From positions 144,086-208,085 of the forward strand of contig NZ_CP026605.1 in assembly GCF_003063625.1 (NCBI RefSeq): 64,000 nt of DNA, in the 5' to 3' direction. Source of the stretch: Saccharobesus litoralis (GTDB lineage Bacteria; Pseudomonadota; Gammaproteobacteria; Enterobacterales; Alteromonadaceae). Both the position numbers and the translations under genes were made by a program. The stretch's first letter is position 1; each line of letters opens with the position of its first letter. Shown one piece after another: positions 1 through 64,000 of the stretch. The notes beneath the pieces are model-generated. The model did no database searches, was not told the origin of the DNA, and was given only the letters and a program-made list of their open reading frames with translations.

Positions 1-700
1 AATAACCGTGCCACTGGGTAACGTCTTCACCAGTTTGGCTTGCTAAAAGATCGATATTTTTCGCAAAGTTCCAACGATCAGGATCAGTTACATCATCAGG
101 GCGGAACGTGGTGATAACCGTTTTTTCATAACCCGTTCCTTGCAGCTTAGCATGGTGCTGCAAGTCGTCGGTTGCACCCTCAGTTGTGGCTAGCAACTCA
201 ATATTGAAGCGTTCTAATAAAGCACGAGGACGGAACGCATCTGTCACTAATTTTGCATTAATCGTGTCGTAGTAAAAGTCAGCCGTTTGTGGGCTAAACT
301 CAACTTCAAAGCCAAACACTTCGCTAAAAACAAAGTCCATCCAAATGCGTGAAGGTGTGCCATGGAATAAGTAGTAATGGTCAGCGAAAATGTGCCAAAT
401 TTTACGGTAATCAGTTTCTACTTCGCCACCATCAACACGTGGAATGCCAAGGCTTTCTAGCGCAACGCCTTGGCTATAAAGCATTCTAAAAACATAATGG
501 TCAGGAATTATCAATAGCTCTGTGGCGTTCTGAAAACATTCATTACCCGCGAACCAACTTGGATCAGTGTGACCATGCGGACTAATAATGGGTAAATTGG
601 CAACCTCAGCATATAATTCACGACTAATGGCTAACTCGCTAGGATCAGCCTTAAATAGCCGGTCATTATCTAGCACTAATGGTTTGTGATTTACGTCCAC
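1..700 (-). CDS. uxaC: Uronate isomerase, N-terminal part (cut by window edge)
   Basis: Interconverts D-galacturonate/D-tagaturonate and D-glucuronate/D-fructuronate in the cytoplasm, the first intracellular step of hexuronate use. The visible 233 codons carry the metal-binding SPHGHTDPSWF segment near residue 40 and IPDHYVFRMLYSQGV, typical of the glucuronate isomerase family. The ATG at 705-703 is out of frame and soon meets a stop. The open frame starts best at GTG 700-698, about nine bases after a GAGG ribosome site. The C-terminal half lies beyond position 1. A pectin-type operator lies upstream at 847. Family assignment is secure; the start is a judgement. Confidence 0.88.
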   Translation of the reverse strand, partial: MDVNHKPLVLDNDRLFKADPSELAISRELYAEVANLPIISPHGHTDPSWFAGNECFQNATELLIIPDHYVFRMLYSQGVALESLGIPRVDGGEVETDYRKIWHIFADHYYLFHGTPSRIWMDFVFSEVFGFEVEFSPQTADFYYDTINAKLVTDAFRPRALLERFNIELLATTEGATDDLQHHAKLQGTGYEKTVITTFRPDDVTDPDRWNFAKNIDLLASQTGEDVTQWHGY

Positions 701-846
701 AACATTTATTCCTCTAAATAGTTCAGTGTTAATAGGTGGATAATTTCATTGGCAACCTGCAACCATCGACACAATGTTGACTAGGCTATAAAAAGATAAA
801 CGATCTCAAAATTATCCGTCGACGTTTAAGCGTAATATAAACTAAA

Positions 847-862
847 TTGCCACCGGTGGCAA
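847..862. promoter_or_regulatory. Pectin-regulon operator (uxaC / 938 gene)
   Basis: TTGCCACCGGTGGCAA is a perfect 16-bp palindrome between the divergent uxaC and the gene at 938. Its centre lies 154 bp before uxaC and 83 bp before the other start. The same core recurs before eleven-odd pectin genes in the window, as expected for a LacI-family dimer site. Confidence 0.85.
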
Positions 863-937
863 CCAATGTTAATCTAAACACTTTAAAGTTAGTAAAATGT
901 TAAAAATATAATTTTCTAAATAAAAAAGAAGGTTCAT

Positions 938-1789
938 ATGTGGTTAACAATAACCAAGTTATTCCCCTTGCTATTACTTGTGAGCGTATCAATACAAGCT
1001 AAAAATGACATCCGTGTTCCAGGAAATAAACAGGCTAGTTCACTACCTGTTACCTTACTTAAAACCATGGCGCAAACTAGCGACCAATTCCAACTCGTTT
1101 TTCCGTATGATCAACAAGGTGAAATTACAAAATCCAGAATATTAAGTGATGTTAAAAATGGTCAACTAGATGTGCATTGGAGTCAATCAAACGCCAAGTT
1201 TGAACAAGACTTTCAAGCGATTTATATCCCTATTTATCGGGGCTTAATCGGTTTTAGAATTGGCATTGTACCCAAATACAAGCGAGATTTACTTCAACAA
1301 GTCAGTTCGTTAAGCCAACTGCAAAAATTTACAGCTGGCTCTGGCACTCTGTGGTCTGATACGCGTATTTTGGAACACAATGGTTTACCTGTCGTTAAAG
1401 AGCAGAAATACCCCAATTTATTCCCTATGCTAGAAGGGCAACGCTTTGATTATTTTCCACGAGGCTTGCATGAGCCTTGGCGAGAAATAGAAAAATGGCA
1501 GCAATACAACCTGATTGTAGAACCCCACCTATTAATAAAATACACAGCTCCTTTTTACTTTTTTGTTGCTAAAGATAATCAAGCATTAGCTCAGTTCATC
1601 ACCCAATCATTAAATGAGTTATATGCAACGGGTCAATACCAAGCTTTGTTTTTTGCTGATCACGATGTCGCCACCGCACTCGCCAATGCCGGACTCGAAA
1701 AAAGAACCGTCATTGAATTAACCAACCCTAACCTCACAGCCCAAACACCGTTAACTCAAAAACACCTTTGGTATGATCCGTTTGAATAA
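938..1789 (+). CDS. Periplasmic solute-binding-like protein (family 3 type)
   Basis: A 283-residue exported protein with an N-terminal signal peptide (hydrophobic stretch ending near SIQA-KND). The overall pattern is that of type 2 periplasmic binding proteins without an adjacent permease. A clear paralogue lies at 46993-47850 on the other strand; both share a PRG-x-x-EPWREI block and a YFFV segment. The start has an AGAAGG ribosome site five bases upstream. It is divergent from uxaC with a pectin operator between them, so it may respond to pectin breakdown products. Ligand and role (uptake, sensing or scavenging) are not known from sequence. Confidence 0.7.
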   Translation: MWLTITKLFPLLLLVSVSIQAKNDIRVPGNKQASSLPVTLLKTMAQTSDQFQLVFPYDQQGEITKSRILSDVKNGQLDVHWSQSNAKFEQDFQAIYIPIYRGLIGFRIGIVPKYKRDLLQQVSSLSQLQKFTAGSGTLWSDTRILEHNGLPVVKEQKYPNLFPMLEGQRFDYFPRGLHEPWREIEKWQQYNLIVEPHLLIKYTAPFYFFVAKDNQALAQFITQSLNELYATGQYQALFFADHDVATALANAGLEKRTVIELTNPNLTAQTPLTQKHLWYDPFE

Positions 1790-1790
1790 G

Positions 1791-1815
1791 TCTGCAGGGG
1801 CTGCAGCATTTTTAT
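1791..1815 (+). terminator. Possible intrinsic terminator
   Basis: CTGCAG-GGG-CTGCAG followed by CATTTTTAT just after the stop of the binding-protein gene. The stem is short, so this is only a weak call. Confidence 0.4.
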
Positions 1816-1865
1816 ATCACTTTTTCAGTGAGCAGTCCCTTAAACTCATTATAAACACGGCTTTA

Positions 1866-1887
1866 AATTTGACTATATAATCAAATT
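1866..1887. promoter_or_regulatory. Inverted repeat before XRE gene
   Basis: AATTTGA, eight bases, TCAAATT, ending 11 bp before the XRE start. Two half-sites 8 bp apart resemble the layout of HipB operators, so this is a likely autoregulatory site. This is inference from architecture. Confidence 0.5.
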
Positions 1888-1898
1888 AAATTGGTGAT

Positions 1899-2147
1899 AT
1901 GAGAGATATTATTGGGCTAGAGTTACGAAAAGAAAGAAAGAAACGAAAGTTATCTCAAAGCGAATCTGGCTTACCGTTGCAACTGGATGCGGCGGTTATT
2001 TCGCGCATTGAAAATGGTAAATACACTGGCAGCCTAGCAACATTTGAAAACTACTGTAATTTACTTGGGTTTGAATTATCAATAAAAACGATTGAACATT
2101 CGCCTCCAAGTTTTGATGAACTTGATGAGTTATTTGGAGACGAATAA
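1899..2147 (+). CDS. XRE-family HTH protein, HipB-like orphan antitoxin
   Basis: An 82-residue protein that is almost entirely one helix-turn-helix domain: basic RKERKKRKLSQ start, AAVISRIENGKY recognition region, then an acidic tail FDELDELFGDE. That tail is common in HipB-like antitoxins. The inverted repeat at 1866 suggests autorepression. No HipA-like kinase follows: the frame opened by GTG 2150 stops after 17 codons. It is therefore either an orphan antitoxin or a stand-alone regulator. The domain assignment is firm; the antitoxin role is inference. Confidence 0.7.
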   Translation: MRDIIGLELRKERKKRKLSQSESGLPLQLDAAVISRIENGKYTGSLATFENYCNLLGFELSIKTIEHSPPSFDELDELFGDE

Positions 2148-2375
2148 CTGTGGAGAAATTAAATTTACCCTATCAGATAAAATCACTGTCAGATTGTCAC
2201 TAATTAGCGACTTAAGCTACGGGCTTCTAATTATTTATAATAAGCCTTATTATAGGCGCGATACTTAGCGTCAGAGCCCCTACTTTTGGTGCCTGCAGAG
2301 ATGCAGGCCCACAGAAACTTGATACTTTCAAACGATTATTTTAGACAAGTAGATACAACACTTTTTACTCAGCCA
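2148..2375. other. Intergenic stretch, no gene supported
   Basis: It holds a 17-codon open frame at 2150-2203 without a recognisable domain, and a small hairpin CCTGCA-GAGA-TGCAGG near 2290. Nothing else is supported. Confidence 0.5.
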
Positions 2376-2414
2376 AATAAAAAAGCCCCACTGCATAGGG
2401 ACACACAGTGAGGC
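2376..2414 (-). terminator. Terminator of gnd
   Basis: On the minus strand GCCTCACTG and CAGTGGGGC form a 9-bp stem with G-U pairs, followed by TTTTTTATTT. It lies 37 bp after the gnd stop. Confidence 0.8.
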
Positions 2415-2450
2415 CGAACTGAGCAACTAGGTTGCTCGCACACACAAAGT

Positions 2451-3920
2451 TTAAACGTTGTAGGTAGTTGACGCGGTATCACCACCGCGTCCGGTCCAAT
2501 TCGTATGGAAAAACTCACCGCGTGGTTTATCGACTCTTTCATAGGTATGCGCACCAAAGTAGTCACGCTGCGCCTGCAATAGGTTGGCCGGTAAACGTTC
2601 GGTACGATAACCATCGAAATAGGTTAGAGCTGAACTTAAACAAGGTACAGGTACCCCATTCGCCACTGCGGTGCTAATGACATTACGCCAACTACTTTGG
2701 GCAGACGAAACCGTGTCCATAAAATACGGATCGAGTAATAAATTGGCTAAATCTGGCTGTTGGTCAAAGGCTTCTTTTATCTTGCCTAAGAACGCAGAAC
2801 GAATAATACAACCACCGCGCCACATTAATGCAATCGCGCCATAATTTAGGCTCCATCCAAACTCTTTCGCGGCTTCTTTAAATAAAACATAGCCTTGGGC
2901 ATAAGAAACAATTTTAGATGCCAACAGCGCTTTGCGAATATCTTCAATAAACGCGGCTTTATCGCCTGTAAATTGTTTCGCAGGACCTTGGATCAGTTTT
3001 GCCGCGGTAACACGTTCAGCTTTTTGTGCCGATATACAACGCGCAAATACCGCTTCACCAATTAAGGTTAACGGCACGCCTAAATCCAATGCAGTTACCC
3101 CTGTCCACTTACCTGTACCTTTTTGCCCAGCAGTATCTAAAATATCTTCAACTAGCGGGCTACCATCAGCTTGTTTATAAGCAAAAATATCGCGCGTGAT
3201 CTCAACTAAATAGCTATCAAGCTCAGTTTGGTTCCAATCCGCAAACACTTGATGCAATTCATCAGCCGATAAGCCCAGTACTTCTTTCATTAATTGGTAA
3301 GCTTCACAAATCAGCTGCATGTCGCCATATTCGATACCATTGTGGACCATTTTCACAAAATGACCGGCACCGGCATCACCAACCCAATCACAACAGGGCA
3401 CGACTAACTCGCCTTGCTCATTAGCCACTTTGGCCGAAATACTTTGAAAAATATCTTTAACATGTGGCCAAGCAGCAATGGCTCCGCCGGGCATAATTGA
3501 AGGCCCCTTCAAAGCGCCCTCTTCGCCGCCTGAAACCCCAGCACCAATATAATGTAAACCTTTGCTAGCTAAATACTCGGTACGACGATTTGAGTCTGGA
3601 TAATGGGTGTTACCACCATCAATAATAATGTCGCCCGCGTCTAAATGCGGGATAAGCAACTCAATAAAATCATCAACCGGTTGCCCAGCTTTCACCATCA
3701 ACATCACTTTACGAGGTGTCGCCAATGACGCAACTAGCTCTTGAATATCTTTTGCTCCGCGTATCGTTTTACCTGCCGCACGACCCGATAAAAACTTTTC
3801 GACCTTTTCATAACTACGGTTATACGCAGTCACCGTAAATCCTTTACTGGCCATATTGAGTACTAGGTTTTCACCCATTACGGCTAGGCCTACAAGGCCA
3901 ATATCTGACTTATCTTTCAT
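2451..3920 (-). CDS. gnd: 6-phosphogluconate dehydrogenase, decarboxylating
   Basis: Oxidises 6-phosphogluconate to ribulose-5-phosphate and CO2 with NADP+ in the pentose phosphate pathway. The 489 residues match the family length. The N-terminus has the Rossmann motif GLAVMGENL (residues 11-19). The substrate region GAGVSGGEEGA (about 128-138) and catalytic KMVHNGIEYGDM (about 190-201) are intact. It follows uxaE on the same strand but a strong terminator separates them, and no pectin operator lies directly before it. Its position next to a gluconokinase-epimerase fusion suggests it handles carbon arriving as gluconate from uronates. ATG start with GGAG upstream. Confidence 0.95.
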   Translation of the reverse strand: MKDKSDIGLVGLAVMGENLVLNMASKGFTVTAYNRSYEKVEKFLSGRAAGKTIRGAKDIQELVASLATPRKVMLMVKAGQPVDDFIELLIPHLDAGDIIIDGGNTHYPDSNRRTEYLASKGLHYIGAGVSGGEEGALKGPSIMPGGAIAAWPHVKDIFQSISAKVANEQGELVVPCCDWVGDAGAGHFVKMVHNGIEYGDMQLICEAYQLMKEVLGLSADELHQVFADWNQTELDSYLVEITRDIFAYKQADGSPLVEDILDTAGQKGTGKWTGVTALDLGVPLTLIGEAVFARCISAQKAERVTAAKLIQGPAKQFTGDKAAFIEDIRKALLASKIVSYAQGYVLFKEAAKEFGWSLNYGAIALMWRGGCIIRSAFLGKIKEAFDQQPDLANLLLDPYFMDTVSSAQSSWRNVISTAVANGVPVPCLSSALTYFDGYRTERLPANLLQAQRDYFGAHTYERVDKPRGEFFHTNWTGRGGDTASTTYNV

Positions 3921-3955
3921 TTATATTTTGCTCCGCACTTATATTTTGCTCGCAC
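3921..3955. repeat. Short direct duplication before gnd
   Basis: Two near-identical copies (18 and 17 bp) of TTATATTTTGCTC(C)GCAC directly upstream of the gnd ATG. The copy next to the ATG carries its ribosome site. Confidence 0.7.
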
Positions 3956-4044
3956 TCAGGGCGTGTTGAATTGATCAATGGTGGTCACTGGTATTGTATT
4001 AGGGGGAGATCAGTGACCCTGTCATATAAGTAAATTAACTTTGT

Positions 4045-4096
4045 TTTCAAAAAACGAGGTGCAGCCAGGGAGACCACACGAATTACGCTGCACCTC
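4045..4096 (-). terminator. Terminator of uxaE
   Basis: GAGGTGCAGC (4056-4065) and GCTGCACCTC (4087-4096) form a perfect 10-bp stem. On the minus strand it is followed by GTTTTTTG. It lies 42 bp after the uxaE stop and separates that operon from gnd. Confidence 0.85.
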
Positions 4097-4138
4097 ACAA
4101 AATAGTGTCTTCTCGCTCAGACTAAAGATTTTGCACAA

Positions 4139-5386
4139 TTAACCAAAAATTCGGGTTAAGTGACGATCTAAAATATTTTCTGTTACGTTCTTATCGATAA
4201 TCGCCTTGTTCTCTTTTAACGCATTTAAGTATTTATCACCCATTTGCGCAGCCACTTTGTAACCAACGTGTAGCAACTGGCGTAAATTTGGATTGTACTC
4301 AGGGTGCGCTAAATCATGACGTAAAGCATTCGCGTATTGCTGCCCTGTCCAGTTTTGAACGTCAGCTACTGCTGGCAATCCAGCAGGATCAATATCAATG
4401 ACTGTTGCGTAAGGAGCACATAACTCATCAAACTTATCCATTGATTTAGCGTAAACCGCTTTGGCAATTTCTAAGCCTTCGCCACCCGCTTCAGCTAAGC
4501 CGATCAGCTCTTCTAACCAAGTTGTGCCCGCGGTTTTTAAGTGAATACCGGCATTGTGTTTCTTTAAACAACGACCAATCGCAGGATAAATAGAGAATTT
4601 ATCTGAGCCTGAGTGCACGCTTAATTTTAGTGTTTCAGGCAAACCAAATTCTTTAATTGCAAAGTCGATAACCGCTAAATCTTGGTCAAACTCTTTTTCA
4701 AATTGCACAACATCACCCACATAATCGACCCCTTTATTAAAGCGACCCGTGAATTTAGGCGCGATAGTTTGTGCTGGAATACCCTCAGCCGCAATAGCAC
4801 TTAAAATGAAGAATAACTGTAATGGCGTTTGCGGATCTTCACATTCGTCCATTGATACTTCGGTGACAAATTCTCCGACTTTTTCATCAGCAATTTTGCG
4901 ATAAATTTGTCCAGCTAATTTAACCGCGCCTAAAAACTCTTTAGCAATTGACTCGACTGTTTCTGCTGTCACGCTAAACGCTTCATCAATACCTGGAATC
5001 GTTAATTCACCTAAATATTTTTCTTGGGCAGCAACAAAAGCATCGATATCTGCTTGTGGCGCAGCTAAACCAATTTGTTCAGCCACATCCAAGGTAAAAA
5101 AGTCACTGCAATCAATAAAGCTATCCACAGTCGTCAATTGAATGTGATCAGCATCAACATAATAGGGTAATTGCCAGCCTTTCACCTTTACCGCTGCATC
5201 CGCTTCGTCGCGTAAACTTTGCGGCACAGTACCTATAATTTGATGCTCACGATTCGATTTATTCCAAACCGGAAATACTTCTAAGCCAAATTTTTCTTTG
5301 GCATCTATCATAGCTTGTAATTGAGCCTCTGCTTGATGGCCAAATCGATCACCAACACCCATTGTGTACTTTGCAATTTTTTTCAT
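4139..5386 (-). CDS. uxaE: Tagaturonate epimerase (UxaE family)
   Basis: Converts D-tagaturonate to D-fructuronate, letting galacturonate enter the fructuronate/mannonate branch without tagaturonate reductase and altronate dehydratase. The 415-residue protein begins IAKYTMGVGDRFGHQ and carries WNKSNREHQIIGT, YYVDADHIQLTTVDSF and SVHSGSDKFSIYPAIG, blocks I recognise from the UxaE family. It has its own operator 39 bp upstream and a strong terminator after it. With uxaC and uxuB in the same regulon it completes galacturonate to mannonate. The family is recalled rather than searched; the alternative is another sugar-acid isomerase of the same fold. Confidence 0.82.
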   Translation of the reverse strand: MKKIAKYTMGVGDRFGHQAEAQLQAMIDAKEKFGLEVFPVWNKSNREHQIIGTVPQSLRDEADAAVKVKGWQLPYYVDADHIQLTTVDSFIDCSDFFTLDVAEQIGLAAPQADIDAFVAAQEKYLGELTIPGIDEAFSVTAETVESIAKEFLGAVKLAGQIYRKIADEKVGEFVTEVSMDECEDPQTPLQLFFILSAIAAEGIPAQTIAPKFTGRFNKGVDYVGDVVQFEKEFDQDLAVIDFAIKEFGLPETLKLSVHSGSDKFSIYPAIGRCLKKHNAGIHLKTAGTTWLEELIGLAEAGGEGLEIAKAVYAKSMDKFDELCAPYATVIDIDPAGLPAVADVQNWTGQQYANALRHDLAHPEYNPNLRQLLHVGYKVAAQMGDKYLNALKENKAIIDKNVTENILDRHLTRIFG

Positions 5387-5418
5387 TTTCGCCTCTCGTT
5401 GTTATGACACAACCATTT

Positions 5419-5432
5419 AGCCACCGGTGGCA
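5419..5432. promoter_or_regulatory. Pectin-regulon operator (uxaE)
   Basis: AGCCACCGGTGGCA, centre 39 bp before the uxaE start. It differs from the consensus only at the first base. Confidence 0.85.
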
Positions 5433-5452
5433 TTTCCGGTAAACTCAGGTTA

Positions 5453-6136
5453 TCACTGTAAAATCCAAACCAATCCTAATGTCGCTGCACATAAACCCAG
5501 TGCTTGACTAAACCACTGATGAGCCTTCTGGCTATACTTGTAAAGCATACGATTTAGCTGGCCAAAGCCTAAACCAAATACTGTCATGCCAAGTAAACAA
5601 CCTAGTGAAAACATCAGCATATAAATAATGGCGCCTACAACTTGGCCTTGCATCGCTACTGGGATCAATGCCAGTGCTGGCGCGCTACCTGCCATACCAT
5701 GCAACCCACCAACCAGTATAGGTTTGTGATCATGACGGCTTGTTTGTATTTGTTTTTCTAACCTAGATTGTTGTGTAACCCAGTGTCGATGAAATCTTTG
5801 ACCATGCTGATGGCGTTTTAAATGCAAATTGCCTTTATTAATTTGCCAAATCAAACCTAAGCCTAAAACGATAAGCACGCCGCCAACCATAAGCTCAGCC
5901 ATTTGGGTGATAGCGGCGGGTAGATGCAGATTAAATACAGTCAAACCAATCGCTAAACCCAGCAAGATCAACCCATGACCACATCCCCACTGCGCGGCGA
6001 ACTTGATCATGGTTGCGACTTTGCGCTTAGACTGACTCAGCGTAGATACCGCCATCACATGATCAGCATCAAATGCATGGAGCAAGCCCATTAAGGCTCC
6101 CGCGGTTAAAATGGCAAAAGATTCAAGCATTGACAT
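5453..6136 (-). CDS. Nickel permease, NiCoT/UreH-like
   Basis: A 227-residue membrane protein with about six hydrophobic segments. LLHAFDADHVMAVS near residues 18-31 matches the HA-x-DADH metal-transport signature of nickel/cobalt permeases. A second conserved stretch, GGLHGMAGSAPALAL, sits in the second half, and a His-rich loop (KRHQHGQRFHRH) lies between. It starts 14 bp after larB ends, in one operon with larB, larE and the gluconokinase-LarA fusion. This points to supplying nickel for the pincer cofactor. Cobalt or other metal transport cannot be excluded from sequence. Confidence 0.8.
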   Translation of the reverse strand: MSMLESFAILTAGALMGLLHAFDADHVMAVSTLSQSKRKVATMIKFAAQWGCGHGLILLGLAIGLTVFNLHLPAAITQMAELMVGGVLIVLGLGLIWQINKGNLHLKRHQHGQRFHRHWVTQQSRLEKQIQTSRHDHKPILVGGLHGMAGSAPALALIPVAMQGQVVGAIIYMLMFSLGCLLGMTVFGLGFGQLNRMLYKYSQKAHQWFSQALGLCAATLGLVWILQ

Positions 6137-6150
6137 GATTTATCTCACAC

Positions 6151-6825
6151 TTAGTTTTCAAACATGTTTAAGGTTTTAATAGCCGCTACAGCAGCACCAA
6201 ACCCGTTACCAATGTTAACGGTCACAATTCCTGGTGCACAAGATGCAAGTGCGCTTTCTAAAGCGGCTTTACCACCTGCAGATACGCCATAACCCACTGG
6301 GCTTGGTACCGCAATAATCGGGGCATGGATCAAACCTGCTAGCACGCTAAATAACGCCCCTTCCATTCCGGCTACTGCGATAATAATTTTATGCTTTTGG
6401 ATCTCGGGTAACTTTTCAGTTAAACGCCATAATCCTGCTACACCCACATCGCAAATTAAAGGAGCAGCGTAGCCATTAAATTGCAAAGTTCGCGCGGCTT
6501 CACGTGCTACCGAAATATCGGATGTCCCCGCAGCCACAATACAAACGCCAGGTTTTAAATTGTTGTCTTGTTCATTTCTACTTACAGCGTCCGTCAGCAA
6601 AATTGCCGTATTTGAGCTTGGATCAAAATCTAATTTTGCTTGGTGTGCATGACTCAAGGTTGCAAATTGCTGGGCACTTAAGCGTGTCAAAAATATACAG
6701 TTATTAACGCTTATGTTATGGGCAATAATCGCATCAAGATCCGCCGTCGCTTTACCTGCGCAAAACACGGCTTCAGCAATACCGGTACGCTCTGCTCGCT
6801 GTGAATCCCATTCAAACGGCTTCAC
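6151..6825 (-). CDS. larB: Nickel-pincer cofactor biosynthesis carboxylase/hydrolase LarB
   Basis: LarB carboxylates nicotinic acid adenine dinucleotide and hydrolyses its phosphoanhydride, the first step of nickel-pincer nucleotide synthesis. The C-terminal half shows the PurE-like AIR-carboxylase fold: AGTSDISVAREAARTL, DVGVAGLWRL, VAGMEGALFSVLAGL and PSPVGYGVSAGGKAAL. The frame is open further upstream to 6894, deep inside larE. GTG 6825-6823, however, has GAGG seven bases before it and gives the family N-terminus KPFEWDSQRAERTG-AEAVFCAGK. This start overlaps the larE stop by 14 bp, implying translational coupling. Confidence 0.9.
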   Translation of the reverse strand: MKPFEWDSQRAERTGIAEAVFCAGKATADLDAIIAHNISVNNCIFLTRLSAQQFATLSHAHQAKLDFDPSSNTAILLTDAVSRNEQDNNLKPGVCIVAAGTSDISVAREAARTLQFNGYAAPLICDVGVAGLWRLTEKLPEIQKHKIIIAVAGMEGALFSVLAGLIHAPIIAVPSPVGYGVSAGGKAALESALASCAPGIVTVNIGNGFGAAVAAIKTLNMFEN

Positions 6826-7624
6826 GATAAGCCTCTTTTCCAACAAAAGCTGAGCCACGTTGATACAAGCGAATACCACTAAATAAGTTACCACTGCGTT
6901 GGCACAAGGCTTTAGTGACCGCTTGAATATCGGCCATAATTGCCCCTTCGGGTAACGGTGCCATTTCTAAAATAACGCCTTGGTAAGTCATTCGGCAACG
7001 CACATCATGACGGCTTTCAAGAATGGCGTTAACCGCAGACTCTACTTTATCAATAAACTTCAAATCAGCAGGCAGTATACCAATACCCGTTTCCACTCGA
7101 CTGGCTAAACAAGGCTGACTCGGTAACGTTTGTAAATCAAACAAGCCCAAGTGTTTAGCGATGGCGTATATATCCTGCTTGCTAATGCCCACATCAACAT
7201 AAGGATGAACCACTTTTTGTTGTTCAGCAGCCTGTAAACCGGGACGAAAGTCGCTGAGATCATCGGTATTGGTACCCGACATAACAACGCCTGAATTAGC
7301 AACAGACAAACGCTTATACAAATTAGATTTACAGTAATAGCAACGATTAATTGGGTTTTTTAAGTAGTTATTATCCGCAAATTCCCCCGCATCAACCAAC
7401 TTTAGGTTCCACTCGTAACGTCCGGTATAATCAAAAATTCGCTTCATTGCTTGTTGCGGTACCGCGGGTGAATGCGCATGACAAGCAGTCGTACTTTTAG
7501 GGTAATACAGATGCGCAATAAAGCTTAACACCATACTGTCTATTCCCCCGCTAACCGCTATGGTCATTTTAGGAAACGTGCCTAAATGCGCGACTAACCG
7601 CTCTATTTTATCACTTGTATTCAT
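6812..7624 (-). CDS. larE: Nickel-pincer cofactor sulfur insertase LarE
   Basis: LarE adds sulfur to the pyridinium-3,5-biscarboxylate intermediate of nickel-pincer nucleotide synthesis. The PP-loop motif AVSGGIDS (residues 23-30) activates the carboxylate with ATP. Three cysteines stand at C95 and C98 (NRCYYCK) and C172 (PCLASR). This is the pattern of the three-cysteine type, which binds a [4Fe-4S] cluster and takes external sulfide, rather than the single-cysteine sacrificial Lactobacillus type. The 270-residue length fits the family. It lies 49 bp after the fusion gene and overlaps larB. No larC is visible in the window. Confidence 0.92.
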   Translation of the reverse strand: MNTSDKIERLVAHLGTFPKMTIAVSGGIDSMVLSFIAHLYYPKSTTACHAHSPAVPQQAMKRIFDYTGRYEWNLKLVDAGEFADNNYLKNPINRCYYCKSNLYKRLSVANSGVVMSGTNTDDLSDFRPGLQAAEQQKVVHPYVDVGISKQDIYAIAKHLGLFDLQTLPSQPCLASRVETGIGILPADLKFIDKVESAVNAILESRHDVRCRMTYQGVILEMAPLPEGAIMADIQAVTKALCQRSGNLFSGIRLYQRGSAFVGKEAYREAV

Positions 7625-7673
7625 AACGTTACTCTCACCACAAACAACCCAATCAACCTAACGACAAACCGTT

Positions 7674-9443
7674 TTATTCATTTTCAAATCGCGCTTTGGT
7701 CGACCATAAACCCAGCGCAGGATTACTGACATAGAATATTTCTTCACCGTCTGGCAGAGTATTCCAACCGTCTTTTAAATTTTCTATCGGGTAGCGCTTT
7801 GTCATTTCATCGTAATGGCAATACTGGTAATCAACACTTTCAATTTCTTGCTGACTAACGCCATCGCCTGGACAATAAGTCACATTAAACCGTTTATCCG
7901 CCGTGCCATGAATTAAATGTGCGGCCGCCGACAAATTCGTCGCCAGTTCAGGGTTGGCTTTTACTGCGGCTAGTGTTTCATCTGTGGTCTTATAACCGTA
8001 TTTACGAATGAGCCTGTCGATCTCTAAATCTTCTCCAAAGCGATGTAATGCTGGCGCCAAGATAATTAACTCGCCGGCATCAGCCATGGCCATACGCGTA
8101 CGGTAAATCGCTTTGTTACCTAACCAAGTTGTTTTGAATTCTGATGGTTCTAAATAAACAATCGCTTTATTAATCGGCTTATCTAACAAATTAAGATTGA
8201 GCTGCTGACTGAGCTTAGCTGCCGCTTCGTAAGTATCTTGGTTTGCACCACAAAATACGCCTTGTAATGCAAGTTTGTCATTTTTGTTGCCCAATACGGT
8301 TAAAATAAACTCAATTGGCAAGTGACGTAAAAATTCATCATAACCTTCGTTTAACGCTTTTCTAACCGGCGTATCGACGCGCCCCATGATCCTTTCCATG
8401 CCATAAACCGCACCTAAAAAATGAGATTTGTGAATGGTATCGGCTCCGCCTGTGCCAACTAATATATTTTTGGTGTAATTCGCCATACCAATGACTTCGT
8501 GAGGTACCACTTGGCCAACCGACACTATTAGATCCCAGTTTCCGTCTAATAATAATTTATTAGCTGCCACATCCATGCTGTAGTCGAGCTTGCCTTCTGA
8601 CAATTGCAGCATGCGCTCGCTACTGATCTCCCCCACTTTTTGCACATCTTGGCGCCACAAATGCGGTAAAAAACGCTCTTTGGGAATATCAGTGCCAAAC
8701 ATGGCGTCTATCTCTTGCTCGGCCATTGGCTCGTGAGTGCCTAAGGCTGGCAAAAAATAGATGTCAGCTTGATCTTTTAATTTTTCGTATAAATAAGCAG
8801 AAATAAAACCCGCTTTTGAGTAAAAACGCGTAATGTCGGGCGGTAAAATTAAAATACGCTTAGCGTTAGCCGCTTTTTGTTGAATAAATTGATCCAAAAT
8901 AGCAACTAAGGCTTGATCATTAATTGTCTGTTGTGTGTCAACAACATGAATGGGATAAGTCATTTTCATGCTCTCTAAAATCGATTGAACAATCACCTCT
9001 GGTGATTGGCTAATATCAGCAACAATGGCATTATTTGGCTCTTGCAATGCCGCAAACTGGCTATTAAGTAACTCAGTTGGCATAAAATGATTTTTACGTT
9101 TTGCCATACGACTCGCAATAAGTGCCTGACTGCCTTTCAAATACACAAATGTCACTTGCTTGGTTAAGGTCGACGCTAAAACATCACGATAACTTTGCTT
9201 TAATGCAGAACAGGCTAAAACTGCACCGCCTTGTGCATTCCACAACACCATTTTGTCTGCTAAGCGTTTCAACCATGGCCAGCGGTCTTCATCTTGCAGT
9301 GCTATACCTTGGCTCATTTTGTCTATATTGGCTTGTGGATGAAAATCATCACCATCATAAAAGTTAACATTGAGCGCCTGCGCTAATCGATTACCGATTG
9401 ACGACTTACCACAACCACTTACACCCATCACAATATAAATCAC
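7674..9443 (-). CDS. Gluconokinase - LarA-type nickel-dependent epimerase fusion
   Basis: Two enzymes in one 589-residue chain. Residues 1-160 are a GntK-type gluconokinase: Walker A GVSGCGKSS (7-15), DGDDFHPQANIDKMSQG and DEDRWPWL. Residues about 165-589 are a LarA-like (DUF2088) domain. DITR (203-206), GTHEP (H237), H315, K325 and H341 align with Lactobacillus LarA H108, H174, K184 and H200. The 315/325/341 spacing equals 174/184/200, so the lysine that holds the pincer cofactor and the nickel-binding histidine are present. GTG start with AAGGGT upstream. It leads the operon with larE, larB and the nickel permease, under a perfect operator. The likely reaction is D-mannonate to D-gluconate by C2 epimerisation, then phosphorylation. 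Domains are firm; the substrate is inferred from the kinase partner and neighbours. Confidence 0.9.
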   Translation of the reverse strand: MIYIVMGVSGCGKSSIGNRLAQALNVNFYDGDDFHPQANIDKMSQGIALQDEDRWPWLKRLADKMVLWNAQGGAVLACSALKQSYRDVLASTLTKQVTFVYLKGSQALIASRMAKRKNHFMPTELLNSQFAALQEPNNAIVADISQSPEVIVQSILESMKMTYPIHVVDTQQTINDQALVAILDQFIQQKAANAKRILILPPDITRFYSKAGFISAYLYEKLKDQADIYFLPALGTHEPMAEQEIDAMFGTDIPKERFLPHLWRQDVQKVGEISSERMLQLSEGKLDYSMDVAANKLLLDGNWDLIVSVGQVVPHEVIGMANYTKNILVGTGGADTIHKSHFLGAVYGMERIMGRVDTPVRKALNEGYDEFLRHLPIEFILTVLGNKNDKLALQGVFCGANQDTYEAAAKLSQQLNLNLLDKPINKAIVYLEPSEFKTTWLGNKAIYRTRMAMADAGELIILAPALHRFGEDLEIDRLIRKYGYKTTDETLAAVKANPELATNLSAAAHLIHGTADKRFNVTYCPGDGVSQQEIESVDYQYCHYDEMTKRYPIENLKDGWNTLPDGEEIFYVSNPALGLWSTKARFENE

Positions 9444-9486
9444 GAAACGACCCTTAATTGCATCATTTTTTAAGTTAAACTCAGTC

Positions 9487-9506
9487 TAAATGCCACCGGT
9501 GGCATT
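9487..9506. promoter_or_regulatory. Pectin-regulon operator (gluconokinase-larA operon / lacI)
   Basis: AAATGCCACCGGTGGCATTT is a perfect 20-bp palindrome and the longest copy in the window. It is centred 53 bp before the fusion gene and 192 bp before the divergent LacI-type gene, and could serve both. Confidence 0.9.
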
Positions 9507-9688
9507 TGTCAACATAATTTAAACATTTCAAGAGGAAAATCTATTTTTCATACTAGCATGAGAAAAAATGGCCACTTGAAGTAATCAAAACGTAATAATA
9601 AAGTTACTTTTTATAGCCTGGTCATGTATGCTAGCGGTAGCGTAAATAGTGTTAAAATGACAATTAAATAGCAGCTTGAGTTAAGTTT

Positions 9689-10723
9689 ATGAGCGACGTA
9701 AAAGTCACAATTAATGACATTGCCCGAATGGCTGGCGTTTCAAAACGTACGGTTTCTCGTGTTATCAATAATTCGGATAAAGTCGGTAAAAAAACCAAAG
9801 AGTTAATCGATAAAATTATCGCAGAAACCGGTTTTGTACCAGACAAACAAGCCAGAGGCCTTGCTTCTAGCCGCTCATATTTATTAGGTTTGGTTTACGA
9901 TAACCCAGATGCTTTGTATATAGACGAAGTGCAGCGCGGGGTTTTAGACTATTGCAGTAATGGGGGGTATGAATTAGTTGTTCACCCTTGTAGTTATAAA
10001 AGTGAAGATTTGATCGCTAATGTCTTATCTTTTGTGAAACGCTCTAAATTAGATGGTATTGTCATATTACCGCCAGCCTCTGAAATAGACGAGTTAGGCG
10101 CAACCTTAGATGACAATAACATTCCTTACATTCGCATTGTGTCTGGCCGTTCCGAAAATGCCGAAAACTTTGTGGTGTCTAACGACGGTCAAGCCGTCTT
10201 TGAGTTAGTTGACTTCCTCATTACACTCAACCACGAAAAAATAGCCATGATCACAGGGCCAATGAATTATCGTTCATCTAAAGAACGTTTCAGTGGCTAT
10301 AAAGTGGCAACAGAAAAAGCCAAGTTAAATCTCCCACAAAACTATGTAGTTGAAGGTACTAACCAATATATTAGCGGCATAGAATGCGCGAATGTGCTAC
10401 TGGATTTGCCAGAGCGCCCTTCTGCTATCATCGCCAACAATGATGAAATGGCCGCCGGTGCATTGAAAGTTGCCGTAGCAAAAGGCATCAAAGTACCAGA
10501 AGAATTATCCATTTGTGGCTTCGATGATAACTTGTTAGCTTCACGTATTATGCCGCAACTAACAACAGCCCGCCGTCCCGTTAGGCAAATGGCCAAAGCC
10601 GCCGCTAAAAAGCTAATTGCCAAAATAGAGAATGGTAATCCAAGTGTGATAGTGGAAGAAGTCGTCGTCGCACCTAAAGTTGTGATCCGCGAATCGACCG
10701 CTGCGCTATCACCTAAAACGTAA
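9689..10723 (+). CDS. LacI-family transcriptional regulator, probable pectin regulator
   Basis: A 344-residue LacI/GalR repressor. The N-terminal HTH is VTINDIARMAGVSKRTVSRVIN (split here across residues 6-27), followed by the hinge-like GFVPDKQARGLASSRS. The periplasmic-binding-like effector domain spans about 62-335, with the usual GFDDNLLASRIMPQLTTARRP near the C-terminus. It is divergent from the gluconokinase-larA operon, with the 20-bp palindrome between them. Being the only LacI gene inside the pectin locus, it is the best candidate to bind TGCCACCGGTGGCA. The effector is probably a uronate intermediate. Regulator identity is inference from position. Confidence 0.85.
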   Translation: MSDVKVTINDIARMAGVSKRTVSRVINNSDKVGKKTKELIDKIIAETGFVPDKQARGLASSRSYLLGLVYDNPDALYIDEVQRGVLDYCSNGGYELVVHPCSYKSEDLIANVLSFVKRSKLDGIVILPPASEIDELGATLDDNNIPYIRIVSGRSENAENFVVSNDGQAVFELVDFLITLNHEKIAMITGPMNYRSSKERFSGYKVATEKAKLNLPQNYVVEGTNQYISGIECANVLLDLPERPSAIIANNDEMAAGALKVAVAKGIKVPEELSICGFDDNLLASRIMPQLTTARRPVRQMAKAAAKKLIAKIENGNPSVIVEEVVVAPKVVIRESTAALSPKT

Positions 10724-10785
10724 CAAACCAGAGTACTTTGGCAAAGGCTCAGGATCGTTAGTGTAAATCGAGTCGTTGCCTCACC

Positions 10786-11001
10786 TTGTTGGCGAGCATT
10801 CATGCTTGCAGAACCTGCAAACTATTTTAAACAAAAAAACTCCCTTGTGGGCGGGTTTTACACCCGCTAACATAAGTTCTCTTACTGACTATGCACTTGC
10901 AGGAATAAATCCTGCCCTACAGGCGTAACCATTTGCTAAATTGTAGGGCGATTTAACATCGACAAACCTTGTGCTAGCCGAAATAAATTCGACCCTACAT
11001 A
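10786..11001. repeat. REP-like palindrome cluster
   Basis: Four palindromic units between lacI and ahpF: GCGAGCATTCATGCTTGC; GCGGGTTTTACACCCGC (10851-10867); GCAGGAATAAATCCTGC plus CCTACA (10899-10922); and AGCCGAAATAAATTCGACCCTACA (about 10976-10999). The same units recur in other orientation at 49.9-50.2 and 51.6-51.8 kb. Confidence 0.8.
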
Positions 11002-11027
11002 TCATAACTTTTCTGTCTGAACTCCAA

Positions 11028-12599
11028 TTAATCCGCACTGCGAAGCAAATAATCAAAAGCAGATAACGAGGCTTTGGCTCCTTCTCCCATGGCAATGACT
11101 ATTTGTTTGTAAGGTACGGTTGTCACGTCTCCAGCAGCAAATATACCCACCTGAGAAGTTTGGCATTTTTCATCAATAACCACTTCGCCATATGGTGTAC
11201 GCTCGACAACCCCTTGCAAAAATTCACTGTTAGGCACTAAACCGATTTGCACAAATACGCCAGATAAGTTTTTCCGCAACACTTGTTCAGTCATGCGATC
11301 AATGTACTCAATAGCCACCACTTTACCATTGTCAGCAATAATCTGTTTGGTGGCGGCATTGGTAACTATACTAATCTTGTCATTAGCTTGTGCCTTTTCT
11401 ACTAAAACTTTATCCGCTTTAAGCTCGGGTAAAAATTCAAACAAGGTGACGTGCTGCACCATACCGGCTAAATCCAATGCGGCTTCAACGCCTGAGTTAC
11501 CGCCACCGATCACGGCCACATCTTTACCTTTAAAGAAAGGGCCATCGCAATGCGGACAATAAGCCACCCCAGAGCCAATGTTTTCTTTTTCGCCTGGTAC
11601 GCCTAGCTCACGCCACTTAGCGCCAGTGGCCACAATAATGGCTTTACTATTAATTACTTCACCAGAAGACAAAGTTAACGTTTTAGCGCCAGTTGGTGGT
11701 GCCGCAATGTCTGTGATCCTGACATGTTCTTTTTTGGTAATGTCATAATCATTCATGTGTGCCAGCATATTTGAGGTTAACTGCGTACCCGTGGTTTTCG
11801 GTACTGATATTAAGTTTTCAATGCCGACTGTATCTTTTACCTGCCCACCAATACGATCAGCAACCATAGTCACTTTTAACCCTTTGCGTGCGGCATAAAT
11901 GGCAGCGGCAACACCAGCGGGGCCGCCACCTATTACGGTAATATCTTGCTCGGGCAATTGTTCAACGTTGAACGACCCTACAAAATCGGGATAACGGGCT
12001 ATCAATTTATCAACCAGTTGCGCGGTATCAATTTTACCATTAGCAAATAATTCACCATTAACATAAACACTCGGTACACCTTGTATATTGCGTTGTTCGA
12101 CGACCTCTTGAAATAAGCCGCCGTCAATCATTTCACTGGAAATATTGGGGTTAAGTAACGCAAATTGATTAAGCGACTGCACAACATCGGGACAATTGTG
12201 GCAACTTAACGACACAAACACCTCAAAGTGCAATGGTTCGTTTATATTCGCGACTAAATTGACCAAGGTATTATCAAGCTTAATCGCGGTTCCCGAAGAT
12301 TGGAGTATTGCCAACACCAAAGAGTTAAACTCATGACCCGCAGGGATCCCAGAAAACACAATTCCGGTATTCTGTTGCGTGTTGTCCTGCTCTACTTCAA
12401 GGGCAAAACTAATTGGGCTGCGTAAATTAATATTTCGCTCTTGCCAACTCAACTTGTCTGATACAGAGCAAATCTGGCTTAAAAACTCTGTTAATTCTTG
12501 TTTTTTGGCGTGCTCTCCCGTTTGCACAACCAGAGTCACAGCTTTTGTCATGTTTGCTGTATATGTTTTAAGTGCTTGTAAAATATCATTGTTTAACAT
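11028..12599 (-). CDS. ahpF: Alkyl hydroperoxide reductase subunit F
   Basis: Flavoprotein disulfide reductase that passes electrons from NADH to AhpC. The 523 residues fit the family. The N-terminal tandem thioredoxin-fold region holds the CHNC pair (SLSCHNCPDVV, about residue 130). The FAD site VIGGGPAGVAAAIYAARKG is at about 212-230, and the redox pair CPHCDGPFF is at about 345. The C-terminal NAD(P)/FAD closing block is GIFAAGDVTTVPYKQI. It is on the same strand as ahpC, 224 bp downstream of it, with a hairpin and a MITE-like element between. Likely activated by the neighbouring OxyR. Confidence 0.95.
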   Translation of the reverse strand: MLNNDILQALKTYTANMTKAVTLVVQTGEHAKKQELTEFLSQICSVSDKLSWQERNINLRSPISFALEVEQDNTQQNTGIVFSGIPAGHEFNSLVLAILQSSGTAIKLDNTLVNLVANINEPLHFEVFVSLSCHNCPDVVQSLNQFALLNPNISSEMIDGGLFQEVVEQRNIQGVPSVYVNGELFANGKIDTAQLVDKLIARYPDFVGSFNVEQLPEQDITVIGGGPAGVAAAIYAARKGLKVTMVADRIGGQVKDTVGIENLISVPKTTGTQLTSNMLAHMNDYDITKKEHVRITDIAAPPTGAKTLTLSSGEVINSKAIIVATGAKWRELGVPGEKENIGSGVAYCPHCDGPFFKGKDVAVIGGGNSGVEAALDLAGMVQHVTLFEFLPELKADKVLVEKAQANDKISIVTNAATKQIIADNGKVVAIEYIDRMTEQVLRKNLSGVFVQIGLVPNSEFLQGVVERTPYGEVVIDEKCQTSQVGIFAAGDVTTVPYKQIVIAMGEGAKASLSAFDYLLRSAD

Positions 12600-12622
12600 A
12601 AGTGGATCCTGATAGCTTTAAC

Positions 12623-12751
12623 TATAGTCTTCTCGCTCAGGTTTTATGGTTCATTGTCAGCGCTTACTCACCCCAATCACATAGTAGAGCATATGCTCAT
12701 GGGGTCTCGAAGCTTGACGGCTTCCCCTAAAACCCGATCGCTTTGACTATA
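12623..12751. mobile_element. 129-bp MITE-like element, copy 1
   Basis: Begins TATAGTC and ends GACTATA. The outer 27 bp of the two ends match at 20 positions as an imperfect terminal inverted repeat. A near-identical 129-bp copy lies inverted at 47919-48047. It carries no gene and has an internal GAGCATATGCTC palindrome. It sits between ahpC and ahpF. No clear target duplication is visible. Confidence 0.75.
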
Positions 12752-12761
12752 TAAGTACAGC

Positions 12762-12787
12762 GCTCGCGAGGCTTTAACCTCGCGAGC
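12762..12787 (-). terminator. Hairpin after ahpC
   Basis: GCTCGCGAGG, loop CTTTAA, CCTCGCGAGC: a perfect 10-bp GC-rich stem 37 bp downstream of ahpC. There is no U-tract, so it may attenuate or stabilise the ahpC message rather than end it. Confidence 0.5.
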
Positions 12788-12823
12788 CAAGGAGAGTCAG
12801 ATAAAGAGTTTAGATTTGGAGAA

Positions 12824-13387
12824 TTAGATTTTGCCAACCAAATCTAAACTTGGGGTTAATGTTGCTTGGCCTTGTTCCCAAGCAGCTGGGCATACTTCGC
12901 CGTCGTTAGCGCGCACATATTGCGCTGCTTTTACATTGCGCACCATGTCTTTCGCTGCACGGCCGATACCGCCGGCATGAATATGAGCCACTTGAATGAC
13001 ACCATCTGGATCAACCAAAAACGTGCCACGGTGAGCCATGTGATCTTCTTCAATCATTACGTCAAAACCGCGTGTAATAGCGCCGGTTTGATCACCTAGC
13101 ATAGGGAATTTAATTTTACCGATAGCGTCTGACGAATCATGCCATGCTTTGTGTGAAAAATGGGTATCGGTAGAAACCGCATACACTTCAACATCAAGCT
13201 GTTGTAGCTCTGCATAATGATTCGCCATATCTTCAAGTTCGGTTGGGCAGACAAACGTGAAATCTGCTGGGTAGAATAAGAAGATCCCCCACTTACCTTT
13301 TACTGATTCTGATGTCACTTCAACAAACTCACCGTTATGAAAAGCTTGTGCTTTGAATTCTGGAATAACTTTACCGATTTGTGCCAT
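12824..13387 (-). CDS. ahpC: Alkyl hydroperoxide reductase subunit C (peroxiredoxin)
   Basis: Reduces hydrogen peroxide and organic hydroperoxides in the cytoplasm with electrons from AhpF. It has 187 residues, the length of the Escherichia coli protein. The peroxidatic cysteine is C47 in [13 protein letters not shown], and the resolving cysteine lies in GEVCPAAW near residue 167. The C-terminal helix for decamer formation is present. ATG start. It is divergent from oxyR, whose product probably activates it. Confidence 0.97.
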
Positions 13388-13577
13388 GATATTTACCCTC
13401 TAGGACTATTAAAAATATTTGTTAAAAAGCGTTATTGCTTGAACGAGGTAAAGATTAAGGGCAATTTAATTTTCAGTATATTTTAAAGAATCTATTATTA
13501 TGATTGAAAAAACTGAACGTACTTGAGCATTCAACTAAACTAAAATCAAAGCTTCTTATCACTATTCAACCTCAGCT

Positions 13578-14477
13578 ATGATCTCCATTAAACAAATTAA
13601 CTATGCATTAGCCGTAGCAAAAACCTTACATTTTAAAAAAGCCGCTGAACTCTGTAATGTTTCGCAGTCCGCACTGAGTACCGCGATCACCGAGATGGAA
13701 AATCAATTAGGTTTAGCGGTATTTGAACGCAATAACAAACACGTTTTGATTACCGAAACCGGCAAACAAGTTCTAGCCAAAGCGCAATTAATAAAGTTAC
13801 AACTGGATGAGTTAATGCAGTTATCGGATTTGAATAAGTCACCATTGAGTACCCCTATGACCATGGGGGTGATCCCAACCATAGGTCCTTATTTGCTGCC
13901 TAAAGTCTTACCGCAAGTGAGGTCCCAGCACCCTAATTTTCAATTGCAGATCCAAGAAGCCCAGTCGCATGAGCTAGTTGATCGGGTAAGAAACGGCGAT
14001 CTGGATTGTGCGATCCTCGCCTTACCCTACCCAACTAACGGTTTGATCAGCCTTACCTTTTGGCAAGAAGATTTTTACTGGGTTAGTCATAAAGAAGAAT
14101 GTCCCGCGCAGATCACCGAAATAAAAAGTGATGAGCTACAACTAGACAAATTAATGTTGCTTAAAGAAGGTCATTGCTTAAAAGACCACGCACTTGCCGC
14201 CTGCCAACTGAAAAGCCAAAAGCAACAGTCGGAATTTGACTCAACTAGCTTGCATACCATTATTCAAATGGTCGCCGGTAAACTCGGCACCACCTTAGTA
14301 CCAGAAATGGCCTTACAACAATTGTTGCATGACGGATCTGAGCTAAGTGCCATTCACTTAAACGAACCTGGCCCACATCGTTCAATTGCTTTTATCATTC
14401 GGCCTAATTACGTAAAAACAGCAGACATTGAAGCACTAATCGAGTTATTTACGTTGGCTTTACGTTCAAAAAATTAG
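13578..14477 (+). CDS. oxyR: Hydrogen peroxide-sensing LysR-type regulator OxyR
   Basis: A 299-residue LysR-family protein with an N-terminal winged HTH (HFKKAAELCNVSQSALSTAI, 18-37) and a redox domain. Two cysteines, C200 and C209 in GHCLKDHALAACQL, match in context and nine-residue spacing the C199/C208 pair that forms the sensing disulfide in E. coli OxyR. It is divergent from ahpC, its classic target, with 190 bp between. Start ATG 13578. Confidence 0.95.
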   Translation: MISIKQINYALAVAKTLHFKKAAELCNVSQSALSTAITEMENQLGLAVFERNNKHVLITETGKQVLAKAQLIKLQLDELMQLSDLNKSPLSTPMTMGVIPTIGPYLLPKVLPQVRSQHPNFQLQIQEAQSHELVDRVRNGDLDCAILALPYPTNGLISLTFWQEDFYWVSHKEECPAQITEIKSDELQLDKLMLLKEGHCLKDHALAACQLKSQKQQSEFDSTSLHTIIQMVAGKLGTTLVPEMALQQLLHDGSELSAIHLNEPGPHRSIAFIIRPNYVKTADIEALIELFTLALRSKN

Positions 14478-14582
14478 AATGTGATGATTAATTGATTCCA
14501 TTTTATAAAAGTAAGTGCCTAACCTATATTGAGTTTACGCAATCAAAAAACGCGTAATTAATAACCATATGAGGTAAGCACT

Positions 14583-14720
14583 ATGAACCTACTAAACAAA
14601 CTGCAATCTTGGTTAAGCCGCCCAGCTCAATCGCGCTCAGCGCACAAGGAATGTAATTACACTAACAATTACTACGGCGACCAAGTTTGTTCACGCCAAT
14701 CAGCCAAAAAAACAAACTAA
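14583..14720 (+). CDS. Small 45-residue protein, unknown
   Basis: ATG at 14583 has a GAGG ribosome site eight bases upstream. The 45-codon frame ends TAA at 14720 and is followed within 8 bp by a strong intrinsic terminator, which argues for a real small gene. The product is basic and polar (NLLNKLQSWLSR start, two cysteines at 24 and 36, NNYYGDQVC segment, KKTN end) without a membrane segment. I do not recognise the family. It lies downstream of oxyR as a separate unit. Confidence 0.6.
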   Translation: MNLLNKLQSWLSRPAQSRSAHKECNYTNNYYGDQVCSRQSAKKTN

Positions 14721-14727
14721 CCCTATG

Positions 14728-14762
14728 ACCACGGTTTAGCCCAACTAGGCCGTGGTTTTTTA
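14728..14762 (+). terminator. Intrinsic terminator of the small gene
   Basis: ACCACGG (14728-14734) and CCGTGGT (14750-14756) form a 7-bp stem followed by TTTTTA. The next 250 bp hold nothing I can support. Confidence 0.85.
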
Positions 14763-15012
14763 AATCACTGTCTAATTTGGCTGCTCAGGCTAGCTGCATA
14801 ATTATCATCAATCACTACTAACCCTAGTGTCATTTTGAGCCAGTATATTCTGTCTCAGCCCTTTTCCTTTTCTCGAACTTTCCTGTGCTGCTCTTCCTGC
14901 TCTTTAATGAATATCGCAAAAAAATAGCCAAATACATGACAACAATCTACAATGAAAACACCAAGAATAGGATGAAAAACATACAATTTTAACAATAGCT
15001 AAAGGAAGCCTC

Positions 15013-15207
15013 ATGCAACAATTTGAATATAAAATCATTGATACTCGCGATGTTGAATCGGCTGGTTTATTTAAAGGCCGCCAACGTGAAGATATAGAAG
15101 CCTATCTCAACGCTTTAGGTGCCGAAGGGTGGGAACTTGTCAATGTCGATTTTCGAGAACTAGAAGGGGGTTTAGAATTCGCAGGCGTAATGAAAAGACA
15201 AGGTTAA
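15013..15207 (+). CDS. DUF4177 domain protein
   Basis: A 64-residue single-domain protein: FEYKIIDT opening, a helix DIEAYLNALGAEGWELVNVD and a C-terminal strand FAGVMKRQG. This is the usual DUF4177 pattern with its GAEGWELV block. AAAGGAAG lies before the ATG. Cytoplasmic, function unknown. It is flanked downstream by a short tandem repeat and a terminator, so it is a single-gene unit. Confidence 0.8.
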   Translation: MQQFEYKIIDTRDVESAGLFKGRQREDIEAYLNALGAEGWELVNVDFRELEGGLEFAGVMKRQG

Positions 15208-15220
15208 TTGCTAGTCTTAA

Positions 15221-15268
15221 ATGCTACGAATTAGATGCTACGAATTAGATGCTACGTATTAGATGCTA
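15221..15268. repeat. 14-bp tandem repeat
   Basis: ATGCTACGAATTAG three times (the third copy with one change) plus a partial fourth copy, between the DUF4177 stop and its terminator. Confidence 0.9.
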
Positions 15269-15293
15269 AGAGCGCACAAACAAACACCCCGTA

Positions 15294-15322
15294 AAGCCGA
15301 GCAAAAAACTCGGCTTTGTTTT
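15294..15322 (+). terminator. Intrinsic terminator
   Basis: AAAGCCGAG (15294-15302) and CTCGGCTTT (15310-15318) then GTTTTTA. It ends the DUF4177 unit and lies just past the end of the convergent GH43 gene. Confidence 0.85.
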
Positions 15323-15330
15323 TAAACTCT

Positions 15331-16329
15331 TTAGTCTGTAACAGGTTTATCTTGCAATGCAGACAAACCCAAACTTGTGCGCATAACGGGTTCAATATCA
15401 CCATTCGCTTTAAACGACATAAACTCAGCGGCAACATGACGTTGGCGTTTACGTAACTGACAACCTGCCTTAGGTGTTTCTAGCCATCTGTGATAAAACA
15501 ATATCCATTTATTTTGATATTTTACAATGGAGTGATGGTTGTTACTCTGATGCTCTTGCTGCATAAACACCCCTTTGTATTGCCAAGGGCCAAGTGGGCT
15601 TTTTGCAGTGTAATACGCTAGCTCGCGATTATTTTCTGGCATTGTAAAATAATACAAATCATGCCGTTTAAAAACCCAAGGGCCTTCCATTTTCGGCTCA
15701 TACCCACCCATATCCATTTTGATGAAGTCACCTTTGATACTACGCATATCCTCAGCCATTTTGACCACGTAATAATCAAAATTTTTGCCGTGAAAATATA
15801 GATAAGCTTTGCCATCATCGTCGATAAATAAGCTAGGATCATTAGCATATGGACTAGTCCAAAGTGGCGCGCCTATCATGTCTTTAAATGGGCCGGTAGG
15901 AGAATCACTTTCACCTATGCCTATTCCCATCCATTTGGTGCTATTTTTCGGGTTTTGCCGATCTTTAACCCCTGTACCTGCAGGAAAAACTAAATAATAT
16001 TTATCATTTTTAAATGCCGCATCCGGTGCCCAAGCATAATTGTTTGCCCAACTTAAATCATCTACCGACATCACAGGACCATGGTTAGTCCAGTTTTGTA
16101 GGTCTTGAGTTGAAAACGCATACCAATCTTTCATAAAAAAATCGGCCTGACATTCAATATCATGCGAGGTGTAAATATATAACTTTCCATCTGGCCAAAC
16201 ATGAGCAGACGGATCGGCCGTTCTTAAATTTTCACCCAAAGGCAATGGGTTTTTAGCAATAGCAGTAAAGCTAAAAGCGCCAAGCACTAAGGTACTTAAC
16301 AACCAATAGCATAATTTAATTGATTTCAT
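15331..16329 (-). CDS. GH43-family glycoside hydrolase, exported
   Basis: A 332-residue five-bladed propeller enzyme with a signal peptide (MKSIKLCYWLLSTLVLGAFS...). The three GH43 acidic residues are in place: general base D39 (RTADPSAHVW), pKa modulator D164 (ANDPSLFIDDD) and general acid E215 (KMEGPWVF). Likely acts on arabinan, galactan or xylan side chains of pectin in the periplasm. It follows a TonB receptor gene on the same strand after a terminator. I see no pectin operator before it. The subfamily and exact bond are not decided by sequence reading. Confidence 0.85.
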   Translation of the reverse strand: MKSIKLCYWLLSTLVLGAFSFTAIAKNPLPLGENLRTADPSAHVWPDGKLYIYTSHDIECQADFFMKDWYAFSTQDLQNWTNHGPVMSVDDLSWANNYAWAPDAAFKNDKYYLVFPAGTGVKDRQNPKNSTKWMGIGIGESDSPTGPFKDMIGAPLWTSPYANDPSLFIDDDGKAYLYFHGKNFDYYVVKMAEDMRSIKGDFIKMDMGGYEPKMEGPWVFKRHDLYYFTMPENNRELAYYTAKSPLGPWQYKGVFMQQEHQSNNHHSIVKYQNKWILFYHRWLETPKAGCQLRKRQRHVAAEFMSFKANGDIEPVMRTSLGLSALQDKPVTD

Positions 16330-16431
16330 TTTGGTGTTTAAACTGAGAATATAAAATAAGAAATGCCTGCTTGATTGGTTAAGTTGTGATCACCGCATCC
16401 TTAACCGCACGCCGCAAGTCCCGATACAAAC

Positions 16432-16462
16432 AAAAAAAGCCGGGCTAAATAGCACCGGCTTT
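16432..16462 (-). terminator. Terminator of TonB receptor gene
   Basis: AAAGCCGG and CCGGCTTT stem; on the minus strand it is followed by TTTTTTTG. It lies 25 bp after the receptor stop and before GH43. Confidence 0.85.
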
Positions 16463-16487
16463 ACACGCACACACACTTGAATCTGGT

Positions 16488-19400
16488 TTACAATGAACCG
16501 CGTAAACCAACCAAGAACTGGCGACCATGAACTAAATATTCAACTGGCTGGTGGTTATCAAAGTTTTGCCATTGTTTTTTCGGCTCATTTGATAAGTTAA
16601 TCGCTTCAAACGACACTGCCATATTATCAGTTAGGTCATATTTTGCTGAGAACTTCCAAGTTGACTTATCATCGTAACCACGACCATAAGTACCCTCATC
16701 TTTATATTCGTTTCTTAACTCTTTGTTATACCCTTCACGGAAACCGTATGATACACGCGCGCTCCAGTTGTCTACTTCGTAGTACACGGTTGCATTAAAC
16801 GTATTTTCAGACGTTTCCAAAGCCACTAATTCACGGTTAGTACCATAAAACGGATCTTCATCGTCAAACGTGTAATCAATATAAGTGTAGTTAGATTGCA
16901 CACCTAAATTGTTAAATGGCTCTGGTAAGAAGCTAAACGGTTGTTGGTAAACAAATTCCGCACCCCACATTTTAGTCGGCTCAGTATTCACTAACTGATC
17001 AACAGACCATCCATAGTTAGGAAAATCATTGTGAAGTTGATCAATATCGTTTTGCGACACACCTAAAGCGCGTAATTCAGCATCTGATACTTGAACATTG
17101 TTAACGGTTTGCTTACGTAAATCAGTAATGTCTTTCCAGAATACGGTTGCACCAAGTAGGGCTTCTTCAGTGAAGTACCATTCTAAGCCTAAATCGAACT
17201 GAGTTGACTCATAAGGTTGAATAGATGGACCACCACCAGCTTTAATCGTACCGCCAGTATCATCACTGTTGTCTTGTGATTTTTTAGGCAGAGATACACT
17301 GATTGCACTGCTTAAATCAGAGATCTTAGGACGCGTAATCGCTTTACCCGCATTAAAGCGTGCAACTAAGTCATCGGTTAAATCAAACGCTAAGTTTAAT
17401 GATGGTAAGAAGTCGTCACCTGAGCTTGAAACTGTACCCCATTGGTATTCACCATTTTTAGGTAAACGCGTAGTGTTGTCGCGTGAAGAACCTAAAATTG
17501 TGCTTGATTGGTTTTCGTTATCTAAATAACGTACACCAATGTTACCACGTACCGGTACAATCCAATCTAAACGGAAATCCAATTGGGTGTATAACGCGAA
17601 AACGTCTTCTTTAATGTCGTAAGCTTTATCTGCACGTAAGCGAGATTCAAAGTAAGACTTACCACTAAACGCCGCCATCATTTTGTCGTAATCCGGCGTT
17701 AACCAACTACCCGCAGTTAAGCTCGAATTTGCCGGTACATCTGCTGCATTACCAAAATCAACACCTAACGCAGACAAGGTAGTTGCGTAATCTTGACCGG
17801 CTAATGAAACTGTGTCGTCTTCAACTACACAAACCTCACCTTTACAACCTGTACCTTCACCCGGTAAGCCTTTTTTCCAGTCGTTACGATAAGGCATGTA
17901 CTTAGTTTCAAAGGTACGTTGGTTAACACCAAATTTTAATGTTAACTCGTCAGATAATTCGTAAGAGAAATCTAATTTAATAGATGAGTTATCACTTTCG
18001 ATGCCTTCTTTACGGTTACGCACTAAACCAACGGTATAATCGCTACCTTGTGTCATGGCTGTCGCTAGCTGATCTTGTGTATAGTTACCGCCATTAAAGT
18101 TTTCGCCAGCTGCCGGTAAAAACGCCCAAGACATCATGTCTTGATCTATCTTGCCACCGTCTTTAAGCGCCGCTGGGTTATTTAATAAATCAAGAGGATT
18201 AACGCTGCTATCAAAACTATAAGCTGCCGCTGACGCACGTGAATCTAAAGCAAATGTGCGTTGATGCGGAACAGATAATTCAGATTGGCCGACACCCACT
18301 AACAACTCAGCTTTTAATTTGTCAGTTAAGTACCAATCGGCATTAAATGAAATTTGCGTAAAATCAGATTCTGATTTGTCTTGACGCGCTTCTGAACGAA
18401 TAAATACATCTGAGAACGCACCGGCAGTTACCATACCGTTAGCGTCTTTAACAATAGCTTCAGCATAGTTTAATGGGCTTTTTTGCTTGTTATCTCGGAA
18501 TAACACAGAGTACTGGTACTCGTTCATTGTGGTTGATAACGACGCATGTAACACATCTAAGCTTAACGTTAAATCATCCGTTGGCGCCCATTGTAATGCG
18601 GTAGTAATACCTAAGCGCTCTTGGTTTGACTCAAAAATTGAATAACGAGGAATACGCGGAATATACAAACCATCAAGCTGATCATTGGTATACGATCCCT
18701 TAGGTGTTACCCAAGTAACAGGATCTTTAGTTAACAAAGGTTTGTCGTCGAAATTTGGGTTTAATACTGTCCAACGTACTGTAGTCGCACCTTCAGATTG
18801 TACAACACCTTCGTTGTAAGCAACTGACGCTAAAATACCAAACTCGTTGTCCCAGTTATGGCTAGCCATAAACGACAAGCGCGGCGTGACATCACCCGCA
18901 ATATCGTTGTAACGTGCGTTAACATTGTACGCTAGTTTAGTGCCTTCATATTGGAATGGACGCGCAGACTGCAAGTTAACATTACCACCTATGCCGCCAT
19001 CTTCTAACGCAGCAGAGGTTGATTTATCAACTTCAACCATGGTGAATAGTTCTGAGGCAAACGTGTTAAAGTCAAAAGCACGAGACGTGTTAGAACCGCC
19101 ACCTGCATCCGTACCCGCACCCGCAGATGCCGATTCCATACCATTAATGGTTGTTTTAACAAAACGTGAACCTAAACCACGAATAGTAATTTGACGGCCT
19201 TCACCGCCGTCTTCTTCTACTGAAATACCAGGCACACGGCTTAATGAATCCGCTACGTTTAAATCAGGAAACTTACCAATATCTTCGGCCAAAATAACAT
19301 CTTTAGAACCCGCAGCATCACGTTTAGTCATTAACGATGCATTTAAGCTACTACGGAAACCTGATACTTGAATAACTTCAGTATCTTCTACTGCGTCTTC

Positions 19401-19496
19401 TGCTGCTAGTGATGTGTTGCCAACTAAAAAGCCCCCGCCAAGTACCATGCAGGAGAATAATTTGCTGTATTTGAAAAGTTGATTGTTGTTTTTCAT
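16488..19496 (-). CDS. TonB-dependent outer-membrane receptor (pectin regulon)
   Basis: A 1002-residue receptor with signal peptide and TonB-box-like EVIQVSGFRSSL, then a plug domain (DVILAEDIGKFPDLNVADSL, RQITIRGLGSRF) and a large beta-barrel ending in LVGLRGSL with the usual aromatic-rich last strand. The frame extends to 19553, but the ATG at 19496 starts the signal peptide, so I prefer it. It resembles the oligosaccharide TonB receptors of Alteromonadales. Two pectin operators lie 86 and 116 bp upstream. Probably imports pectin or arabinan/galactan fragments. Substrate is inference. Confidence 0.9.
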   Translation of the reverse strand: MKNNNQLFKYSKLFSCMVLGGGFLVGNTSLAAEDAVEDTEVIQVSGFRSSLNASLMTKRDAAGSKDVILAEDIGKFPDLNVADSLSRVPGISVEEDGGEGRQITIRGLGSRFVKTTINGMESASAGAGTDAGGGSNTSRAFDFNTFASELFTMVEVDKSTSAALEDGGIGGNVNLQSARPFQYEGTKLAYNVNARYNDIAGDVTPRLSFMASHNWDNEFGILASVAYNEGVVQSEGATTVRWTVLNPNFDDKPLLTKDPVTWVTPKGSYTNDQLDGLYIPRIPRYSIFESNQERLGITTALQWAPTDDLTLSLDVLHASLSTTMNEYQYSVLFRDNKQKSPLNYAEAIVKDANGMVTAGAFSDVFIRSEARQDKSESDFTQISFNADWYLTDKLKAELLVGVGQSELSVPHQRTFALDSRASAAAYSFDSSVNPLDLLNNPAALKDGGKIDQDMMSWAFLPAAGENFNGGNYTQDQLATAMTQGSDYTVGLVRNRKEGIESDNSSIKLDFSYELSDELTLKFGVNQRTFETKYMPYRNDWKKGLPGEGTGCKGEVCVVEDDTVSLAGQDYATTLSALGVDFGNAADVPANSSLTAGSWLTPDYDKMMAAFSGKSYFESRLRADKAYDIKEDVFALYTQLDFRLDWIVPVRGNIGVRYLDNENQSSTILGSSRDNTTRLPKNGEYQWGTVSSSGDDFLPSLNLAFDLTDDLVARFNAGKAITRPKISDLSSAISVSLPKKSQDNSDDTGGTIKAGGGPSIQPYESTQFDLGLEWYFTEEALLGATVFWKDITDLRKQTVNNVQVSDAELRALGVSQNDIDQLHNDFPNYGWSVDQLVNTEPTKMWGAEFVYQQPFSFLPEPFNNLGVQSNYTYIDYTFDDEDPFYGTNRELVALETSENTFNATVYYEVDNWSARVSYGFREGYNKELRNEYKDEGTYGRGYDDKSTWKFSAKYDLTDNMAVSFEAINLSNEPKKQWQNFDNHQPVEYLVHGRQFLVGLRGSL

Positions 19497-19575
19497 GTGT
19501 AATTCACTCGACTTAATTTTCGTCTCATTCCTACTTATATTTGGTATAGACAACGTAGGCCATCTGCACCAATCC

Positions 19576-19589
19576 TGCTACCGGTGGCA
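19576..19589. promoter_or_regulatory. Pectin-regulon operator, TonB receptor, site 1
   Basis: TGCTACCGGTGGCA, one base off consensus. Centre 86 bp before the receptor start. Confidence 0.8.
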
Positions 19590-19605
19590 TTTATTAATTA
19601 TTATT

Positions 19606-19619
19606 GTCTACCGGTGGCA
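19606..19619. promoter_or_regulatory. Pectin-regulon operator, TonB receptor, site 2
   Basis: GTCTACCGGTGGCA, exactly 30 bp centre-to-centre from site 1, about three helical turns. The left half is degenerate. Confidence 0.7.
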
Positions 19620-19918
19620 CATTTAGAATAGCTAGTTTCAGTTTTTTATTCAACATTTAATATCCAAAATAATCTATTTTATTTAAATTGCATTAACAAA
19701 CTTAACACAAAACACCTAAATAGTACTACTATAACGTGAAATTATTACGATAACTCAAATAAAACAGGCTTAATATATAGAATAAGTCTTACTAAACGAG
19801 TGAAATAGAAATAGTTAAAAAAATGTAACTAATCGAGTGATAGTAGATGTTTATAGAAGGAAATAGGAGTAACCAGCATAAATACACTAATAATTATCGT
19901 TAAAAACTGAATTATTAG
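19620..19918. other. AT-rich intergenic stretch
   Basis: No gene, hairpin or repeat that I can support. Probably contains the receptor promoter region and the edge of the accessory island. Confidence 0.5.
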
Positions 19919-20065
19919 CTAGGGCAAAGGTAAATCTTTCTCGTTATTTGTTTTACCTTGTGATTCTTTCTCTAAATTGGTTAGCTGTTGGATTTTTCCG
20001 GATTCAATTAAGAACACGCGAAGGGGTTCGGCTTGGCCATTAATAATTTTGCCTTGTTTCGTCAT
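19919..20065 (-). CDS. Possible 48-residue protein, unknown
   Basis: A short frame opening MTKQGKIINGQAEPLRVFLI and ending KDLPLP. The ribosome site is weak (AGG about 12 bases upstream). It lies just downstream of brnA on the same strand. It may be a real small gene or the remains of a longer one. I recognise no domain. Confidence 0.3.
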   Translation of the reverse strand: MTKQGKIINGQAEPLRVFLIESGKIQQLTNLEKESQGKTNNEKDLPLP

Positions 20066-20089
20066 CTGAACTAACCTGCTGGATAAACA

Positions 20090-20353
20090 TTACTTATGAT
20101 TAGCACGATGTAGTTGAACATCCATGTAATTACGTAGCAATTTATTAATGCGGGTTTGATAGCCTTGGCCCTCAGATTTTAAAAACGTTAAAACGTCTTC
20201 ATCTAATCTTAACGTGACTGATTTTTTAGCAGGCATACGTAACTCAGCATGATTAAAGAAATCGTCACCTAATTCATCGATGTCACTCATGTCGATATCA
20301 CTATCAGGCATATCAGATAGTCTTTTCCAATCAGTTTTTGAAGCTTTGCTCAT
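20090..20353 (-). CDS. brnA: BrnA-family antitoxin
   Basis: The 87-residue antitoxin of a BrnT/BrnA type II system, which binds the toxin and its promoter. It has an acidic N-terminal half (DSDIDMSDIDELGDDFFNHAEL) and a ribbon-helix-helix C-terminus: AKKSVTLRLDEDVLTFLKSEG then YQTRINKLLRNYM. Its start overlaps the 3' end of a brnT remnant by 23 bp, the usual brnTA gene order. The toxin gene is broken by a transposable element. Confidence 0.88.
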   Translation of the reverse strand: MSKASKTDWKRLSDMPDSDIDMSDIDELGDDFFNHAELRMPAKKSVTLRLDEDVLTFLKSEGQGYQTRINKLLRNYMDVQLHRANHK

Positions 20354-20449
20354 ATCGTTTCACCTCTTGTTTAGTAGCCTTTCTCGCAGAAATTATTCTA
20401 ATGATATCGCCATCTCTTTCTGTGTAAACCACTATAGAGTTTAACCAGT
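20331..20449 (-). pseudogene. brnT: brnT toxin, 3' remnant
   Basis: Read on the minus strand this gives IVVYTERDGDIIRIISARKA followed by TKQEVKRYEQS and a stop inside brnA. That is the C-terminal strand-helix of the RelE-like BrnT RNase. The rest of the toxin is missing: the frame runs into the terminal repeats of a Y1 element at about 20450. So the antitoxin persists without its toxin. Confidence 0.75.
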
Positions 20450-20831
20450 TTAACCAGACACCCATTATTTAAATAAAACCAGTTTAACCAGACACCCATT
20501 ATTTAAATAAAGTCCCCTTATTGACAAACCCCAAAAATCAATTAAATTTAACTGTATATAACATCAGTTATTTGGTTGATTTAGCAGGTAGAGAATGGCA
20601 ACCGCACGACGCTCGCAAATTTGTTTAGAGGAAACCCAATATTATCACTGCATATCACGCTGTGTGCGCCGAGCGTTTTTATGTGGTAACGACAAATTCA
20701 CCACCAAAAACTTTGACCATCGTAAAGGCTGGATAGTCAAGCGCATCAAACAACTTGCCAGTATCTTTGCCATTGATATTGCGGCTTATGCCGTTATGAG
20801 TAACCAAAATTTTAGATGGGTGTCATGTTAA
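20450..20831. mobile_element. Internally deleted Y1 element
   Basis: The left end TTAACCAGACACCCA occurs twice, 34 bp apart (20450-20464 and 20484-20498). The right end is TGGGTGTCATGTTAA (20817-20831), its imperfect inverse. The part between about 20502 and 20805 is almost identical to 23373-23677 of the full element downstream. The middle and 3' part of the transposase are missing. Confidence 0.8.
20595..20831 (+). pseudogene. Truncated Y1 transposase
   Basis: The first ~70 codons match the intact transposase at 23463 (same start [19 protein letters not shown], same upstream 80 bp). The frame then jumps from AVMSN straight to the element's right end and stops. The HUH motif and catalytic tyrosine are lost, so it cannot act alone but could be moved by the intact copy. 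Confidence 0.85.
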
Positions 20832-20998
20832 TTTGTTTGGGGTTTGATAAATGACCAATGCGCAGAACACCTTTAAGTGAAAGGCGCAGGCCTTTCGCTC
20901 TGGCTCTTTTGCAAGGACTGTGACTCACTTTAAGGCGGGCAAGCTGCCTTATCTTTTTTGCCATCAGGTTTACACGATGTTTCTATCAGGAGGCTGGA

Positions 20999-21340
20999 TT
21001 AGAGTTTATATTTTTCAACTAGCTGGCGCAGTTCGTTGGTAGCAACATCGGCTTGGTCATTTTTGCTATAAACCGACAGCAATAGCGTTTTCGTTCCTTG
21101 CTTTACGTAGTAGATAACACGATAACCACCGCGTTTTCCTTTATTGCTATCGCTGTTTTTAACTCTAACTTTGAACATTGAAGCACCAACGCCTTGGATC
21201 TGATCACCTGGTGTTTCACCTTGTTCTAACGTAGTCAGTAATGGCGTGAGGTCTTTTTGGATACTGCGATACTTTTTCGCCAACTGCCGTACATTTCGTT
21301 TAAACTCCGGCGCATATTCCAGTTTAACCTTAGTCGACAT
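20999..21340 (-). CDS. RelE/ParE-type toxin
   Basis: A type II toxin of the RelE/ParE superfamily, likely an mRNA interferase or gyrase poison. The start at ATG 21340 gives MSTKVKLEYAPEFKRNVRQL, a normal family N-terminus, with the antitoxin overlapped by 11 bp. The frame is open further upstream to 21379. The body has KGKRGGYRVIYYV and LLLSVYSKNDQAD, the typical C-terminal strands. 113 residues. Which RelE subfamily it belongs to is not clear. Confidence 0.82.
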   Translation of the reverse strand: MSTKVKLEYAPEFKRNVRQLAKKYRSIQKDLTPLLTTLEQGETPGDQIQGVGASMFKVRVKNSDSNKGKRGGYRVIYYVKQGTKTLLLSVYSKNDQADVATNELRQLVEKYKL

Positions 21341-21548
21341 CAATGCCATCCCATAAGGTACTGATGTCTTCTGTTTCACCTGATAAGGCTTCTTGCAGCC
21401 CCTTTTCTACACTATCTATCGGTGATTTTAAACTTACGCTTTCTCTAAACGTATGAACGATACTCAACAGGGCTGCTAAATGCTCAGTTGGGGTTTGATC
21501 GATTTCTTTATGTAATGCTTGGGCGTAATCATTTGATGTCATAGCCAT
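21330..21548 (-). CDS. Antitoxin partner of the RelE/ParE-type toxin
   Basis: A 72-residue acidic protein directly upstream of the toxin, with overlapping stop and start. Helical N-terminus (DYAQALHKEIDQTPTEHLAALLSIVHTFRES) and an acidic C-terminal tail (GETEDISTLWDGIDVD) of the kind that binds the toxin. There is no obvious DNA-binding motif. Called from gene order and overlap rather than from a recognised family. Confidence 0.7.
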   Translation of the reverse strand: MAMTSNDYAQALHKEIDQTPTEHLAALLSIVHTFRESVSLKSPIDSVEKGLQEALSGETEDISTLWDGIDVD

Positions 21549-21617
21549 GCTTCACCTCAGTTTGATAACCGTACTCGCTTTAATCATATGCATTCTATCT
21601 TGTTTTATCATCTTCCT

Positions 21618-21680
21618 CTAATGTAGTTTTTTAGATTCTTCCAAACTCTCTTGCTCTAACTGTTCTAGTAAGGTAGAAGT
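21618..21680 (-). pseudogene. C-terminal gene remnant
   Basis: An open minus-strand tail STLLEQLEQESLEESKKLH then stop, cut at its 5' side exactly where the Y1 element's left end begins. Probably the end of a gene broken by that insertion. Too short to identify. Confidence 0.4.
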
Positions 21681-21709
21681 TTAACCAGACACCCATTATT
21701 TAAATAAAG

Positions 21710-23371
21710 CAGCAATTATTGGTAAATACACAACGCCAAGGAATTCAAGGTTTACAAGGGACTAAAAAATAAAGTTTTCGCGCTAAATTTGTCGAGATAG
21801 GTCAATCGATCACAACAAGTGTGGAAAAAGATCACAGACAAAATGATTTAAGTGTTGCATGCTAATACCATAATTAATTGGCTTGCATAATTTTGAATTC
21901 TTTAACGAAAAGTAAAAAGCACCTTAGTTTCGATGCGTTGCGAAAAGCCATGTCATCGCATATTGAAAGTTTTGATGATCCTCGTCAACAAGGCAAGTGC
22001 ACGTACACCCTTCACGATACAGTCATGAGTGCGTTTGCTTGTATGTATTTTCAAGACCCTTCGCTGGTTCAATTCCAAAAAAGACTAGAGAGAAAGTATC
22101 AACGAAGTAATTTAAATACCCTATTTCGTATCAAAGAGACGCCCAAAGACAACCAGATGAAAGACATTCTGGATACCATAGACAGTGAATGCTTTGCACC
22201 GGTTTTTAAAGATTACTTTGAACGACTTAGACGTCATCATCACTTACAAAGCTTTGAAGTGCTACCTGGTAAACTCCTTTGTGCCATTGATGGAACTCAA
22301 TACCACAGCTCCAAAAGTGTCCACTGTGACGGCTGCCTAACGAAGCAACATCGTAATGGCGAAATCACCTATAACCATGCGGTATTACAAGGTGCCATTA
22401 TGCATCCAAGTCAGCGACAGGTTATTCCGGTTATGCCTGAAGCCATAAAAAATACAGACGGTGCGAAAAAACAAGACTGTGAAATGAATGCGGCTAAGCG
22501 CTTTGTAAAAAGGCTGAAAAAAGCTCACCCTCGTCAATCCTTTATTATTTGCGGTGACGGTTTAATGTCGAAACAACCCTTAATCGAATCGACATTGGCA
22601 GAAGGGTTTAGCTTTCTATTTATGGCAAAGAAAGATGACCATAAGTACCTGTATGACTGGTTAGCGGCTTATGAGTCACTATCTAGTCAGTCATACACAG
22701 ATGAAAAAGACGTGACTCACCAATTTAGTTGGCAAAATGATGTGCCACTTCATGGTGGCGAAAAGAGTATCCATGTCAATTATCTAGAATATCGGCAAAT
22801 CAAAAAGGGTAAACAGACATATCTTGGTAGCTGGGTCAGTGACATTGAGATAAATAAAGACAATGTGATTGCGTTGGCGAAAGCAGGGCGCTGTCGATGG
22901 AAAATAGAAAACGAATGCTTCAACAGCCTTAAAAACCAAGGGTATGAAGTTGAACATAACTACGGTCATGGCCACGAGAATTTAAGTTACAACATGTACC
23001 TACTGACCTTGCTTGCCTTTTTCTACCATCAAATCTTTGAATTGACAGATGGAGCGTACCAACAGTGTCGGCAAGAGTACGGTTCAAAGCGTTTTTTATG
23101 GGAAAACTTCAGAGTCACAATCCGGTATGTTTTGTTTGATTCATGGGCAGATTTAATGACTCATCTACTCACAGACCATGAAATTACAGAGGAAGCTTAT
23201 TATCGACCTTAAGTAGAGAAATTGTGAATAAAGGATGCTGAAGCATAGGTTCACCCCTGCGCGAAGCATAGAGATTAAATGGGTCCCACCAATCTAAGAT
23301 GGCTTAACTTGGCAAAATAACAGTAAAAAGGCCATCAGTGCTTGCATATACAGCTTCACCAATAATTGCTG
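21710..23371 (+). mobile_element. DDE insertion sequence, 1662 bp
   Basis: Perfect 14-bp terminal inverted repeats CAGCAATTATTGGT (21710-21723) and ACCAATAATTGCTG (23358-23371). A 9-bp target duplication TAAATAAAG stands at 21701-21709 and 23372-23380. One transposase gene spans most of it. Intact ends, a perfect target duplication and a full-length gene suggest a recent insertion. Confidence 0.93.
21878..23212 (+). CDS. DDE transposase (IS4/ISNCY-like)
   Basis: A 444-residue transposase of the IS. The acidic triad appears as D in CAIDGTQYH, D in IICGDGLMSK and E in WKIENECFNSLKNQGYEVEH, the last with the Y-x2-R/E-x-like IS4 signature region. The first start candidate is TTG 21878; TTG 21893 and the later ATG before SSHIESFDD are alternatives. 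The frame is unbroken, so the element may be active. The IS family name is uncertain; the DDE fold is clear. Confidence 0.88.
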   Translation: MACIILNSLTKSKKHLSFDALRKAMSSHIESFDDPRQQGKCTYTLHDTVMSAFACMYFQDPSLVQFQKRLERKYQRSNLNTLFRIKETPKDNQMKDILDTIDSECFAPVFKDYFERLRRHHHLQSFEVLPGKLLCAIDGTQYHSSKSVHCDGCLTKQHRNGEITYNHAVLQGAIMHPSQRQVIPVMPEAIKNTDGAKKQDCEMNAAKRFVKRLKKAHPRQSFIICGDGLMSKQPLIESTLAEGFSFLFMAKKDDHKYLYDWLAAYESLSSQSYTDEKDVTHQFSWQNDVPLHGGEKSIHVNYLEYRQIKKGKQTYLGSWVSDIEINKDNVIALAKAGRCRWKIENECFNSLKNQGYEVEHNYGHGHENLSYNMYLLTLLAFFYHQIFELTDGAYQQCRQEYGSKRFLWENFRVTIRYVLFDSWADLMTHLLTDHEITEEAYYRP

Positions 23372-23462
23372 TAAATAAAGTCCCCTTATTGACAAACCCC
23401 AAAAATCAATTAAATTTAACTGTATATAACATCAGTTATTTGGTTGATTTAGCAGGTAGAGA

Positions 23463-24557
23463 ATGGCAACCGCACGACGCTCGCAAATTTGTTTAGAGGA
23501 AACCCAATATTACCACTGCATATCACGCTGTGTGCGCCGCGCGTTTTTATGTGGTAATGACAAATTCACCACTAAAAACTTTGACCATCGTAAAGGTTGG
23601 ATAGTCAAGCGCATCAAACAACTTGCCAATATCTTTGCCATTGATATTGCCGCCTATGCCGTTATGAGTAACCACTACCATGTAGTACTGCATGTTAACC
23701 GGGATAAAGCCTTAGCATGGGATGACCAAACCGTATTAAAACAATGGACATTACTGTGTAAACCCAAACCCTTTGTAGAGCGCTGGCTATCAGGCACTAT
23801 CATTAGCCAGTCTGATAACCTGATTATTCAACAATGTGTGACAGAATATCGCCAACGATTAATGGATATCAGTTGGTTTATGCGCTTTTTAAATGAATAT
23901 GTTGCAAGGTTAGCCAATGAAGAAGACAACTGCACAGGCCGATTTTGGGAAGGGCGGTTTAAATCACAAGCCTTGTTAGATGAAACAGCATTACTGGCGT
24001 GTATGGCTTACGTGGATTTAAACCCCATTCGCGCTAATATCACCAATTCGTTGGAAACCTCTGATTACACTTCTATTCAAGAACGCATGGGCTTACAACC
24101 TGAACCACAAACCAACCCAACAACAGCAAGCGAAAATGACCTAAACGACAATCAGCAAAACGACAAAGTTCAAACTTTACCAGAGGATAGGCTAGCATCA
24201 GTCCCATTAGCCCCCTTGCAGCGCTTTGCCGGTCACAATCATATCGATAACGACAAACAAGCCATTCAACATGAACTGATTAATTACTTAGCATTGGTTG
24301 ATTGGACGAGTCGGCAAATACACCCCAATAAACGCGGCAAAGTAGCATCAGAACATCCCAGTATATTAACCACGCTCAATATCACAGAAGACAATTGGCT
24401 CGCCTTTTCCAACCAAATAGAACAAGACTTTAGCCAAGCCATTGGTGCTGAATCGCGCTTACACAGTTTTGGACGTTCATTACATAAAAAACGCCAGCGA
24501 GGTGTGAGTAAAGCCAAGCGCTATTACGCCATTCCCGCGGCATTGACCTCACCTTAA
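23463..24557 (+). CDS. Y1 HUH transposase (IS200-like / RAYT-like)
   Basis: A single-strand transposase of the Y1 superfamily, 364 residues. The HUH metal motif is HYHVVLHV near residue 78, after AYAVMSN. The core RFWEGRFKSQALLDETALLACMAYVDLNP is typical of REP-associated and IS200-like enzymes. The C-terminal ~130 residues are an extension. Starts [19 protein letters not shown]. Its element has inverted ends and a deleted relative, so it looks mobile rather than domesticated. It could act on the TGTAGG palindromes scattered in this window, but that is speculation. Confidence 0.88.
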   Translation: MATARRSQICLEETQYYHCISRCVRRAFLCGNDKFTTKNFDHRKGWIVKRIKQLANIFAIDIAAYAVMSNHYHVVLHVNRDKALAWDDQTVLKQWTLLCKPKPFVERWLSGTIISQSDNLIIQQCVTEYRQRLMDISWFMRFLNEYVARLANEEDNCTGRFWEGRFKSQALLDETALLACMAYVDLNPIRANITNSLETSDYTSIQERMGLQPEPQTNPTTASENDLNDNQQNDKVQTLPEDRLASVPLAPLQRFAGHNHIDNDKQAIQHELINYLALVDWTSRQIHPNKRGKVASEHPSILTTLNITEDNWLAFSNQIEQDFSQAIGAESRLHSFGRSLHKKRQRGVSKAKRYYAIPAALTSP

Positions 24558-24785
24558 ACAACGCCGAATACCAAGAAGCGTAAAACTAATCCCACCATTC
24601 CATCACGCGTTTATTCGTGGCACTTTTACTTGTGCAGGTTTAAGCAAATTCCACAACTAACCCTAAACTAGGGCGATTATTCAAAACCATTATCAAACAA
24701 AAATGAAGCAAGCTGGCTGAATGGCGATGTGTTAGCTATCCAATACAGGTCGTTGGTTTAATTTTTATTATGGGTGTCTTGTTAA

Positions 24786-24929
24786 TTTTTTTTTATGTTG
24801 TTAATTTTTTTTAAGGGTTTTGTTATGTGTCGTAATTTAGACAAGACACATACCCCACAGCCCTTTAACAACGTGGGTTTAAGGCTATTTTGAGACACGC
24901 GGATGCGTGTCCATAGGGTGTGGCACTAA
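24786..24929. other. Intergenic, past the Y1 element
   Basis: No gene. T-rich tract, then an ACACGC-GGAT-GCGTGT hairpin at about 24895. I see no further structure. Confidence 0.4.
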
Positions 24930-24964
24930 ATCAACATAACTAACCATAAGTCAGTTATGTTGAT
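24930..24964. repeat. 12-bp inverted repeat
   Basis: ATCAACATAACT and AGTTATGTTGAT separated by 11 bases; a strong hairpin of unknown role. Confidence 0.7.
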
Positions 24965-25011
24965 ATTGAATGGTTTTGAAGGATGAATTAGTTAGGTTAT
25001 CGAATCAGATT

Positions 25012-25043
25012 AAATGCATATCAGCTGACGCTGATATGCATTT
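25012..25043 (-). terminator. Perfect 14-bp hairpin after the 25050 gene
   Basis: AAATGCATATCAGC, loop TGAC, GCTGATATGCATTT. It starts 7 bp after the stop of the minus-strand gene. It lacks a U-tract on either strand, so termination is only probable. Confidence 0.5.
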
Positions 25044-25049
25044 GATTAC

Positions 25050-25574
25050 CTATAGAACTTCAACAGATACAATACATAACGACGGTATTTTGAGCCGCGC
25101 AAAATCATTTTCAAGATACCGAATCTTCACTTGCTTACCTACATGTTGCTCTAACTTGCTTTTCAATATCCCTTTTAAACATCCATAGTTTCCAGCGTAG
25201 ATCTTTGGACTCGGCCTTAGAAGGGTCTTGTTATCAAAATGTATAGTTTCCAAAAACAATGGAGTTAAGTTATGAGGGTCGCGGAACAACCCTTTAACAC
25301 GCTCTGAATTAATAGAAACCAGCCGACTATGAACTTCTAATAAGCTCCCTTGCTCTACCTTCTCTTGTAGCGCTTCAATTCTAGAAATTTTACCATGTAT
25401 ACCAAATGCCAATACAATAAAAGCTATTAGTGGTAATGCTGCAAATTTTCGGTATTTTCCACGTAATTTGTCAATAATAATCCACAGGTTTGCGCATATA
25501 ACCCCTATTAAAACTAATAGCAGCAGATATACATAAAGCTTTTCAACTAAAGGAGAAAATTCAAATATCGTCAT
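25050..25574 (-). CDS. Membrane protein, unknown
   Basis: 174 residues with two N-terminal membrane segments (about 14-33 and 43-60) separated by a basic turn KLRGKYRK, then a soluble domain to the C-terminus. I recognise no family. It begins 11 bp after the stop of the 341-codon gene on the same strand, so both are probably co-transcribed. In toxin-immunity loci such a small two-pass protein is often the immunity partner. That is only a guess. Confidence 0.6.
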   Translation of the reverse strand: MTIFEFSPLVEKLYVYLLLLVLIGVICANLWIIIDKLRGKYRKFAALPLIAFIVLAFGIHGKISRIEALQEKVEQGSLLEVHSRLVSINSERVKGLFRDPHNLTPLFLETIHFDNKTLLRPSPKIYAGNYGCLKGILKSKLEQHVGKQVKIRYLENDFARLKIPSLCIVSVEVL

Positions 25575-25585
25575 TTTATAATAAA

Positions 25586-26611
25586 TTATTTAGCATTCAG
25601 CCGCTTATTCAAATCAGTTAAATATTGAGGAGCATTATCCATTCCAGAATATAGAACTTTGTTTGCAGATTTCGCTACACCACTATACCAAGCCCATAAA
25701 ACTTGCCCCGGCATTCCCCAATTTGAAGTTATAGGGGTATTATCCCCATAAAGGTTTTGACTATTTTGATAGGTGATATTTAGGAGATCTATTCTTCCAC
25801 CACCTTGAGAAATTTCGCCACCAAATTCAAAACCTCTTACAGGTCTAGCTCCGTCATCAGTAAGCGCGGCACCTAACTCATAATCTAATGTCAAGTAAAC
25901 AGATGGTTTCTTCTCCCCTATCTTAATACGACCTAGCTCCCATAAATCAAAACTTGGCCCACCAGTTATAACTTCACCGTAAGCAATACCTTCTGCAGAT
26001 AACCCAGGAGCTTCCAAAACACTAAATGCCGTGTCAACAGACCAATCAGGCTTACTCATCCCAGTACCGAATTCTAAAGCGGAAGGAGCAAATGATACTT
26101 CTCCTCTGTTGTCAAACGCAATTGACGCCGCATATCCAAAATCAAACCTACCGATTTCTTTACCAAAGATTTTAGGAAGCTCAAAGCTAATCCCTATGCT
26201 AATTTCTAGTTCAACAGCTTCTAAAGGGTCTTCGTGTGGGATAGTATCCCAAAAACTTCTTTCTTCAGCTGTATCAATACCAACTGAAGAGTATAAAGAA
26301 CTAAGTTCTTTCTCACTTGTAGTCATACCACCAGCAAGATTTCCTAGTCCAGTACTTGCGGTTGCATTAGCGAATGTATGGTAGCGAGCAACACGCCCAT
26401 TGCTATCTTTCAATTCTGCGGCAGAGACACCATTATCTAATAGCCAGGTGTCAACCTCATCCATCAAATCTTTGTCGTATAAAGGTTTGCCATTCAAGGA
26501 ACTAGGATTAGCGGACTTTTGTTCTGATTTCGCAGCTTGTGAATTCTTAGCCGAATTTGCCGTTTCTTTTGTCGGCGCCTTCGACATTTCGCCTACGATA
26601 GAGTTCCCCAA
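25586..26611 (-). CDS. 5'-truncated protein, possibly the C-terminal part of an Rhs-like toxin
   Basis: 341 codons from a TTG with no ribosome site. The frame stays open further upstream (ANYCTAFGNALGNSIVGEM) to a TAG near 26659, so the true N-terminus is missing. The GNALGNSIVGEM segment resembles the junction before variable C-terminal domains of Rhs-type proteins. What follows is a low-complexity linker and a beta-rich Gly/Phe domain (ISIGISFELPKIFGKEIGRFDFGYAASIAF). The upstream break lies near a solo Y1-element end at 26737. No function can be assigned; the Rhs origin is a tentative reading. Confidence 0.5.
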   Translation of the reverse strand: MGNSIVGEMSKAPTKETANSAKNSQAAKSEQKSANPSSLNGKPLYDKDLMDEVDTWLLDNGVSAAELKDSNGRVARYHTFANATASTGLGNLAGGMTTSEKELSSLYSSVGIDTAEERSFWDTIPHEDPLEAVELEISIGISFELPKIFGKEIGRFDFGYAASIAFDNRGEVSFAPSALEFGTGMSKPDWSVDTAFSVLEAPGLSAEGIAYGEVITGGPSFDLWELGRIKIGEKKPSVYLTLDYELGAALTDDGARPVRGFEFGGEISQGGGRIDLLNITYQNSQNLYGDNTPITSNWGMPGQVLWAWYSGVAKSANKVLYSGMDNAPQYLTDLNKRLNAK

Positions 26612-26736
26612 CGCATTGCCAAACGCAGTGCAATAGTTTGCAGATGCATCGTAATCCTATTTTTTTAATCGTAGATCGCTATCTTTAGCCTAAATATTAT
26701 TCACTAAATAGATATTTGTCATCATCAAATAAAAGA

Positions 26737-26751
26737 TTAACCAGACACCCA
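26737..26751. repeat. Solo Y1-element end
   Basis: TTAACCAGACACCCA, identical to the left ends at 20484 and 21681, but here without any element behind it. It lies between the truncated 26611 gene and the intron, and probably marks an excision or recombination scar. Confidence 0.6.
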
Positions 26752-27431
26752 CTTTATAAGTTTCTTGAATTCAGCCATATATTCAGCACAGTTCCGTTTT
26801 ACATCCAGACGAGACCTAAGCCCCTATATCAGGAATAAAATTCTGTAACATTGCTCTTTTGGACAGAATGGTTTGCAAGCATAAATGCTCACCCAGTGTG
26901 TTACGAGTTACCAACAGTACAAGGAAGGCTGGAAGGTAACGCAACTATATAAAACATGATGGTTTGGCCCATCCCATCGGCATTCAGGTGCAGGTGGAAA
27001 CCACCTTATGCGGCATTGGTTAAGAGTCACTGTCGTGAGCGATAAGGGAAAGGCAAACACAATGATTTGTCAGGTGTGAGTTAAAGAGACGAACAGCGTA
27101 GGTGTCGAAATATTTAACCGTTGCATCCCGAAACCAAGCTACTGGGTGGAGTTTGGGAAGAGCTTAGAGGCAACCTGATTACCAACTAAGCGGGAGCCGG
27201 CAAAGAGCTGACGTGAATTTAACTCGGGGTTTTATATGGAACGTAAGAACCAGTCGTTTTGATGTTAACAGATATCCTCGAATGGAAACCCCATGAGAGC
27301 CAAGTCTGAATGCAAAGCACTGGGGCGGAGCAATTCGTAGTAGTGATGATGATAGCTGTAATGGTTATCTAGCGAAGGGATTGCCTCGTTTTAAATGAAA
27401 CTTTCATCAACTGCTGCAGCAGGAGGAATGA

Positions 27432-28667
27432 TTGAATTCAGCAAAACCATTTAGTATTTCGAAATGGACAGTTTATGAAGCCTGGTTACGTGTAAGAGCC
27501 AACGGTGGAGCGGCAGGAATTGATGAGCAATCGATGAGTGATTTTGAACAGGACTTGAAGAAGAACCTGTACAAGATATGGAATCGAATGTCATCGGGCA
27601 GCTATTTTCCACCGACGGTGAAGCGTGTCGAAATCCCTAAGGATAAGGGCGTTCGAGTACTAGGCATACCCACGGTATCAGACCGAGTTGCACAGATGGT
27701 CGTCAAGATGGAGTTGGAGCCTGAATTAGAATCGGTATTCGATAATGATTCTTATGGTTACAGACCTAATCGCAGTGCACATGATGCATTAGCGATAACG
27801 CGCCAGCGGTGTTGGCGATACGACTGGGTGATTGATTTAGATATCAAAGGCTTCTTTGATAACTTGGACTGGGTGTTATTGGGCAAAGCGTTACGCAAAC
27901 ATACCAATAACCCATGGGTATTACTCTATATCGAACGTTGGCTTAAAGCGCCAATGGAAACCTCGGATGGTCAGATAATAGAGCGAACGAAAGGAACACC
28001 ACAAGGAGGCGTGATAAGCCCATTGCTAGCCAATTTGTTTTTACACTACGCATTCGACAAATGGTTGCGAAGAGAACATCCACATGTTCAATTTGCACGC
28101 TATGCGGATGATGCAGTGGTTCACTGTCGTAGTGAGCAAGAAGCAAAGGCGTTAAAGCAAGCTATTGAGCAACGCATGTTAGATTGTTGTCTAGAATGTC
28201 ATCCAGAGAAAACTAAACTGGTTTACTGCTTTGATGAAGGTAGACAAGAAGCACATGAAGTCATTAGCTTTGATTTTCTTAGTTACTGTTTCAGGCCAAG
28301 GTTAGTAAGGAATCGGTGGGGTCGCATGTTTGTTGGCTTTACACCTGCTATTAGCCCTAAAGCGAAACAGAAAATTAGAGAGAAAGTTAAAGCGCTCAAG
28401 CTACATAAGCAAACGGGGTTAACGATACAAGAGTTGGCGTATAAGCTTAATCCGATGATAAGCGGGTGGATAAATTACTTCAGTCGGTTTTGGAAAACAG
28501 CATTAAGGCCACTTATGTCTTGGATAAACCTTAAATTGTTGAAATGGGCGAAGAAGAAATACAAACGGCTGAAATTCAGTTACCAAAGAGCAAGAAAATG
28601 GATGCAAAGGGTGTGTAATACACAACCGTATCTATTTTCTCATTGGCAATTTGGTTGCAGGCCGTAA
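27432..28667 (+). CDS. ltrA: Group II intron reverse transcriptase/maturase
   Basis: A 411-residue multifunctional intron protein that helps splicing and copies intron RNA into DNA. The RT core includes RPNRSAHDAL, DLDIKGFFDNLDW, GTPQGGVISPLLANL and the catalytic FARYADDAVV. The maturase X domain follows (LNPMISGWINYFSRF). The C-terminus ends FSHWQFGCRP without an HNH endonuclease. TTG 27432 is the start, chosen because AGGAGG lies five bases upstream while the nearby ATG 27429 is in a frame that stops after eight codons. The gene lies in intron domain IV. Confidence 0.93.
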   Translation: MNSAKPFSISKWTVYEAWLRVRANGGAAGIDEQSMSDFEQDLKKNLYKIWNRMSSGSYFPPTVKRVEIPKDKGVRVLGIPTVSDRVAQMVVKMELEPELESVFDNDSYGYRPNRSAHDALAITRQRCWRYDWVIDLDIKGFFDNLDWVLLGKALRKHTNNPWVLLYIERWLKAPMETSDGQIIERTKGTPQGGVISPLLANLFLHYAFDKWLRREHPHVQFARYADDAVVHCRSEQEAKALKQAIEQRMLDCCLECHPEKTKLVYCFDEGRQEAHEVISFDFLSYCFRPRLVRNRWGRMFVGFTPAISPKAKQKIREKVKALKLHKQTGLTIQELAYKLNPMISGWINYFSRFWKTALRPLMSWINLKLLKWAKKKYKRLKFSYQRARKWMQRVCNTQPYLFSHWQFGCRP

Positions 28668-28682
28668 ATGGTGAAACGAGAG

Positions 28683-28755
28683 GAGCCGTATGAATTGAGA
28701 GGTTCACGTACGGATCTGTGAGAGGCTGAGGGGGAAGCTCCCTCGGCCTACTCGA
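28683..28755 (+). ncRNA. Group II intron domains V and VI
   Basis: Domain V is GAGCCGTATGAATTGAGAGG followed by TTCACGTACGGATC, a ~34-nt stem with the AGC catalytic triad near its base. Domain VI is the GGCTGAGGG / CCCTCGGCC stem followed by TACTCGAC, which should carry the branch-point adenosine. Confidence 0.8.
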
Positions 28756-28917
28756 CCAAAAACCGGTAGATTCATTACCTTCTGCAAAGATATGAAACAA
28801 TACTGATAAAACTTGTGTACAAGAGACAGGCATGTAAACGCAGCAGTAGCGAGCGTAGTTAATAAAACAAAGGCTTGTAAAATTAACTACGCGAAATGGA
28901 TACCGTAAAACTAACGG

Positions 28918-30390
28918 TTAAATAAGGGCGCCTTGCGGGTAGTCTTGCGCGTCTAACAGCTTTTGATAAGCGCAAATAAAGGCTTGTTTAAAATCAGCAC
29001 TATTGATGAGTTGGCTATTAAATAAGCCGCTTAGCGAGACAAATTTTTGTACGTCTTTTATCGCATCTTGCTCAAACTGACTGACCACATCGGCTAATTT
29101 TTCGGCAAGCGGATCACTAAGCTCTTCGCTGTTAAGCACTTTTAACTCAATAAAACGCAACCAAGAAGCAACAACCATAGCCAATAATTTAACCGGTTTA
29201 CCTTTGGCTAAGTTTTCAGCAACGGGCTCTAACGAGCGCACCGGAATTTTAATCGAACCATCGCATGCAATTTGTTCTAACTGATGTTGAATTTTACTGT
29301 TTTCAAAGCGCTGAATGATCGCGCGCGAATAAGCGTGTAAATCAAGACCGGCTGGCGCTTCAATGCTAGGGATTATTTCTTCATCAACCAAACGTAATAA
29401 GAAGGCTTTAATTGTCGGGTCCGACACTGCTTGGTAAACCGTAGTAAAGCCTGCTACTCGACCAAAATAGGCCAAAGTAGAGTGTAAACCGTTTAATATA
29501 CGTAGTTTGGTATGCTCATAACCGGCTACGTCGTTACTAAATATTACGCCAACATCACGCCAATTGGGTTGCTCGCCAGTTAAGCAGTCTTCAATTACCC
29601 ATTGAGTAAAGGCTTCTCTTTGTACAGGGGCATTGTCTACTAATCCAGTTTTTTCGGTCACCAAATCTAACGTTTCAGGTTCGGTTTTTGGTGTAATGCT
29701 ATCAACCATGGTATTAGGGAAACAAACCGTTTGTTCAACCCACTCGCTTAACTCGGTTGATAAAAATCGGCAGTATTGCACAACCGCATTTTTTAACTTT
29801 TGGCCGTTCGCTGGCAAGTTATCACAGGCAATTACATTAAATGGTTTTATTCCAGCTTGAAAACGCAAATGCAAGCCTAAAGCAATAATGCCAATGGCCG
29901 ATTGCGGGTTTTCTGTATTCGCTAAGTCTTGTTCAATACTGGCATTTTTTAAATCTAAATTGCCATGGGCGTCTAAACAGTAACCTTTTTCGGTTACGGT
30001 TAATGATACTAATTTAGTCGCTTCGTCAGACAAACGCGCTAACACTTGGTCTAATTGTTCAGCCGCTACCAGAACTTCTTTTATGGCTCCAATCACTTGA
30101 AAGCTGTCTTGATTGTCAAGTTTAGCAACCGTATATAAGTTGTCTTGCGGAGCCATGGTATCGCGAAGATGGGTACTGCGCATAGACACACCGCAAATAC
30201 CCCAATCACCACCAAACTGATTCATCGCCTGCTCAGTATAGTACGCTTGGTGTGAGCGATGAAAAGCCCCCAACCCTAGGTGCACTATGCCAATTTTTGT
30301 GGCTGACCTGTCATACTTGGGCAAGGCAAGATCAGCGGCTAACGAAACATCGTTAGCTAATTTATTAATATTGAATTCATTTAGTTTCAT
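28918..30390 (-). CDS. uxuB: Fructuronate reductase (D-mannonate oxidoreductase)
   Basis: Reduces D-fructuronate to D-mannonate with NADH in the cytoplasm. A 490-residue member of the long-chain mannitol dehydrogenase family: N-terminal nucleotide site IVHLGLGAFHRSHQAYY (35-51), family block VTEKGY, and the catalytic-domain motif TKLRILNGLHSTLAYFG. Altronate oxidoreductase (UxaB) is a close relative. But with a tagaturonate epimerase rather than altronate enzymes in the locus, the fructuronate role fits better. A pectin operator lies 74 bp upstream. No mannonate dehydratase gene is in the window. Confidence 0.88.
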   Translation of the reverse strand: MKLNEFNINKLANDVSLAADLALPKYDRSATKIGIVHLGLGAFHRSHQAYYTEQAMNQFGGDWGICGVSMRSTHLRDTMAPQDNLYTVAKLDNQDSFQVIGAIKEVLVAAEQLDQVLARLSDEATKLVSLTVTEKGYCLDAHGNLDLKNASIEQDLANTENPQSAIGIIALGLHLRFQAGIKPFNVIACDNLPANGQKLKNAVVQYCRFLSTELSEWVEQTVCFPNTMVDSITPKTEPETLDLVTEKTGLVDNAPVQREAFTQWVIEDCLTGEQPNWRDVGVIFSNDVAGYEHTKLRILNGLHSTLAYFGRVAGFTTVYQAVSDPTIKAFLLRLVDEEIIPSIEAPAGLDLHAYSRAIIQRFENSKIQHQLEQIACDGSIKIPVRSLEPVAENLAKGKPVKLLAMVVASWLRFIELKVLNSEELSDPLAEKLADVVSQFEQDAIKDVQKFVSLSGLFNSQLINSADFKQAFICAYQKLLDAQDYPQGALI

Positions 30391-30457
30391 TCTAATACTC
30401 TCTCATTCAGGCTCAGTCCAACCACTTATGCCTCAAATAGCGGTTTACCGCCTATTA

Positions 30458-30471
30458 TGTCACCGGTGGCA
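30458..30471. promoter_or_regulatory. Pectin-regulon operator (uxuB)
   Basis: TGTCACCGGTGGCA, centre 74 bp before the uxuB start. One mismatch to consensus. Confidence 0.82.
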
Positions 30472-30510
30472 AAATCACTCAAATACAAAATCAAAAATTT
30501 ACAAACAAAC

Positions 30511-31278
30511 TTAGTAATGTAATTTTAAGTGTTTAGGGTCAACGACTCGTAATTTTTGTGACAATGGGTGCTGGCTGTTTTTTAGCTGCAATAGCACTAA
30601 TTGCGCGACTTCACGCGCACCAAACTGGTTTAAATGGGTATCGTCCCGTACCCCATTAGGGTAGTTAGGATGCAAATTGGCTTTAATATGCATAAAGCGG
30701 ATCGCAGATAATTCATCACCTAAAGCATTAAAATAGTCACGCGTCACCTGCTCCATATCAATAAATGCCAAGGATGGATCGGCTTGTGCTATGTCGCGCA
30801 CAATAGGCACATACGGATGGGTTGGTTGGATAACCCCTTTTTTAAAGTAACGCCGTGTAATAGAAGACAACAATACAGGTGAGGCTTGTTTCTGGCGTAC
30901 ATCGGCGATAAAACGTTGCAAATTCGCCTTGTATTGCTCTGGGGTTGTATACCTGTCTTTCTTTTTCACTGACTCATCATTATGGCCAAACTGAATAAAC
31001 ACATAGTCACCGGCTTGTAAATTATTCATTAATGTTTGCCAGCGACCTTCTTCAATAAAAGTGCGAGTGCTACGCCCATTTTTCGCGTAGTTGATCACCT
31101 TAACGTCATCAGCAAAAAACGTCGCGAACGGCACACCCCAGCCTGTCTCGGGATAGTCTTTCGGATCTTTGATTGACATGGTTGAGTCACCCGCTAAGTG
31201 GATGGTCAACGCCAAAGATTGGCTTGTTAATGACATTAGGCCAATGCCTAATATCACCAGCAAAAAGATTCGTTTCAT
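30511..31278 (-). CDS. Rhamnogalacturonan acetylesterase-like SGNH hydrolase (CE12)
   Basis: Removes acetyl groups from rhamnogalacturonan/pectin so that lyases can act. 255 residues with a signal peptide (MKRIFLLVILGIGLMSLTS). SGNH blocks: nucleophile S32 in LAGDSTMS, the block-III FGHNDES, and the C-terminal D-x-x-H in DDTHLNQFG. The fold and GDST motif are those of the RGAE/CE12 family. It is 176 bp downstream of the CE8-PL1 giant on the same strand with no operator of its own, so it is likely read from the same promoter. Confidence 0.87.
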   Translation of the reverse strand: MKRIFLLVILGIGLMSLTSQSLALTIHLAGDSTMSIKDPKDYPETGWGVPFATFFADDVKVINYAKNGRSTRTFIEEGRWQTLMNNLQAGDYVFIQFGHNDESVKKKDRYTTPEQYKANLQRFIADVRQKQASPVLLSSITRRYFKKGVIQPTHPYVPIVRDIAQADPSLAFIDMEQVTRDYFNALGDELSAIRFMHIKANLHPNYPNGVRDDTHLNQFGAREVAQLVLLQLKNSQHPLSQKLRVVDPKHLKLHY

Positions 31279-31368
31279 TATGTTCTCATTGATCTTTAGC
31301 GAGTACCTTTTTCATCATCTTTTGTCGCTCGTCGTACACCAAGGTAGTTAACTTAAGCTAAAGTGGCT

Positions 31369-31397
31369 TTGTTGGGCTTCATTCTTCAGCCCAACTT
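31369..31397. repeat. REP-like hairpin
   Basis: TTGGGCT-TCATTCTTC-AGCCCAA, between the giant lipoprotein gene and the acetylesterase. A relative lies at 56513. Confidence 0.6.
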
Positions 31398-31453
31398 TCT
31401 ACTGGTAAACCGACTTGCAACCAAGAATTAAACAAAAAAGGTACTCAGTTTAG

Positions 31454-34400
31454 TTACTTAGCGGTAATCACTAAATTATCTATGGTTGCCACCACATTGC
31501 TTTCAGTACGCAGCTGAATGAAAGAAGTGGCTGTGCCAATATCAAACTCTATCGTCTGCTTACCTAAGTTTTGCGACAACAATGCCACTTTACCCACGGT
31601 CTTTTTCGAGTCGCCACCATGAATTGATTCCGCACTTTTTGACGTATTGTTATCAAGATAAACAATTAAAGATTTATCAGCGTCATCCAATTGTTGAATG
31701 GCGATCAAATCAAACGTCACAATCACCCCTTGGCTAAAATCAAAAACACCAGTCGGGTTAGTATTACCGTTTGTCGCTACGACCTCTAAATTACCGTTAA
31801 CCATACCCAGCGTATCACCTATGGTAAATCGGCCGCCTTTATCACCGCCTAATACTAGCTGCCCATTGGTGATCTCAACTGAACCACCCGTCTTCACGTA
31901 CAAGGCATGTGAACTGTCGTTAGCTTGTGCGGCGTAGCTTGAACTAAAGAAAGTCGCACTGTCAGTTGCCGAAAAGTCTTCACTTACACTGTTAGTCACA
32001 GGAGGCGCAGTGGGTGTGATAACTAAATCGTCTATCACAGCTTCAACACCATCTTCAGCACGGATCTGAATAAATGAAGTTGCCGTACCCAAATCAGTTT
32101 TAATGGTAATAGTTTGACCAACCTGATTATCATTTGGATCCGTTAACTCACTGACCTTTTTCTTAAAGATCCGTGACGCGCCCTGATGCAACGAGTTAGC
32201 ACTGCCCGTGGTGTTATTGTCAATGTAGATCTGCAACGACTTTTCTTTATTCTGATCAGCCGTGCCTTTGCTATTGTCATAACTGCTCACGGCAACCAAC
32301 TTAAAGCTAATCGTTGCACCGTGGCTGAAATCGAACAAGCCATTAGGCTGATCGGTTTGGTTGGTGTCGGCTGAATATCCGTCAAGACTACCAATCGTTA
32401 ACCGAGCGTTGGCCATGGTCAATTGGCCATTTTCCACTTTGTCGCCATCATTGTAAGAATGATACAAAGCCGTATTGGTATCTTTTGCTGACGTTTTATA
32501 AGCGTTAGAAAAGAAAGTTGCTGTATCAGCCGCGGCAAAGTCTTCAACTAAGCCTTGGCTCAAATCAACTGCGCCTGTGGTTCCGCCTGTATTACCAGAA
32601 CCATCATTACCCCCTGGCTGACCAGAACCATCCAGTGCCGGAATAGTATCATTCGACTGATCAATTTTACCTACGCCCGCATGGGTTAACACATGAGCTT
32701 TAACATCATTTATGTCTAATAAATGGCTGCTATAGTCATAAGGAACATCATCATAAGTACCGGTAATATCCCCCGATAAGCTATAGCTATCTTCTGTGCT
32801 GCCAAAGCTACTATCCGAGCTATACGATACGTTAACAAAACTATTGCCACGCGCATACCAGTAGCCTTTTTCACGCGAAGCAAGCGAGACAATGGCGTTT
32901 TTAACATTTTCAAACAGGTTATTTTCAATTAATAATTGCGCACCCATACGTGAGTTGATCGCAGAGCCGGCAATATTATAAAAATAGTTGTTATACAAAT
33001 GGCCATAACCGTAACGGAATAAAGGTACCCGCGAGTTAATGTTGGCAAAATAGTTGTGGTGATAAGTGATAAAACGATCACCCGCATCATCATCAGATGA
33101 ACCATTTAGCATAGTTTTCCAATGATCATGAATGTAGTTATACGACACAGTAATATGACTAGCGCCAGCTTTACTGTCGATTAATCCATCGTAATCGTCT
33201 TTACCTACGGTTAATGAACCATACAATTCATTGTGGTCAATCCAAATATGACGCGTTGGCGTATTATCATCCCCTTCTATACCAATTGCATCACCAAAAC
33301 TGGCGGGTACTTCGTGAATAGTTAGGTTACGAATAATAATGTTTTGCGCACGCTCAATTTGAAAACCGATACCGGATAATTTACCGCGGTTCGCAACACC
33401 GATTATCGACACATTGTTAATGTCTTTAATAGCGATGTTACGCGTGGTATTTCCTGTATTGGCTGCTGTGATAGTGCCATCAACATAAATGGTCAACGCC
33501 GTGTTGGCTTTTTTCGCACTATCAATAGCAGCAACTAACGCCGTACCGGTTGCCACCGTAACCACAGTGCCACCTTCACCACCGTTTAAGGTAAAACTAT
33601 CACCAGCAAATCCACCGTCTCCTGCAGCAGGTGCGGCTACTGTTGGTGTATCACTAGGAATTTGCGTAAAGTCAGGTGCAGCTAATGGTTGCGGATCCCA
33701 ACCTGCGTCGCCAAATTTAGCAAAAACCTCAGCACGCGAGCTATAAGGTGCAGTGGTTAATACGCTAGCGGCTGGATCACGGCCTGTTAAATCTAACGCG
33801 CTGCCGGTTAAATCCATACTGGCAAATTCACGCCAGCCCATTGTCGCGCTCGCTTGAGTTGGGTTTGGATCCGGTTGCTCACCACCAGTAGTGCTTTGCG
33901 TCGCCCAACCAGAGGTATTAATGTGCGACCCTAACTTATTATTGATCAGTAGTACATTGTCATAATAACTGTCACTGCCACTACTGCGCGCAATAAACGT
34001 TGAGTTATCAAGCACACCGTTGCCTTTTGGCCCAACACCACTAGTAAAATCGTTGTTTAAGAAAACAAAACCGGCGTTATCTTTAAAGTCTTCTTGTACT
34101 CGCGCTTGTAAAATATAACCACCTTCACTATCGTCTGGTGCTTTTTCTGAGCGGCCAATGGTGCGAATTTCGCTATTTTCAAACAATGCGGCTTCTGGGT
34201 AACCCCAAATAAAGTCGACATTGCCTGATACAAGACTGTTATAGATCCACACATACCCTTTCAGCTGCAAGGTATCTTGCTCACTAATAAAGTTCATGTT
34301 ATTTGCCACTAAGCGACGACCCGGACCATTAAAGTAAATGGTTTCAGCTTGATCACCTGAGCCGGTGCGCATATGGCTGTTTTTCAGGGTAAAGTTGTTG

Positions 34401-37400
34401 AGTACTAGATTATCTGATCCTTCTACCAAGAACACAGGACGACCACTCGAACCGCCATTTAACCCTTCGTAGTTAGCGTACTGGACAATGGTATTGTCGC
34501 GACTTTCACCTTGAATGGTTAAATTATGCTTATCACGCAAGTATAAAAGTTCTGTGTAAATACCGTCGCGTAACCAAATGGTCATCGCGCTGTTTTTATC
34601 TTGCATGGCGTAAGCCATCGCGCCTTGCAAGGTTCTAAAATCAGCGTCAGTGCCGTTATCGTCTACAATGATATTGGTGCCAGTTGGTGCAATGGCCTTA
34701 GTGGTAAACGACCACATGCTCGCACTGCCTAAACCATCAAAGTCGATACCGTTAAGCTGGGTATTGACTACCACATCATTGCCGATCACCACATAGTAGT
34801 TTGTTTGATACTCAAGCACACCATGATGCGGTTTGATCACTAATTTATTGCCGTCAACATAAACCGACTGATACTGCAATGTACGGAACTTATCGTCACG
34901 CTCAGAGGTAATAGTGTCAACATCACCGGCAACATTAAGTTCGTCCACCATCTCGTTCGTGCTGGCATTGAAAATACGCACTAAGCCTTTTTCACCTAGG
35001 GTTGGCGCGCTATCAAATTCTAGGGTTAATAGGGTATCAATGTACGCGCTGCTCTCGTCGATGGCAGGCGTTAATTTACCGCTTAAATCCCCATAGTCGG
35101 TGCTTGAGTCGACAAACTGCGGCGCCACAACAATATCAACAGGATGATATATTGACGGATCGCTAGACGACACCAAGTAAATAGTGGTTTGCCCTTCTTC
35201 TAACGGCGTAACCGTAACCACTGCGCCATCAATGCTCACTTTGGCAATGTCGCCGTCGCCAGAATGCACTGTGACGGTTTCAGCTGAGCCATCACCCATT
35301 AACGCATTTACGTTAAAGCTAATGCTATCGCCATTAACACCGGCATTCAGCACATTGTCATTCAAATCAGTGGCGATCGAAATGGGCTTTTCACTCGCTG
35401 CGCCAATTTTAAAATCGTCTAATTCAAACGAGCGGTTATAGGTGTATATACCCGCTAAGCCTTTAGCGGTGAAATTGCTGTCGGTATACGTGCCTTTTTC
35501 TTCACCATTAACATATAAAGTTAAGTCACTACCTGACATGGATAAACGCACTGTGTACCAAATACCATCATCAGTAGCATCTCGCTCACCTAACACAAAT
35601 GCTTGCTTTTTCTGCACCGGACGTGACAAAGAATCAGCGATTTTAGTCGCGATTTCCGCTTGGGTCGACGCTGGGCTGTTTTGCATATTTAAGCCACCGG
35701 CGTACCAGTTTTGAGCATCAACATAACGACCAAGCAAGTACAAATGCTTACTGGCCGTGGTGCCGTTTTGTCTAGGGCGGATCTTAGCTTCAACAAAGTA
35801 ATCTCCATCTGGTACATTAGCTAACGCACTGTCTTTCACCGTGGTTAATACACCGCCTAAACTGCCCGCCGTGTAACGCATCACTTGATTACCGTTCGCA
35901 TCCAGTACATCAAACACACCTTCTGGGCCACTAGTATTGCCGTCTGTAGCAAAAATGTCCCAGTTGTCTAACGAGCCGCTGGCAAAGTCATCACAAAAAT
36001 ACAGGCTAGGCTCATTACTACAGCTAAAGGTTTGTGGCTCGTAGGCTTCTTTAACCACTTCACCAGCAACCGTTTCGATCCGTAAGTTGTCAATAGTGAT
36101 ACTACCCTTACTGTCGGTACGCAATTGCAAGAATGAGTTGGTTGTGGCAGCAAAGCCTGGGTGGCTATATTCAAAGCGTTGCCCCTTTGGCAAGTTCTCG
36201 TCGTTAATCGACAAGCCAATAAACTTAGAGTCGCCGCCATGCATTGAATTACCCGAACTCGTGGTGTTGTTATCGGCATAGATATTTAAGCTACCCGCAC
36301 CGCCGTGATCAATTACATCAAAGCTAATGGTAAAGCCTTCGCTTAAGTTATAAATACCCGTGCCTTTGGTATCGGCCGAGGTAGTAGCCACATCTGGCGT
36401 GGTATTACCTATAGAAAAACGATCGCCCGCCAACACTAATTGGCCGTCAACTAATTCAATGGTGCCACCGGTTTTAAAATACAACGCGCCAGAGCTTAAC
36501 GACTCGCCAAGACGTTTATAGTTAGACGAGAAAAACTCATTAACGCTACTTAATTCAAACTCTTCCAGTAACGCAGGTTCAGGTAAGCCAATAGTAGAGG
36601 CGATCTCTGTCATGGCTTCAACAGTTGTTGCTACGGCATCACTGTTTAGCACAAACTTGTTAATGCGCTGCTCGTTTTCAGTTTCGCACTGGCTGATCAA
36701 GGTTTGAATGCCTGTGCCCGTTGCTAAATCATCTTGCGAGGCATAACACAAACTGTATTCCGTTTGATCACTATTGCTGGCTAAAGACACAAAATAGTGA
36801 CTATTAACCACTTGATCCGCGGCAATCTCTTGCAATGTTAATACTTGGCGGCTGCTGTTTAATTGATAACGCCCAGAAACGACGGCGTCGTCGGCCTGCG
36901 TTAAACTAAATTGCCCTGCACTGGCGCCTTCTTCATCTGGGGTAAAGGTGAAAACTTGAACATTTACCATGCCTTTATCAGCAAATACATTGCTAATTTC
37001 ACCCGTTAATAACGCCGGATCAAACGCTTGAGGTTTGTATTCACCTAGTTCACTACCTAGCACGCCAACAAAGTGCTCAATAGCTTCGTCGTACGACACC
37101 AACTTACTGCGAGTATTGTCGGTGGCTTGCGCTAGCCAAGTTTCTACTGCAGCAGCAAAACTGTCAGCTGATTGACTAAAAAACGCGTCGGCCGTTAATG
37201 GTTGGCCATTGCTATCATTATTCACTTTAGCCACTGCCGCTGCGCTGGCGTAAATACTAATACCATTACTTGGATCAGCATCACTGTCGAGCGACTGTAA
37301 AAAACGCGCGACGTTTGCGACATTTTCCGCGTGTGGGTTATCTGTTTTAAAAAAGCTTAGCGGCGTAATAATGGATTTAGCCGGCACGATAGGCAAGCTA

Positions 37401-37654
37401 ACCTCACCTACGTAAAACTCAATCGTTTCGCCACGCACATAATCGTATGTGCCATCATCCGCTGTCACGCCTTCAATTACCTCACCATTAATATTGGTGC
37501 GACGATAATTGATGCCTGCCACTGTGTTATCTAAAAATGTGCCTTTTAAGCTCGTCACTTCAATGTCTGATACATTTTGTTCAGACTCAAAGCCACAACC
37601 TGTTACTAATGCAGCGCCAATGACACTGCTTAAAATCGATAATTTATATTTCAT
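31454..37654 (-). CDS. Giant pectinesterase (CE8) - pectate lyase (PL1) lipoprotein
   Basis: A 2066-residue surface or periplasmic lipoprotein (lipobox LVTGC). Order: N-terminal lipoprotein region (1-350); a carbohydrate-binding-like repeat (about 375-530); a LamG-like module opening LYFCDDFASGSLDNWD (545-755); Ig-like segments (760-1000). Then the CE8 methylesterase domain (about 1000-1300) with EQDTL, DFIWGYPEA and RTIGRSEK. Then the PL1 pectate lyase domain (about 1360-1640) with WIDHNELYG, SYNYIHDHWKTML and HHNYFANINSRVPLFRYG. Last come two more copies of the binding repeat (1715-1895, 1896-2066), each with DNNT-x2-SANSxHGG. It would demethylate pectin and cut the product in one chain. 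An operator stands 28 bp upstream. Confidence 0.92.
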   Translation of the reverse strand: MKYKLSILSSVIGAALVTGCGFESEQNVSDIEVTSLKGTFLDNTVAGINYRRTNINGEVIEGVTADDGTYDYVRGETIEFYVGEVSLPIVPAKSIITPLSFFKTDNPHAENVANVARFLQSLDSDADPSNGISIYASAAAVAKVNNDSNGQPLTADAFFSQSADSFAAAVETWLAQATDNTRSKLVSYDEAIEHFVGVLGSELGEYKPQAFDPALLTGEISNVFADKGMVNVQVFTFTPDEEGASAGQFSLTQADDAVVSGRYQLNSSRQVLTLQEIAADQVVNSHYFVSLASNSDQTEYSLCYASQDDLATGTGIQTLISQCETENEQRINKFVLNSDAVATTVEAMTEIASTIGLPEPALLEEFELSSVNEFFSSNYKRLGESLSSGALYFKTGGTIELVDGQLVLAGDRFSIGNTTPDVATTSADTKGTGIYNLSEGFTISFDVIDHGGAGSLNIYADNNTTSSGNSMHGGDSKFIGLSINDENLPKGQRFEYSHPGFAATTNSFLQLRTDSKGSITIDNLRIETVAGEVVKEAYEPQTFSCSNEPSLYFCDDFASGSLDNWDIFATDGNTSGPEGVFDVLDANGNQVMRYTAGSLGGVLTTVKDSALANVPDGDYFVEAKIRPRQNGTTASKHLYLLGRYVDAQNWYAGGLNMQNSPASTQAEIATKIADSLSRPVQKKQAFVLGERDATDDGIWYTVRLSMSGSDLTLYVNGEEKGTYTDSNFTAKGLAGIYTYNRSFELDDFKIGAASEKPISIATDLNDNVLNAGVNGDSISFNVNALMGDGSAETVTVHSGDGDIAKVSIDGAVVTVTPLEEGQTTIYLVSSSDPSIYHPVDIVVAPQFVDSSTDYGDLSGKLTPAIDESSAYIDTLLTLEFDSAPTLGEKGLVRIFNASTNEMVDELNVAGDVDTITSERDDKFRTLQYQSVYVDGNKLVIKPHHGVLEYQTNYYVVIGNDVVVNTQLNGIDFDGLGSASMWSFTTKAIAPTGTNIIVDDNGTDADFRTLQGAMAYAMQDKNSAMTIWLRDGIYTELLYLRDKHNLTIQGESRDNTIVQYANYEGLNGGSSGRPVFLVEGSDNLVLNNFTLKNSHMRTGSGDQAETIYFNGPGRRLVANNMNFISEQDTLQLKGYVWIYNSLVSGNVDFIWGYPEAALFENSEIRTIGRSEKAPDDSEGGYILQARVQEDFKDNAGFVFLNNDFTSGVGPKGNGVLDNSTFIARSSGSDSYYDNVLLINNKLGSHINTSGWATQSTTGGEQPDPNPTQASATMGWREFASMDLTGSALDLTGRDPAASVLTTAPYSSRAEVFAKFGDAGWDPQPLAAPDFTQIPSDTPTVAAPAAGDGGFAGDSFTLNGGEGGTVVTVATGTALVAAIDSAKKANTALTIYVDGTITAANTGNTTRNIAIKDINNVSIIGVANRGKLSGIGFQIERAQNIIIRNLTIHEVPASFGDAIGIEGDDNTPTRHIWIDHNELYGSLTVGKDDYDGLIDSKAGASHITVSYNYIHDHWKTMLNGSSDDDAGDRFITYHHNYFANINSRVPLFRYGYGHLYNNYFYNIAGSAINSRMGAQLLIENNLFENVKNAIVSLASREKGYWYARGNSFVNVSYSSDSSFGSTEDSYSLSGDITGTYDDVPYDYSSHLLDINDVKAHVLTHAGVGKIDQSNDTIPALDGSGQPGGNDGSGNTGGTTGAVDLSQGLVEDFAAADTATFFSNAYKTSAKDTNTALYHSYNDGDKVENGQLTMANARLTIGSLDGYSADTNQTDQPNGLFDFSHGATISFKLVAVSSYDNSKGTADQNKEKSLQIYIDNNTTGSANSLHQGASRIFKKKVSELTDPNDNQVGQTITIKTDLGTATSFIQIRAEDGVEAVIDDLVITPTAPPVTNSVSEDFSATDSATFFSSSYAAQANDSSHALYVKTGGSVEITNGQLVLGGDKGGRFTIGDTLGMVNGNLEVVATNGNTNPTGVFDFSQGVIVTFDLIAIQQLDDADKSLIVYLDNNTSKSAESIHGGDSKKTVGKVALLSQNLGKQTIEFDIGTATSFIQLRTESNVVATIDNLVITAK

Positions 37655-37675
37655 AATCTTACCCTTTCAGCATAA

Positions 37676-37689
37676 GTTTACCGGTGGCA
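37676..37689. promoter_or_regulatory. Pectin-regulon operator (CE8-PL1)
   Basis: GTTTACCGGTGGCA with a strong right half only. It lies inside a longer CATAAGTTT...AAACTTATG inverted repeat (37671-37697), centre 28 bp before the start. Confidence 0.75.
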
Positions 37690-37718
37690 AACTTATGGCT
37701 AAAAACAATGTCGTTAAA

Positions 37719-40700
37719 TTAATAAAACTTGTAATTCACACCAAACTGTACAGTGCGACCATAGGCTTCGCTTTGCGCTAACACTTTGCCCCCAGTGTAT
37801 TGGTTGCCTTGGTAATAGCGTAAATCGACATTGTCGGTTAAGTTAACCGCATCAAAATAAACCGATAAACCACTCACCACATTTAGCTTAGCTTTAAAGT
37901 CTAATGTTGCGATGGCTTGCTGGTATCTGTCGGTCCAATCTTTACAATGCTCTAGTGGATAGCTCTCGTAGTATTGACGATCCACATAAGCATCAAATAC
38001 TTCTTGTGCTAACTCACGGTTATTAACATCCACCGCGTGCAGATCAGACAAGGTAACATTGGCTGGTGCCGTGCCACACGAACCTATCTCTTCCAATATT
38101 TCTGAACGATAGTTACCAATAAAACGCAACGATAGATCATCGTTTTCCCAACCCACAGTTAAGTTAGCCATCATGTCAGCTTGATCTGGCAAGGCTATCG
38201 TTCCGAGACGCACACTCGGATCCAGTTCTGCTTCACTGCTTTGCAGGGTTAAGTTACTTTGCACAAAAAAGCCAGATTCAAAAAATTGGTTGTAGCTTAA
38301 TTCCATACCAAACACACTGGCGGCATCGCCGTTAAGCGTGTAGTTAATGTCTTTCAGTTTGGTATTTTCAGGAATGATAAATTCCGACACTTGACCCACA
38401 GGTAAAGTGATTGGCAACTCATCTATACGCAACGACGCACCCGACACATCAACAATAAAGTTTTTAATGTCTTTGTAGAACAAGGCAGCTTCAATAAATA
38501 AGTTCTCTGACTCATACCAACTAACAGAAAAGTCAAAGTTGGTTGATGTCATTGGGATCAGGTTAGGGTTACCTAGCTCCAAAGTATTATCTGCTGATAA
38601 CACAAAGTCTTGAATATCCAGTGCTGATGCACCCCACACGTCGTTATCACTGGCACAGCGATCGTCTTCTCGGGTGTTGTCGCACAAGGTAATGTCGTTT
38701 TTAAACTGGGCATACGCGCGGTTTTGCTTAAAGGTAGGACGGGTATAACTGGTCCACACTGCACCACGCACTAACAATTGGTCGGTCGCTTCCCAACGTA
38801 AATGGGCACTCGGGAAAAACTCACTGTATTTAATTGAAGTGGCTGGTAGTGGCACAAAAATATCCAACGCCGCACCATCACCATCACCAACCGCAAACTC
38901 ATCGTTCGATAACGCCATGTTACCGGTTGATGAAAACTCAGTTTGTACATAACGTACACCCGTGATCAGTTTAACGTCTTCTAGCAACTCCATTTCCGCC
39001 ATGACATAAGCTTCGCTGACATCTTCTTGCAAGGTATAGTCACTGGCTGCGCTTTCAAACGATAAAACCCCATCCGAGCCATCATAACCTGTCGCTGCAT
39101 ATTTAGTTGGTCCAACAATCGACACTAAGTATTCCAGCGCTGCATTGTCGATAAACGGATATTGAAATTCGCTGTTCAATGGTAATTCGGTGCTAAAGCC
39201 TAAACCGCCATCAGCCAACGGCGTGGCAATATCCGCTTGCGATACATTCAACGCCGCAATACAGTTAGCTCGCTCTGCACTACCTTCTTCATAAGTGCCG
39301 TTACAACCGGCGGCACTTGGCACAAAACTCCAGCGGTTTTTGTCAACTTCATTAATGCGCTCACTGACTGAAAAACCGGCTTTAACGTAATACAACCAGT
39401 CAGAGTCAAAATCATATTTCAGATCGGCTTTAAACGTCGATATTTCATCAATTTTAATGCTGTCTTCAAGGAACATGTTATCAAACAGCCAATCAGACGG
39501 TTGATCTGAACTATCGTAATCGCCTTCTTCAAAACCGGCTAAGCTGTGGCCAGCGTAACTATAGCCTTCATCGTTAGGCAAGGTGCCTTGTTCAGTGGCT
39601 TGCAAGACACGATAAAACACTTCGTCTTTCGTGGCTTGTCCATATAGCAATAAGTCACGGCTGCGGATCTGCACACGACGATCATCTACCGATTCTTCAC
39701 GCGCTTTTGAGCTTGAATAGTCCCAGTTAAACGTAAAACTATCGCCGAATAAATGCTCGCCGCCGATATTAAACGTTTTAACTTTTTGTTCTGACTCTTG
39801 AATAAAGTATTGATGTTGCAACTCACCATCGGCTACAACAAATTCTTTAGTTTGACTATCAACAAAAACCACCTCTGGCTCAGTCGAAACACTTGTTGGC
39901 GGCAACACTTGCCATTGACCATCTACCGCTTCAATACCTGGCATTTGTGCTGCAAAAATACCGCGATGATCATAGCTGGCGGTATCAAAACGGAAGTACT
40001 CACGATACGCGACATCGGCATCTGCAAAGCGTACATAATTGCCTTTAATGTAAAATTGGTTGGCGTCATTAGGACGAAATTCAACCGTTAAGCCTAATGT
40101 ATCTCGTTCACGATCAGCCACTTCTTGGCGGGTTTCAACTTGATAAGGAGCAATAACTGGATCGCCCGTAGCCACCCCAACATCAGGCTGCCATTGAGCA
40201 ATTGGCCGATAAGTATTGGTTGAATGATGACGCTGTTCATTAACCGCCGAGGCTCGCTCTTCAGATGAAATAACATAGCCGACACCTATGGTTTCATCGG
40301 CAAATAAATGCGTTCCGTCTAACGTAAATTTAGGTGAGTGCTCTTCACGCAGTTCTGAATACGAGTCTTGCACTTTTAATTTTAATGAATTGCCTTGGCG
40401 GTCGAAAGCTGAAATGGATTTAACATTAACCGCACCACCAATAGAGTTTAGGTTCATATCTGGCGTTAAGGTTTTCACCACCTCAATCGAGCCTAAACTG
40501 TCGCCGGCAATGCCATCTAAGCCCACTTTGCGATCTTCACCGGCACCGGCCATTTCGGCACCATTCATATTAACCGAAACAAATTGCGGCCCTAACCCCC
40601 GAACGGTGACGTATTTACCCTCACCTTCGGAACGCTGCAAGCTAACGCCTGGTAAGCGTCGCATCGACTCTGCCACGTTCTGATCAACAAAGTTACCGAT

Positions 40701-40925
40701 ATCGTCGGTAGACACCACTGAACTAAACTGATCTTTTTCGCGCTCCATCATGCGCGCTTTTTGATCACTGTATTGAATACCTTTGACTTCAATTACTTCC
40801 GTCTGCTCGTCGTCAGCTTGTTCGTTTTGTTGTTCTTCTGCTGCCAGCGAGACAGACGAATAGCTCAGCAATATGGCTGTCGCTATTGAATTCATTTGCC
40901 ATCGTTTCATCACGATCGTCCCCAT
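37719..40925 (-). CDS. TonB-dependent outer-membrane receptor (pectin regulon)
   Basis: 1068 residues: signal peptide (NSIATAILLSYSSVSLAA), TonB-box-like TEVIEVKGIQYS, plug (SSVVSTDDIGNFVDQNVAESM, GKYVTVRGLGPQF) and a large barrel ending in QFGVNYKFY. An in-frame ATG at 40910 with GGGGA before it is a second possible start. Directly upstream of the CE8-PL1 gene on the same strand, with its own operator 43 bp before the start. Likely imports pectin oligosaccharides; it is only distantly similar in sequence to the 16488 receptor. Substrate is inferred from context. Confidence 0.9.
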   Translation of the reverse strand: MGTIVMKRWQMNSIATAILLSYSSVSLAAEEQQNEQADDEQTEVIEVKGIQYSDQKARMMEREKDQFSSVVSTDDIGNFVDQNVAESMRRLPGVSLQRSEGEGKYVTVRGLGPQFVSVNMNGAEMAGAGEDRKVGLDGIAGDSLGSIEVVKTLTPDMNLNSIGGAVNVKSISAFDRQGNSLKLKVQDSYSELREEHSPKFTLDGTHLFADETIGVGYVISSEERASAVNEQRHHSTNTYRPIAQWQPDVGVATGDPVIAPYQVETRQEVADRERDTLGLTVEFRPNDANQFYIKGNYVRFADADVAYREYFRFDTASYDHRGIFAAQMPGIEAVDGQWQVLPPTSVSTEPEVVFVDSQTKEFVVADGELQHQYFIQESEQKVKTFNIGGEHLFGDSFTFNWDYSSSKAREESVDDRRVQIRSRDLLLYGQATKDEVFYRVLQATEQGTLPNDEGYSYAGHSLAGFEEGDYDSSDQPSDWLFDNMFLEDSIKIDEISTFKADLKYDFDSDWLYYVKAGFSVSERINEVDKNRWSFVPSAAGCNGTYEEGSAERANCIAALNVSQADIATPLADGGLGFSTELPLNSEFQYPFIDNAALEYLVSIVGPTKYAATGYDGSDGVLSFESAASDYTLQEDVSEAYVMAEMELLEDVKLITGVRYVQTEFSSTGNMALSNDEFAVGDGDGAALDIFVPLPATSIKYSEFFPSAHLRWEATDQLLVRGAVWTSYTRPTFKQNRAYAQFKNDITLCDNTREDDRCASDNDVWGASALDIQDFVLSADNTLELGNPNLIPMTSTNFDFSVSWYESENLFIEAALFYKDIKNFIVDVSGASLRIDELPITLPVGQVSEFIIPENTKLKDINYTLNGDAASVFGMELSYNQFFESGFFVQSNLTLQSSEAELDPSVRLGTIALPDQADMMANLTVGWENDDLSLRFIGNYRSEILEEIGSCGTAPANVTLSDLHAVDVNNRELAQEVFDAYVDRQYYESYPLEHCKDWTDRYQQAIATLDFKAKLNVVSGLSVYFDAVNLTDNVDLRYYQGNQYTGGKVLAQSEAYGRTVQFGVNYKFY

Positions 40926-40961
40926 TTTGTTCTCTCTGTCTTATGTAATGTCAAAAACCAG

Positions 40962-40975
40962 TGCCACCGGTGGCA
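40962..40975. promoter_or_regulatory. Pectin-regulon operator (TonB receptor)
   Basis: TGCCACCGGTGGCA, the exact consensus. Centre 43 bp before the receptor start. Confidence 0.9.
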
Positions 40976-41469
40976 GTAATTTAGCACCGACACCAAAGCT
41001 ATGTCAAACTTGTTTTTAATTTGTTAAATAAAATAACACTAGCTTGTTAACCTTGGGTTGATAGCAACATTAGCCCAGCACCTTTACTGACAGAGAAAAA
41101 CGAAAAAGCCCAGTTAAAACCTAAGAATGGCGTGGTTTAAGCTCACTTTTGACAACCCGTTTCAGCTACTTTTTACAGCACGCCGACCTTTGCTAAAGGG
41201 GTTTGGTTTTCACAATTCCTATATTATTCAGTTATATAAAAAGTATTACTTATTAAAAATTAAACCAAGCAAACAAAATAGCTATCTTTACGTTAGGCAA
41301 AGCTAGATACCATCAAGCCTGTAGCTTTAAATGCCAAAGCAACAATTAAGACAAGATGCATCTGAACGTAAAAAAACCTTTGATTAACAAAATTCATACA
41401 TATAGACTCAGAGTCGAAACTTATTTTTTATCGATTTGCACTGCTTTGTGCTTTTTTTAAAACCGAATA
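40976..41469. other. Divergent promoter region, no gene
   Basis: AT-rich gap between two pectin operators that face the receptor and the CE8 gene. It presumably holds both promoters. I see no other repeat or RNA structure. Confidence 0.5.
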
Positions 41470-41483
41470 TGCCACCGGTAGCA
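41470..41483. promoter_or_regulatory. Pectin-regulon operator (CE8)
   Basis: TGCCACCGGTAGCA, one mismatch in the right half. Centre 122 bp before the chosen CE8 start. Confidence 0.85.
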
Positions 41484-41598
41484 ATAAAAGAAAGCGGAAA
41501 ATTGATAGTGAAGATAAATGATAAATAGGTTGGATCAACAAAACGACTCGACTCGCTCGTTTCGTAAACTTAATTGCAGTTTAAATATAGGCATAATA

Positions 41599-44500
41599 AT
41601 GAACTACAAATTACCACTGCTGCTCAGCGCAGCTATGCTGAGTGCCTGCTCCTCAGATGATGACAATAACAAGAATAATCCCGCGTCTAATCCAACATCA
41701 GGCAAAGTTTTTATTCAAGGTAACAGTGAGCAAGGTCAAATCCTAACGGCCAGCCATGATTTAACCGATGCAGATGGCGCGATCCAAATAACCGCTTACC
41801 AATGGCAAAAAAATGGCGCAGATATTGAAGGCGCCACCGAACAAACACTGACCTTAAGCCAAGAACATGTCGGCAGCGAGATCAGTGTTAAGGTTTCTTT
41901 TACCGATGGAGTGACTCCAACCCAGCAATTAACTACAGCTAAAACGGCAGCGGTCGTCAATGTCGATGACGCCACCACAGGCTCAATTGCTATTTCTGGC
42001 GAAATAAAAGAAGGCCAAAGCTTAACCATTGACAATACCTTGAGCGATCTCGATGGCACCATTCAAATTAATAGTTATCAATGGTTAGCTGATGATACGC
42101 CAATCGAAGGAGCTACGAGTGACAGCTTTACCCCAAGCCAAACTCAAGTCGGTAAAAAATTAGCCGTGCAAGTTACCACTAGTGGTGGTTCGGTAACTGG
42201 GCAAACCTTTACTTCAGCCAGTACCATAGCCATTGTTAATATGAACAATGCACCAAGTGGCACATTAACCGTTAATGGAATTAAAAATGCAGACGGTGAA
42301 TTCCAAGCCAATGATACTGTGAGTGTCAGCCACAACTTAGCGGATGAAGACGGCTTAGGCGATGTTAGCTATGAATGGCATATTGATGGTGTTCTTGTCG
42401 CCAGCACAGACAGTTACACGCTAGTTGATGCCGATGCAGGCAAAACGTTTACGGTTAGCGCTAGCTACACAGATGGCTTTGGCAACCCGCATACAGTCAC
42501 AACCGATGCTCAAGCCATTGCCAGCGCTTTGATTACCCCTGTCACTGTATTTACTTGCCCAGAAAATGACAGCGATGTGTACTTTTGTGATGATTTTGAA
42601 AATGGCTCACTCGCCAAATGGAACGATTTAATATCCACATACGGCCTAGATGCGCCAGGGGTATTTGATGTTTTAGATGATGGCGTGAGCCAGTCGATGC
42701 GTTTTACGGCAGGAACACGCGGCGGTAATAAAGTTGATGGTGAATTAATTTTGGTCAAAGGCGACCAATTTACTAATGTGCCCAATAACTATGCATTGGA
42801 ATACCGTATTCGCCCACGTAACAACAGCAACACAGGTAACAAATACTTATTTGCTATGCTGCGCTACGAATCACCTCTAAATTGGTATTTGGGCGGCTTA
42901 AATATGCAAAGCTCAACCAGTTCAACCCAAGTAGAAGCTGGTTATGCCTCTACCGCTGACGAGATCCAACGCAAGTTACAAGTCAAAGCACCGATTGAAT
43001 TAGGTGAAAAAGGCGGCACAACGGATGGCGTGTGGTATACCGTGCGTTTTGATGCAATTGACGATACGTTAACCGCTTACCTAGATGGCCAACAACTTGG
43101 CTCATGGCAAGATGACAAGGCCCTGTACAATGCAGCCGGACTCATTGGTTTTTATACTTATAACCGCTCATTTGAAGTGGATTATGTCAAAGTGTTTAAT
43201 CCGGCCATTAAGCCTGTGCAATTAGCATTAAATTACACGGCAACAGAATGGGTTAGCGCCGCAGGCAGTGATCCACTTGCCATTAATGTCAGCGCAATCC
43301 AAAACGACGGCAGCACAGCCGATACCTTTACCGCGATTTCAAGCGACAGCGCGATTGTCGAAGTGAGTGTTAATGGCAATACTGTTACCTTAACGCCAAA
43401 AGCTCAAGGTAATGCGCAAATTGTGTTTACCGCAGGCTCAGACAAAACCGTACAAAAAATCCTAAACGCTAACATTGAACCCGCTTGGATCATGCCAACC
43501 ACTGACTATGGCAATCTTGGTGGTGCGGTCAGTCCTGATCTCGGGGCGACTGGCCAATACATTGATGGTAAATTTGCAATCACGTTTGACAATACGCCAA
43601 CAGGACTTGGCACCACAGGCGAAGTGCGTATTTTCAATGCCAATGGCGACTTAGTCGATCGTATTAAAGCCAGTGGCGAAACCAATGAAATTGGTTTATC
43701 GGCAGATAATAAAACCCGTGTACTCAATCAAGCGCTGTTAACCCTAAATGGCAACCAGCTTATTATTGAGCCGCACCGTGGTGTCATTAACTACAATGAA
43801 ACCTACACAGTGACTATAGGTAACAATGTCGTACTAGGTGCAAAATTAAACGGCATGGATTTTAACGGCTTAGGCGATAATGCAGGTTGGCAAGTGTCAA
43901 CGCAAGCACAAGGGCCAGATGCTAGTGCCACCAGTATCACAGTTGATGACGACGGCGATGCTGACTTTAGAACCGTACAAGCGGCTCTTACTTGGGTTAT
44001 GCAAAATACGGCTCAAGACGCCGCTATTACAATCAATGTGAAAAACGGTACGTACAACGAACGCCTGTATTTACGTAACAAAGACAACTTGTCGATTATT
44101 GGTGAAAGCCGCGACGGGGTAAATATTGCGGCGGAAAACTACGAAGGTATTAATACTGGTTCAGGTAAAGGCACTGATGTCGGCTCTAAACCTGCTGGCG
44201 GACGCAGTCTGTTTTTAGTTGAAGGCGGTGATCTTCTCACGCTCGAAAACCTAACCATCACCAATACTCATGTGCGCACTGGCTCAGGCGATCAAGCTGA
44301 AACACTGTACTTTAACTCCAAAACCGGTCGTTTAATTGCTCGAGATGCCAACTTTATTTCTGAGCAAGACACCTTACTGATGAAGGGTTACAACTGGTTC
44401 TACAACAGTAAAGTTGCGGGTAACGTAGATTTTATATGGGGTTACAGTGTTGCTACCGTATTTGAAAACTCACAAATTGTGACCTTAGGTGATTCAAAAG

Positions 44501-45660
44501 TCACAGCCAAAGGCGAAACAACCAGTTCGGGTGGCTATGTATTGCAAGCCAGAACCGAAAACGCCTCGGATCCAGGCTTTGTATTCTTAAACTCGGAGCT
44601 TAGCCACGCAGCGGGTCCGAAAGGAGTAACCGTACAAGCGGGATCAACTTATCTTGCTCGTAGCGGTGGTGACGCCAAAGTATTTGATAACGTCACTTTT
44701 GTGAATACCAAAATGGCGGATCACATTGCAACAATTGGTTGGGCATATAAAGGTATTAACAGTCAGCCGGCACCAACGCCAGAAACCGCGTCAGCTGCAT
44801 CTGGCTGGAAAGAATACAACAGCATGGACGCTAATGGTAATCCGTTAGATATGTCGAGTCGTTGTGACAATAACGGCAGCTGCTATGAATTAACCCAGCA
44901 AGAATACGAAAACCAATTTTGTAGTCGAGCTCAAGTATTTGCGGGCTTTAATAATGGCGCAGGCTGGGATCCACACCCAACAGACACCAGCGACGACCAT
45001 TGCCCGTCAGCCAAAGCCGAAGCATGGAAAGAAGGTGCTGCGGTACTCGGTGGTAGTGGTACGTCGGCCTCTGGCAGCATAGTGACGCAAAGTGCTAACG
45101 AAGTAACGATGACAGCCAAAGGTGGTAAGTTTGAAAGCGCCAAAGTGTCTTTCTACTTAGTTTCACAAGAAGTCACGGGAGATTTTGAGATCACAGCCAA
45201 CCTTAACTCAATTTCTGGTGGGATCTTACGTGAAAACTCAAGTTACCAATTCCCTGCTGGACTCATGATGTGTATTTGTGACGGCTCAGCGGCAACAGTT
45301 GGCACCATGGCCCATATTGGTGTCAACGACATTAATGGCTCAGCGAAAACCTTGGCTGATGCCAGTGTCGATTATGTCGCCAGCTATGGTCATTTTACCA
45401 GTACTGCTGCCGACGCCAGTTGGGGTAAAACCGGTAGCACTGCAGTCGTGCCGGGTGATGATCTGTATTTCAAACTCAAGCGTGACGGTAATGATTACTA
45501 CGTGTATTACTCAACCGACGGCGGCGTGAACTACAACCAATACGGTGCCAGTAACTTGAGTGATTTACCAGCCAGCGTCAAAGTAGGTATGTTTGCTGCA
45601 CCAAATGGCAGTTCAAACGAGCCAACTATCGTCTGGAAAGACATCAAAATTAGTCAATAA
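41599..45660 (+). CDS. Multidomain pectinesterase (CE8) lipoprotein
   Basis: Removes methyl esters from homogalacturonan. The frame is open from 41518, but ATG 41599 begins a lipoprotein signal (LLSAAMLSAC lipobox). The 1353 residues hold three Ig-like repeats (about 30-310, each with YQW or YEW); a LamG-like module opening VYFCDDFENGSLAKWN (about 325-530) that matches one in the CE8-PL1 giant; further Ig-like segments; the CE8 domain (about 775-1090) with ITVDDDGDADFRTVQAAL, SEQDTLLMKGY and NVDFIWGYS; and a C-terminal beta-rich module (about 1180-1353) that may bind carbohydrate. An operator precedes it. Confidence 0.9.
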   Translation: MNYKLPLLLSAAMLSACSSDDDNNKNNPASNPTSGKVFIQGNSEQGQILTASHDLTDADGAIQITAYQWQKNGADIEGATEQTLTLSQEHVGSEISVKVSFTDGVTPTQQLTTAKTAAVVNVDDATTGSIAISGEIKEGQSLTIDNTLSDLDGTIQINSYQWLADDTPIEGATSDSFTPSQTQVGKKLAVQVTTSGGSVTGQTFTSASTIAIVNMNNAPSGTLTVNGIKNADGEFQANDTVSVSHNLADEDGLGDVSYEWHIDGVLVASTDSYTLVDADAGKTFTVSASYTDGFGNPHTVTTDAQAIASALITPVTVFTCPENDSDVYFCDDFENGSLAKWNDLISTYGLDAPGVFDVLDDGVSQSMRFTAGTRGGNKVDGELILVKGDQFTNVPNNYALEYRIRPRNNSNTGNKYLFAMLRYESPLNWYLGGLNMQSSTSSTQVEAGYASTADEIQRKLQVKAPIELGEKGGTTDGVWYTVRFDAIDDTLTAYLDGQQLGSWQDDKALYNAAGLIGFYTYNRSFEVDYVKVFNPAIKPVQLALNYTATEWVSAAGSDPLAINVSAIQNDGSTADTFTAISSDSAIVEVSVNGNTVTLTPKAQGNAQIVFTAGSDKTVQKILNANIEPAWIMPTTDYGNLGGAVSPDLGATGQYIDGKFAITFDNTPTGLGTTGEVRIFNANGDLVDRIKASGETNEIGLSADNKTRVLNQALLTLNGNQLIIEPHRGVINYNETYTVTIGNNVVLGAKLNGMDFNGLGDNAGWQVSTQAQGPDASATSITVDDDGDADFRTVQAALTWVMQNTAQDAAITINVKNGTYNERLYLRNKDNLSIIGESRDGVNIAAENYEGINTGSGKGTDVGSKPAGGRSLFLVEGGDLLTLENLTITNTHVRTGSGDQAETLYFNSKTGRLIARDANFISEQDTLLMKGYNWFYNSKVAGNVDFIWGYSVATVFENSQIVTLGDSKVTAKGETTSSGGYVLQARTENASDPGFVFLNSELSHAAGPKGVTVQAGSTYLARSGGDAKVFDNVTFVNTKMADHIATIGWAYKGINSQPAPTPETASAASGWKEYNSMDANGNPLDMSSRCDNNGSCYELTQQEYENQFCSRAQVFAGFNNGAGWDPHPTDTSDDHCPSAKAEAWKEGAAVLGGSGTSASGSIVTQSANEVTMTAKGGKFESAKVSFYLVSQEVTGDFEITANLNSISGGILRENSSYQFPAGLMMCICDGSAATVGTMAHIGVNDINGSAKTLADASVDYVASYGHFTSTAADASWGKTGSTAVVPGDDLYFKLKRDGNDYYVYYSTDGGVNYNQYGASNLSDLPASVKVGMFAAPNGSSNEPTIVWKDIKISQ

Positions 45661-45776
45661 ACTAATGGAAGGGTTGGTGGTGCGAGTGACAGGTTTAACT
45701 ACACTCAAACCATCAACCCTACCACCAAACCACCAAACCAATACCCAAATAAAGCGTTAAATCGTAAAGAGCGAAT

Positions 45777-46814
45777 ATGAACAAAACCATTTCCACTGTT
45801 TTATGTTTACTCACGAGTTTTTGTTGTTACGCCAACCCTTATTGGGTTGACGATTCATACAATGTGGCTAGCCGGTTTGCTAAATACCAACAGCAAGATC
45901 CCAATCTCAGTTTGCCGTTACTGCAATTTCAAGCAGGCCAAGTTATTAAACCCGATGTTCGGTATCGGCAGGCTATTGTGAGTGACAAACAGCAAAGCGC
46001 CAGCGGCGACAAACAGCTCCAACCGAGTCTGACACGCGATTTACATCTCGATATTTTTTATCCTTCTGTGTCGGCAAAATCGAATCAACATAAAACCTTA
46101 GTATTAATTCATGGTGGCGGTTGGCGTTCAGGCAATAAATCCCATCTGTGGCCAATGGCCAACTTACTTGCGCAACGTGGCTATACGCTTGTCATTCCCG
46201 AATACCGCTTATCCGTTGAAGCGCCCTATCCTGCGGCCATAAACGATATTAAAGCTGCGATCCAATGGATACGCCAACAAGCACAAACACAACACATACC
46301 CAGTGATAATATTAGTTTACTTGGCGGCTCATCCGGCGGCCATTTAGCTGCCCTTATCGCTTATCAAATAAACCATGACCTGTCGTTGCCAGAAAACCAA
46401 GCACACGAAACAGCAACACAGCAACACACCAAGCGGATTGCCGCCGTGATCGATCTTGATGGTGTATTAGATTTTACTGATCCGCTGGCGCTCAAATATG
46501 AAAATCGCAAAGGCGATAAATCAGCGGCTGCCCTATGGTTAGGTGGAAGTTGGCAACAAAGCCAAGAAATATGGCAACAAGCCTCGCCAACGACTTATTT
46601 AAGCCCACAATCGCCACCAAGCTTAATCATTAGCAGTGGCCAAGCCAGATTTACCGCGGGTAAACAACGCGTTAAGCACCACCTAACCCAGCATAACATT
46701 CCTTATCAATATCATGAGTTTGATCAGGTTATTCACACCTTTTGGTTATTTGAGCCTTATCTTAGTCAAAGCGTTAAAACCATAGACAATTTTTTACAAA
46801 GCTTGGCACCTTAA
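45777..46814 (+). CDS. Exported alpha/beta hydrolase (carboxylesterase, candidate pectin esterase)
   Basis: 345 residues with a signal peptide (TISTVLCLLTSFCCYANP). The oxyanion-hole motif is LIHGGGWRSG and the nucleophile elbow is GGSSGGHLAAL. The C-terminal VIHTFWLFEPYL probably supplies the histidine. The family is the hormone-sensitive-lipase/BD-FAE-like esterases, several of which remove acetyl or feruloyl groups from plant glycans. It follows the CE8 gene by 116 bp on the same strand and is probably co-transcribed. Substrate is inferred from neighbours only. Confidence 0.8.
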   Translation: MNKTISTVLCLLTSFCCYANPYWVDDSYNVASRFAKYQQQDPNLSLPLLQFQAGQVIKPDVRYRQAIVSDKQQSASGDKQLQPSLTRDLHLDIFYPSVSAKSNQHKTLVLIHGGGWRSGNKSHLWPMANLLAQRGYTLVIPEYRLSVEAPYPAAINDIKAAIQWIRQQAQTQHIPSDNISLLGGSSGGHLAALIAYQINHDLSLPENQAHETATQQHTKRIAAVIDLDGVLDFTDPLALKYENRKGDKSAAALWLGGSWQQSQEIWQQASPTTYLSPQSPPSLIISSGQARFTAGKQRVKHHLTQHNIPYQYHEFDQVIHTFWLFEPYLSQSVKTIDNFLQSLAP

Positions 46815-46904
46815 CTCAAAAGTTTTGGTTTGCTGACCTGTAGGCGAGACTTGGCTTCCAAGCCCCTACTTTTGGTAGTCTTGCTCTTTTGGTTAGAAAA
46901 GTTT

Positions 46905-46955
46905 GCAAGCTCTGCAAGCTCTGCAAGCTCTGCAAGCTCTGCAAGCTCTGCAAGC
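46905..46955. repeat. 9-bp tandem repeat inside a REP-like unit
   Basis: GCAAGCTCT five times in a row, then GCAAGCATAAATGCTCGCCCA. The related unit at about 26870 has a single GCAAGC, so the repeat has expanded here. Its frames encode only artefactual LAE/KLC repeats. Confidence 0.85.
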
Positions 46956-46992
46956 ATAAATGCTCGCCCACAAAAATATCCATTAACAAGCA

Positions 46993-47850
46993 TTACTTAG
47001 TTTGTAACCAATATTTATCTTGGGCGACAAGCTGTTGGCTGGCTGGACTTAAATCAGGGTTAATCAATTGAAAAGACAAGCGCTGATCAAGGCGCGTACG
47101 ATTAAATATTTCAATAAAACGTGGCTCTGCGTAAAAAAACGCGTCAAATGAACCATCATCAATCATACTTTCTAAGCCTTGGTGTAAGCGTTGATGCAAA
47201 ACGCTATTTTGCTTGCTGACAAAAAAGTATTTAGGCAAGGGATATCGAATATACAAGCTACGCTCAACCACAAAATCGGCCTTGTCTTTAATTTCGCGCC
47301 ATGGCTCGTAAATACCGCGCGGGTACATATCAAATCGCTTACCTTTTAACATGGCTAACATGCGGGATTTATCCCCCTCAATCACGTTAAAACCGTTATG
47401 TCGTAAAATGGGCACGTCATTCCAGTTAAACCCTTGGCCTAACTTAATTTGTTTAAGTTGTTGTATATGTGAAACACTATCAAATCGACCTTGCTCATCT
47501 GCTCGAATAATAAATATGCGATAACCTTGCATACCTTTTAACAATGGCACATAGACTGCGGCGAGTTGCGACTCTAAATCCAAGTTAGTCGCAGACCACA
47601 TCAGATCAAGTTCTCCCGACTGCAGCATGCGCGCAACCCGTGCTTTGGGAAGGTTGCCAAACACAGCCTGAATTTGATAATCACCAAACTGTGCTTGTGT
47701 GCGTTGCAACACCTGCTCTAATAACTTAATGAAATAGGGATTGTTAGCGTCACTGGATAAACTGGATGTTTGATAACGTATTACATCGCGCGCTTGTGAA
47801 AAGCCAGATAACAATAGCAGCGCGACTAAGATTAAAGTTAGTTTTATCAT
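46993..47850 (-). CDS. Periplasmic solute-binding-like protein, paralogue of the 938 gene
   Basis: 285 residues with a signal peptide (LTLILVALLLLSGFSQA). It shares with the protein at 938 the RMLQSGELDLMWSAT-like region, ILRHNGF, KGKRFDMYPRGIYEPWREI and a YFFV strand, at similar positions and total length. No transporter gene is next to it and no pectin operator precedes it. The family resembles type 2 periplasmic binding proteins used for uptake or as sensor inputs. Ligand unknown. Confidence 0.7.
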   Translation of the reverse strand: MIKLTLILVALLLLSGFSQARDVIRYQTSSLSSDANNPYFIKLLEQVLQRTQAQFGDYQIQAVFGNLPKARVARMLQSGELDLMWSATNLDLESQLAAVYVPLLKGMQGYRIFIIRADEQGRFDSVSHIQQLKQIKLGQGFNWNDVPILRHNGFNVIEGDKSRMLAMLKGKRFDMYPRGIYEPWREIKDKADFVVERSLYIRYPLPKYFFVSKQNSVLHQRLHQGLESMIDDGSFDAFFYAEPRFIEIFNRTRLDQRLSFQLINPDLSPASQQLVAQDKYWLQTK

Positions 47851-47918
47851 GGCTACTACCGAGCAGTTTACGACTCAAGTTAATGGATCACTACCTCAAA
47901 GTTTAGCTGGCATCTACA

Positions 47919-48047
47919 TATAGTCAAAGCGATCAGGTTTTAGGGGAAGCCGTCAAGCTTCGAGGCCCCATGAGCATATGCTCTACTATGTGATTGGGGC
48001 GAGTAAGCGCTGACAATGAACCATAAGACCTGAGCGAGAAGACTATA
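47919..48047. mobile_element. 129-bp MITE-like element, copy 2 (inverted)
   Basis: The reverse complement matches 12623-12751 with a handful of substitutions and no length change. TATAGTC/GACTATA ends are intact. It lies upstream of the GH28 gene. Confidence 0.75.
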
Positions 48048-48201
48048 AGTACAAATGAGAATCAGTTTCTTCTCGCTTCAAGCTAAGGGTTTTATTTGGA
48101 ATTTCCGCGTTGGATACAAGTATTAATAGCGCATGAACAACCTGCCACTCACTCAAGCAATACACATTTCACTATCAAAATCACAAATAACTGACTATAA
48201 T

Positions 48202-48215
48202 TGCCACCGGTAGCA
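48202..48215. promoter_or_regulatory. Pectin-regulon operator (GH28)
   Basis: TGCCACCGGTAGCA, centre 51 bp before the GH28 start. Confidence 0.87.
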
Positions 48216-48259
48216 TTTGTTTTTTGAACTTATCAATCTGGATAATACGAGGTTTCCTA

Positions 48260-49870
48260 ATGTTTCACTGTCGTCGCTTCTTTCTATTGGGATTAAGCCT
48301 AATATGTACATTAACCACTACGCAAACTTGGGCGATGTCAACGGCCGAGTTAGATGCTTTATTGCCTGCTGAACCGCAAATGCCAAAGCAAGTATGCCAC
48401 ACATTGCGGGCGCAACTGAGCTACGTTAACTGGCGTTTACCCGCCGACATAGATCAAGATCCTGCCAATTCCAATCCTGACGGGCAACGCATACAACAAG
48501 CGTTAAATACTTGTGGCAAGGGACAAGCGGTAAAACTAGTCACGGATAAAAATAATAACGCCTTTTTAGCAGGGCCAATTCAACTACCAAGTGGGGTTAC
48601 CTTGTGGGTCGACAAACAAGTACGCCTATTTGCCTCGCGTAGTCCACGTGATTACGATTTAGGTGATGGCGTATGTGGTAACGCATTACCTAAAATCAAA
48701 AACCGTTGTAAACCTTGGATCTATGCCAAAAATACCCATAACAGTGGCATTGTTGGTGAAGGCGTTATCGATGGGCGTGGGGGGGCAATTTTAACCTCGG
48801 GAAAATTGGCTTTTAAAGCCACTTGGTGGGACCTTTCAATGCAAAGTAAAGCCAAACCCAAATTAGAACAAAACAATCCACGCATGATGCAAATCGACGA
48901 CAGCAGCCAATTCACCCTGTACAAAATCACCATTCAAAATGGCGCAAAATTTCATTTTAAATCGAAAAATGTCGATGGCTTAACCGCATGGGGAATTAAA
49001 CTTTTAACGCCATCACTGGCATACAGCAAACCTGGTTACCAATGCCCAAAAGACGAGCTACCTAAACCTGGAAAATTAGACAAACCCAGTACCTGTTTTA
49101 TTCCTGAGCTAGTTAAAAATACCGATGGGTTTGATCCTGGTACCAGTAAAAACGTAACACTAGCCTACTCCTACATTAGTACAGGTGATGACAATGTAGC
49201 CATAAAATCAGGCAAAGCGACTAACCGCCCTGCTACGCAAAATCATCTTTATGCACATAATCAATTTTATTACGGTCACGGTATGTCAATTGGCAGCGAA
49301 ACCGACGCGGGTGTCGACAACATTAAGGTTTGGAACTTAACACTAGACGGCATGGACAGTAGCCACGGCGTAGGCATACGGATTAAGTCAGACGGTAAGC
49401 GTGGTGGTTTAATTAATAACGTTTATTATAAAAATGTGTGTATGCGACGTGCAAAAGATGCCTTGGTATTTACACCTTATTATAGCTCGACGAAAACCAA
49501 CAAACTGCCACCCAAAATGACTAATATTGTGTTGGAAGACTTTTACTACTCTGATTATCCAAACGCTAAATACAACAAGCCATTAGTGAATTTTGCTGGT
49601 TATCACACAGTGAAAAACGGCCAAGCAATCACTTATCCATTGGATATCACCTTAAATAATGTTGTGTTTGAATCCAAAGCCAAAATCCGCGACAACAAGC
49701 ACTTTCATCACCATCATATAAATTACAAAATTGGCGAGCAAGGAATAGTGAATTTTCCTTTGCGCAAGCAAGATGACATTAGTATCAATCGTTTACCGGC
49801 AAAAGCAGCACAACCTGTAGATTGTAATGGACGTTATCAACCCTTCCCTAGCCCAGACTCACCAATATAA
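48260..49870 (+). CDS. GH28 polygalacturonase-family enzyme, exported
   Basis: Hydrolyses galacturonan, releasing galacturonate or short oligomers. The frame opens at TTG 48224, but ATG 48260 has GAGG upstream and starts the signal peptide (RRFFLLGLSLICTLTTTQTWA). All four GH28 motifs are seen: NTDGFDP (286), STGDDNVAIKSG (about 306-317), GHGMSIGSET (339) and the substrate-binding RIKSD (373). The parallel beta-helix repeats lie around them. 536 residues, longer than a minimal endo-enzyme and similar to exo-acting bacterial members. Own operator 51 bp upstream. Confidence 0.92.
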   Translation: MFHCRRFFLLGLSLICTLTTTQTWAMSTAELDALLPAEPQMPKQVCHTLRAQLSYVNWRLPADIDQDPANSNPDGQRIQQALNTCGKGQAVKLVTDKNNNAFLAGPIQLPSGVTLWVDKQVRLFASRSPRDYDLGDGVCGNALPKIKNRCKPWIYAKNTHNSGIVGEGVIDGRGGAILTSGKLAFKATWWDLSMQSKAKPKLEQNNPRMMQIDDSSQFTLYKITIQNGAKFHFKSKNVDGLTAWGIKLLTPSLAYSKPGYQCPKDELPKPGKLDKPSTCFIPELVKNTDGFDPGTSKNVTLAYSYISTGDDNVAIKSGKATNRPATQNHLYAHNQFYYGHGMSIGSETDAGVDNIKVWNLTLDGMDSSHGVGIRIKSDGKRGGLINNVYYKNVCMRRAKDALVFTPYYSSTKTNKLPPKMTNIVLEDFYYSDYPNAKYNKPLVNFAGYHTVKNGQAITYPLDITLNNVVFESKAKIRDNKHFHHHHINYKIGEQGIVNFPLRKQDDISINRLPAKAAQPVDCNGRYQPFPSPDSPI

Positions 49871-49875
49871 CGGCA

Positions 49876-50215
49876 AGCATGAATGTTCGCCAACAAAGTT
49901 ACGGTTGTAGGGCAGGATTTATTCCTGCCAATGCGGAATGGTTAGATACCCTGTGTTAGCGGATGTAAAATCCGCCCTACAAGGTTGCGCCTGTAGGGCA
50001 AGGTTTATTCCTGCAAACACATAGTCTGTAAAAGTTCTTGTGTTAGCGGGTGTAAAACCCGCCCAACAAGGTTACGCCAAGGGCAGGATTTATTCCTGCA
50101 AATGCATAGTCTGTAAAAGTTCTTGTGTTAGCGGGTGTAAAATCCGCTCTACAAGGTTGAACATGCAAATACATAGTCGGTAAATTAATTACCTTCTGCG
50201 AAGATATAAAACAAC
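49876..50215. repeat. REP-like palindrome array
   Basis: Alternating units TGTAGGGCAGGATTTATTCC-TGC and GTTAGCGGATGTAAAATCC-GCCCTACA repeated about six times, preceded by GCAAGCATGAATGTTCGCC. It fills the gap between GH28 and the serine hydrolase. The same alternation lies at 51634 and, inverted, at 10850. Confidence 0.85.
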
Positions 50216-50258
50216 CTATGGTTTATCCATTTCATTACGCTGAATAATTTTGTTAACG

Positions 50259-51539
50259 CTAAAGCAAGGCCTGATAAACCAAGGCGCGCAGTTTAGCGTG
50301 ATCATCAATATCACCGGCAGGGATAAGTTGAGTTAAATAAACCACCAACAAGTCATTTTTCGGATCAACCCAATAGGTAGAATGATACGCGCCGCCCCAG
50401 CCAAACTCACCTACCGCACCTGGCACGCCGCGTAAACCTAAATCGTTAACCACGGTAAAACCCAAACCAAACCCTACCCCTGGTAACCAATCCAGTTTGA
50501 TATCGCCAAGATGGTTTGTTGTCATTAATGCAACTGATGACGGCGACAAAATGTGTTGCTCACCATAGCGACCTTGATTTAACAGCATTTGCAAAAACTT
50601 TGCATAATCGAGTGCAGTTGATACTAAACCTGCACCACCAGACTCAGCTATACCTGGGTTACCTAAATAATGGCCTTGGCTCACATTAAAACCTTGTTGC
50701 GGTGCCCGTGTTATTTTGCCATTGCCTGTACCATTAGCGCTGTAAACTGTCGCTAAGCGCGCCTGTTTATTGGCTGGAACAAAAAAATAGGTGTCATGCA
50801 TAGCAAGTGGCTGAAATATTTTTTGCGCTAAAAAATCACCAAGGGTTAAACCAGATATTTTTTCAATGATGACTCCTAAAATATCAGTATTAAACCCATA
50901 AACAAAACGCTCACCCGGCTGAGCCTCTAACGGTTGTTGAGCAATTTTATTAACCCAAACTGCCATAGGTTGGTTTTTGTCGGCGAAGTACCATTCGGTA
51001 AACCCTGCTTGCTGCCATTGATGAGCATACTCTCCCCAGCCATAACCCATGCCCGAAGTATGGGTCAGTAAATCACGAATGGTAATTTGTCGTTTGGCTT
51101 TTTGTAAACTCACTTGACCATCAGCATCTTTGACTCTGACCTGCATATGGGCAAATGCGGGTAAATATTGGCTAACCTTATCGGATAACAGCAGTTTACC
51201 TTCTTCCTGCAACATCATAATCGCGACACTAACAATGGCCTTGGTCTGCGAAGCAATACGAAACAAGCTATCAGTTTGCATCGCCACTTGTTGTTCTTTA
51301 TCTTGCTGACCGAACGCGTTGAGATAAACCACTTTGCCCTGTTTAGCCACCAAAGCCACACCACCGGCTAACTGATCTTGCGCAACATACTGAGCTAAAT
51401 TGGCATCCAACCGAGCTAATCGAATTTTAGAAACACCAAGCACTTCAGGGTTAGCTAATATTTTAGGGTCAACTTGTAACTCAGCTTGAGTCAAACCGGC
51501 GAGCCAATATAGACAAATGGCGATAATTATTTTTTTCAT
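50259..51539 (-). CDS. Beta-lactamase-fold serine hydrolase, exported
   Basis: A class C beta-lactamase-related esterase or peptidase. The frame runs to 51587, but ATG 51539 with GAG upstream starts the signal peptide KKIIIAICLYWLAGLTQA. The catalytic SxxK is in RIASQTKAIVS, a YGFN element follows in FVYGFNTDILG, and the C-terminal GGAYHSTYWVDP holds the KTG-equivalent strand. Such proteins are often esterases in polysaccharide loci. There is no operator before it and REP arrays lie on both sides, so membership of the pectin regulon is unproven. Confidence 0.82.
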   Translation of the reverse strand: MKKIIIAICLYWLAGLTQAELQVDPKILANPEVLGVSKIRLARLDANLAQYVAQDQLAGGVALVAKQGKVVYLNAFGQQDKEQQVAMQTDSLFRIASQTKAIVSVAIMMLQEEGKLLLSDKVSQYLPAFAHMQVRVKDADGQVSLQKAKRQITIRDLLTHTSGMGYGWGEYAHQWQQAGFTEWYFADKNQPMAVWVNKIAQQPLEAQPGERFVYGFNTDILGVIIEKISGLTLGDFLAQKIFQPLAMHDTYFFVPANKQARLATVYSANGTGNGKITRAPQQGFNVSQGHYLGNPGIAESGGAGLVSTALDYAKFLQMLLNQGRYGEQHILSPSSVALMTTNHLGDIKLDWLPGVGFGLGFTVVNDLGLRGVPGAVGEFGWGGAYHSTYWVDPKNDLLVVYLTQLIPAGDIDDHAKLRALVYQALL

Positions 51540-51633
51540 ACTTTTCTCAACGCTAATTAAAATAATACTATAACACTTAATTATCAAAAGTATGGTTTGT
51601 TAGAACATTATTCAACAGCGAGGTGATTGGTGG

Positions 51634-51785
51634 GCTTACAAGCATGAATGCCAATGCCAACAAGGTTACGGTTGTAGGGCAGGATTTATTCCTGCAAATA
51701 CAGAATGGTTAGATACCCTGTGTTAGCGGATGTAAAATCCGCCCTACAAGGTTACGCCTGTAGGGCAGAATTTATTCCTGCAAAC
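51634..51785. repeat. REP-like palindrome array
   Basis: ACAAGCATGAATGCCAATGCC, then the TGTAGGGCAGGATTTATTCC-TGC unit, a GCGGATGTAAAATCCGCCCT-ACA unit and a second TGTAGGGCAGAATTTATTCC-TGC. It is almost a copy of 49880-50020. Confidence 0.85.
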
Positions 51786-51810
51786 GTTTAATCAGTTAGA
51801 GTGTATTGGG

Positions 51811-53010
51811 TTAGCGAGTGTAATACCCGACTTGTTGGGCGTACTTAAACAGCTTTTCTGGATAAGTCCCCGCCCACGAATAGCCTTCGCGCCGTTCTTG
51901 CGAGATTGCCATAATATCAAAATAAACGCCGCCGTCGCGGTCACTAAAAAAGCCGACATCCTGCTCTAGTTGATAAAAGCGATACCACATGGTTTTGCCT
52001 GGTGCGGCTTGGATCGGATTATACAAAGGGTCTCGTCCTTTGTTTTCACGTTTAATTTTGACATAGGCGCGATCTTTTACCCCCACTTGATCAAACCATC
52101 GCAACGCCGCCAGTACCGCTTGCTTTATCTCTGGGGTTTGCGGTTGGCTCATCAAATAACTGGTGATAAGTACCGATTCACTGCCGCTTTTAGACGCTAG
52201 CTCATAAATTCGCGCAGGTTTTGGGGCGTAAGTCACAGGATCATGCTGCGCACACCAAACCGTTTTTACTCCGTTTTGCTTTATCTGAGCCTTTAAAATA
52301 TAGCGAATGCCCGTAGCTATCGCTTGCTCTACCCGCTTATGCTGAGCCGCACTAAATAACTGGTTATTAACTGGCGCGTGTTGTTGTTTAATCAGATCCA
52401 GCAATAGCAGAACACGGATCATGGCATTGTCGTTAAACGTTACGTAACTAGAATAAGCGGTCACCCCCTGTGGGTACTGACTACGCGTAGGGTACACTTG
52501 CGGCCATCCGCCGGTTGGGTATTGCATGATGAGTAAATAATCTAATGCACGACGTGCCGCATCTTTATAGCGTTTGTCATGACTGCGCTGAAACACATTT
52601 GCCAAAAAAAGTATTTCGCTAACAGTGGCATTGTTGTCTATGGTGCCGACCTCTGTGCCATTGTCACCCAACCAACCGGAACGCGGAGATTGGCCATCCC
52701 AAGGTTTGAGATAAACCGCCGGTTTGTGTTTAAAAAAGCCGCCTGACGCTAATTGCCAACTCAATATTACATCGGCTTTTTGTTGATCTTGTTGCAAACG
52801 TTGTGCTTGAGTTGATGCCGAGCTTAGCCAAGCTTGATATTGGTTAAGCGCATTATTCACTGGATTACCTTGTTGCGGTAATGTCGATAGGCTGGCATTG
52901 CCAGACTGCTTGGCTATCGTTACTTTCGTGACTGGAACTTTGGCAAAATGAGCAGTGCTACAGGCCGTTAATAGCCAAGAAAAAACCATCACCAACCACA
53001 ATACTTTCAT
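51811..53010 (-). CDS. Pectate lyase, PL10 family, lipoprotein
   Basis: Cuts polygalacturonate by beta-elimination, needing calcium. The start is ATG 53010 with GAGG upstream, giving a lipoprotein signal (LVMVFSWLLTAC). The (alpha/alpha)-toroid PL10 motifs include SGGFFKH, GTIDNNATVSEILFLANVF, GGWPQVYP, YVTFNDNAMIRVL and the C-terminal YSWAGTYPEKLF. 399 residues, with a short spacer after the lipobox. An operator centred 62 bp upstream is shared with the divergent gene at 53190. Unsaturated products would need their own downstream genes, which are not in this window. Confidence 0.9.
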   Translation of the reverse strand: MKVLWLVMVFSWLLTACSTAHFAKVPVTKVTIAKQSGNASLSTLPQQGNPVNNALNQYQAWLSSASTQAQRLQQDQQKADVILSWQLASGGFFKHKPAVYLKPWDGQSPRSGWLGDNGTEVGTIDNNATVSEILFLANVFQRSHDKRYKDAARRALDYLLIMQYPTGGWPQVYPTRSQYPQGVTAYSSYVTFNDNAMIRVLLLLDLIKQQHAPVNNQLFSAAQHKRVEQAIATGIRYILKAQIKQNGVKTVWCAQHDPVTYAPKPARIYELASKSGSESVLITSYLMSQPQTPEIKQAVLAALRWFDQVGVKDRAYVKIKRENKGRDPLYNPIQAAPGKTMWYRFYQLEQDVGFFSDRDGGVYFDIMAISQERREGYSWAGTYPEKLFKYAQQVGYYTR

Positions 53011-53065
53011 CGTAAACCTCAAACCAAGCAAAATAAAACCCATAAAGAGACAGTATAAAATTAAT

Positions 53066-53079
53066 TGCCACCGGTAGCA
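53066..53079. promoter_or_regulatory. Pectin-regulon operator (PL10 / 53190 gene)
   Basis: TGCCACCGGTAGCA with flanking T and A. Centre 62 bp before PL10 and 117 bp before the divergent sugar isomerase-like gene. Confidence 0.87.
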
Positions 53080-53189
53080 ATTATTGTCTGTTATGATAAA
53101 TTAGCAACTTAATGACGAAAATTGTCGTGAAAAGCACGGCATATTAAACGTCAAGATCCAATATCGTTTTGCAAACTAGGTGACTCCAT

Positions 53190-54122
53190 ATGACAACTCA
53201 AAATGCCGTTTTTCAGCGCTACATTAATAACGACAATGTTTGGTTAGCTAAAAGCACACCACAAGAAAACCTGTTAACGGATCATGGCATAACACCTTGC
53301 GTATTGGCATCAGAAGATGAAGTAGGCCAAGCCATGTTACAGGAGTTGTATGCCACTGCAGCTGAAAAAACCGGTGATATTAATATTGCTCTGTTAGGCG
53401 GGCGTGGCGGCCAAGCATTGCACAAATTGCTAGGCGAGCTTGCCAAAGGCTCAGAGCAAGATGACTTACTCGCGCGGTTAAATGTATTTACGCAAGACGC
53501 ATTGGCACCTATGGGTATGAATAATGGCTTAAGCTTTGTGCGCGATTTTGAACGCATTTTAGGTAGTGCTTTTTTTGACAAAATTAAAAGCTTTACACCG
53601 ATGCAAACTGATTTAGACGATTTAGAAAGTGGCTTAATCGACTATTTAAATAAGCTTGAAGCATTAGGCGGATTAGATATTTTCTTTATTGGCCATGGGC
53701 CTGAGGAAAATCAAGCCTCGCACTTGGCTTACATCAAGCCATTTTCGGGAGCACAAAGCCATCACGTCGCCGGATTAATCCCCATTTCCAGTAGTATTTT
53801 AGAGCACCATATTAGCAAGTTTAAAGCCGGAGGCAGTCAAATAAGCGCGAGCGATGAGGCTGAGTGTCGCAAAGCTCAATATATTTTAACTTTAGGTCCA
53901 GCGGCGATTTTACAAGCCAAAAAAGTGGTTCAGTCTGTGGTTGATGCTGACTCCGCCCCCGCTAAAGTCGCGACTTACGCCAATGTACTTAATAGTGAAA
54001 TAAGCTCCGACCTAGGTACTGACAAACAACAGGCATTAGCCCAGCTCAATGCAAACCCTGGCTTGTGGATCCGCTTACATGCCAACTGCAAATCATTTGT
54101 TTTACCTAACTTAAATGTTTAA
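53190..54122 (+). CDS. 6-phosphogluconolactonase / glucosamine-6-phosphate isomerase superfamily protein
   Basis: 310 residues of the NagB/RpiA/6PGL fold. It has a nucleotide-like loop IALLGGRGGQAL, a conserved FTQDAL where family members bind the substrate, and FIGHGPEENQASHLAYIKPF at the position of the NagB G-x-G-x-D/E-G-H loop, here changed to GHGPEENQ. It is divergent from PL10 with the operator between, so it is probably part of the pectin regulon. The altered loop argues against an ordinary lactonase or deaminase. The substrate may be a uronate-derived ketose or lactone. Exact function unknown. AGGTGA ribosome site. Confidence 0.7.
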   Translation: MTTQNAVFQRYINNDNVWLAKSTPQENLLTDHGITPCVLASEDEVGQAMLQELYATAAEKTGDINIALLGGRGGQALHKLLGELAKGSEQDDLLARLNVFTQDALAPMGMNNGLSFVRDFERILGSAFFDKIKSFTPMQTDLDDLESGLIDYLNKLEALGGLDIFFIGHGPEENQASHLAYIKPFSGAQSHHVAGLIPISSSILEHHISKFKAGGSQISASDEAECRKAQYILTLGPAAILQAKKVVQSVVDADSAPAKVATYANVLNSEISSDLGTDKQQALAQLNANPGLWIRLHANCKSFVLPNLNV

Positions 54123-54228
54123 AACTTAGTAACAGCAAGGCGCTGGGTTTATCAGGACGCAGCTCACTTGCCAAAATGGCGCGAAAACGAAATAGCTCGA
54201 CAACGAGATTAAATAATAAGGACAAACG

Positions 54229-55194
54229 ATGAAATTGCTATTTAGCGCTATTCTGACATTGATAAGCTGTGTGCTCTACGCCCAGCCAGTCAATTTTGTA
54301 GCTAATTTAGCCCAAGGTTCAGGCTCTTATCAGCTAGAAATTTCGACTACATCGCCTAACCGCCAAATTGAAGTTCATTATTACAAGCCGCAAATATTTA
54401 ACTCACAAACGACTGTCATTATTGTCGTGGCTGGCGCAGGCCGCAATGCCAATGATTACAGAGACAGTTGGATAGCTCACGCAGAAAAATATAACTTACT
54501 GGTTTTATCACCCGCCTACCCTCAGCAGCAGTATGACTTTGCAGCATATCACCTTGGCGGAATAGTAACGCAACTGAAATTCAAACAGCCTAAAGTCGAA
54601 AAACACAATGGCCGTATTACAAAGTATCGGTTAAAAGACCAAGATATTTCTTTTACTATTGAGAACGATAGAGCCAAATGGCTATTTGATGACTTTGATG
54701 CTCTATTTAATAGTGTTAAGCCATTATTAGGCGCCAAGCAAACGGGTTATGATTTATTTGGTCATTCAGCTGGCGGGCAAATACTCCATAGATACGCATT
54801 ATTTAAATATGGCTCGCAAGCCAATCGGATTGTCGCAGCTAATTCAGGGTTTTATACATTACCCGATCTGACCTTGCCGTTTCCTTGGGGCTTGTTAACA
54901 ACTAATATTAGCCAGCAGGATGTCAATTCGGCTTTTTCTAAGTCATTGTTTGTCTTGCTAGGGGAAGCGGATAACGTCAACGAAACGCGCGGTACTCTGC
55001 TACACACACCTAATACTGACCAGCAAGGGCTAGGACGACTCGAAAGAGGCACCTACTTTTACGAACACAGCCAAAAACAAGCAAAAATGGCAAAAGCTGT
55101 TTTCAACTGGCAAAAAATACTGGTGCCAGATGTTGGCCATGACTATAAACTAATGGGCAATGCCGCTGCCAAGTTACTGTATGGTCAACCCTAG
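54229..55194 (+). CDS. Exported alpha/beta hydrolase, unknown substrate
   Basis: 321 residues with a signal peptide (KLLFSAILTLISCVLYAQ). Nucleophile elbow LFGHSAGGQILHRY, an early strand VIIVVAGAGRNANDYRDSW in place of HGGG, and a late VPDVGHDYKLM with the likely catalytic histidine. It is 106 bp after the sugar isomerase-like gene on the same strand with an AAGGAC ribosome site, so it may be co-transcribed. It resembles polyhydroxyalkanoate-depolymerase/feruloyl-esterase-like proteins in outline. Substrate not decided. Confidence 0.75.
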   Translation: MKLLFSAILTLISCVLYAQPVNFVANLAQGSGSYQLEISTTSPNRQIEVHYYKPQIFNSQTTVIIVVAGAGRNANDYRDSWIAHAEKYNLLVLSPAYPQQQYDFAAYHLGGIVTQLKFKQPKVEKHNGRITKYRLKDQDISFTIENDRAKWLFDDFDALFNSVKPLLGAKQTGYDLFGHSAGGQILHRYALFKYGSQANRIVAANSGFYTLPDLTLPFPWGLLTTNISQQDVNSAFSKSLFVLLGEADNVNETRGTLLHTPNTDQQGLGRLERGTYFYEHSQKQAKMAKAVFNWQKILVPDVGHDYKLMGNAAAKLLYGQP

Positions 55195-55289
55195 ATATGC
55201 ATAAAATTTAACTCACATACTATTGGTTAGTTTTAACAAACAAAACAATCAGCATTTTTAGTCAATAAAACATAGCTAGACTAGCAAAC

Positions 55290-55301
55290 TTAAACGTTTA
55301 A
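55290..55301. promoter_or_regulatory. Sucrose-locus operator (regulator gene)
   Basis: TTAAACGTTTAA, a perfect palindrome 43 bp (centre) before the LacI-type gene. It shares its core with sites at 56868, 58915 and 59067. Confidence 0.75.
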
Positions 55302-55338
55302 ATTTATTATTAAGCAATATGTCCGTTTGAGAAAAATC

Positions 55339-56406
55339 ATGTCTAGCTCTGATCAAAAAAGTAAACCACTCACACTGAAAAGTGTCTCTAAAATACTAGG
55401 CGTGTCGACTGCGACCATCTCCAATGCCTTTAACCGCCCCGATCAACTGTCTGCCAAATTGCGAGACAAAATATTAAAGCAGTGTGCCGAACTTGGGTAT
55501 CACGGCCCAAATTTAACGGCTCGCTCGTTACGTAAAGGGGAATCCGGCGTAATAGGTGTTTTACTAAGTGACCCCCTTGCCTACTATTTTACCGATCCGG
55601 TCGCCAACCAATTTTTAACCGGCATAGCCGAGGTATTAGAGCAAAATCATAAACAGCTGCTTATGTTATCCGGCGCAGAAGCCGAAAAACACAATAGCGG
55701 TATAGAGGCCCTGCCTGACGGCTTTATCGTTTACGGTAGTCAGGAAAAAAATCCGTTATTTGCGCGGGTTATGCGCACCAACAAACCCATAGTTACCGTC
55801 GATTTTGATACAGGTGACTACGCTTCGATTAATATTGATAATCAGCAAGCCGCAGAATCTGCCGCTCAGTACGCACTAGCACAGTGCCAAAAACCCGACA
55901 TTGCCATTTTAGGGCTACGGCTGATCCAATCGGATCGCGTCTGTCGCATCACTGAAGATGAACTGTACGACGAAGGCGAATCTGTCTCGCGGCGGCGGTT
56001 AACCGGTTATATGCAAGCCATTGATAAAAAGGGATTAAAAATAGCTTCAGACAAAATATGGCACATACCACATAACACTCATAACAATGCATTACAGGCT
56101 GCGCGCGAGGCATTATCCATTCACCCACTTCCTAATTGCATTTTCTGCATGAGCGACGTGATTGCGGGAGCTGTACTAACGGTTGCGAGAGAAAAAAATA
56201 TTCCTGTACCAAACGACCTAAAAGTCGTTGGTTTTGATGATATTCCAGAAGCCAGCAGGACTAACCCACCATTAACCACAGTTTGCCAAAAAAGTATTGA
56301 AAAAGGTCGATTAGCCGCCAGCAAATTGGTCAAAGGCGAGCTTAAGCAAAAAACCATTTTAACAACTGAATTAATAAAGCGTGGAACCGTAGAAAACATA
56401 GCCTAA
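55339..56406 (+). CDS. LacI-family regulator of the sucrose locus
   Basis: A LacI/GalR repressor of 355 residues from ATG 55339; TTG 55327 would add four. HTH TLKSVSKILGVSTATISNAF, hinge region NLTARSLRKGESGVIG, then an effector domain with VVGFDDIPEASRTNPPLTTV near the end. It heads the sucrose genes and has a palindrome of the same type as theirs upstream, so autoregulation and control of the phosphorylase and receptor genes are likely. It is distinct from the pectin LacI in HTH sequence and in the operators around it. Confidence 0.85.
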   Translation: MSSSDQKSKPLTLKSVSKILGVSTATISNAFNRPDQLSAKLRDKILKQCAELGYHGPNLTARSLRKGESGVIGVLLSDPLAYYFTDPVANQFLTGIAEVLEQNHKQLLMLSGAEAEKHNSGIEALPDGFIVYGSQEKNPLFARVMRTNKPIVTVDFDTGDYASINIDNQQAAESAAQYALAQCQKPDIAILGLRLIQSDRVCRITEDELYDEGESVSRRRLTGYMQAIDKKGLKIASDKIWHIPHNTHNNALQAAREALSIHPLPNCIFCMSDVIAGAVLTVAREKNIPVPNDLKVVGFDDIPEASRTNPPLTTVCQKSIEKGRLAASKLVKGELKQKTILTTELIKRGTVENIA

Positions 56407-56867
56407 TCAAGGTTTTGAAGGCGAGCATTTATGCTTGCAGAGCCATTAAGTTAACGATTTTCGTAGGTTTACCGTGGTCTGTTCCAGACGCCCACGGTAT
56501 TTCCTACATCCTGTAGGTTGGGTTGAAGAATGAAGCCCAACAAATCCAAAGCTTGTGTTGAGCTTCGCAAGCTCTAGGGATTTTTGTTCCAGACAAATCC
56601 CAGCTACTTATATCCATAGAAGCAAGCACCAACCGTTGGCTTAAGTTAACGGCATTGGCATTTATGCTTGCAGAGCCTTTACATTACTTCTCCCATCCCT
56701 TCAAAACCCACTTTAATTTTAACGTTTTAGCACGAGCGAATGAATTTAGCCTTGCGTGGCAAGAAAATAAAACTATGTTTTTTATTAATACTTTCATTAA
56801 GTTAAAGATTTTCATATCAATCAGAAACATTTAGCGCTTGCACGAACTGAAATTATAACTTAAATTT
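56407..56867. other. Intergenic region with REP-like units
   Basis: Holds GCGAGCATTTATGCTTGC (about 56423), TGTAGGTTGGGTTGAAGAAT plus GAAGCCCAACA (56512-56542) and GCATTTATGCTTGCAGAGCC (about 56652), then an AT-rich part with the phosphorylase promoter. No gene is supported. Confidence 0.65.
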
Positions 56868-56885
56868 AACTTAATCGTTTAAGTT
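56868..56885. promoter_or_regulatory. Sucrose-locus operator (sucrose phosphorylase)
   Basis: AACTTAATCGTTTAAGTT, an 18-bp palindrome with one mismatched pair, centre 45 bp before the phosphorylase start. Confidence 0.8.
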
Positions 56886-56921
56886 GATATATATTCTTAC
56901 ATAATTAGGTGAATTATCAGT

Positions 56922-58403
56922 ATGGCTAAACATAATCAAGTACAGCTCATTACCTATGTCGACAGGCTAACCAGTGGCGGAATCCAAGACTTACAAAACC
57001 TGTTGCATAACGAATTAGAGGGTGTGTTTGGTGGCGCTCACCTACTCCCTTTCTATTTTCCGATTGATGGCGAAGACGCTGGTTTTGATCCTATCGATCA
57101 CACCCAAATTGATTCTCGGCTTGGTAGTTGGCAAGACGTAAAACAGCTTGGCCATCATTACCAAGTAATGGCAGACATGATAGTTAATCATATGTCTGCG
57201 CAATCACCAGAGTTTTTAGATGTGATTGAAAAAGGCACTCAATCTGTTCACTATGATCTTTTTCTTACCAAAGACAAGATCTTCGGCAACGACGAAACAC
57301 AAACCGATATTGAGAAAATATATCGCCCTCGTCCCACGCCATGCTTTACGCCGATTCAATTAAAAACAGGCGAAAGCAAAGCGTTTTGGACAACATTTAC
57401 CGCAAATCAAATCGATATTGATATCAATTCTGACCAAGGCAAAGCCTATTTAGAGCGTATTTTAGATACCTTTGCCAGCAATAATATATCCTTAATTCGC
57501 TTAGATGCCGCAGGATATGCGGTTAAAAAAGCCGGCACCAATTGCTTTATGCTGGAAGACACATTTGCGTTTATCAATGATTTATCTGAGCGCGCCAAAC
57601 AAAGAGGCATGCAATGCTTAGTCGAGATCCATTCGCATTATCAAACACAATGTGAAATCGCTGAACGCTGTGATCTGGTATACGATTTTGCCTTACCTCC
57701 TTTAGTACTGCACACCCTGTTTAACCAAGACGCTGCACCTCTTGCCAAGTGGCTTGATATATCGCCACGTAATTGTGTCACCGTACTCGATACGCATGAT
57801 GGTATTGGCATTATTGACGTAGGTAAACATGGTGATAAACCGGGCTTATTGAATGACGCCCAGATTGATGCATTGGTTGAACAGATCCATGTTCGAAGCC
57901 AAGGGCAAAGTCGTCAAGCCACCGGCGGCGCCGCCAGTAACCTTGACCTTTATCAAGTCAATTGCACTTATTACAACGCGTTAGGCGCAGACGATAAACT
58001 ATACCTAATCGCCAGAGCTTTGCAGTTTTTCAGCCCCGGCTTACCGCAAGTTTACTACACAGGTTTACTCGCAATTGAAAACGATATGGCATTGTTAGCA
58101 AAAACTCAGGTGGGACGAGATATCAACCGCGCGTATCTCGACTTAGACCAAGTCAAACAACAGTTAACCTTACCTGTTGTTCAAGGTTTGATTAAGTTAA
58201 TTAAAATGCGCAATACACACGAGGCCTTTAATGGCAGTTTTAGCCATCAACTTGACGATGGTCAATTATGCTTATGTTGGCAAGAGCAAAATAGCCAAGC
58301 CAAGCTCGTACTCGACACCAACACGCTTAATTGCTTTATTGAACTAAACCACGCTAGTGGCGACATTGACGTTATCACTATTGATGACATGCTGGCTGCA
58401 TAA
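56922..58403 (+). CDS. Sucrose phosphorylase (GH13_18)
   Basis: Splits sucrose with phosphate into glucose-1-phosphate and fructose in the cytoplasm. 493 residues, close to the Bifidobacterium enzyme, with the same order of blocks: QLITYVDRL, HLLPFYFPIDGEDAGFDPID, nucleophile D195 in IRLDAAGY, acid/base E235 in LVEIHSHY, and the third acid D293 in LDTHDGIGIIDV. The specificity loop ATGGAASNLDLYQVN is also present. Downstream genes supply uptake and fructokinase. TAGGTGA ribosome site; own operator upstream. Other GH13_18 members act on sucrose-6-phosphate or glucosylglycerate, so sucrose is probable rather than certain. Confidence 0.9.
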   Translation: MAKHNQVQLITYVDRLTSGGIQDLQNLLHNELEGVFGGAHLLPFYFPIDGEDAGFDPIDHTQIDSRLGSWQDVKQLGHHYQVMADMIVNHMSAQSPEFLDVIEKGTQSVHYDLFLTKDKIFGNDETQTDIEKIYRPRPTPCFTPIQLKTGESKAFWTTFTANQIDIDINSDQGKAYLERILDTFASNNISLIRLDAAGYAVKKAGTNCFMLEDTFAFINDLSERAKQRGMQCLVEIHSHYQTQCEIAERCDLVYDFALPPLVLHTLFNQDAAPLAKWLDISPRNCVTVLDTHDGIGIIDVGKHGDKPGLLNDAQIDALVEQIHVRSQGQSRQATGGAASNLDLYQVNCTYYNALGADDKLYLIARALQFFSPGLPQVYYTGLLAIENDMALLAKTQVGRDINRAYLDLDQVKQQLTLPVVQGLIKLIKMRNTHEAFNGSFSHQLDDGQLCLCWQEQNSQAKLVLDTNTLNCFIELNHASGDIDVITIDDMLAA

Positions 58404-58489
58404 TAAAAAATTTCCATATGGCTACAAACACACTGTGATGTAGCCATTCTTTCGTTAAGATCTTTAAGGTTTTTAAGGAGCTGCCACAC

Positions 58490-58846
58490 GTGTTAGAAAG
58501 CGATGTCCGAACGATTGCAACCATTAACACACGTTTAAATCAAGCGTTGAACTGGGCACAAGATAATTTGCATCTTGGTGTGACAACCGATGACTTAGCG
58601 CAGCAAGCGTATTTAACCCGCAGTACTTTTGATAGGCACTTTCGCCAAACCATGCAAACTAGCCCGCACGTGTGGCTAACCGCAATCAAGTTAGAGAAAG
58701 CCAAAGCTCTGCTTATCTCGAGTCAACTCACCATTGAGACTATTGCAAAATCGTGCGGTTACATATCAGCCTTGTCACTTAGAATTAGTTTTAAAAAACA
58801 ATTGGGTATAACCCCAGGTCAATTTCGCAAACAACATTGCGCCTAA
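58490..58846 (+). CDS. AraC-type HTH protein, DNA-binding domain only
   Basis: 118 residues made up almost wholly of the tandem HTH of AraC/XylS regulators: LGVTTDDLAQQAYLTRSTFDRHF and LTIETIAKSCGYISALSLRI plus FKKQLGITPGQFRKQ. There is no ligand-binding domain. GTG start with AAGGAG upstream. It lies between the phosphorylase and the TonB receptor genes on the same strand. It may be an extra activator of the locus working without a sugar-binding domain of its own. Confidence 0.85.
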   Translation: MLESDVRTIATINTRLNQALNWAQDNLHLGVTTDDLAQQAYLTRSTFDRHFRQTMQTSPHVWLTAIKLEKAKALLISSQLTIETIAKSCGYISALSLRISFKKQLGITPGQFRKQHCA

Positions 58847-58876
58847 AAACCAAGTCTGAAGCAGCTCTACAACTAT

Positions 58877-58902
58877 TGTCGAAATAAATTTCGACCTACA
58901 AC
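58877..58902. repeat. REP-like palindrome
   Basis: TTGTCGAAATAAATTTCGAC followed by CTACAA; relatives are at 10976 and 63934. Confidence 0.75.
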
Positions 58903-58914
58903 AATTCCAAAAAA

Positions 58915-58928
58915 CTTAAACATTTAAG
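58915..58928. promoter_or_regulatory. Sucrose-locus operator, site 1 before TonB receptor
   Basis: CTTAAACATTTAAG, one base off the CTTAAACGTTTAAG palindrome. Confidence 0.65.
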
Positions 58929-59066
58929 CCAAAATAAAGCTATCAAACCCATTTTCACATTCCGAAAATATAATTTTATTTCTTTATTTTTCATATTATT
59001 AGCTGAATTAAAAATTAAATGATTATTTTCTACTTGCCTTTAACAAATTTATTACACTAAAATAAA

Positions 59067-59080
59067 CTTAATCGTTTAAG
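59067..59080. promoter_or_regulatory. Sucrose-locus operator, site 2 before TonB receptor
   Basis: CTTAATCGTTTAAG, same core as at 56868. Centre 79 bp before the receptor start. Confidence 0.78.
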
Positions 59081-59151
59081 ATTATTTAAAAAACACAATC
59101 GTTAGACTATATTTAAGCACATGAAGTAGTGAACTACTGGGAGCAAACACA

Positions 59152-61563
59152 ATGCAAAAAACGTTTAAGTTAAGCACCACTGCCATCTTTGTTACAACAG
59201 CCTTACTCAGCAACCAAGCATTCGCTAATGAAGATAATCAAGAAAACAAGCAAGCCGATGCATTGGATTTTGAACAAATCATTGTTACAGGTACACCTCG
59301 TGCGACAACCAAAATGAAATCAAGTGTGTCGGTTAGCACAATTGAAACGGGCGATGTAGAGATTGCGTCTCCGCGCACATCAGCCGAAATTTTACGTTCA
59401 ATTCCAGGTATTCGCTCAGAGTCTACCGGCGGTGACGGCAACGCCAACATTGCGGTACGAGGGTTACCTGTAGCAGCCGGTGGCGCAAAATTTTTACAGT
59501 TACAAGAAGATGGTTTACCTATTTTGCAGTTTGGCGACATCGCATTTGGTAATGCGGATATTTTCTTGCGAGCTGACAGTACCATTGAAAGTATTCAAGC
59601 TGTACGCGGTGGTTCTGCGTCAACCACAGCCAGCAATGCGCCGGGTGGTATTATCAATTTCTTAAGTAAAACAGGTGAAAGCGAAAGTGGTAGCGTTGGT
59701 GCAACTGTTGGGCTTGATTACGACACAATACGTTCTGATTTTGAATTTGGTGGTTACTTATCTGATGATGTGCGTTTTCATATTGGTGGTTTTGTTCGCG
59801 AAGGCGAAGGCGCTCGCGAGTCAGGGTATAACGGGCTTTCAGGTGGTCAAATCAAGGCTAACCTAACCAAAGAGTTAGATAATGGCTATGTTCGCGTATA
59901 TTTCAAACATTTAGACGACCATAGCACGGGCTATTTACCTATGCCTATGTATGCAGACGGCAGCTCTATTCCCGGATTTGATGCGCAATCAGACACCCCT
60001 CATTCAGCCTACTTATTGTCAACGTTACGCTTAAATGGTGACAATAATATCAGCCGAGGTGATGTGCGTGATGGTATGAACCCTGTAGTAAACGCAATTG
60101 GCTTTGAAACCTCGCTAGATTTAAGTGACGAGTGGAAGTTTGAAAACCGTTTTCGTGTTTCTAATATTTCAGGCTCTTTTGTTTCGCTTTTCCCAGCAGA
60201 AGTCGCCGATAGCGACACCATTGCGACCTCTTTTGGTGACGGTGCCACCTTACATTACGCAAATGGCCCAATGGCAGGCCAAGCGTATCCTGATAACGCC
60301 AATGGCAACGGCTTAGCTATGCGCATTCATACCTTCGACGTCGACATTAATGACTTTGGCGGCATTGTGAATGATTTAAAACTAACTCGAACTTTTGATG
60401 AGCTTTCCGTCACCGCAGGTTATTACGTCGCACGTCAAGAAATCAGCATGTCTTGGTTGTGGAACTCATACTTAATGGAGGCGAAAGGCGATAATGCCGC
60501 CTTGCTTGATGTGCAAGATAAAGATGGCAATCCCTTATCGGAAAATGGCCTATACGCATACGGCGTGCCTTACTGGGGTAATTGCTGCCAACGTAACTAC
60601 GACCTGACTTACAATATTCGAGCGCCTTATTTAGCACTTTCGACCGAGATCGGTAATTTCACTATCGATGCCAGTATCCGTCGTGACGAAGGTGAAGCTG
60701 TTGGTACATACGCTGGAGCTGTACAGCAATCCATTGATATGAATGGCGATGGTAGTATTTCAGTTCCTGAGCAAAGTGTTTCGGGTATCGACAATGCCAA
60801 TTCACAAATTGCCAATTATGATTGGGGCTACACCTCATACTCTATCGGTTCAAACTACAGCATTGACGATAGCAACTCAGTGTTCGCAAGGGTTAGCCGC
60901 GGGGGGCGAGCCAACGCCGATCGTCTCGCCTTTGGTAAAATTCGCCCTGACGGTTCAGTGACCTCGGAAGATTCTATCGACTTAGTCGACCAAGTTGAGG
61001 TTGGCTACAAATACAAAGGTGATGGCCTTGGCTTATTTATTACTGGCTTTATGGCAGAAACCGAAGAACAAAATTTTGAAGCCACAACGCAAACATTCTT
61101 TGACCGCGTATACGAAGCAACAGGTATCGAGCTTGAAGCCGCCTACAACATGGGTGACTTTAACGTAAAAGGCGGTTTAACGTGGACAGATGCTGAGATC
61201 ACGCAAGACCAAGTCAATCCCAGTGTTGTCGGCAATACGCCGCGCCGCCAAGCTGATTTGCTATACACTTTAACAACCTCTTACATCATGGATAATGCCA
61301 CGGTTGGGGTTAATTTTATCGGTACAACCGATGCCTACGCGCAAGACAATAACGATCTTAAATTCGACGGCTATACTCAAGTCAATGCATTTGCTCAATA
61401 CCTGATCACGGAAGACTTTTCCGTTTCATTAAATATCAATAATGTGTTTGATGTTGTGGGTATTACCGAAGCTGAAGAAGGAACGGCGGCCAGTACAGAT
61501 GTGATCCGCGCCAGAACCATTAATGGCCGCACCTCATCTGTAGCATTACGTTACAGCTTTTAA
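59152..61563 (+). CDS. TonB-dependent receptor of the sucrose locus
   Basis: 803 residues: signal peptide (TAIFVTTALLSNQAFA), TonB-box-like DFEQIIVTGTPR, plug (RTSAEILRSIPGIRSE, NANIAVRGLPVAAGG, RGGSASTTASNAPGGIINF) and a barrel that ends in SSVALRYSF. GGGAG ribosome site. Two operators of the sucrose type stand upstream. With the MFS gene after it, it should carry sucrose or a related oligosaccharide across the outer membrane. It is shorter and of a different subgroup from the two pectin receptors. Confidence 0.9.
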   Translation: MQKTFKLSTTAIFVTTALLSNQAFANEDNQENKQADALDFEQIIVTGTPRATTKMKSSVSVSTIETGDVEIASPRTSAEILRSIPGIRSESTGGDGNANIAVRGLPVAAGGAKFLQLQEDGLPILQFGDIAFGNADIFLRADSTIESIQAVRGGSASTTASNAPGGIINFLSKTGESESGSVGATVGLDYDTIRSDFEFGGYLSDDVRFHIGGFVREGEGARESGYNGLSGGQIKANLTKELDNGYVRVYFKHLDDHSTGYLPMPMYADGSSIPGFDAQSDTPHSAYLLSTLRLNGDNNISRGDVRDGMNPVVNAIGFETSLDLSDEWKFENRFRVSNISGSFVSLFPAEVADSDTIATSFGDGATLHYANGPMAGQAYPDNANGNGLAMRIHTFDVDINDFGGIVNDLKLTRTFDELSVTAGYYVARQEISMSWLWNSYLMEAKGDNAALLDVQDKDGNPLSENGLYAYGVPYWGNCCQRNYDLTYNIRAPYLALSTEIGNFTIDASIRRDEGEAVGTYAGAVQQSIDMNGDGSISVPEQSVSGIDNANSQIANYDWGYTSYSIGSNYSIDDSNSVFARVSRGGRANADRLAFGKIRPDGSVTSEDSIDLVDQVEVGYKYKGDGLGLFITGFMAETEEQNFEATTQTFFDRVYEATGIELEAAYNMGDFNVKGGLTWTDAEITQDQVNPSVVGNTPRRQADLLYTLTTSYIMDNATVGVNFIGTTDAYAQDNNDLKFDGYTQVNAFAQYLITEDFSVSLNINNVFDVVGITEAEEGTAASTDVIRARTINGRTSSVALRYSF

Positions 61564-61572
61564 TGCTCACGA

Positions 61573-61592
61573 GCCACGGCTTATGCCGTGGC
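61573..61592 (+). terminator. Hairpin after the TonB receptor gene
   Basis: GCCACGGC-TTAT-GCCGTGGC, a perfect 8-bp stem without a U-tract. It may reduce read-through into, or stabilise the end of, the receptor message. Confidence 0.45.
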
Positions 61593-61647
61593 ATCACAAG
61601 CCAATTTATTTAGCGTATATCTTCAACGACTCAGGGTTTAGAAAACG

Positions 61648-62868
61648 ATGCAAGCAAGCAATGCCAATTTAGCCACCATCCGCTGGCTCACCTATTTAAT
61701 GTTTATGATGTTTGCTATGACAACAGACGCAGTAGGTGTGATCATTCCTGAAATCATCAAGGAATTTGATTTATCGATGACAGCTGCGGGGGCATTCCAT
61801 TATGGGCCAATGGCGGCTATCGCTGTCAGTGGCATTTTGTTGGGTTTTCTGGCGGATCGATTAGGTCGTAAAAATACGATAATTATTGGTTTGTGTATAT
61901 TTGCCACAGCCTGTTGTTTATTTGCGCTGGGTAATAGTTTTAGTTTCTTTTTGTTTTTACTCGTACTGTCGGGTTTAGCTATCGGTATATTTAAAACCGG
62001 CGCATTGGCTTTGGTGGGTGATATTTCACAATCAACGGAAAATCACACCAAAACCATGAACTTGGTTGAAGGCTTTTTTGGCGTAGGGGCCATTATCGGC
62101 CCATTTATTGTCACTTACTTTCTTAGCCAAGGTTTTAGCTGGAAATACCTCTACATTACGGCAGGTGTCATTTGCATTTTATTGTGTATAACCGCGGCTT
62201 TAGTGCAATACCCAACAACCCATAAAAAATCAGCCGAGCCAGTGAGCTTAAAACACACCATAGCTATGCTGAAAAACCCTTTTGCGCTCGGTTTTTCCTG
62301 TGTTATCGCGCTCTATGTAGCTGCGGAAGCGGCCATCTATGTTTGGATGCCAACCTTGTTAGCCAACTACGACGGCTCGTTCACCTTTTTAGCGACATGG
62401 TCACTCACCATCTTTTTTGTTTTACGTGCATTAGGGCGTTTTTTAGCCGTTTGGTTACTCAATAAAATCGCATGGGAGGTAGCTATGCTTATTCTCTCAA
62501 GTGCCATTTGCATATGTTACCTAGCAAGTATGACCATGGGGTTAGACGTCGCCGTTATTTTGTTACCTTTGTCCGGCTTATTTATGTCAATGATATACCC
62601 AACGCTTAATTCAAAAGGCATTAGTTGTTTTGACAAAAAACAGCATGGCGCCATTGCTGGCGTTATCTTATTTTTTACCGCAGCCGCTGCCTCATTTGGT
62701 CCAATGTTAATGGGCGTGTTTAGTGACATAATGGGTGGACACGCCAAATACGGCTTTTACATGGCAACAGGTTTTGCTGCACTGTTGGCGGCAGCTATGT
62801 GGTACAACTGGCTGAAACGCCCTGCGAGCCGTCAACTCAGTAACCAAGATCACGCGGATTACGACTGA
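61648..62868 (+). CDS. MFS permease, probable sucrose transporter
   Basis: 406 residues with 12 predicted membrane helices. The major-facilitator motif A is GFLADRLGRKNTIIIG between helices 2 and 3. MTTDAVGVIIPEI lies in the first helix region. It is 84 bp after the receptor gene and 52 bp before the fructokinase start chosen here, on the same strand. Likely inner-membrane uptake of sucrose for the phosphorylase. MFS substrate cannot be read from sequence, so the assignment rests on context. Confidence 0.85.
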   Translation: MQASNANLATIRWLTYLMFMMFAMTTDAVGVIIPEIIKEFDLSMTAAGAFHYGPMAAIAVSGILLGFLADRLGRKNTIIIGLCIFATACCLFALGNSFSFFLFLLVLSGLAIGIFKTGALALVGDISQSTENHTKTMNLVEGFFGVGAIIGPFIVTYFLSQGFSWKYLYITAGVICILLCITAALVQYPTTHKKSAEPVSLKHTIAMLKNPFALGFSCVIALYVAAEAAIYVWMPTLLANYDGSFTFLATWSLTIFFVLRALGRFLAVWLLNKIAWEVAMLILSSAICICYLASMTMGLDVAVILLPLSGLFMSMIYPTLNSKGISCFDKKQHGAIAGVILFFTAAAASFGPMLMGVFSDIMGGHAKYGFYMATGFAALLAAAMWYNWLKRPASRQLSNQDHADYD

Positions 62869-62920
62869 TAACGCCAATATATCGATAAATAAAATGACTG
62901 AAAATTTAGGTACAACCAAG

Positions 62921-63808
62921 ATGAATTATTATGCTGCAATCGAGGCAGGGGGCACAAAATTTAACTGTGCGCTGATCAGAGACGACCAACATATCGTTAA
63001 GCAAACCCGTATTGCGACCACAACCCCAGAACAAACCTTAAATCAGGTTGTCGATTTTTTTCAGCCGCTGCAAGCGCAATACACAATTGAGTCGTTAGGC
63101 CTAGCCTGCTTTGGCCCAATTTGCCTAGATAAACAAGCTGAAAATTATGGTGGCATCACCACCACCCCCAAACCCCATTGGGCAAACACCCCCATTAGCC
63201 GCCAATTATCTAAGCGTCTTAACTTGCCTGTGTTTTTTGACTCAGATGTTAATGGCGCAGCATTAGGTGAATACCTTTGGGGGGCAGCACAGCAAACCAA
63301 TGTGGCGGTTTACGTGACAATCGGTACAGGACTCGGTGGCGGTATTATTGTTAACGGTCAAATTTTACATGGCTTACACCACCCTGAAATGGGGCATATG
63401 TTGATCCCATCATCAGTAGAGCAAGGTCATTGCCCGTTTCATGGCGGGTGTTTAGAAGGCTTAGCCTCTGGTACTTCCATGGGTAAATTATGGCAACAAC
63501 CAACGCAAACGCTAGACGACACGCATGAAGCATGGCAGTTGCAAGCTGATCATGTTGCCAGTTTTTGCCATAATTTACTGGTGACTCTGGCACCTGAAAA
63601 AATCATACTCGGCGGCGGCGTAATGCAAAAATCTAGTTTACTCACCATGATTATTGAAGCCACGCAGACAAAACTGGCAAATTACCTAAACCTAGGCCGT
63701 CCTATGCAGGAGATTATTGTTGAGCCCGCCTTGGATCAAGCATCTGGATTACTCGGTGCGCTGGCGCTAGCCCAAGGCAAAGGACGCCATGGCATTGGCT
63801 TAAAGTAA
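62921..63808 (+). CDS. ROK-family fructokinase
   Basis: Phosphorylates the fructose released by the phosphorylase. The frame is open from ATG 62894. ATG 62921 gives MNYYAAIEAGGTKFNCAL, which fits the family N-terminus (ATP loop EAGGTKF), so I prefer it. Further motifs: catalytic DSDVNGAALGEYLWG, TIGTGLGGGIIVNG, and the zinc-binding GHCPFHGGCLEGLASG of the fructokinase branch. 295 residues. Last gene of the sucrose cluster. A glucokinase or mannokinase role is possible for ROK proteins but less likely with this CPFHGGCLEG pattern. Confidence 0.88.
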   Translation: MNYYAAIEAGGTKFNCALIRDDQHIVKQTRIATTTPEQTLNQVVDFFQPLQAQYTIESLGLACFGPICLDKQAENYGGITTTPKPHWANTPISRQLSKRLNLPVFFDSDVNGAALGEYLWGAAQQTNVAVYVTIGTGLGGGIIVNGQILHGLHHPEMGHMLIPSSVEQGHCPFHGGCLEGLASGTSMGKLWQQPTQTLDDTHEAWQLQADHVASFCHNLLVTLAPEKIILGGGVMQKSSLLTMIIEATQTKLANYLNLGRPMQEIIVEPALDQASGLLGALALAQGKGRHGIGLK

Positions 63809-63843
63809 TCGTAAAAATGCCCCGCCATAAAATCAGTAATCTC

Positions 63844-63870
63844 AAAGCCGTATAATTACAATACGGCTTT
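63844..63870 (+). terminator. Likely terminator of the sucrose operon
   Basis: AAAGCCGTAT-AATTACA-ATACGGCTTT, a perfect 10-bp stem 35 bp after the fructokinase stop. The U-tract is only TTT, so efficiency is uncertain. Confidence 0.55.
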
Positions 63871-63933
63871 GCAGTTGGCTCTGTTGTACTTAATTGTTGT
63901 TTATAATTACATTCCAATTTAAACAGCATCTTA

Positions 63934-63956
63934 TGTAGGTCGAAATTTATTTCGGC
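63934..63956. repeat. REP-like palindrome
   Basis: TGTAGG, then a stem of TCGAAA and TTTCGG around TTTA. Same family as 58877. Nothing else is seen to the window end. Confidence 0.75.
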
Positions 63957-64000
63957 GAAAGGATACGGCAGGTTTAGTAAAAGACACTAACGGGACAGCC

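What the first reader, a model, noticed from the sequence alone, without database searches (positions are those of the whole stretch)
2451..9443. A nickel-dependent shunt from galacturonate to the pentose phosphate pathway
Seen: uxaC, uxaE, a gluconokinase-LarA fusion, larE, larB, a nickel permease and gnd in one 10-kb block, and uxuB elsewhere in the same operator set. Known: UxaC, UxaE and UxuB turn galacturonate into D-mannonate; D-mannonate and D-gluconate differ only at C2; LarA-type enzymes racemise or epimerise alpha-hydroxyacids at C2. Inferred: mannonate is epimerised to gluconate, phosphorylated to 6-phosphogluconate and decarboxylated by Gnd. This replaces the UxuA-KdgK-KdgA branch, whose genes are absent from the window. 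Reductant spent by UxuB would return as NADPH at Gnd.
Basis: partly seen in the sequence, partly recalled or inferred. Interest (0 to 1): 0.93.

Follow-up and report, generated by a model that had tools for sequence, protein, structure and literature searches.

The report
Fused mannonate-to-6-phosphogluconate nickel enzyme
A pectin-gene-rich 208-kb contig of a bacterium carries one gene that joins a gluconate-kinase domain to a nickel-cofactor epimerase domain, and the protein is predicted to turn mannonate, a breakdown product of pectin sugar, into 6-phosphogluconate and so likely feed the pentose phosphate pathway; the route resembles one proposed in Thermotoga, but the fused enzyme seems to be undescribed.

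Summary
Window 2451-9443 encodes gnd, uxaE, a nickel-permease-like protein, larB, larE and a 589-residue fusion of a GntK-type gluconokinase with a LarA "group 18" hexonate epimerase; uxaC runs off the left edge, uxuB lies at 28918-30390. A LacI-type operator precedes uxaC, uxaE, the fusion and uxuB; 21 of 23 genome-wide sites lie on this 208-kb contig.
The proposed mannonate-gluconate-6-phosphogluconate route is the best reading: the fusion keeps the GntE catalytic residues; gntK directly precedes gntE at 15 of 15 loci found in the family; the tree needs at least five changes between fused and unfused, one fusion being in reverse order; gnd lies near gntE in 48 of 80 loci.
Two corrections. 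The route is not new: it was proposed for Thermotoga maritima, and GntE activity has been shown. And it does not replace UxuA here: the genome has UxuA, a UxaA-like dehydratase, Edd and KDPG aldolases. The operon also lacks larC, whose only copy is on the large contig.
New: the fused two-domain enzyme. No activity was tested.

The parts
2..700 (-). uxaC, uronate isomerase, first 233 codons (gene continues left of the window; family match G000:C2:143376-144713)
   Evidence: PF02614, 267 bits
846..863 (.). operator-like palindrome, 146 bp upstream of uxaC and 75 bp upstream of the divergent ORF 938-1789
2451..3920 (-). gnd, NADP-dependent 6-phosphogluconate dehydrogenase; weak terminator-like site between it and uxaE and no operator of its own
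   Evidence: TIGR00873 765 bits
4139..5386 (-). uxaE, tagaturonate 3-epimerase
   Evidence: PF16257 194 bits
5417..5434 (.). operator-like palindrome 31 bp upstream of uxaE
5453..6136 (-). nickel-permease-like membrane protein with HAFDADH motif (motif meaning recalled)
   Evidence: DsbD_2 over cut-off, NicO below
6151..6894 (-). larB, nickel-pincer cofactor biosynthesis (overlaps larE)
   Evidence: NF033503 236 bits
6812..7624 (-). larE, sacrificial sulfur transferase for the nickel-pincer cofactor
   Evidence: TIGR00268 211 bits
7674..9443 (-). gntK::gntE fusion, 589 aa
   Evidence: model mean pLDDT 94.6; Foldseek
8973..9437 (-). GntK-type gluconokinase domain of the fusion (residues 3-157)
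   Evidence: TIGR01313 185 bits; 39-43% identity to E. coli gluconate kinase structures
7701..8933 (-). LarA group-18 domain of the fusion (residues 171-581), with D203, R206, H237, H315-E316-V317, K325, H341, W440, K444
   Evidence: NF052594 619 bits; residues against 39, 40
8961..8963 (-). in-frame ATG (residue 161) at the place where unfused gntE genes begin; possible internal start
   Evidence: C. maritimum entry P0012 begins at the matching ATG of a fused frame
9489..9506 (.). perfect operator-like palindrome AATGCCACCGGTGGCATT, 46 bp upstream of the fusion and 183 bp upstream of lacI
   Evidence: a site in the same place in 6 of 6 lacI-type loci, this one included
9689..10723 (+). LacI-family repressor, divergent from the fusion; likely the regulator of this operator set
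28918..30390 (-). uxuB-like fructuronate reductase (mannitol dehydrogenase family)
30458..30471 (.). operator-like palindrome core, 66-68 bp upstream of uxuB

Best explanation
The 589-residue protein at 7674-9443 is a fusion of a GntK-type gluconokinase domain and a LarA-type (group 18) epimerase domain that is predicted to work as a two-step enzyme: the LarA domain would invert C2 of D-mannonate with a nickel-pincer cofactor to give D-gluconate, and the kinase domain would phosphorylate it to 6-phosphogluconate. The gene shares an operator type with uxaC, uxaE and uxuB, which are predicted to make mannonate from galacturonate, and stands near gnd, which would decarboxylate 6-phosphogluconate and return NADPH. 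Shown by sequence: domains, catalytic residues, shared operators, gene order, recurrence of the fusion. Inferred: substrate, direction, order of the two steps, use of Gnd rather than Edd, and loading of the cofactor with LarC supplied from the large contig.
For: Domains. The residues that Desguin 2020 (PMC7583248, sections 7-8 read) discusses in T. maritima GntE2 align with the fusion: R41/R206, E155/E316, K164/K325, H180/H341, and by counting along the same alignment D38/D203, H154/H315, W283/W440, K287/K444; the loop pair E-V fits the group 18-20 signature. JBC 2024 (PMC11770544, passages) gives E, V, A, H as the usual GntE signature; an A508-H509 pair lies in the matching region (its register to LarA W358-T359 is my inference). 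The model's LarA part matches 4nar (GntE2) best and its kinase part matches gluconate kinases of Sinorhizobium and E. coli. gntK directly precedes gntE at 15 of 15 loci found in 11 of 196 family genomes. The tree needs at least five changes of fused state, and one fusion (P0062) has the domains swapped, its sister locus L078 having gntE-gntK as neighbours. In 80 loci of the genome collection (the best 80 of 578 found, 75 of them outside Pseudomonadota), Gnd lies within 8 kb of gntE in 48 and a mannonate-oxidoreductase-like SDR in 38 (L030's copy scores 375 against cut-off 281 with NF006132). All 11 gntE genomes of the family have UxaC, against 39 of 185 others (p = 1e-7, relatedness not corrected). 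Operators precede uxaC, uxaE, the fusion and uxuB.
Against: In the papers and passages read no enzyme is stated to be a group-18 member with measured activity; Desguin 2020 only hypothesises hexonate epimerisation for group 18. UxuA, a UxaA-like gene, Edd and three KDPG-aldolase-family matches exist elsewhere in the genome, so by gene content the shunt need not be the only route. larC is missing from the operon. gnd has no operator of its own and a weak terminator-like site lies between it and uxaE. 21 of 80 loci show no listed hexuronate, Gnd or GntK gene within 8 kb; only 9 of these 21 are stretches under 15 kb. 74 of 80 loci have no SKI-type GntK within 8 kb. An in-frame internal ATG could make a separate epimerase. 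The strain this genome resembles, Catenovulum sp. CCB-QB4, did not grow on free galacturonate (PMC7953866, passages); the authors suspect lack of uptake.
Confidence: 0.75

Rival explanations
1. Kinase first: the kinase domain phosphorylates D-mannonate, and the LarA domain then epimerises 6-phosphomannonate to 6-phosphogluconate. The product is the same but the intermediate differs.
For: Lactobacillus suebicus extracts do exactly this, with unidentified genes (PMC6978723, abstract and passages). A fusion would suit either order.
Against: The LarA domain keeps the residues of GntE2, which acts on free mannonate (PMC7583248). E. coli GntK is reported not to use mannonate (Cohen 1950, as cited in PMC6978723), and the kinase domain is 39-43% identical to E. 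coli gluconate kinase structures.
Confidence: 0.12
2. Same enzyme, other exit: 6-phosphogluconate goes mainly through Edd and Eda (Entner-Doudoroff), not Gnd, so the route ends in pyruvate and triose phosphate like the UxuA branch.
For: The genome has an edd (1032 bits) two genes from a KDPG aldolase, in a cluster whose other members look like zwf, pgl and glk by eye. gnd has no operator of its own.
Against: A gnd stands near both gntE copies of this genome and within 8 kb of gntE in 48 of 80 loci elsewhere.
Confidence: 0.3
3. Reverse direction: gluconate is epimerised to mannonate and fed into UxuA; the kinase is an overflow branch.
For: Epimerases are reversible; UxuA is in the genome, in the same cluster in L005 (the genome G040) and L006, and 1.1-2.2 kb upstream of gntE in 7 of 80 loci.
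Against: A fused gluconokinase would compete for the substrate; 9 of 11 gntE genomes of the family have no UxuA; the operator set covers genes that would make mannonate, not gluconate.
Confidence: 0.04
4. Other hexonate: group 18 acts on another pair of C2 epimers and the mannonate link is indirect.
For: Group 18 is untested in the passages read; GntE1 of group 19 has a very high KM for mannonate and may have another natural substrate (PMC7583248).
Against: A mannonate-oxidoreductase-like SDR near gntE in 38 of 80 loci, UxuA shortly upstream in 7, Gnd in 48, a fused gluconokinase, and the GntE-type E-V loop.
Confidence: 0.07
5. Two proteins from one frame: internal initiation at codon 161 makes a free epimerase, and the fusion is incidental read-through of neighbouring genes.
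For: The ATG is kept where unfused gntE genes start; a C. maritimum database entry begins at it. At three loci of relatives gntK and gntE are in one frame split by a single stop.
Against: The fused frame is open in two species (DNA seen) and in two metagenome proteins at 69-73% identity, and fused proteins occur in other clades.
Confidence: 0.12

Closest known systems
Thermotoga maritima pectin/galacturonate locus aldH-pelB-gnd-uxaRED-gntEK (Rodionova 2012, not held, seen as cited; PMC3750489, passages)
   Same: Same proposed route: UxaC, UxaE, fructuronate reductase, GntE, GntK, Gnd; gnd, uxaE, reductase, gntE and gntK are under one pectin regulator, and a kdgAK-uxuBA branch is kept in the genome.
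   Different: There gntE and gntK are separate genes in the order epimerase-kinase under the GntR-family UxaR, and uxaC is predicted to be under KdgR; here they are fused kinase-epimerase, with a LacI-type operator set that includes uxaC, and larB and larE in the same operon. The epimerase fits group 18; GntE2 is group 20.
D-gluconate 2-epimerases GntE1, GntE2 and LarAH15 (PMC7583248, PMC11770544)
   Same: LarA fold, nickel-pincer cofactor residues, E-V or E-S loop, W before the catalytic lysine.
   Different: About 21% identical to GntE2 in the structural match; no group-18 activity is stated in the passages read (the group of LarAH15 is not given there); no kinase domain is described there.
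Lactobacillus suebicus galacturonate-phosphoketolase route (PMC6978723)
   Same: Mannonate is turned into 6-phosphogluconate, bypassing UxuA.
   Different: Kinase acts before epimerase, genes unknown.
GntK/IdnK gluconokinase (E. coli 1knq and others)
   Same: 39-43% identity, same fold and motifs.
   Different: Fused to an epimerase.

Membership tests
Nickel-pincer-dependent D-gluconate 2-epimerase (GntE; LarAH groups 18-20) | Cofactor-binding and catalytic residues (LarA R75, K184, H200; D72, H108, H174, K298) | tested here: met
   D203, R206, H237, H315, K325, H341, K444 in the fusion, invariant in the alignment of 80 homologues (roles; H237 as the H108 equivalent by inference)
Nickel-pincer-dependent D-gluconate 2-epimerase (GntE; LarAH groups 18-20) | Substrate signature: E-V/S loop and W in helix 11 | tested here: met
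   H315-E316-V317 and W440 (signature); the A-H pair of helix 14 is likely A508-H509 but its register to LarA is inferred
Nickel-pincer-dependent D-gluconate 2-epimerase (GntE; LarAH groups 18-20) | Curated profile score | tested here: met
   NF052594 619 bits, cut-off 500; the family is named 'putative hexonate epimerase'
Nickel-pincer-dependent D-gluconate 2-epimerase (GntE; LarAH groups 18-20) | Cofactor-making LarB, LarE, LarC in the genome | tested here: met
   larB and larE in the operon; a single larC on the other contig, G000:C1:1841440-1842654
Nickel-pincer-dependent D-gluconate 2-epimerase (GntE; LarAH groups 18-20) | Interconversion of D-mannonate and D-gluconate | not testable with these tools
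   needs an enzyme assay
GntK/IdnK-type gluconokinase | Profile score and Walker A motif | tested here: met
   TIGR01313 185 bits, cut-off 114; GVSGCGKSS at residues 7-15 (motif recalled)
GntK/IdnK-type gluconokinase | ATP-dependent phosphorylation of gluconate | not testable with these tools
   needs an enzyme assay
Thermotoga-type gntE shunt | gnd, uxaE, fructuronate reductase, gntE and gntK under one regulator, with uxaC | tested here: inconclusive
   All six functions present; operators before uxaC, uxaE, fusion and uxuB; gnd follows uxaE without an operator of its own. The presumed regulator is LacI-type, not GntR-type.
Replacement of the UxuA branch | No UxuA in the genome | tested here: not met
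   UxuA at G000:C1:686532-687695, 477 bits

The most novel reading that the evidence does not exclude
The fusion is a single-protein mannonate-to-6-phosphogluconate synthase in which the intermediate is passed between domains, and the kinase acts first: the LarA domain would then be the first nickel-pincer enzyme that works on a phosphorylated sugar acid, and would name the missing genes of the Lactobacillus suebicus galacturonate route.
Probability: 0.1. Interest if true: 0.82.

Novelty: new variant of a known kind. Interest (0 to 1): 0.52.

Why it matters
It gives a concrete, easily assayed substrate prediction for LarA group 18, a nickel-enzyme group for which no measured activity was found in the papers read. 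Fusion of the same two domains in several clades, and in both orders, argues that epimerase and gluconokinase act in sequence. It points to a second entry of pectin sugar into central metabolism that would return NADPH and pentose phosphate and would make it depend on nickel. The two-contig layout (larB and larE on the pectin contig, larC only on the large contig) is testable by itself.

Tried and rejected
Considered and dropped: chance association (operator, adjacency and fusion evidence too strong); a fusion made by assembly error (same open frame in C. maritimum DNA, and metagenome proteins P0002 and P0003 at 69-73% identity); the plain replacement claim (UxuA, a UxaA-like gene, Edd and KDPG-aldolase matches found). 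Led nowhere: the plasmid collection gave 5 records with only a 44-base gnd match; UxuA absence was not significantly tied to gntE; UxuA in 50 group-18 genomes, 49 of them of other phyla, gave 22 over the cut-off, 1 below it and 27 without a match, completeness not told and several matches partial, so no conclusion (50 of the 80 loci given, mostly the longer ones); the UxuB-like family could not be split by a 13-row tree into fructuronate and tagaturonate reductases. Protein lengths undercount fusions, because the C. maritimum entry P0012 is a suffix of a fused frame: P0012 was dropped, and database rows that look unfused were left out of the count of five changes; with all rows labelled as they stand a faster tree gave seven. 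A first neighbourhood count had lost some genes by its overlap filter; one search repeats it without the filter and its numbers are used. No residue-level superposition on LarA was made. The name UxaA is inferred from context: the query itself scores only below the cut-off of the galactarate dehydratase model (299 against 731).
Full report
What is there. The finding's genes are where it says. On the minus strand, in order of transcription: the fusion (9443-7674), larE, larB, a nickel-permease-like protein, uxaE and gnd, with uxaC further left and cut by the window edge. A LacI-family gene is divergent at 9689. The 589-residue fusion scores 185 bits with the gluconokinase model TIGR01313 (residues 3-157) and 619 bits with NF052594, 'nickel-dependent putative hexonate epimerase' (residues 171-581), both over the curated cut-offs. 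The predicted structure is confident (mean pLDDT 94.6, pTM 0.83); its second part matches 4nar, the T. maritima GntE2 apoprotein, best among solved structures (21% identity), and its first part matches gluconate kinases of Sinorhizobium and E. coli.

The active site looks intact. Desguin 2020 (PMC7583248; sections 7 and 8 read, other passages) lists the residues of LarA and GntE2 that bind the cofactor, act in catalysis or touch the substrate. By the alignment they correspond to D203, R206, H315, K325, H341 and K444 in the fusion, with E316-V317 as the substrate loop and W440 in helix 11; H237 (in GTH) fits the remaining histidine. All are invariant in the 80-sequence alignment. JBC 2024 (PMC11770544, passages) gives E, V, A, H as the usual GntE signature; E316, V317 and likely A508-H509 fit, the last pair by inference.

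The regulon. A palindrome AATGCCACCGGTGGCATT lies between the fusion and lacI. With up to three mismatches it occurs 8 times in the window (0.03 expected) and at 23 places in the genome, 21 of them on the 208,085-base contig C2, which is 3.5% of the genome; the same pattern read backwards gives 4 (binomial p about 8e-29, an illustration rather than a model). Sites stand 146 bp before uxaC, 31 bp before uxaE, 46 bp before the fusion and 66-68 bp before uxuB, and before other genes of the window, among them a GH28 and a pectate lyase gene. Of 18 distinct loci compared (19 rows, L005 and L129 being one genome), six carry this lacI; a site lies between lacI and gntK in all six, and before uxaE in the five where uxaE is in view (the window's with one mismatch to the strict pattern). 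The 12 loci without this lacI have none. gnd has no site of its own and a weak terminator-like hairpin precedes it, so its place in the regulon rests on read-through from uxaE.

A second copy and a missing larC. The large contig C1 has a paralogous region, uxuB-kduD-kduI-TRAP-gntK-gntE-larC-larE-larB-permease, with gntR and gnd further on; there gntK and gntE are separate genes and gntE is 72-73% identical to the fusion's LarA part. The only larC match of the genome is in it. Of the family's loci, 2 of 2 fused ones lack larC in the operon and 12 of 13 unfused ones have it. The fused copy therefore likely depends on LarC made from the other contig.

Why the two activities belong together. In 196 genomes of the family, group-18 gntE was found in 11, at 15 loci, and gntK lies directly upstream at all 15; at two (this window and C. 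maritimum, G084) the frames are fused, at three more they share a frame with one stop between. That search scored a limited number of candidates per genome, so further copies may exist. In the genome collection the pair also occurs in five of five Pseudomonadota loci and, as gntE-gntK, in Edaphobacter (L078). On a tree of 157 LarA domains (quick method, SH-aLRT support) the fused proteins need at least five changes of state when only fused rows and rows checked on DNA are counted: the Catenovulum group, an Opitutus-like group of seven, two further metagenome groups (five and two rows), and P0062, in which the order of domains is reversed. Changes can be gains or losses, and outside Catenovulum the fused rows are database proteins whose DNA I did not see.

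Neighbours elsewhere. The 80 loci are the best of 578; 75 lie outside Pseudomonadota. Within 8 kb of gntE: Gnd in 48, a mannonate-oxidoreductase-like SDR in 38, a PfkB-type KDG-kinase-like protein in 32, UxaC in 23, UxaE in 18, UxuA in 9 (in 7 of them 1.1-2.2 kb upstream on the same strand), SKI-type GntK in 6. One such SDR, tested, is over the cut-off of NF006132 'D-mannonate oxidoreductase' (375 against 281). 21 of 80 show none of the listed hexuronate, Gnd or GntK genes, and only 9 of those are stretches under 15 kb. In the 74 loci without SKI-type GntK nearby it is open which kinase would act.

Does it replace UxuA? Not in this genome: UxuA, a UxaA-like gene, Edd and three KDPG-aldolase-family matches are on C1. 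KdgK was not searched for. In the family, 9 of 11 gntE genomes lack UxuA. Of 50 UxaC genomes, by UxuA, UxaA-like (full-length, 47% identity or more to the query; the name is inferred) and gntE: 21 have UxaA alone, 10 UxuA alone, 8 UxaA and gntE, 7 UxuA and UxaA, 1 all three, 1 UxuA and gntE, 1 gntE alone (G179), 1 none (G167). So gntE is one of three possible sinks; of the genomes seen only G179 would rely on it alone, and other mannonate dehydratases were not searched for. The contrast in UxuA between gntE and other UxaC genomes is not significant (p = 0.17), while gntE occurs only in UxaC genomes (11 of 11 against 39 of 185, p = 1e-7; relatedness not corrected).

Known work. Rodionova 2012 (not held; seen as cited) proposed mannonate to gluconate by GntE in T. 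maritima, whose locus aldH-pelB-gnd-uxaRED-gntEK is mostly 2- to 5-fold up on pectin (PMC3750489, passages). Desguin 2020 showed D-mannonate to D-gluconate for GntE1 and GntE2 and wrote that it probably lets mannonate enter the pentose phosphate pathway. L. suebicus makes 6-phosphogluconate from mannonate with the kinase first (PMC6978723, abstract and passages). Searches for a gluconokinase-LarA fusion found no paper on it: 'gluconokinase' with 'lactate racemase' and 'fusion' 0; 'mannonate epimerase' with 'gluconokinase' 1, the L. suebicus paper; three of GntE, GntK, mannonate, bifunctional 4, none on a fusion by its listing; 'nickel pincer nucleotide' with 'epimerase' and 'uronate' from 2021 0. 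The library is open-licence papers only, and supplements were not seen.

Which organism. Its two contigs, the neighbours uxuB-kduD-kduI, and three genes between uxaC and uxaE fit the accession order given for Catenovulum sp. CCB-QB4 and its plasmid CP026605 (PMC7953866, passages); this is an inference, and by eye the signal-peptide note for one pectate lyase did not clearly fit. That strain grew on pectin and not on free galacturonate; its authors wrote that the epimerase route might not function; the main text holds neither 'racemase' nor 'nickel'.

Judgement.

Noticed in passing
G000:C1:1833594-1849846 (L087): Second, unfused gntK-gntE region with larC, TRAP transporter, kduD, kduI, uxuB and gnd, with a GntR-family gene; two parallel hexuronate systems in one genome.
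   Followed up: yes
53190-54122 (+): 310-residue protein with an operator-like site 109 bp upstream; no Pfam match at 1e-5 and only weak glucosamine-6-phosphate deaminase-like scores.
   Followed up: partly
L030:9009-9896 and relatives: About 300-residue family without NCBIfam match at 1e-10, within 8 kb of gntE in 9 of 80 loci and directly upstream of it in L030; function open.
   Followed up: partly
L061:12437-13561 and relatives: PdxB-type 4-phosphoerythronate dehydrogenase (452 bits, cut-off 434) near gntE in 20 of 80 loci; the link to hexonate metabolism is unexplained.
   Followed up: partly
L079:2905-4014 and relatives: PfkB-type KDG-kinase-like protein (below the NCBIfam cut-offs) near gntE in 32 of 80 loci; it may be the gluconate or mannonate kinase where SKI-type GntK is missing.
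   Followed up: partly
G179: Genome with UxaC, UxuB-like and gntK-gntE in which neither UxuA nor a UxaA-like gene was found: a natural test case for the shunt as sole route.
   Followed up: partly
L135:6246-10949 and L136: In G017 and G113 a UxuB-like reductase (48-49% identical) sits with UxaC and a UxaA-like dehydratase, and no UxaE was seen in the 20-kb stretches, so members of this reductase family may reduce tagaturonate.
   Followed up: partly
27432-28667 (+) and L002:13211-14446 (+): Two reverse-transcriptase-like ORFs with the same first 80 residues on the same contig, probably copies of one mobile element such as a group II intron (family recalled, not searched).
   Followed up: no
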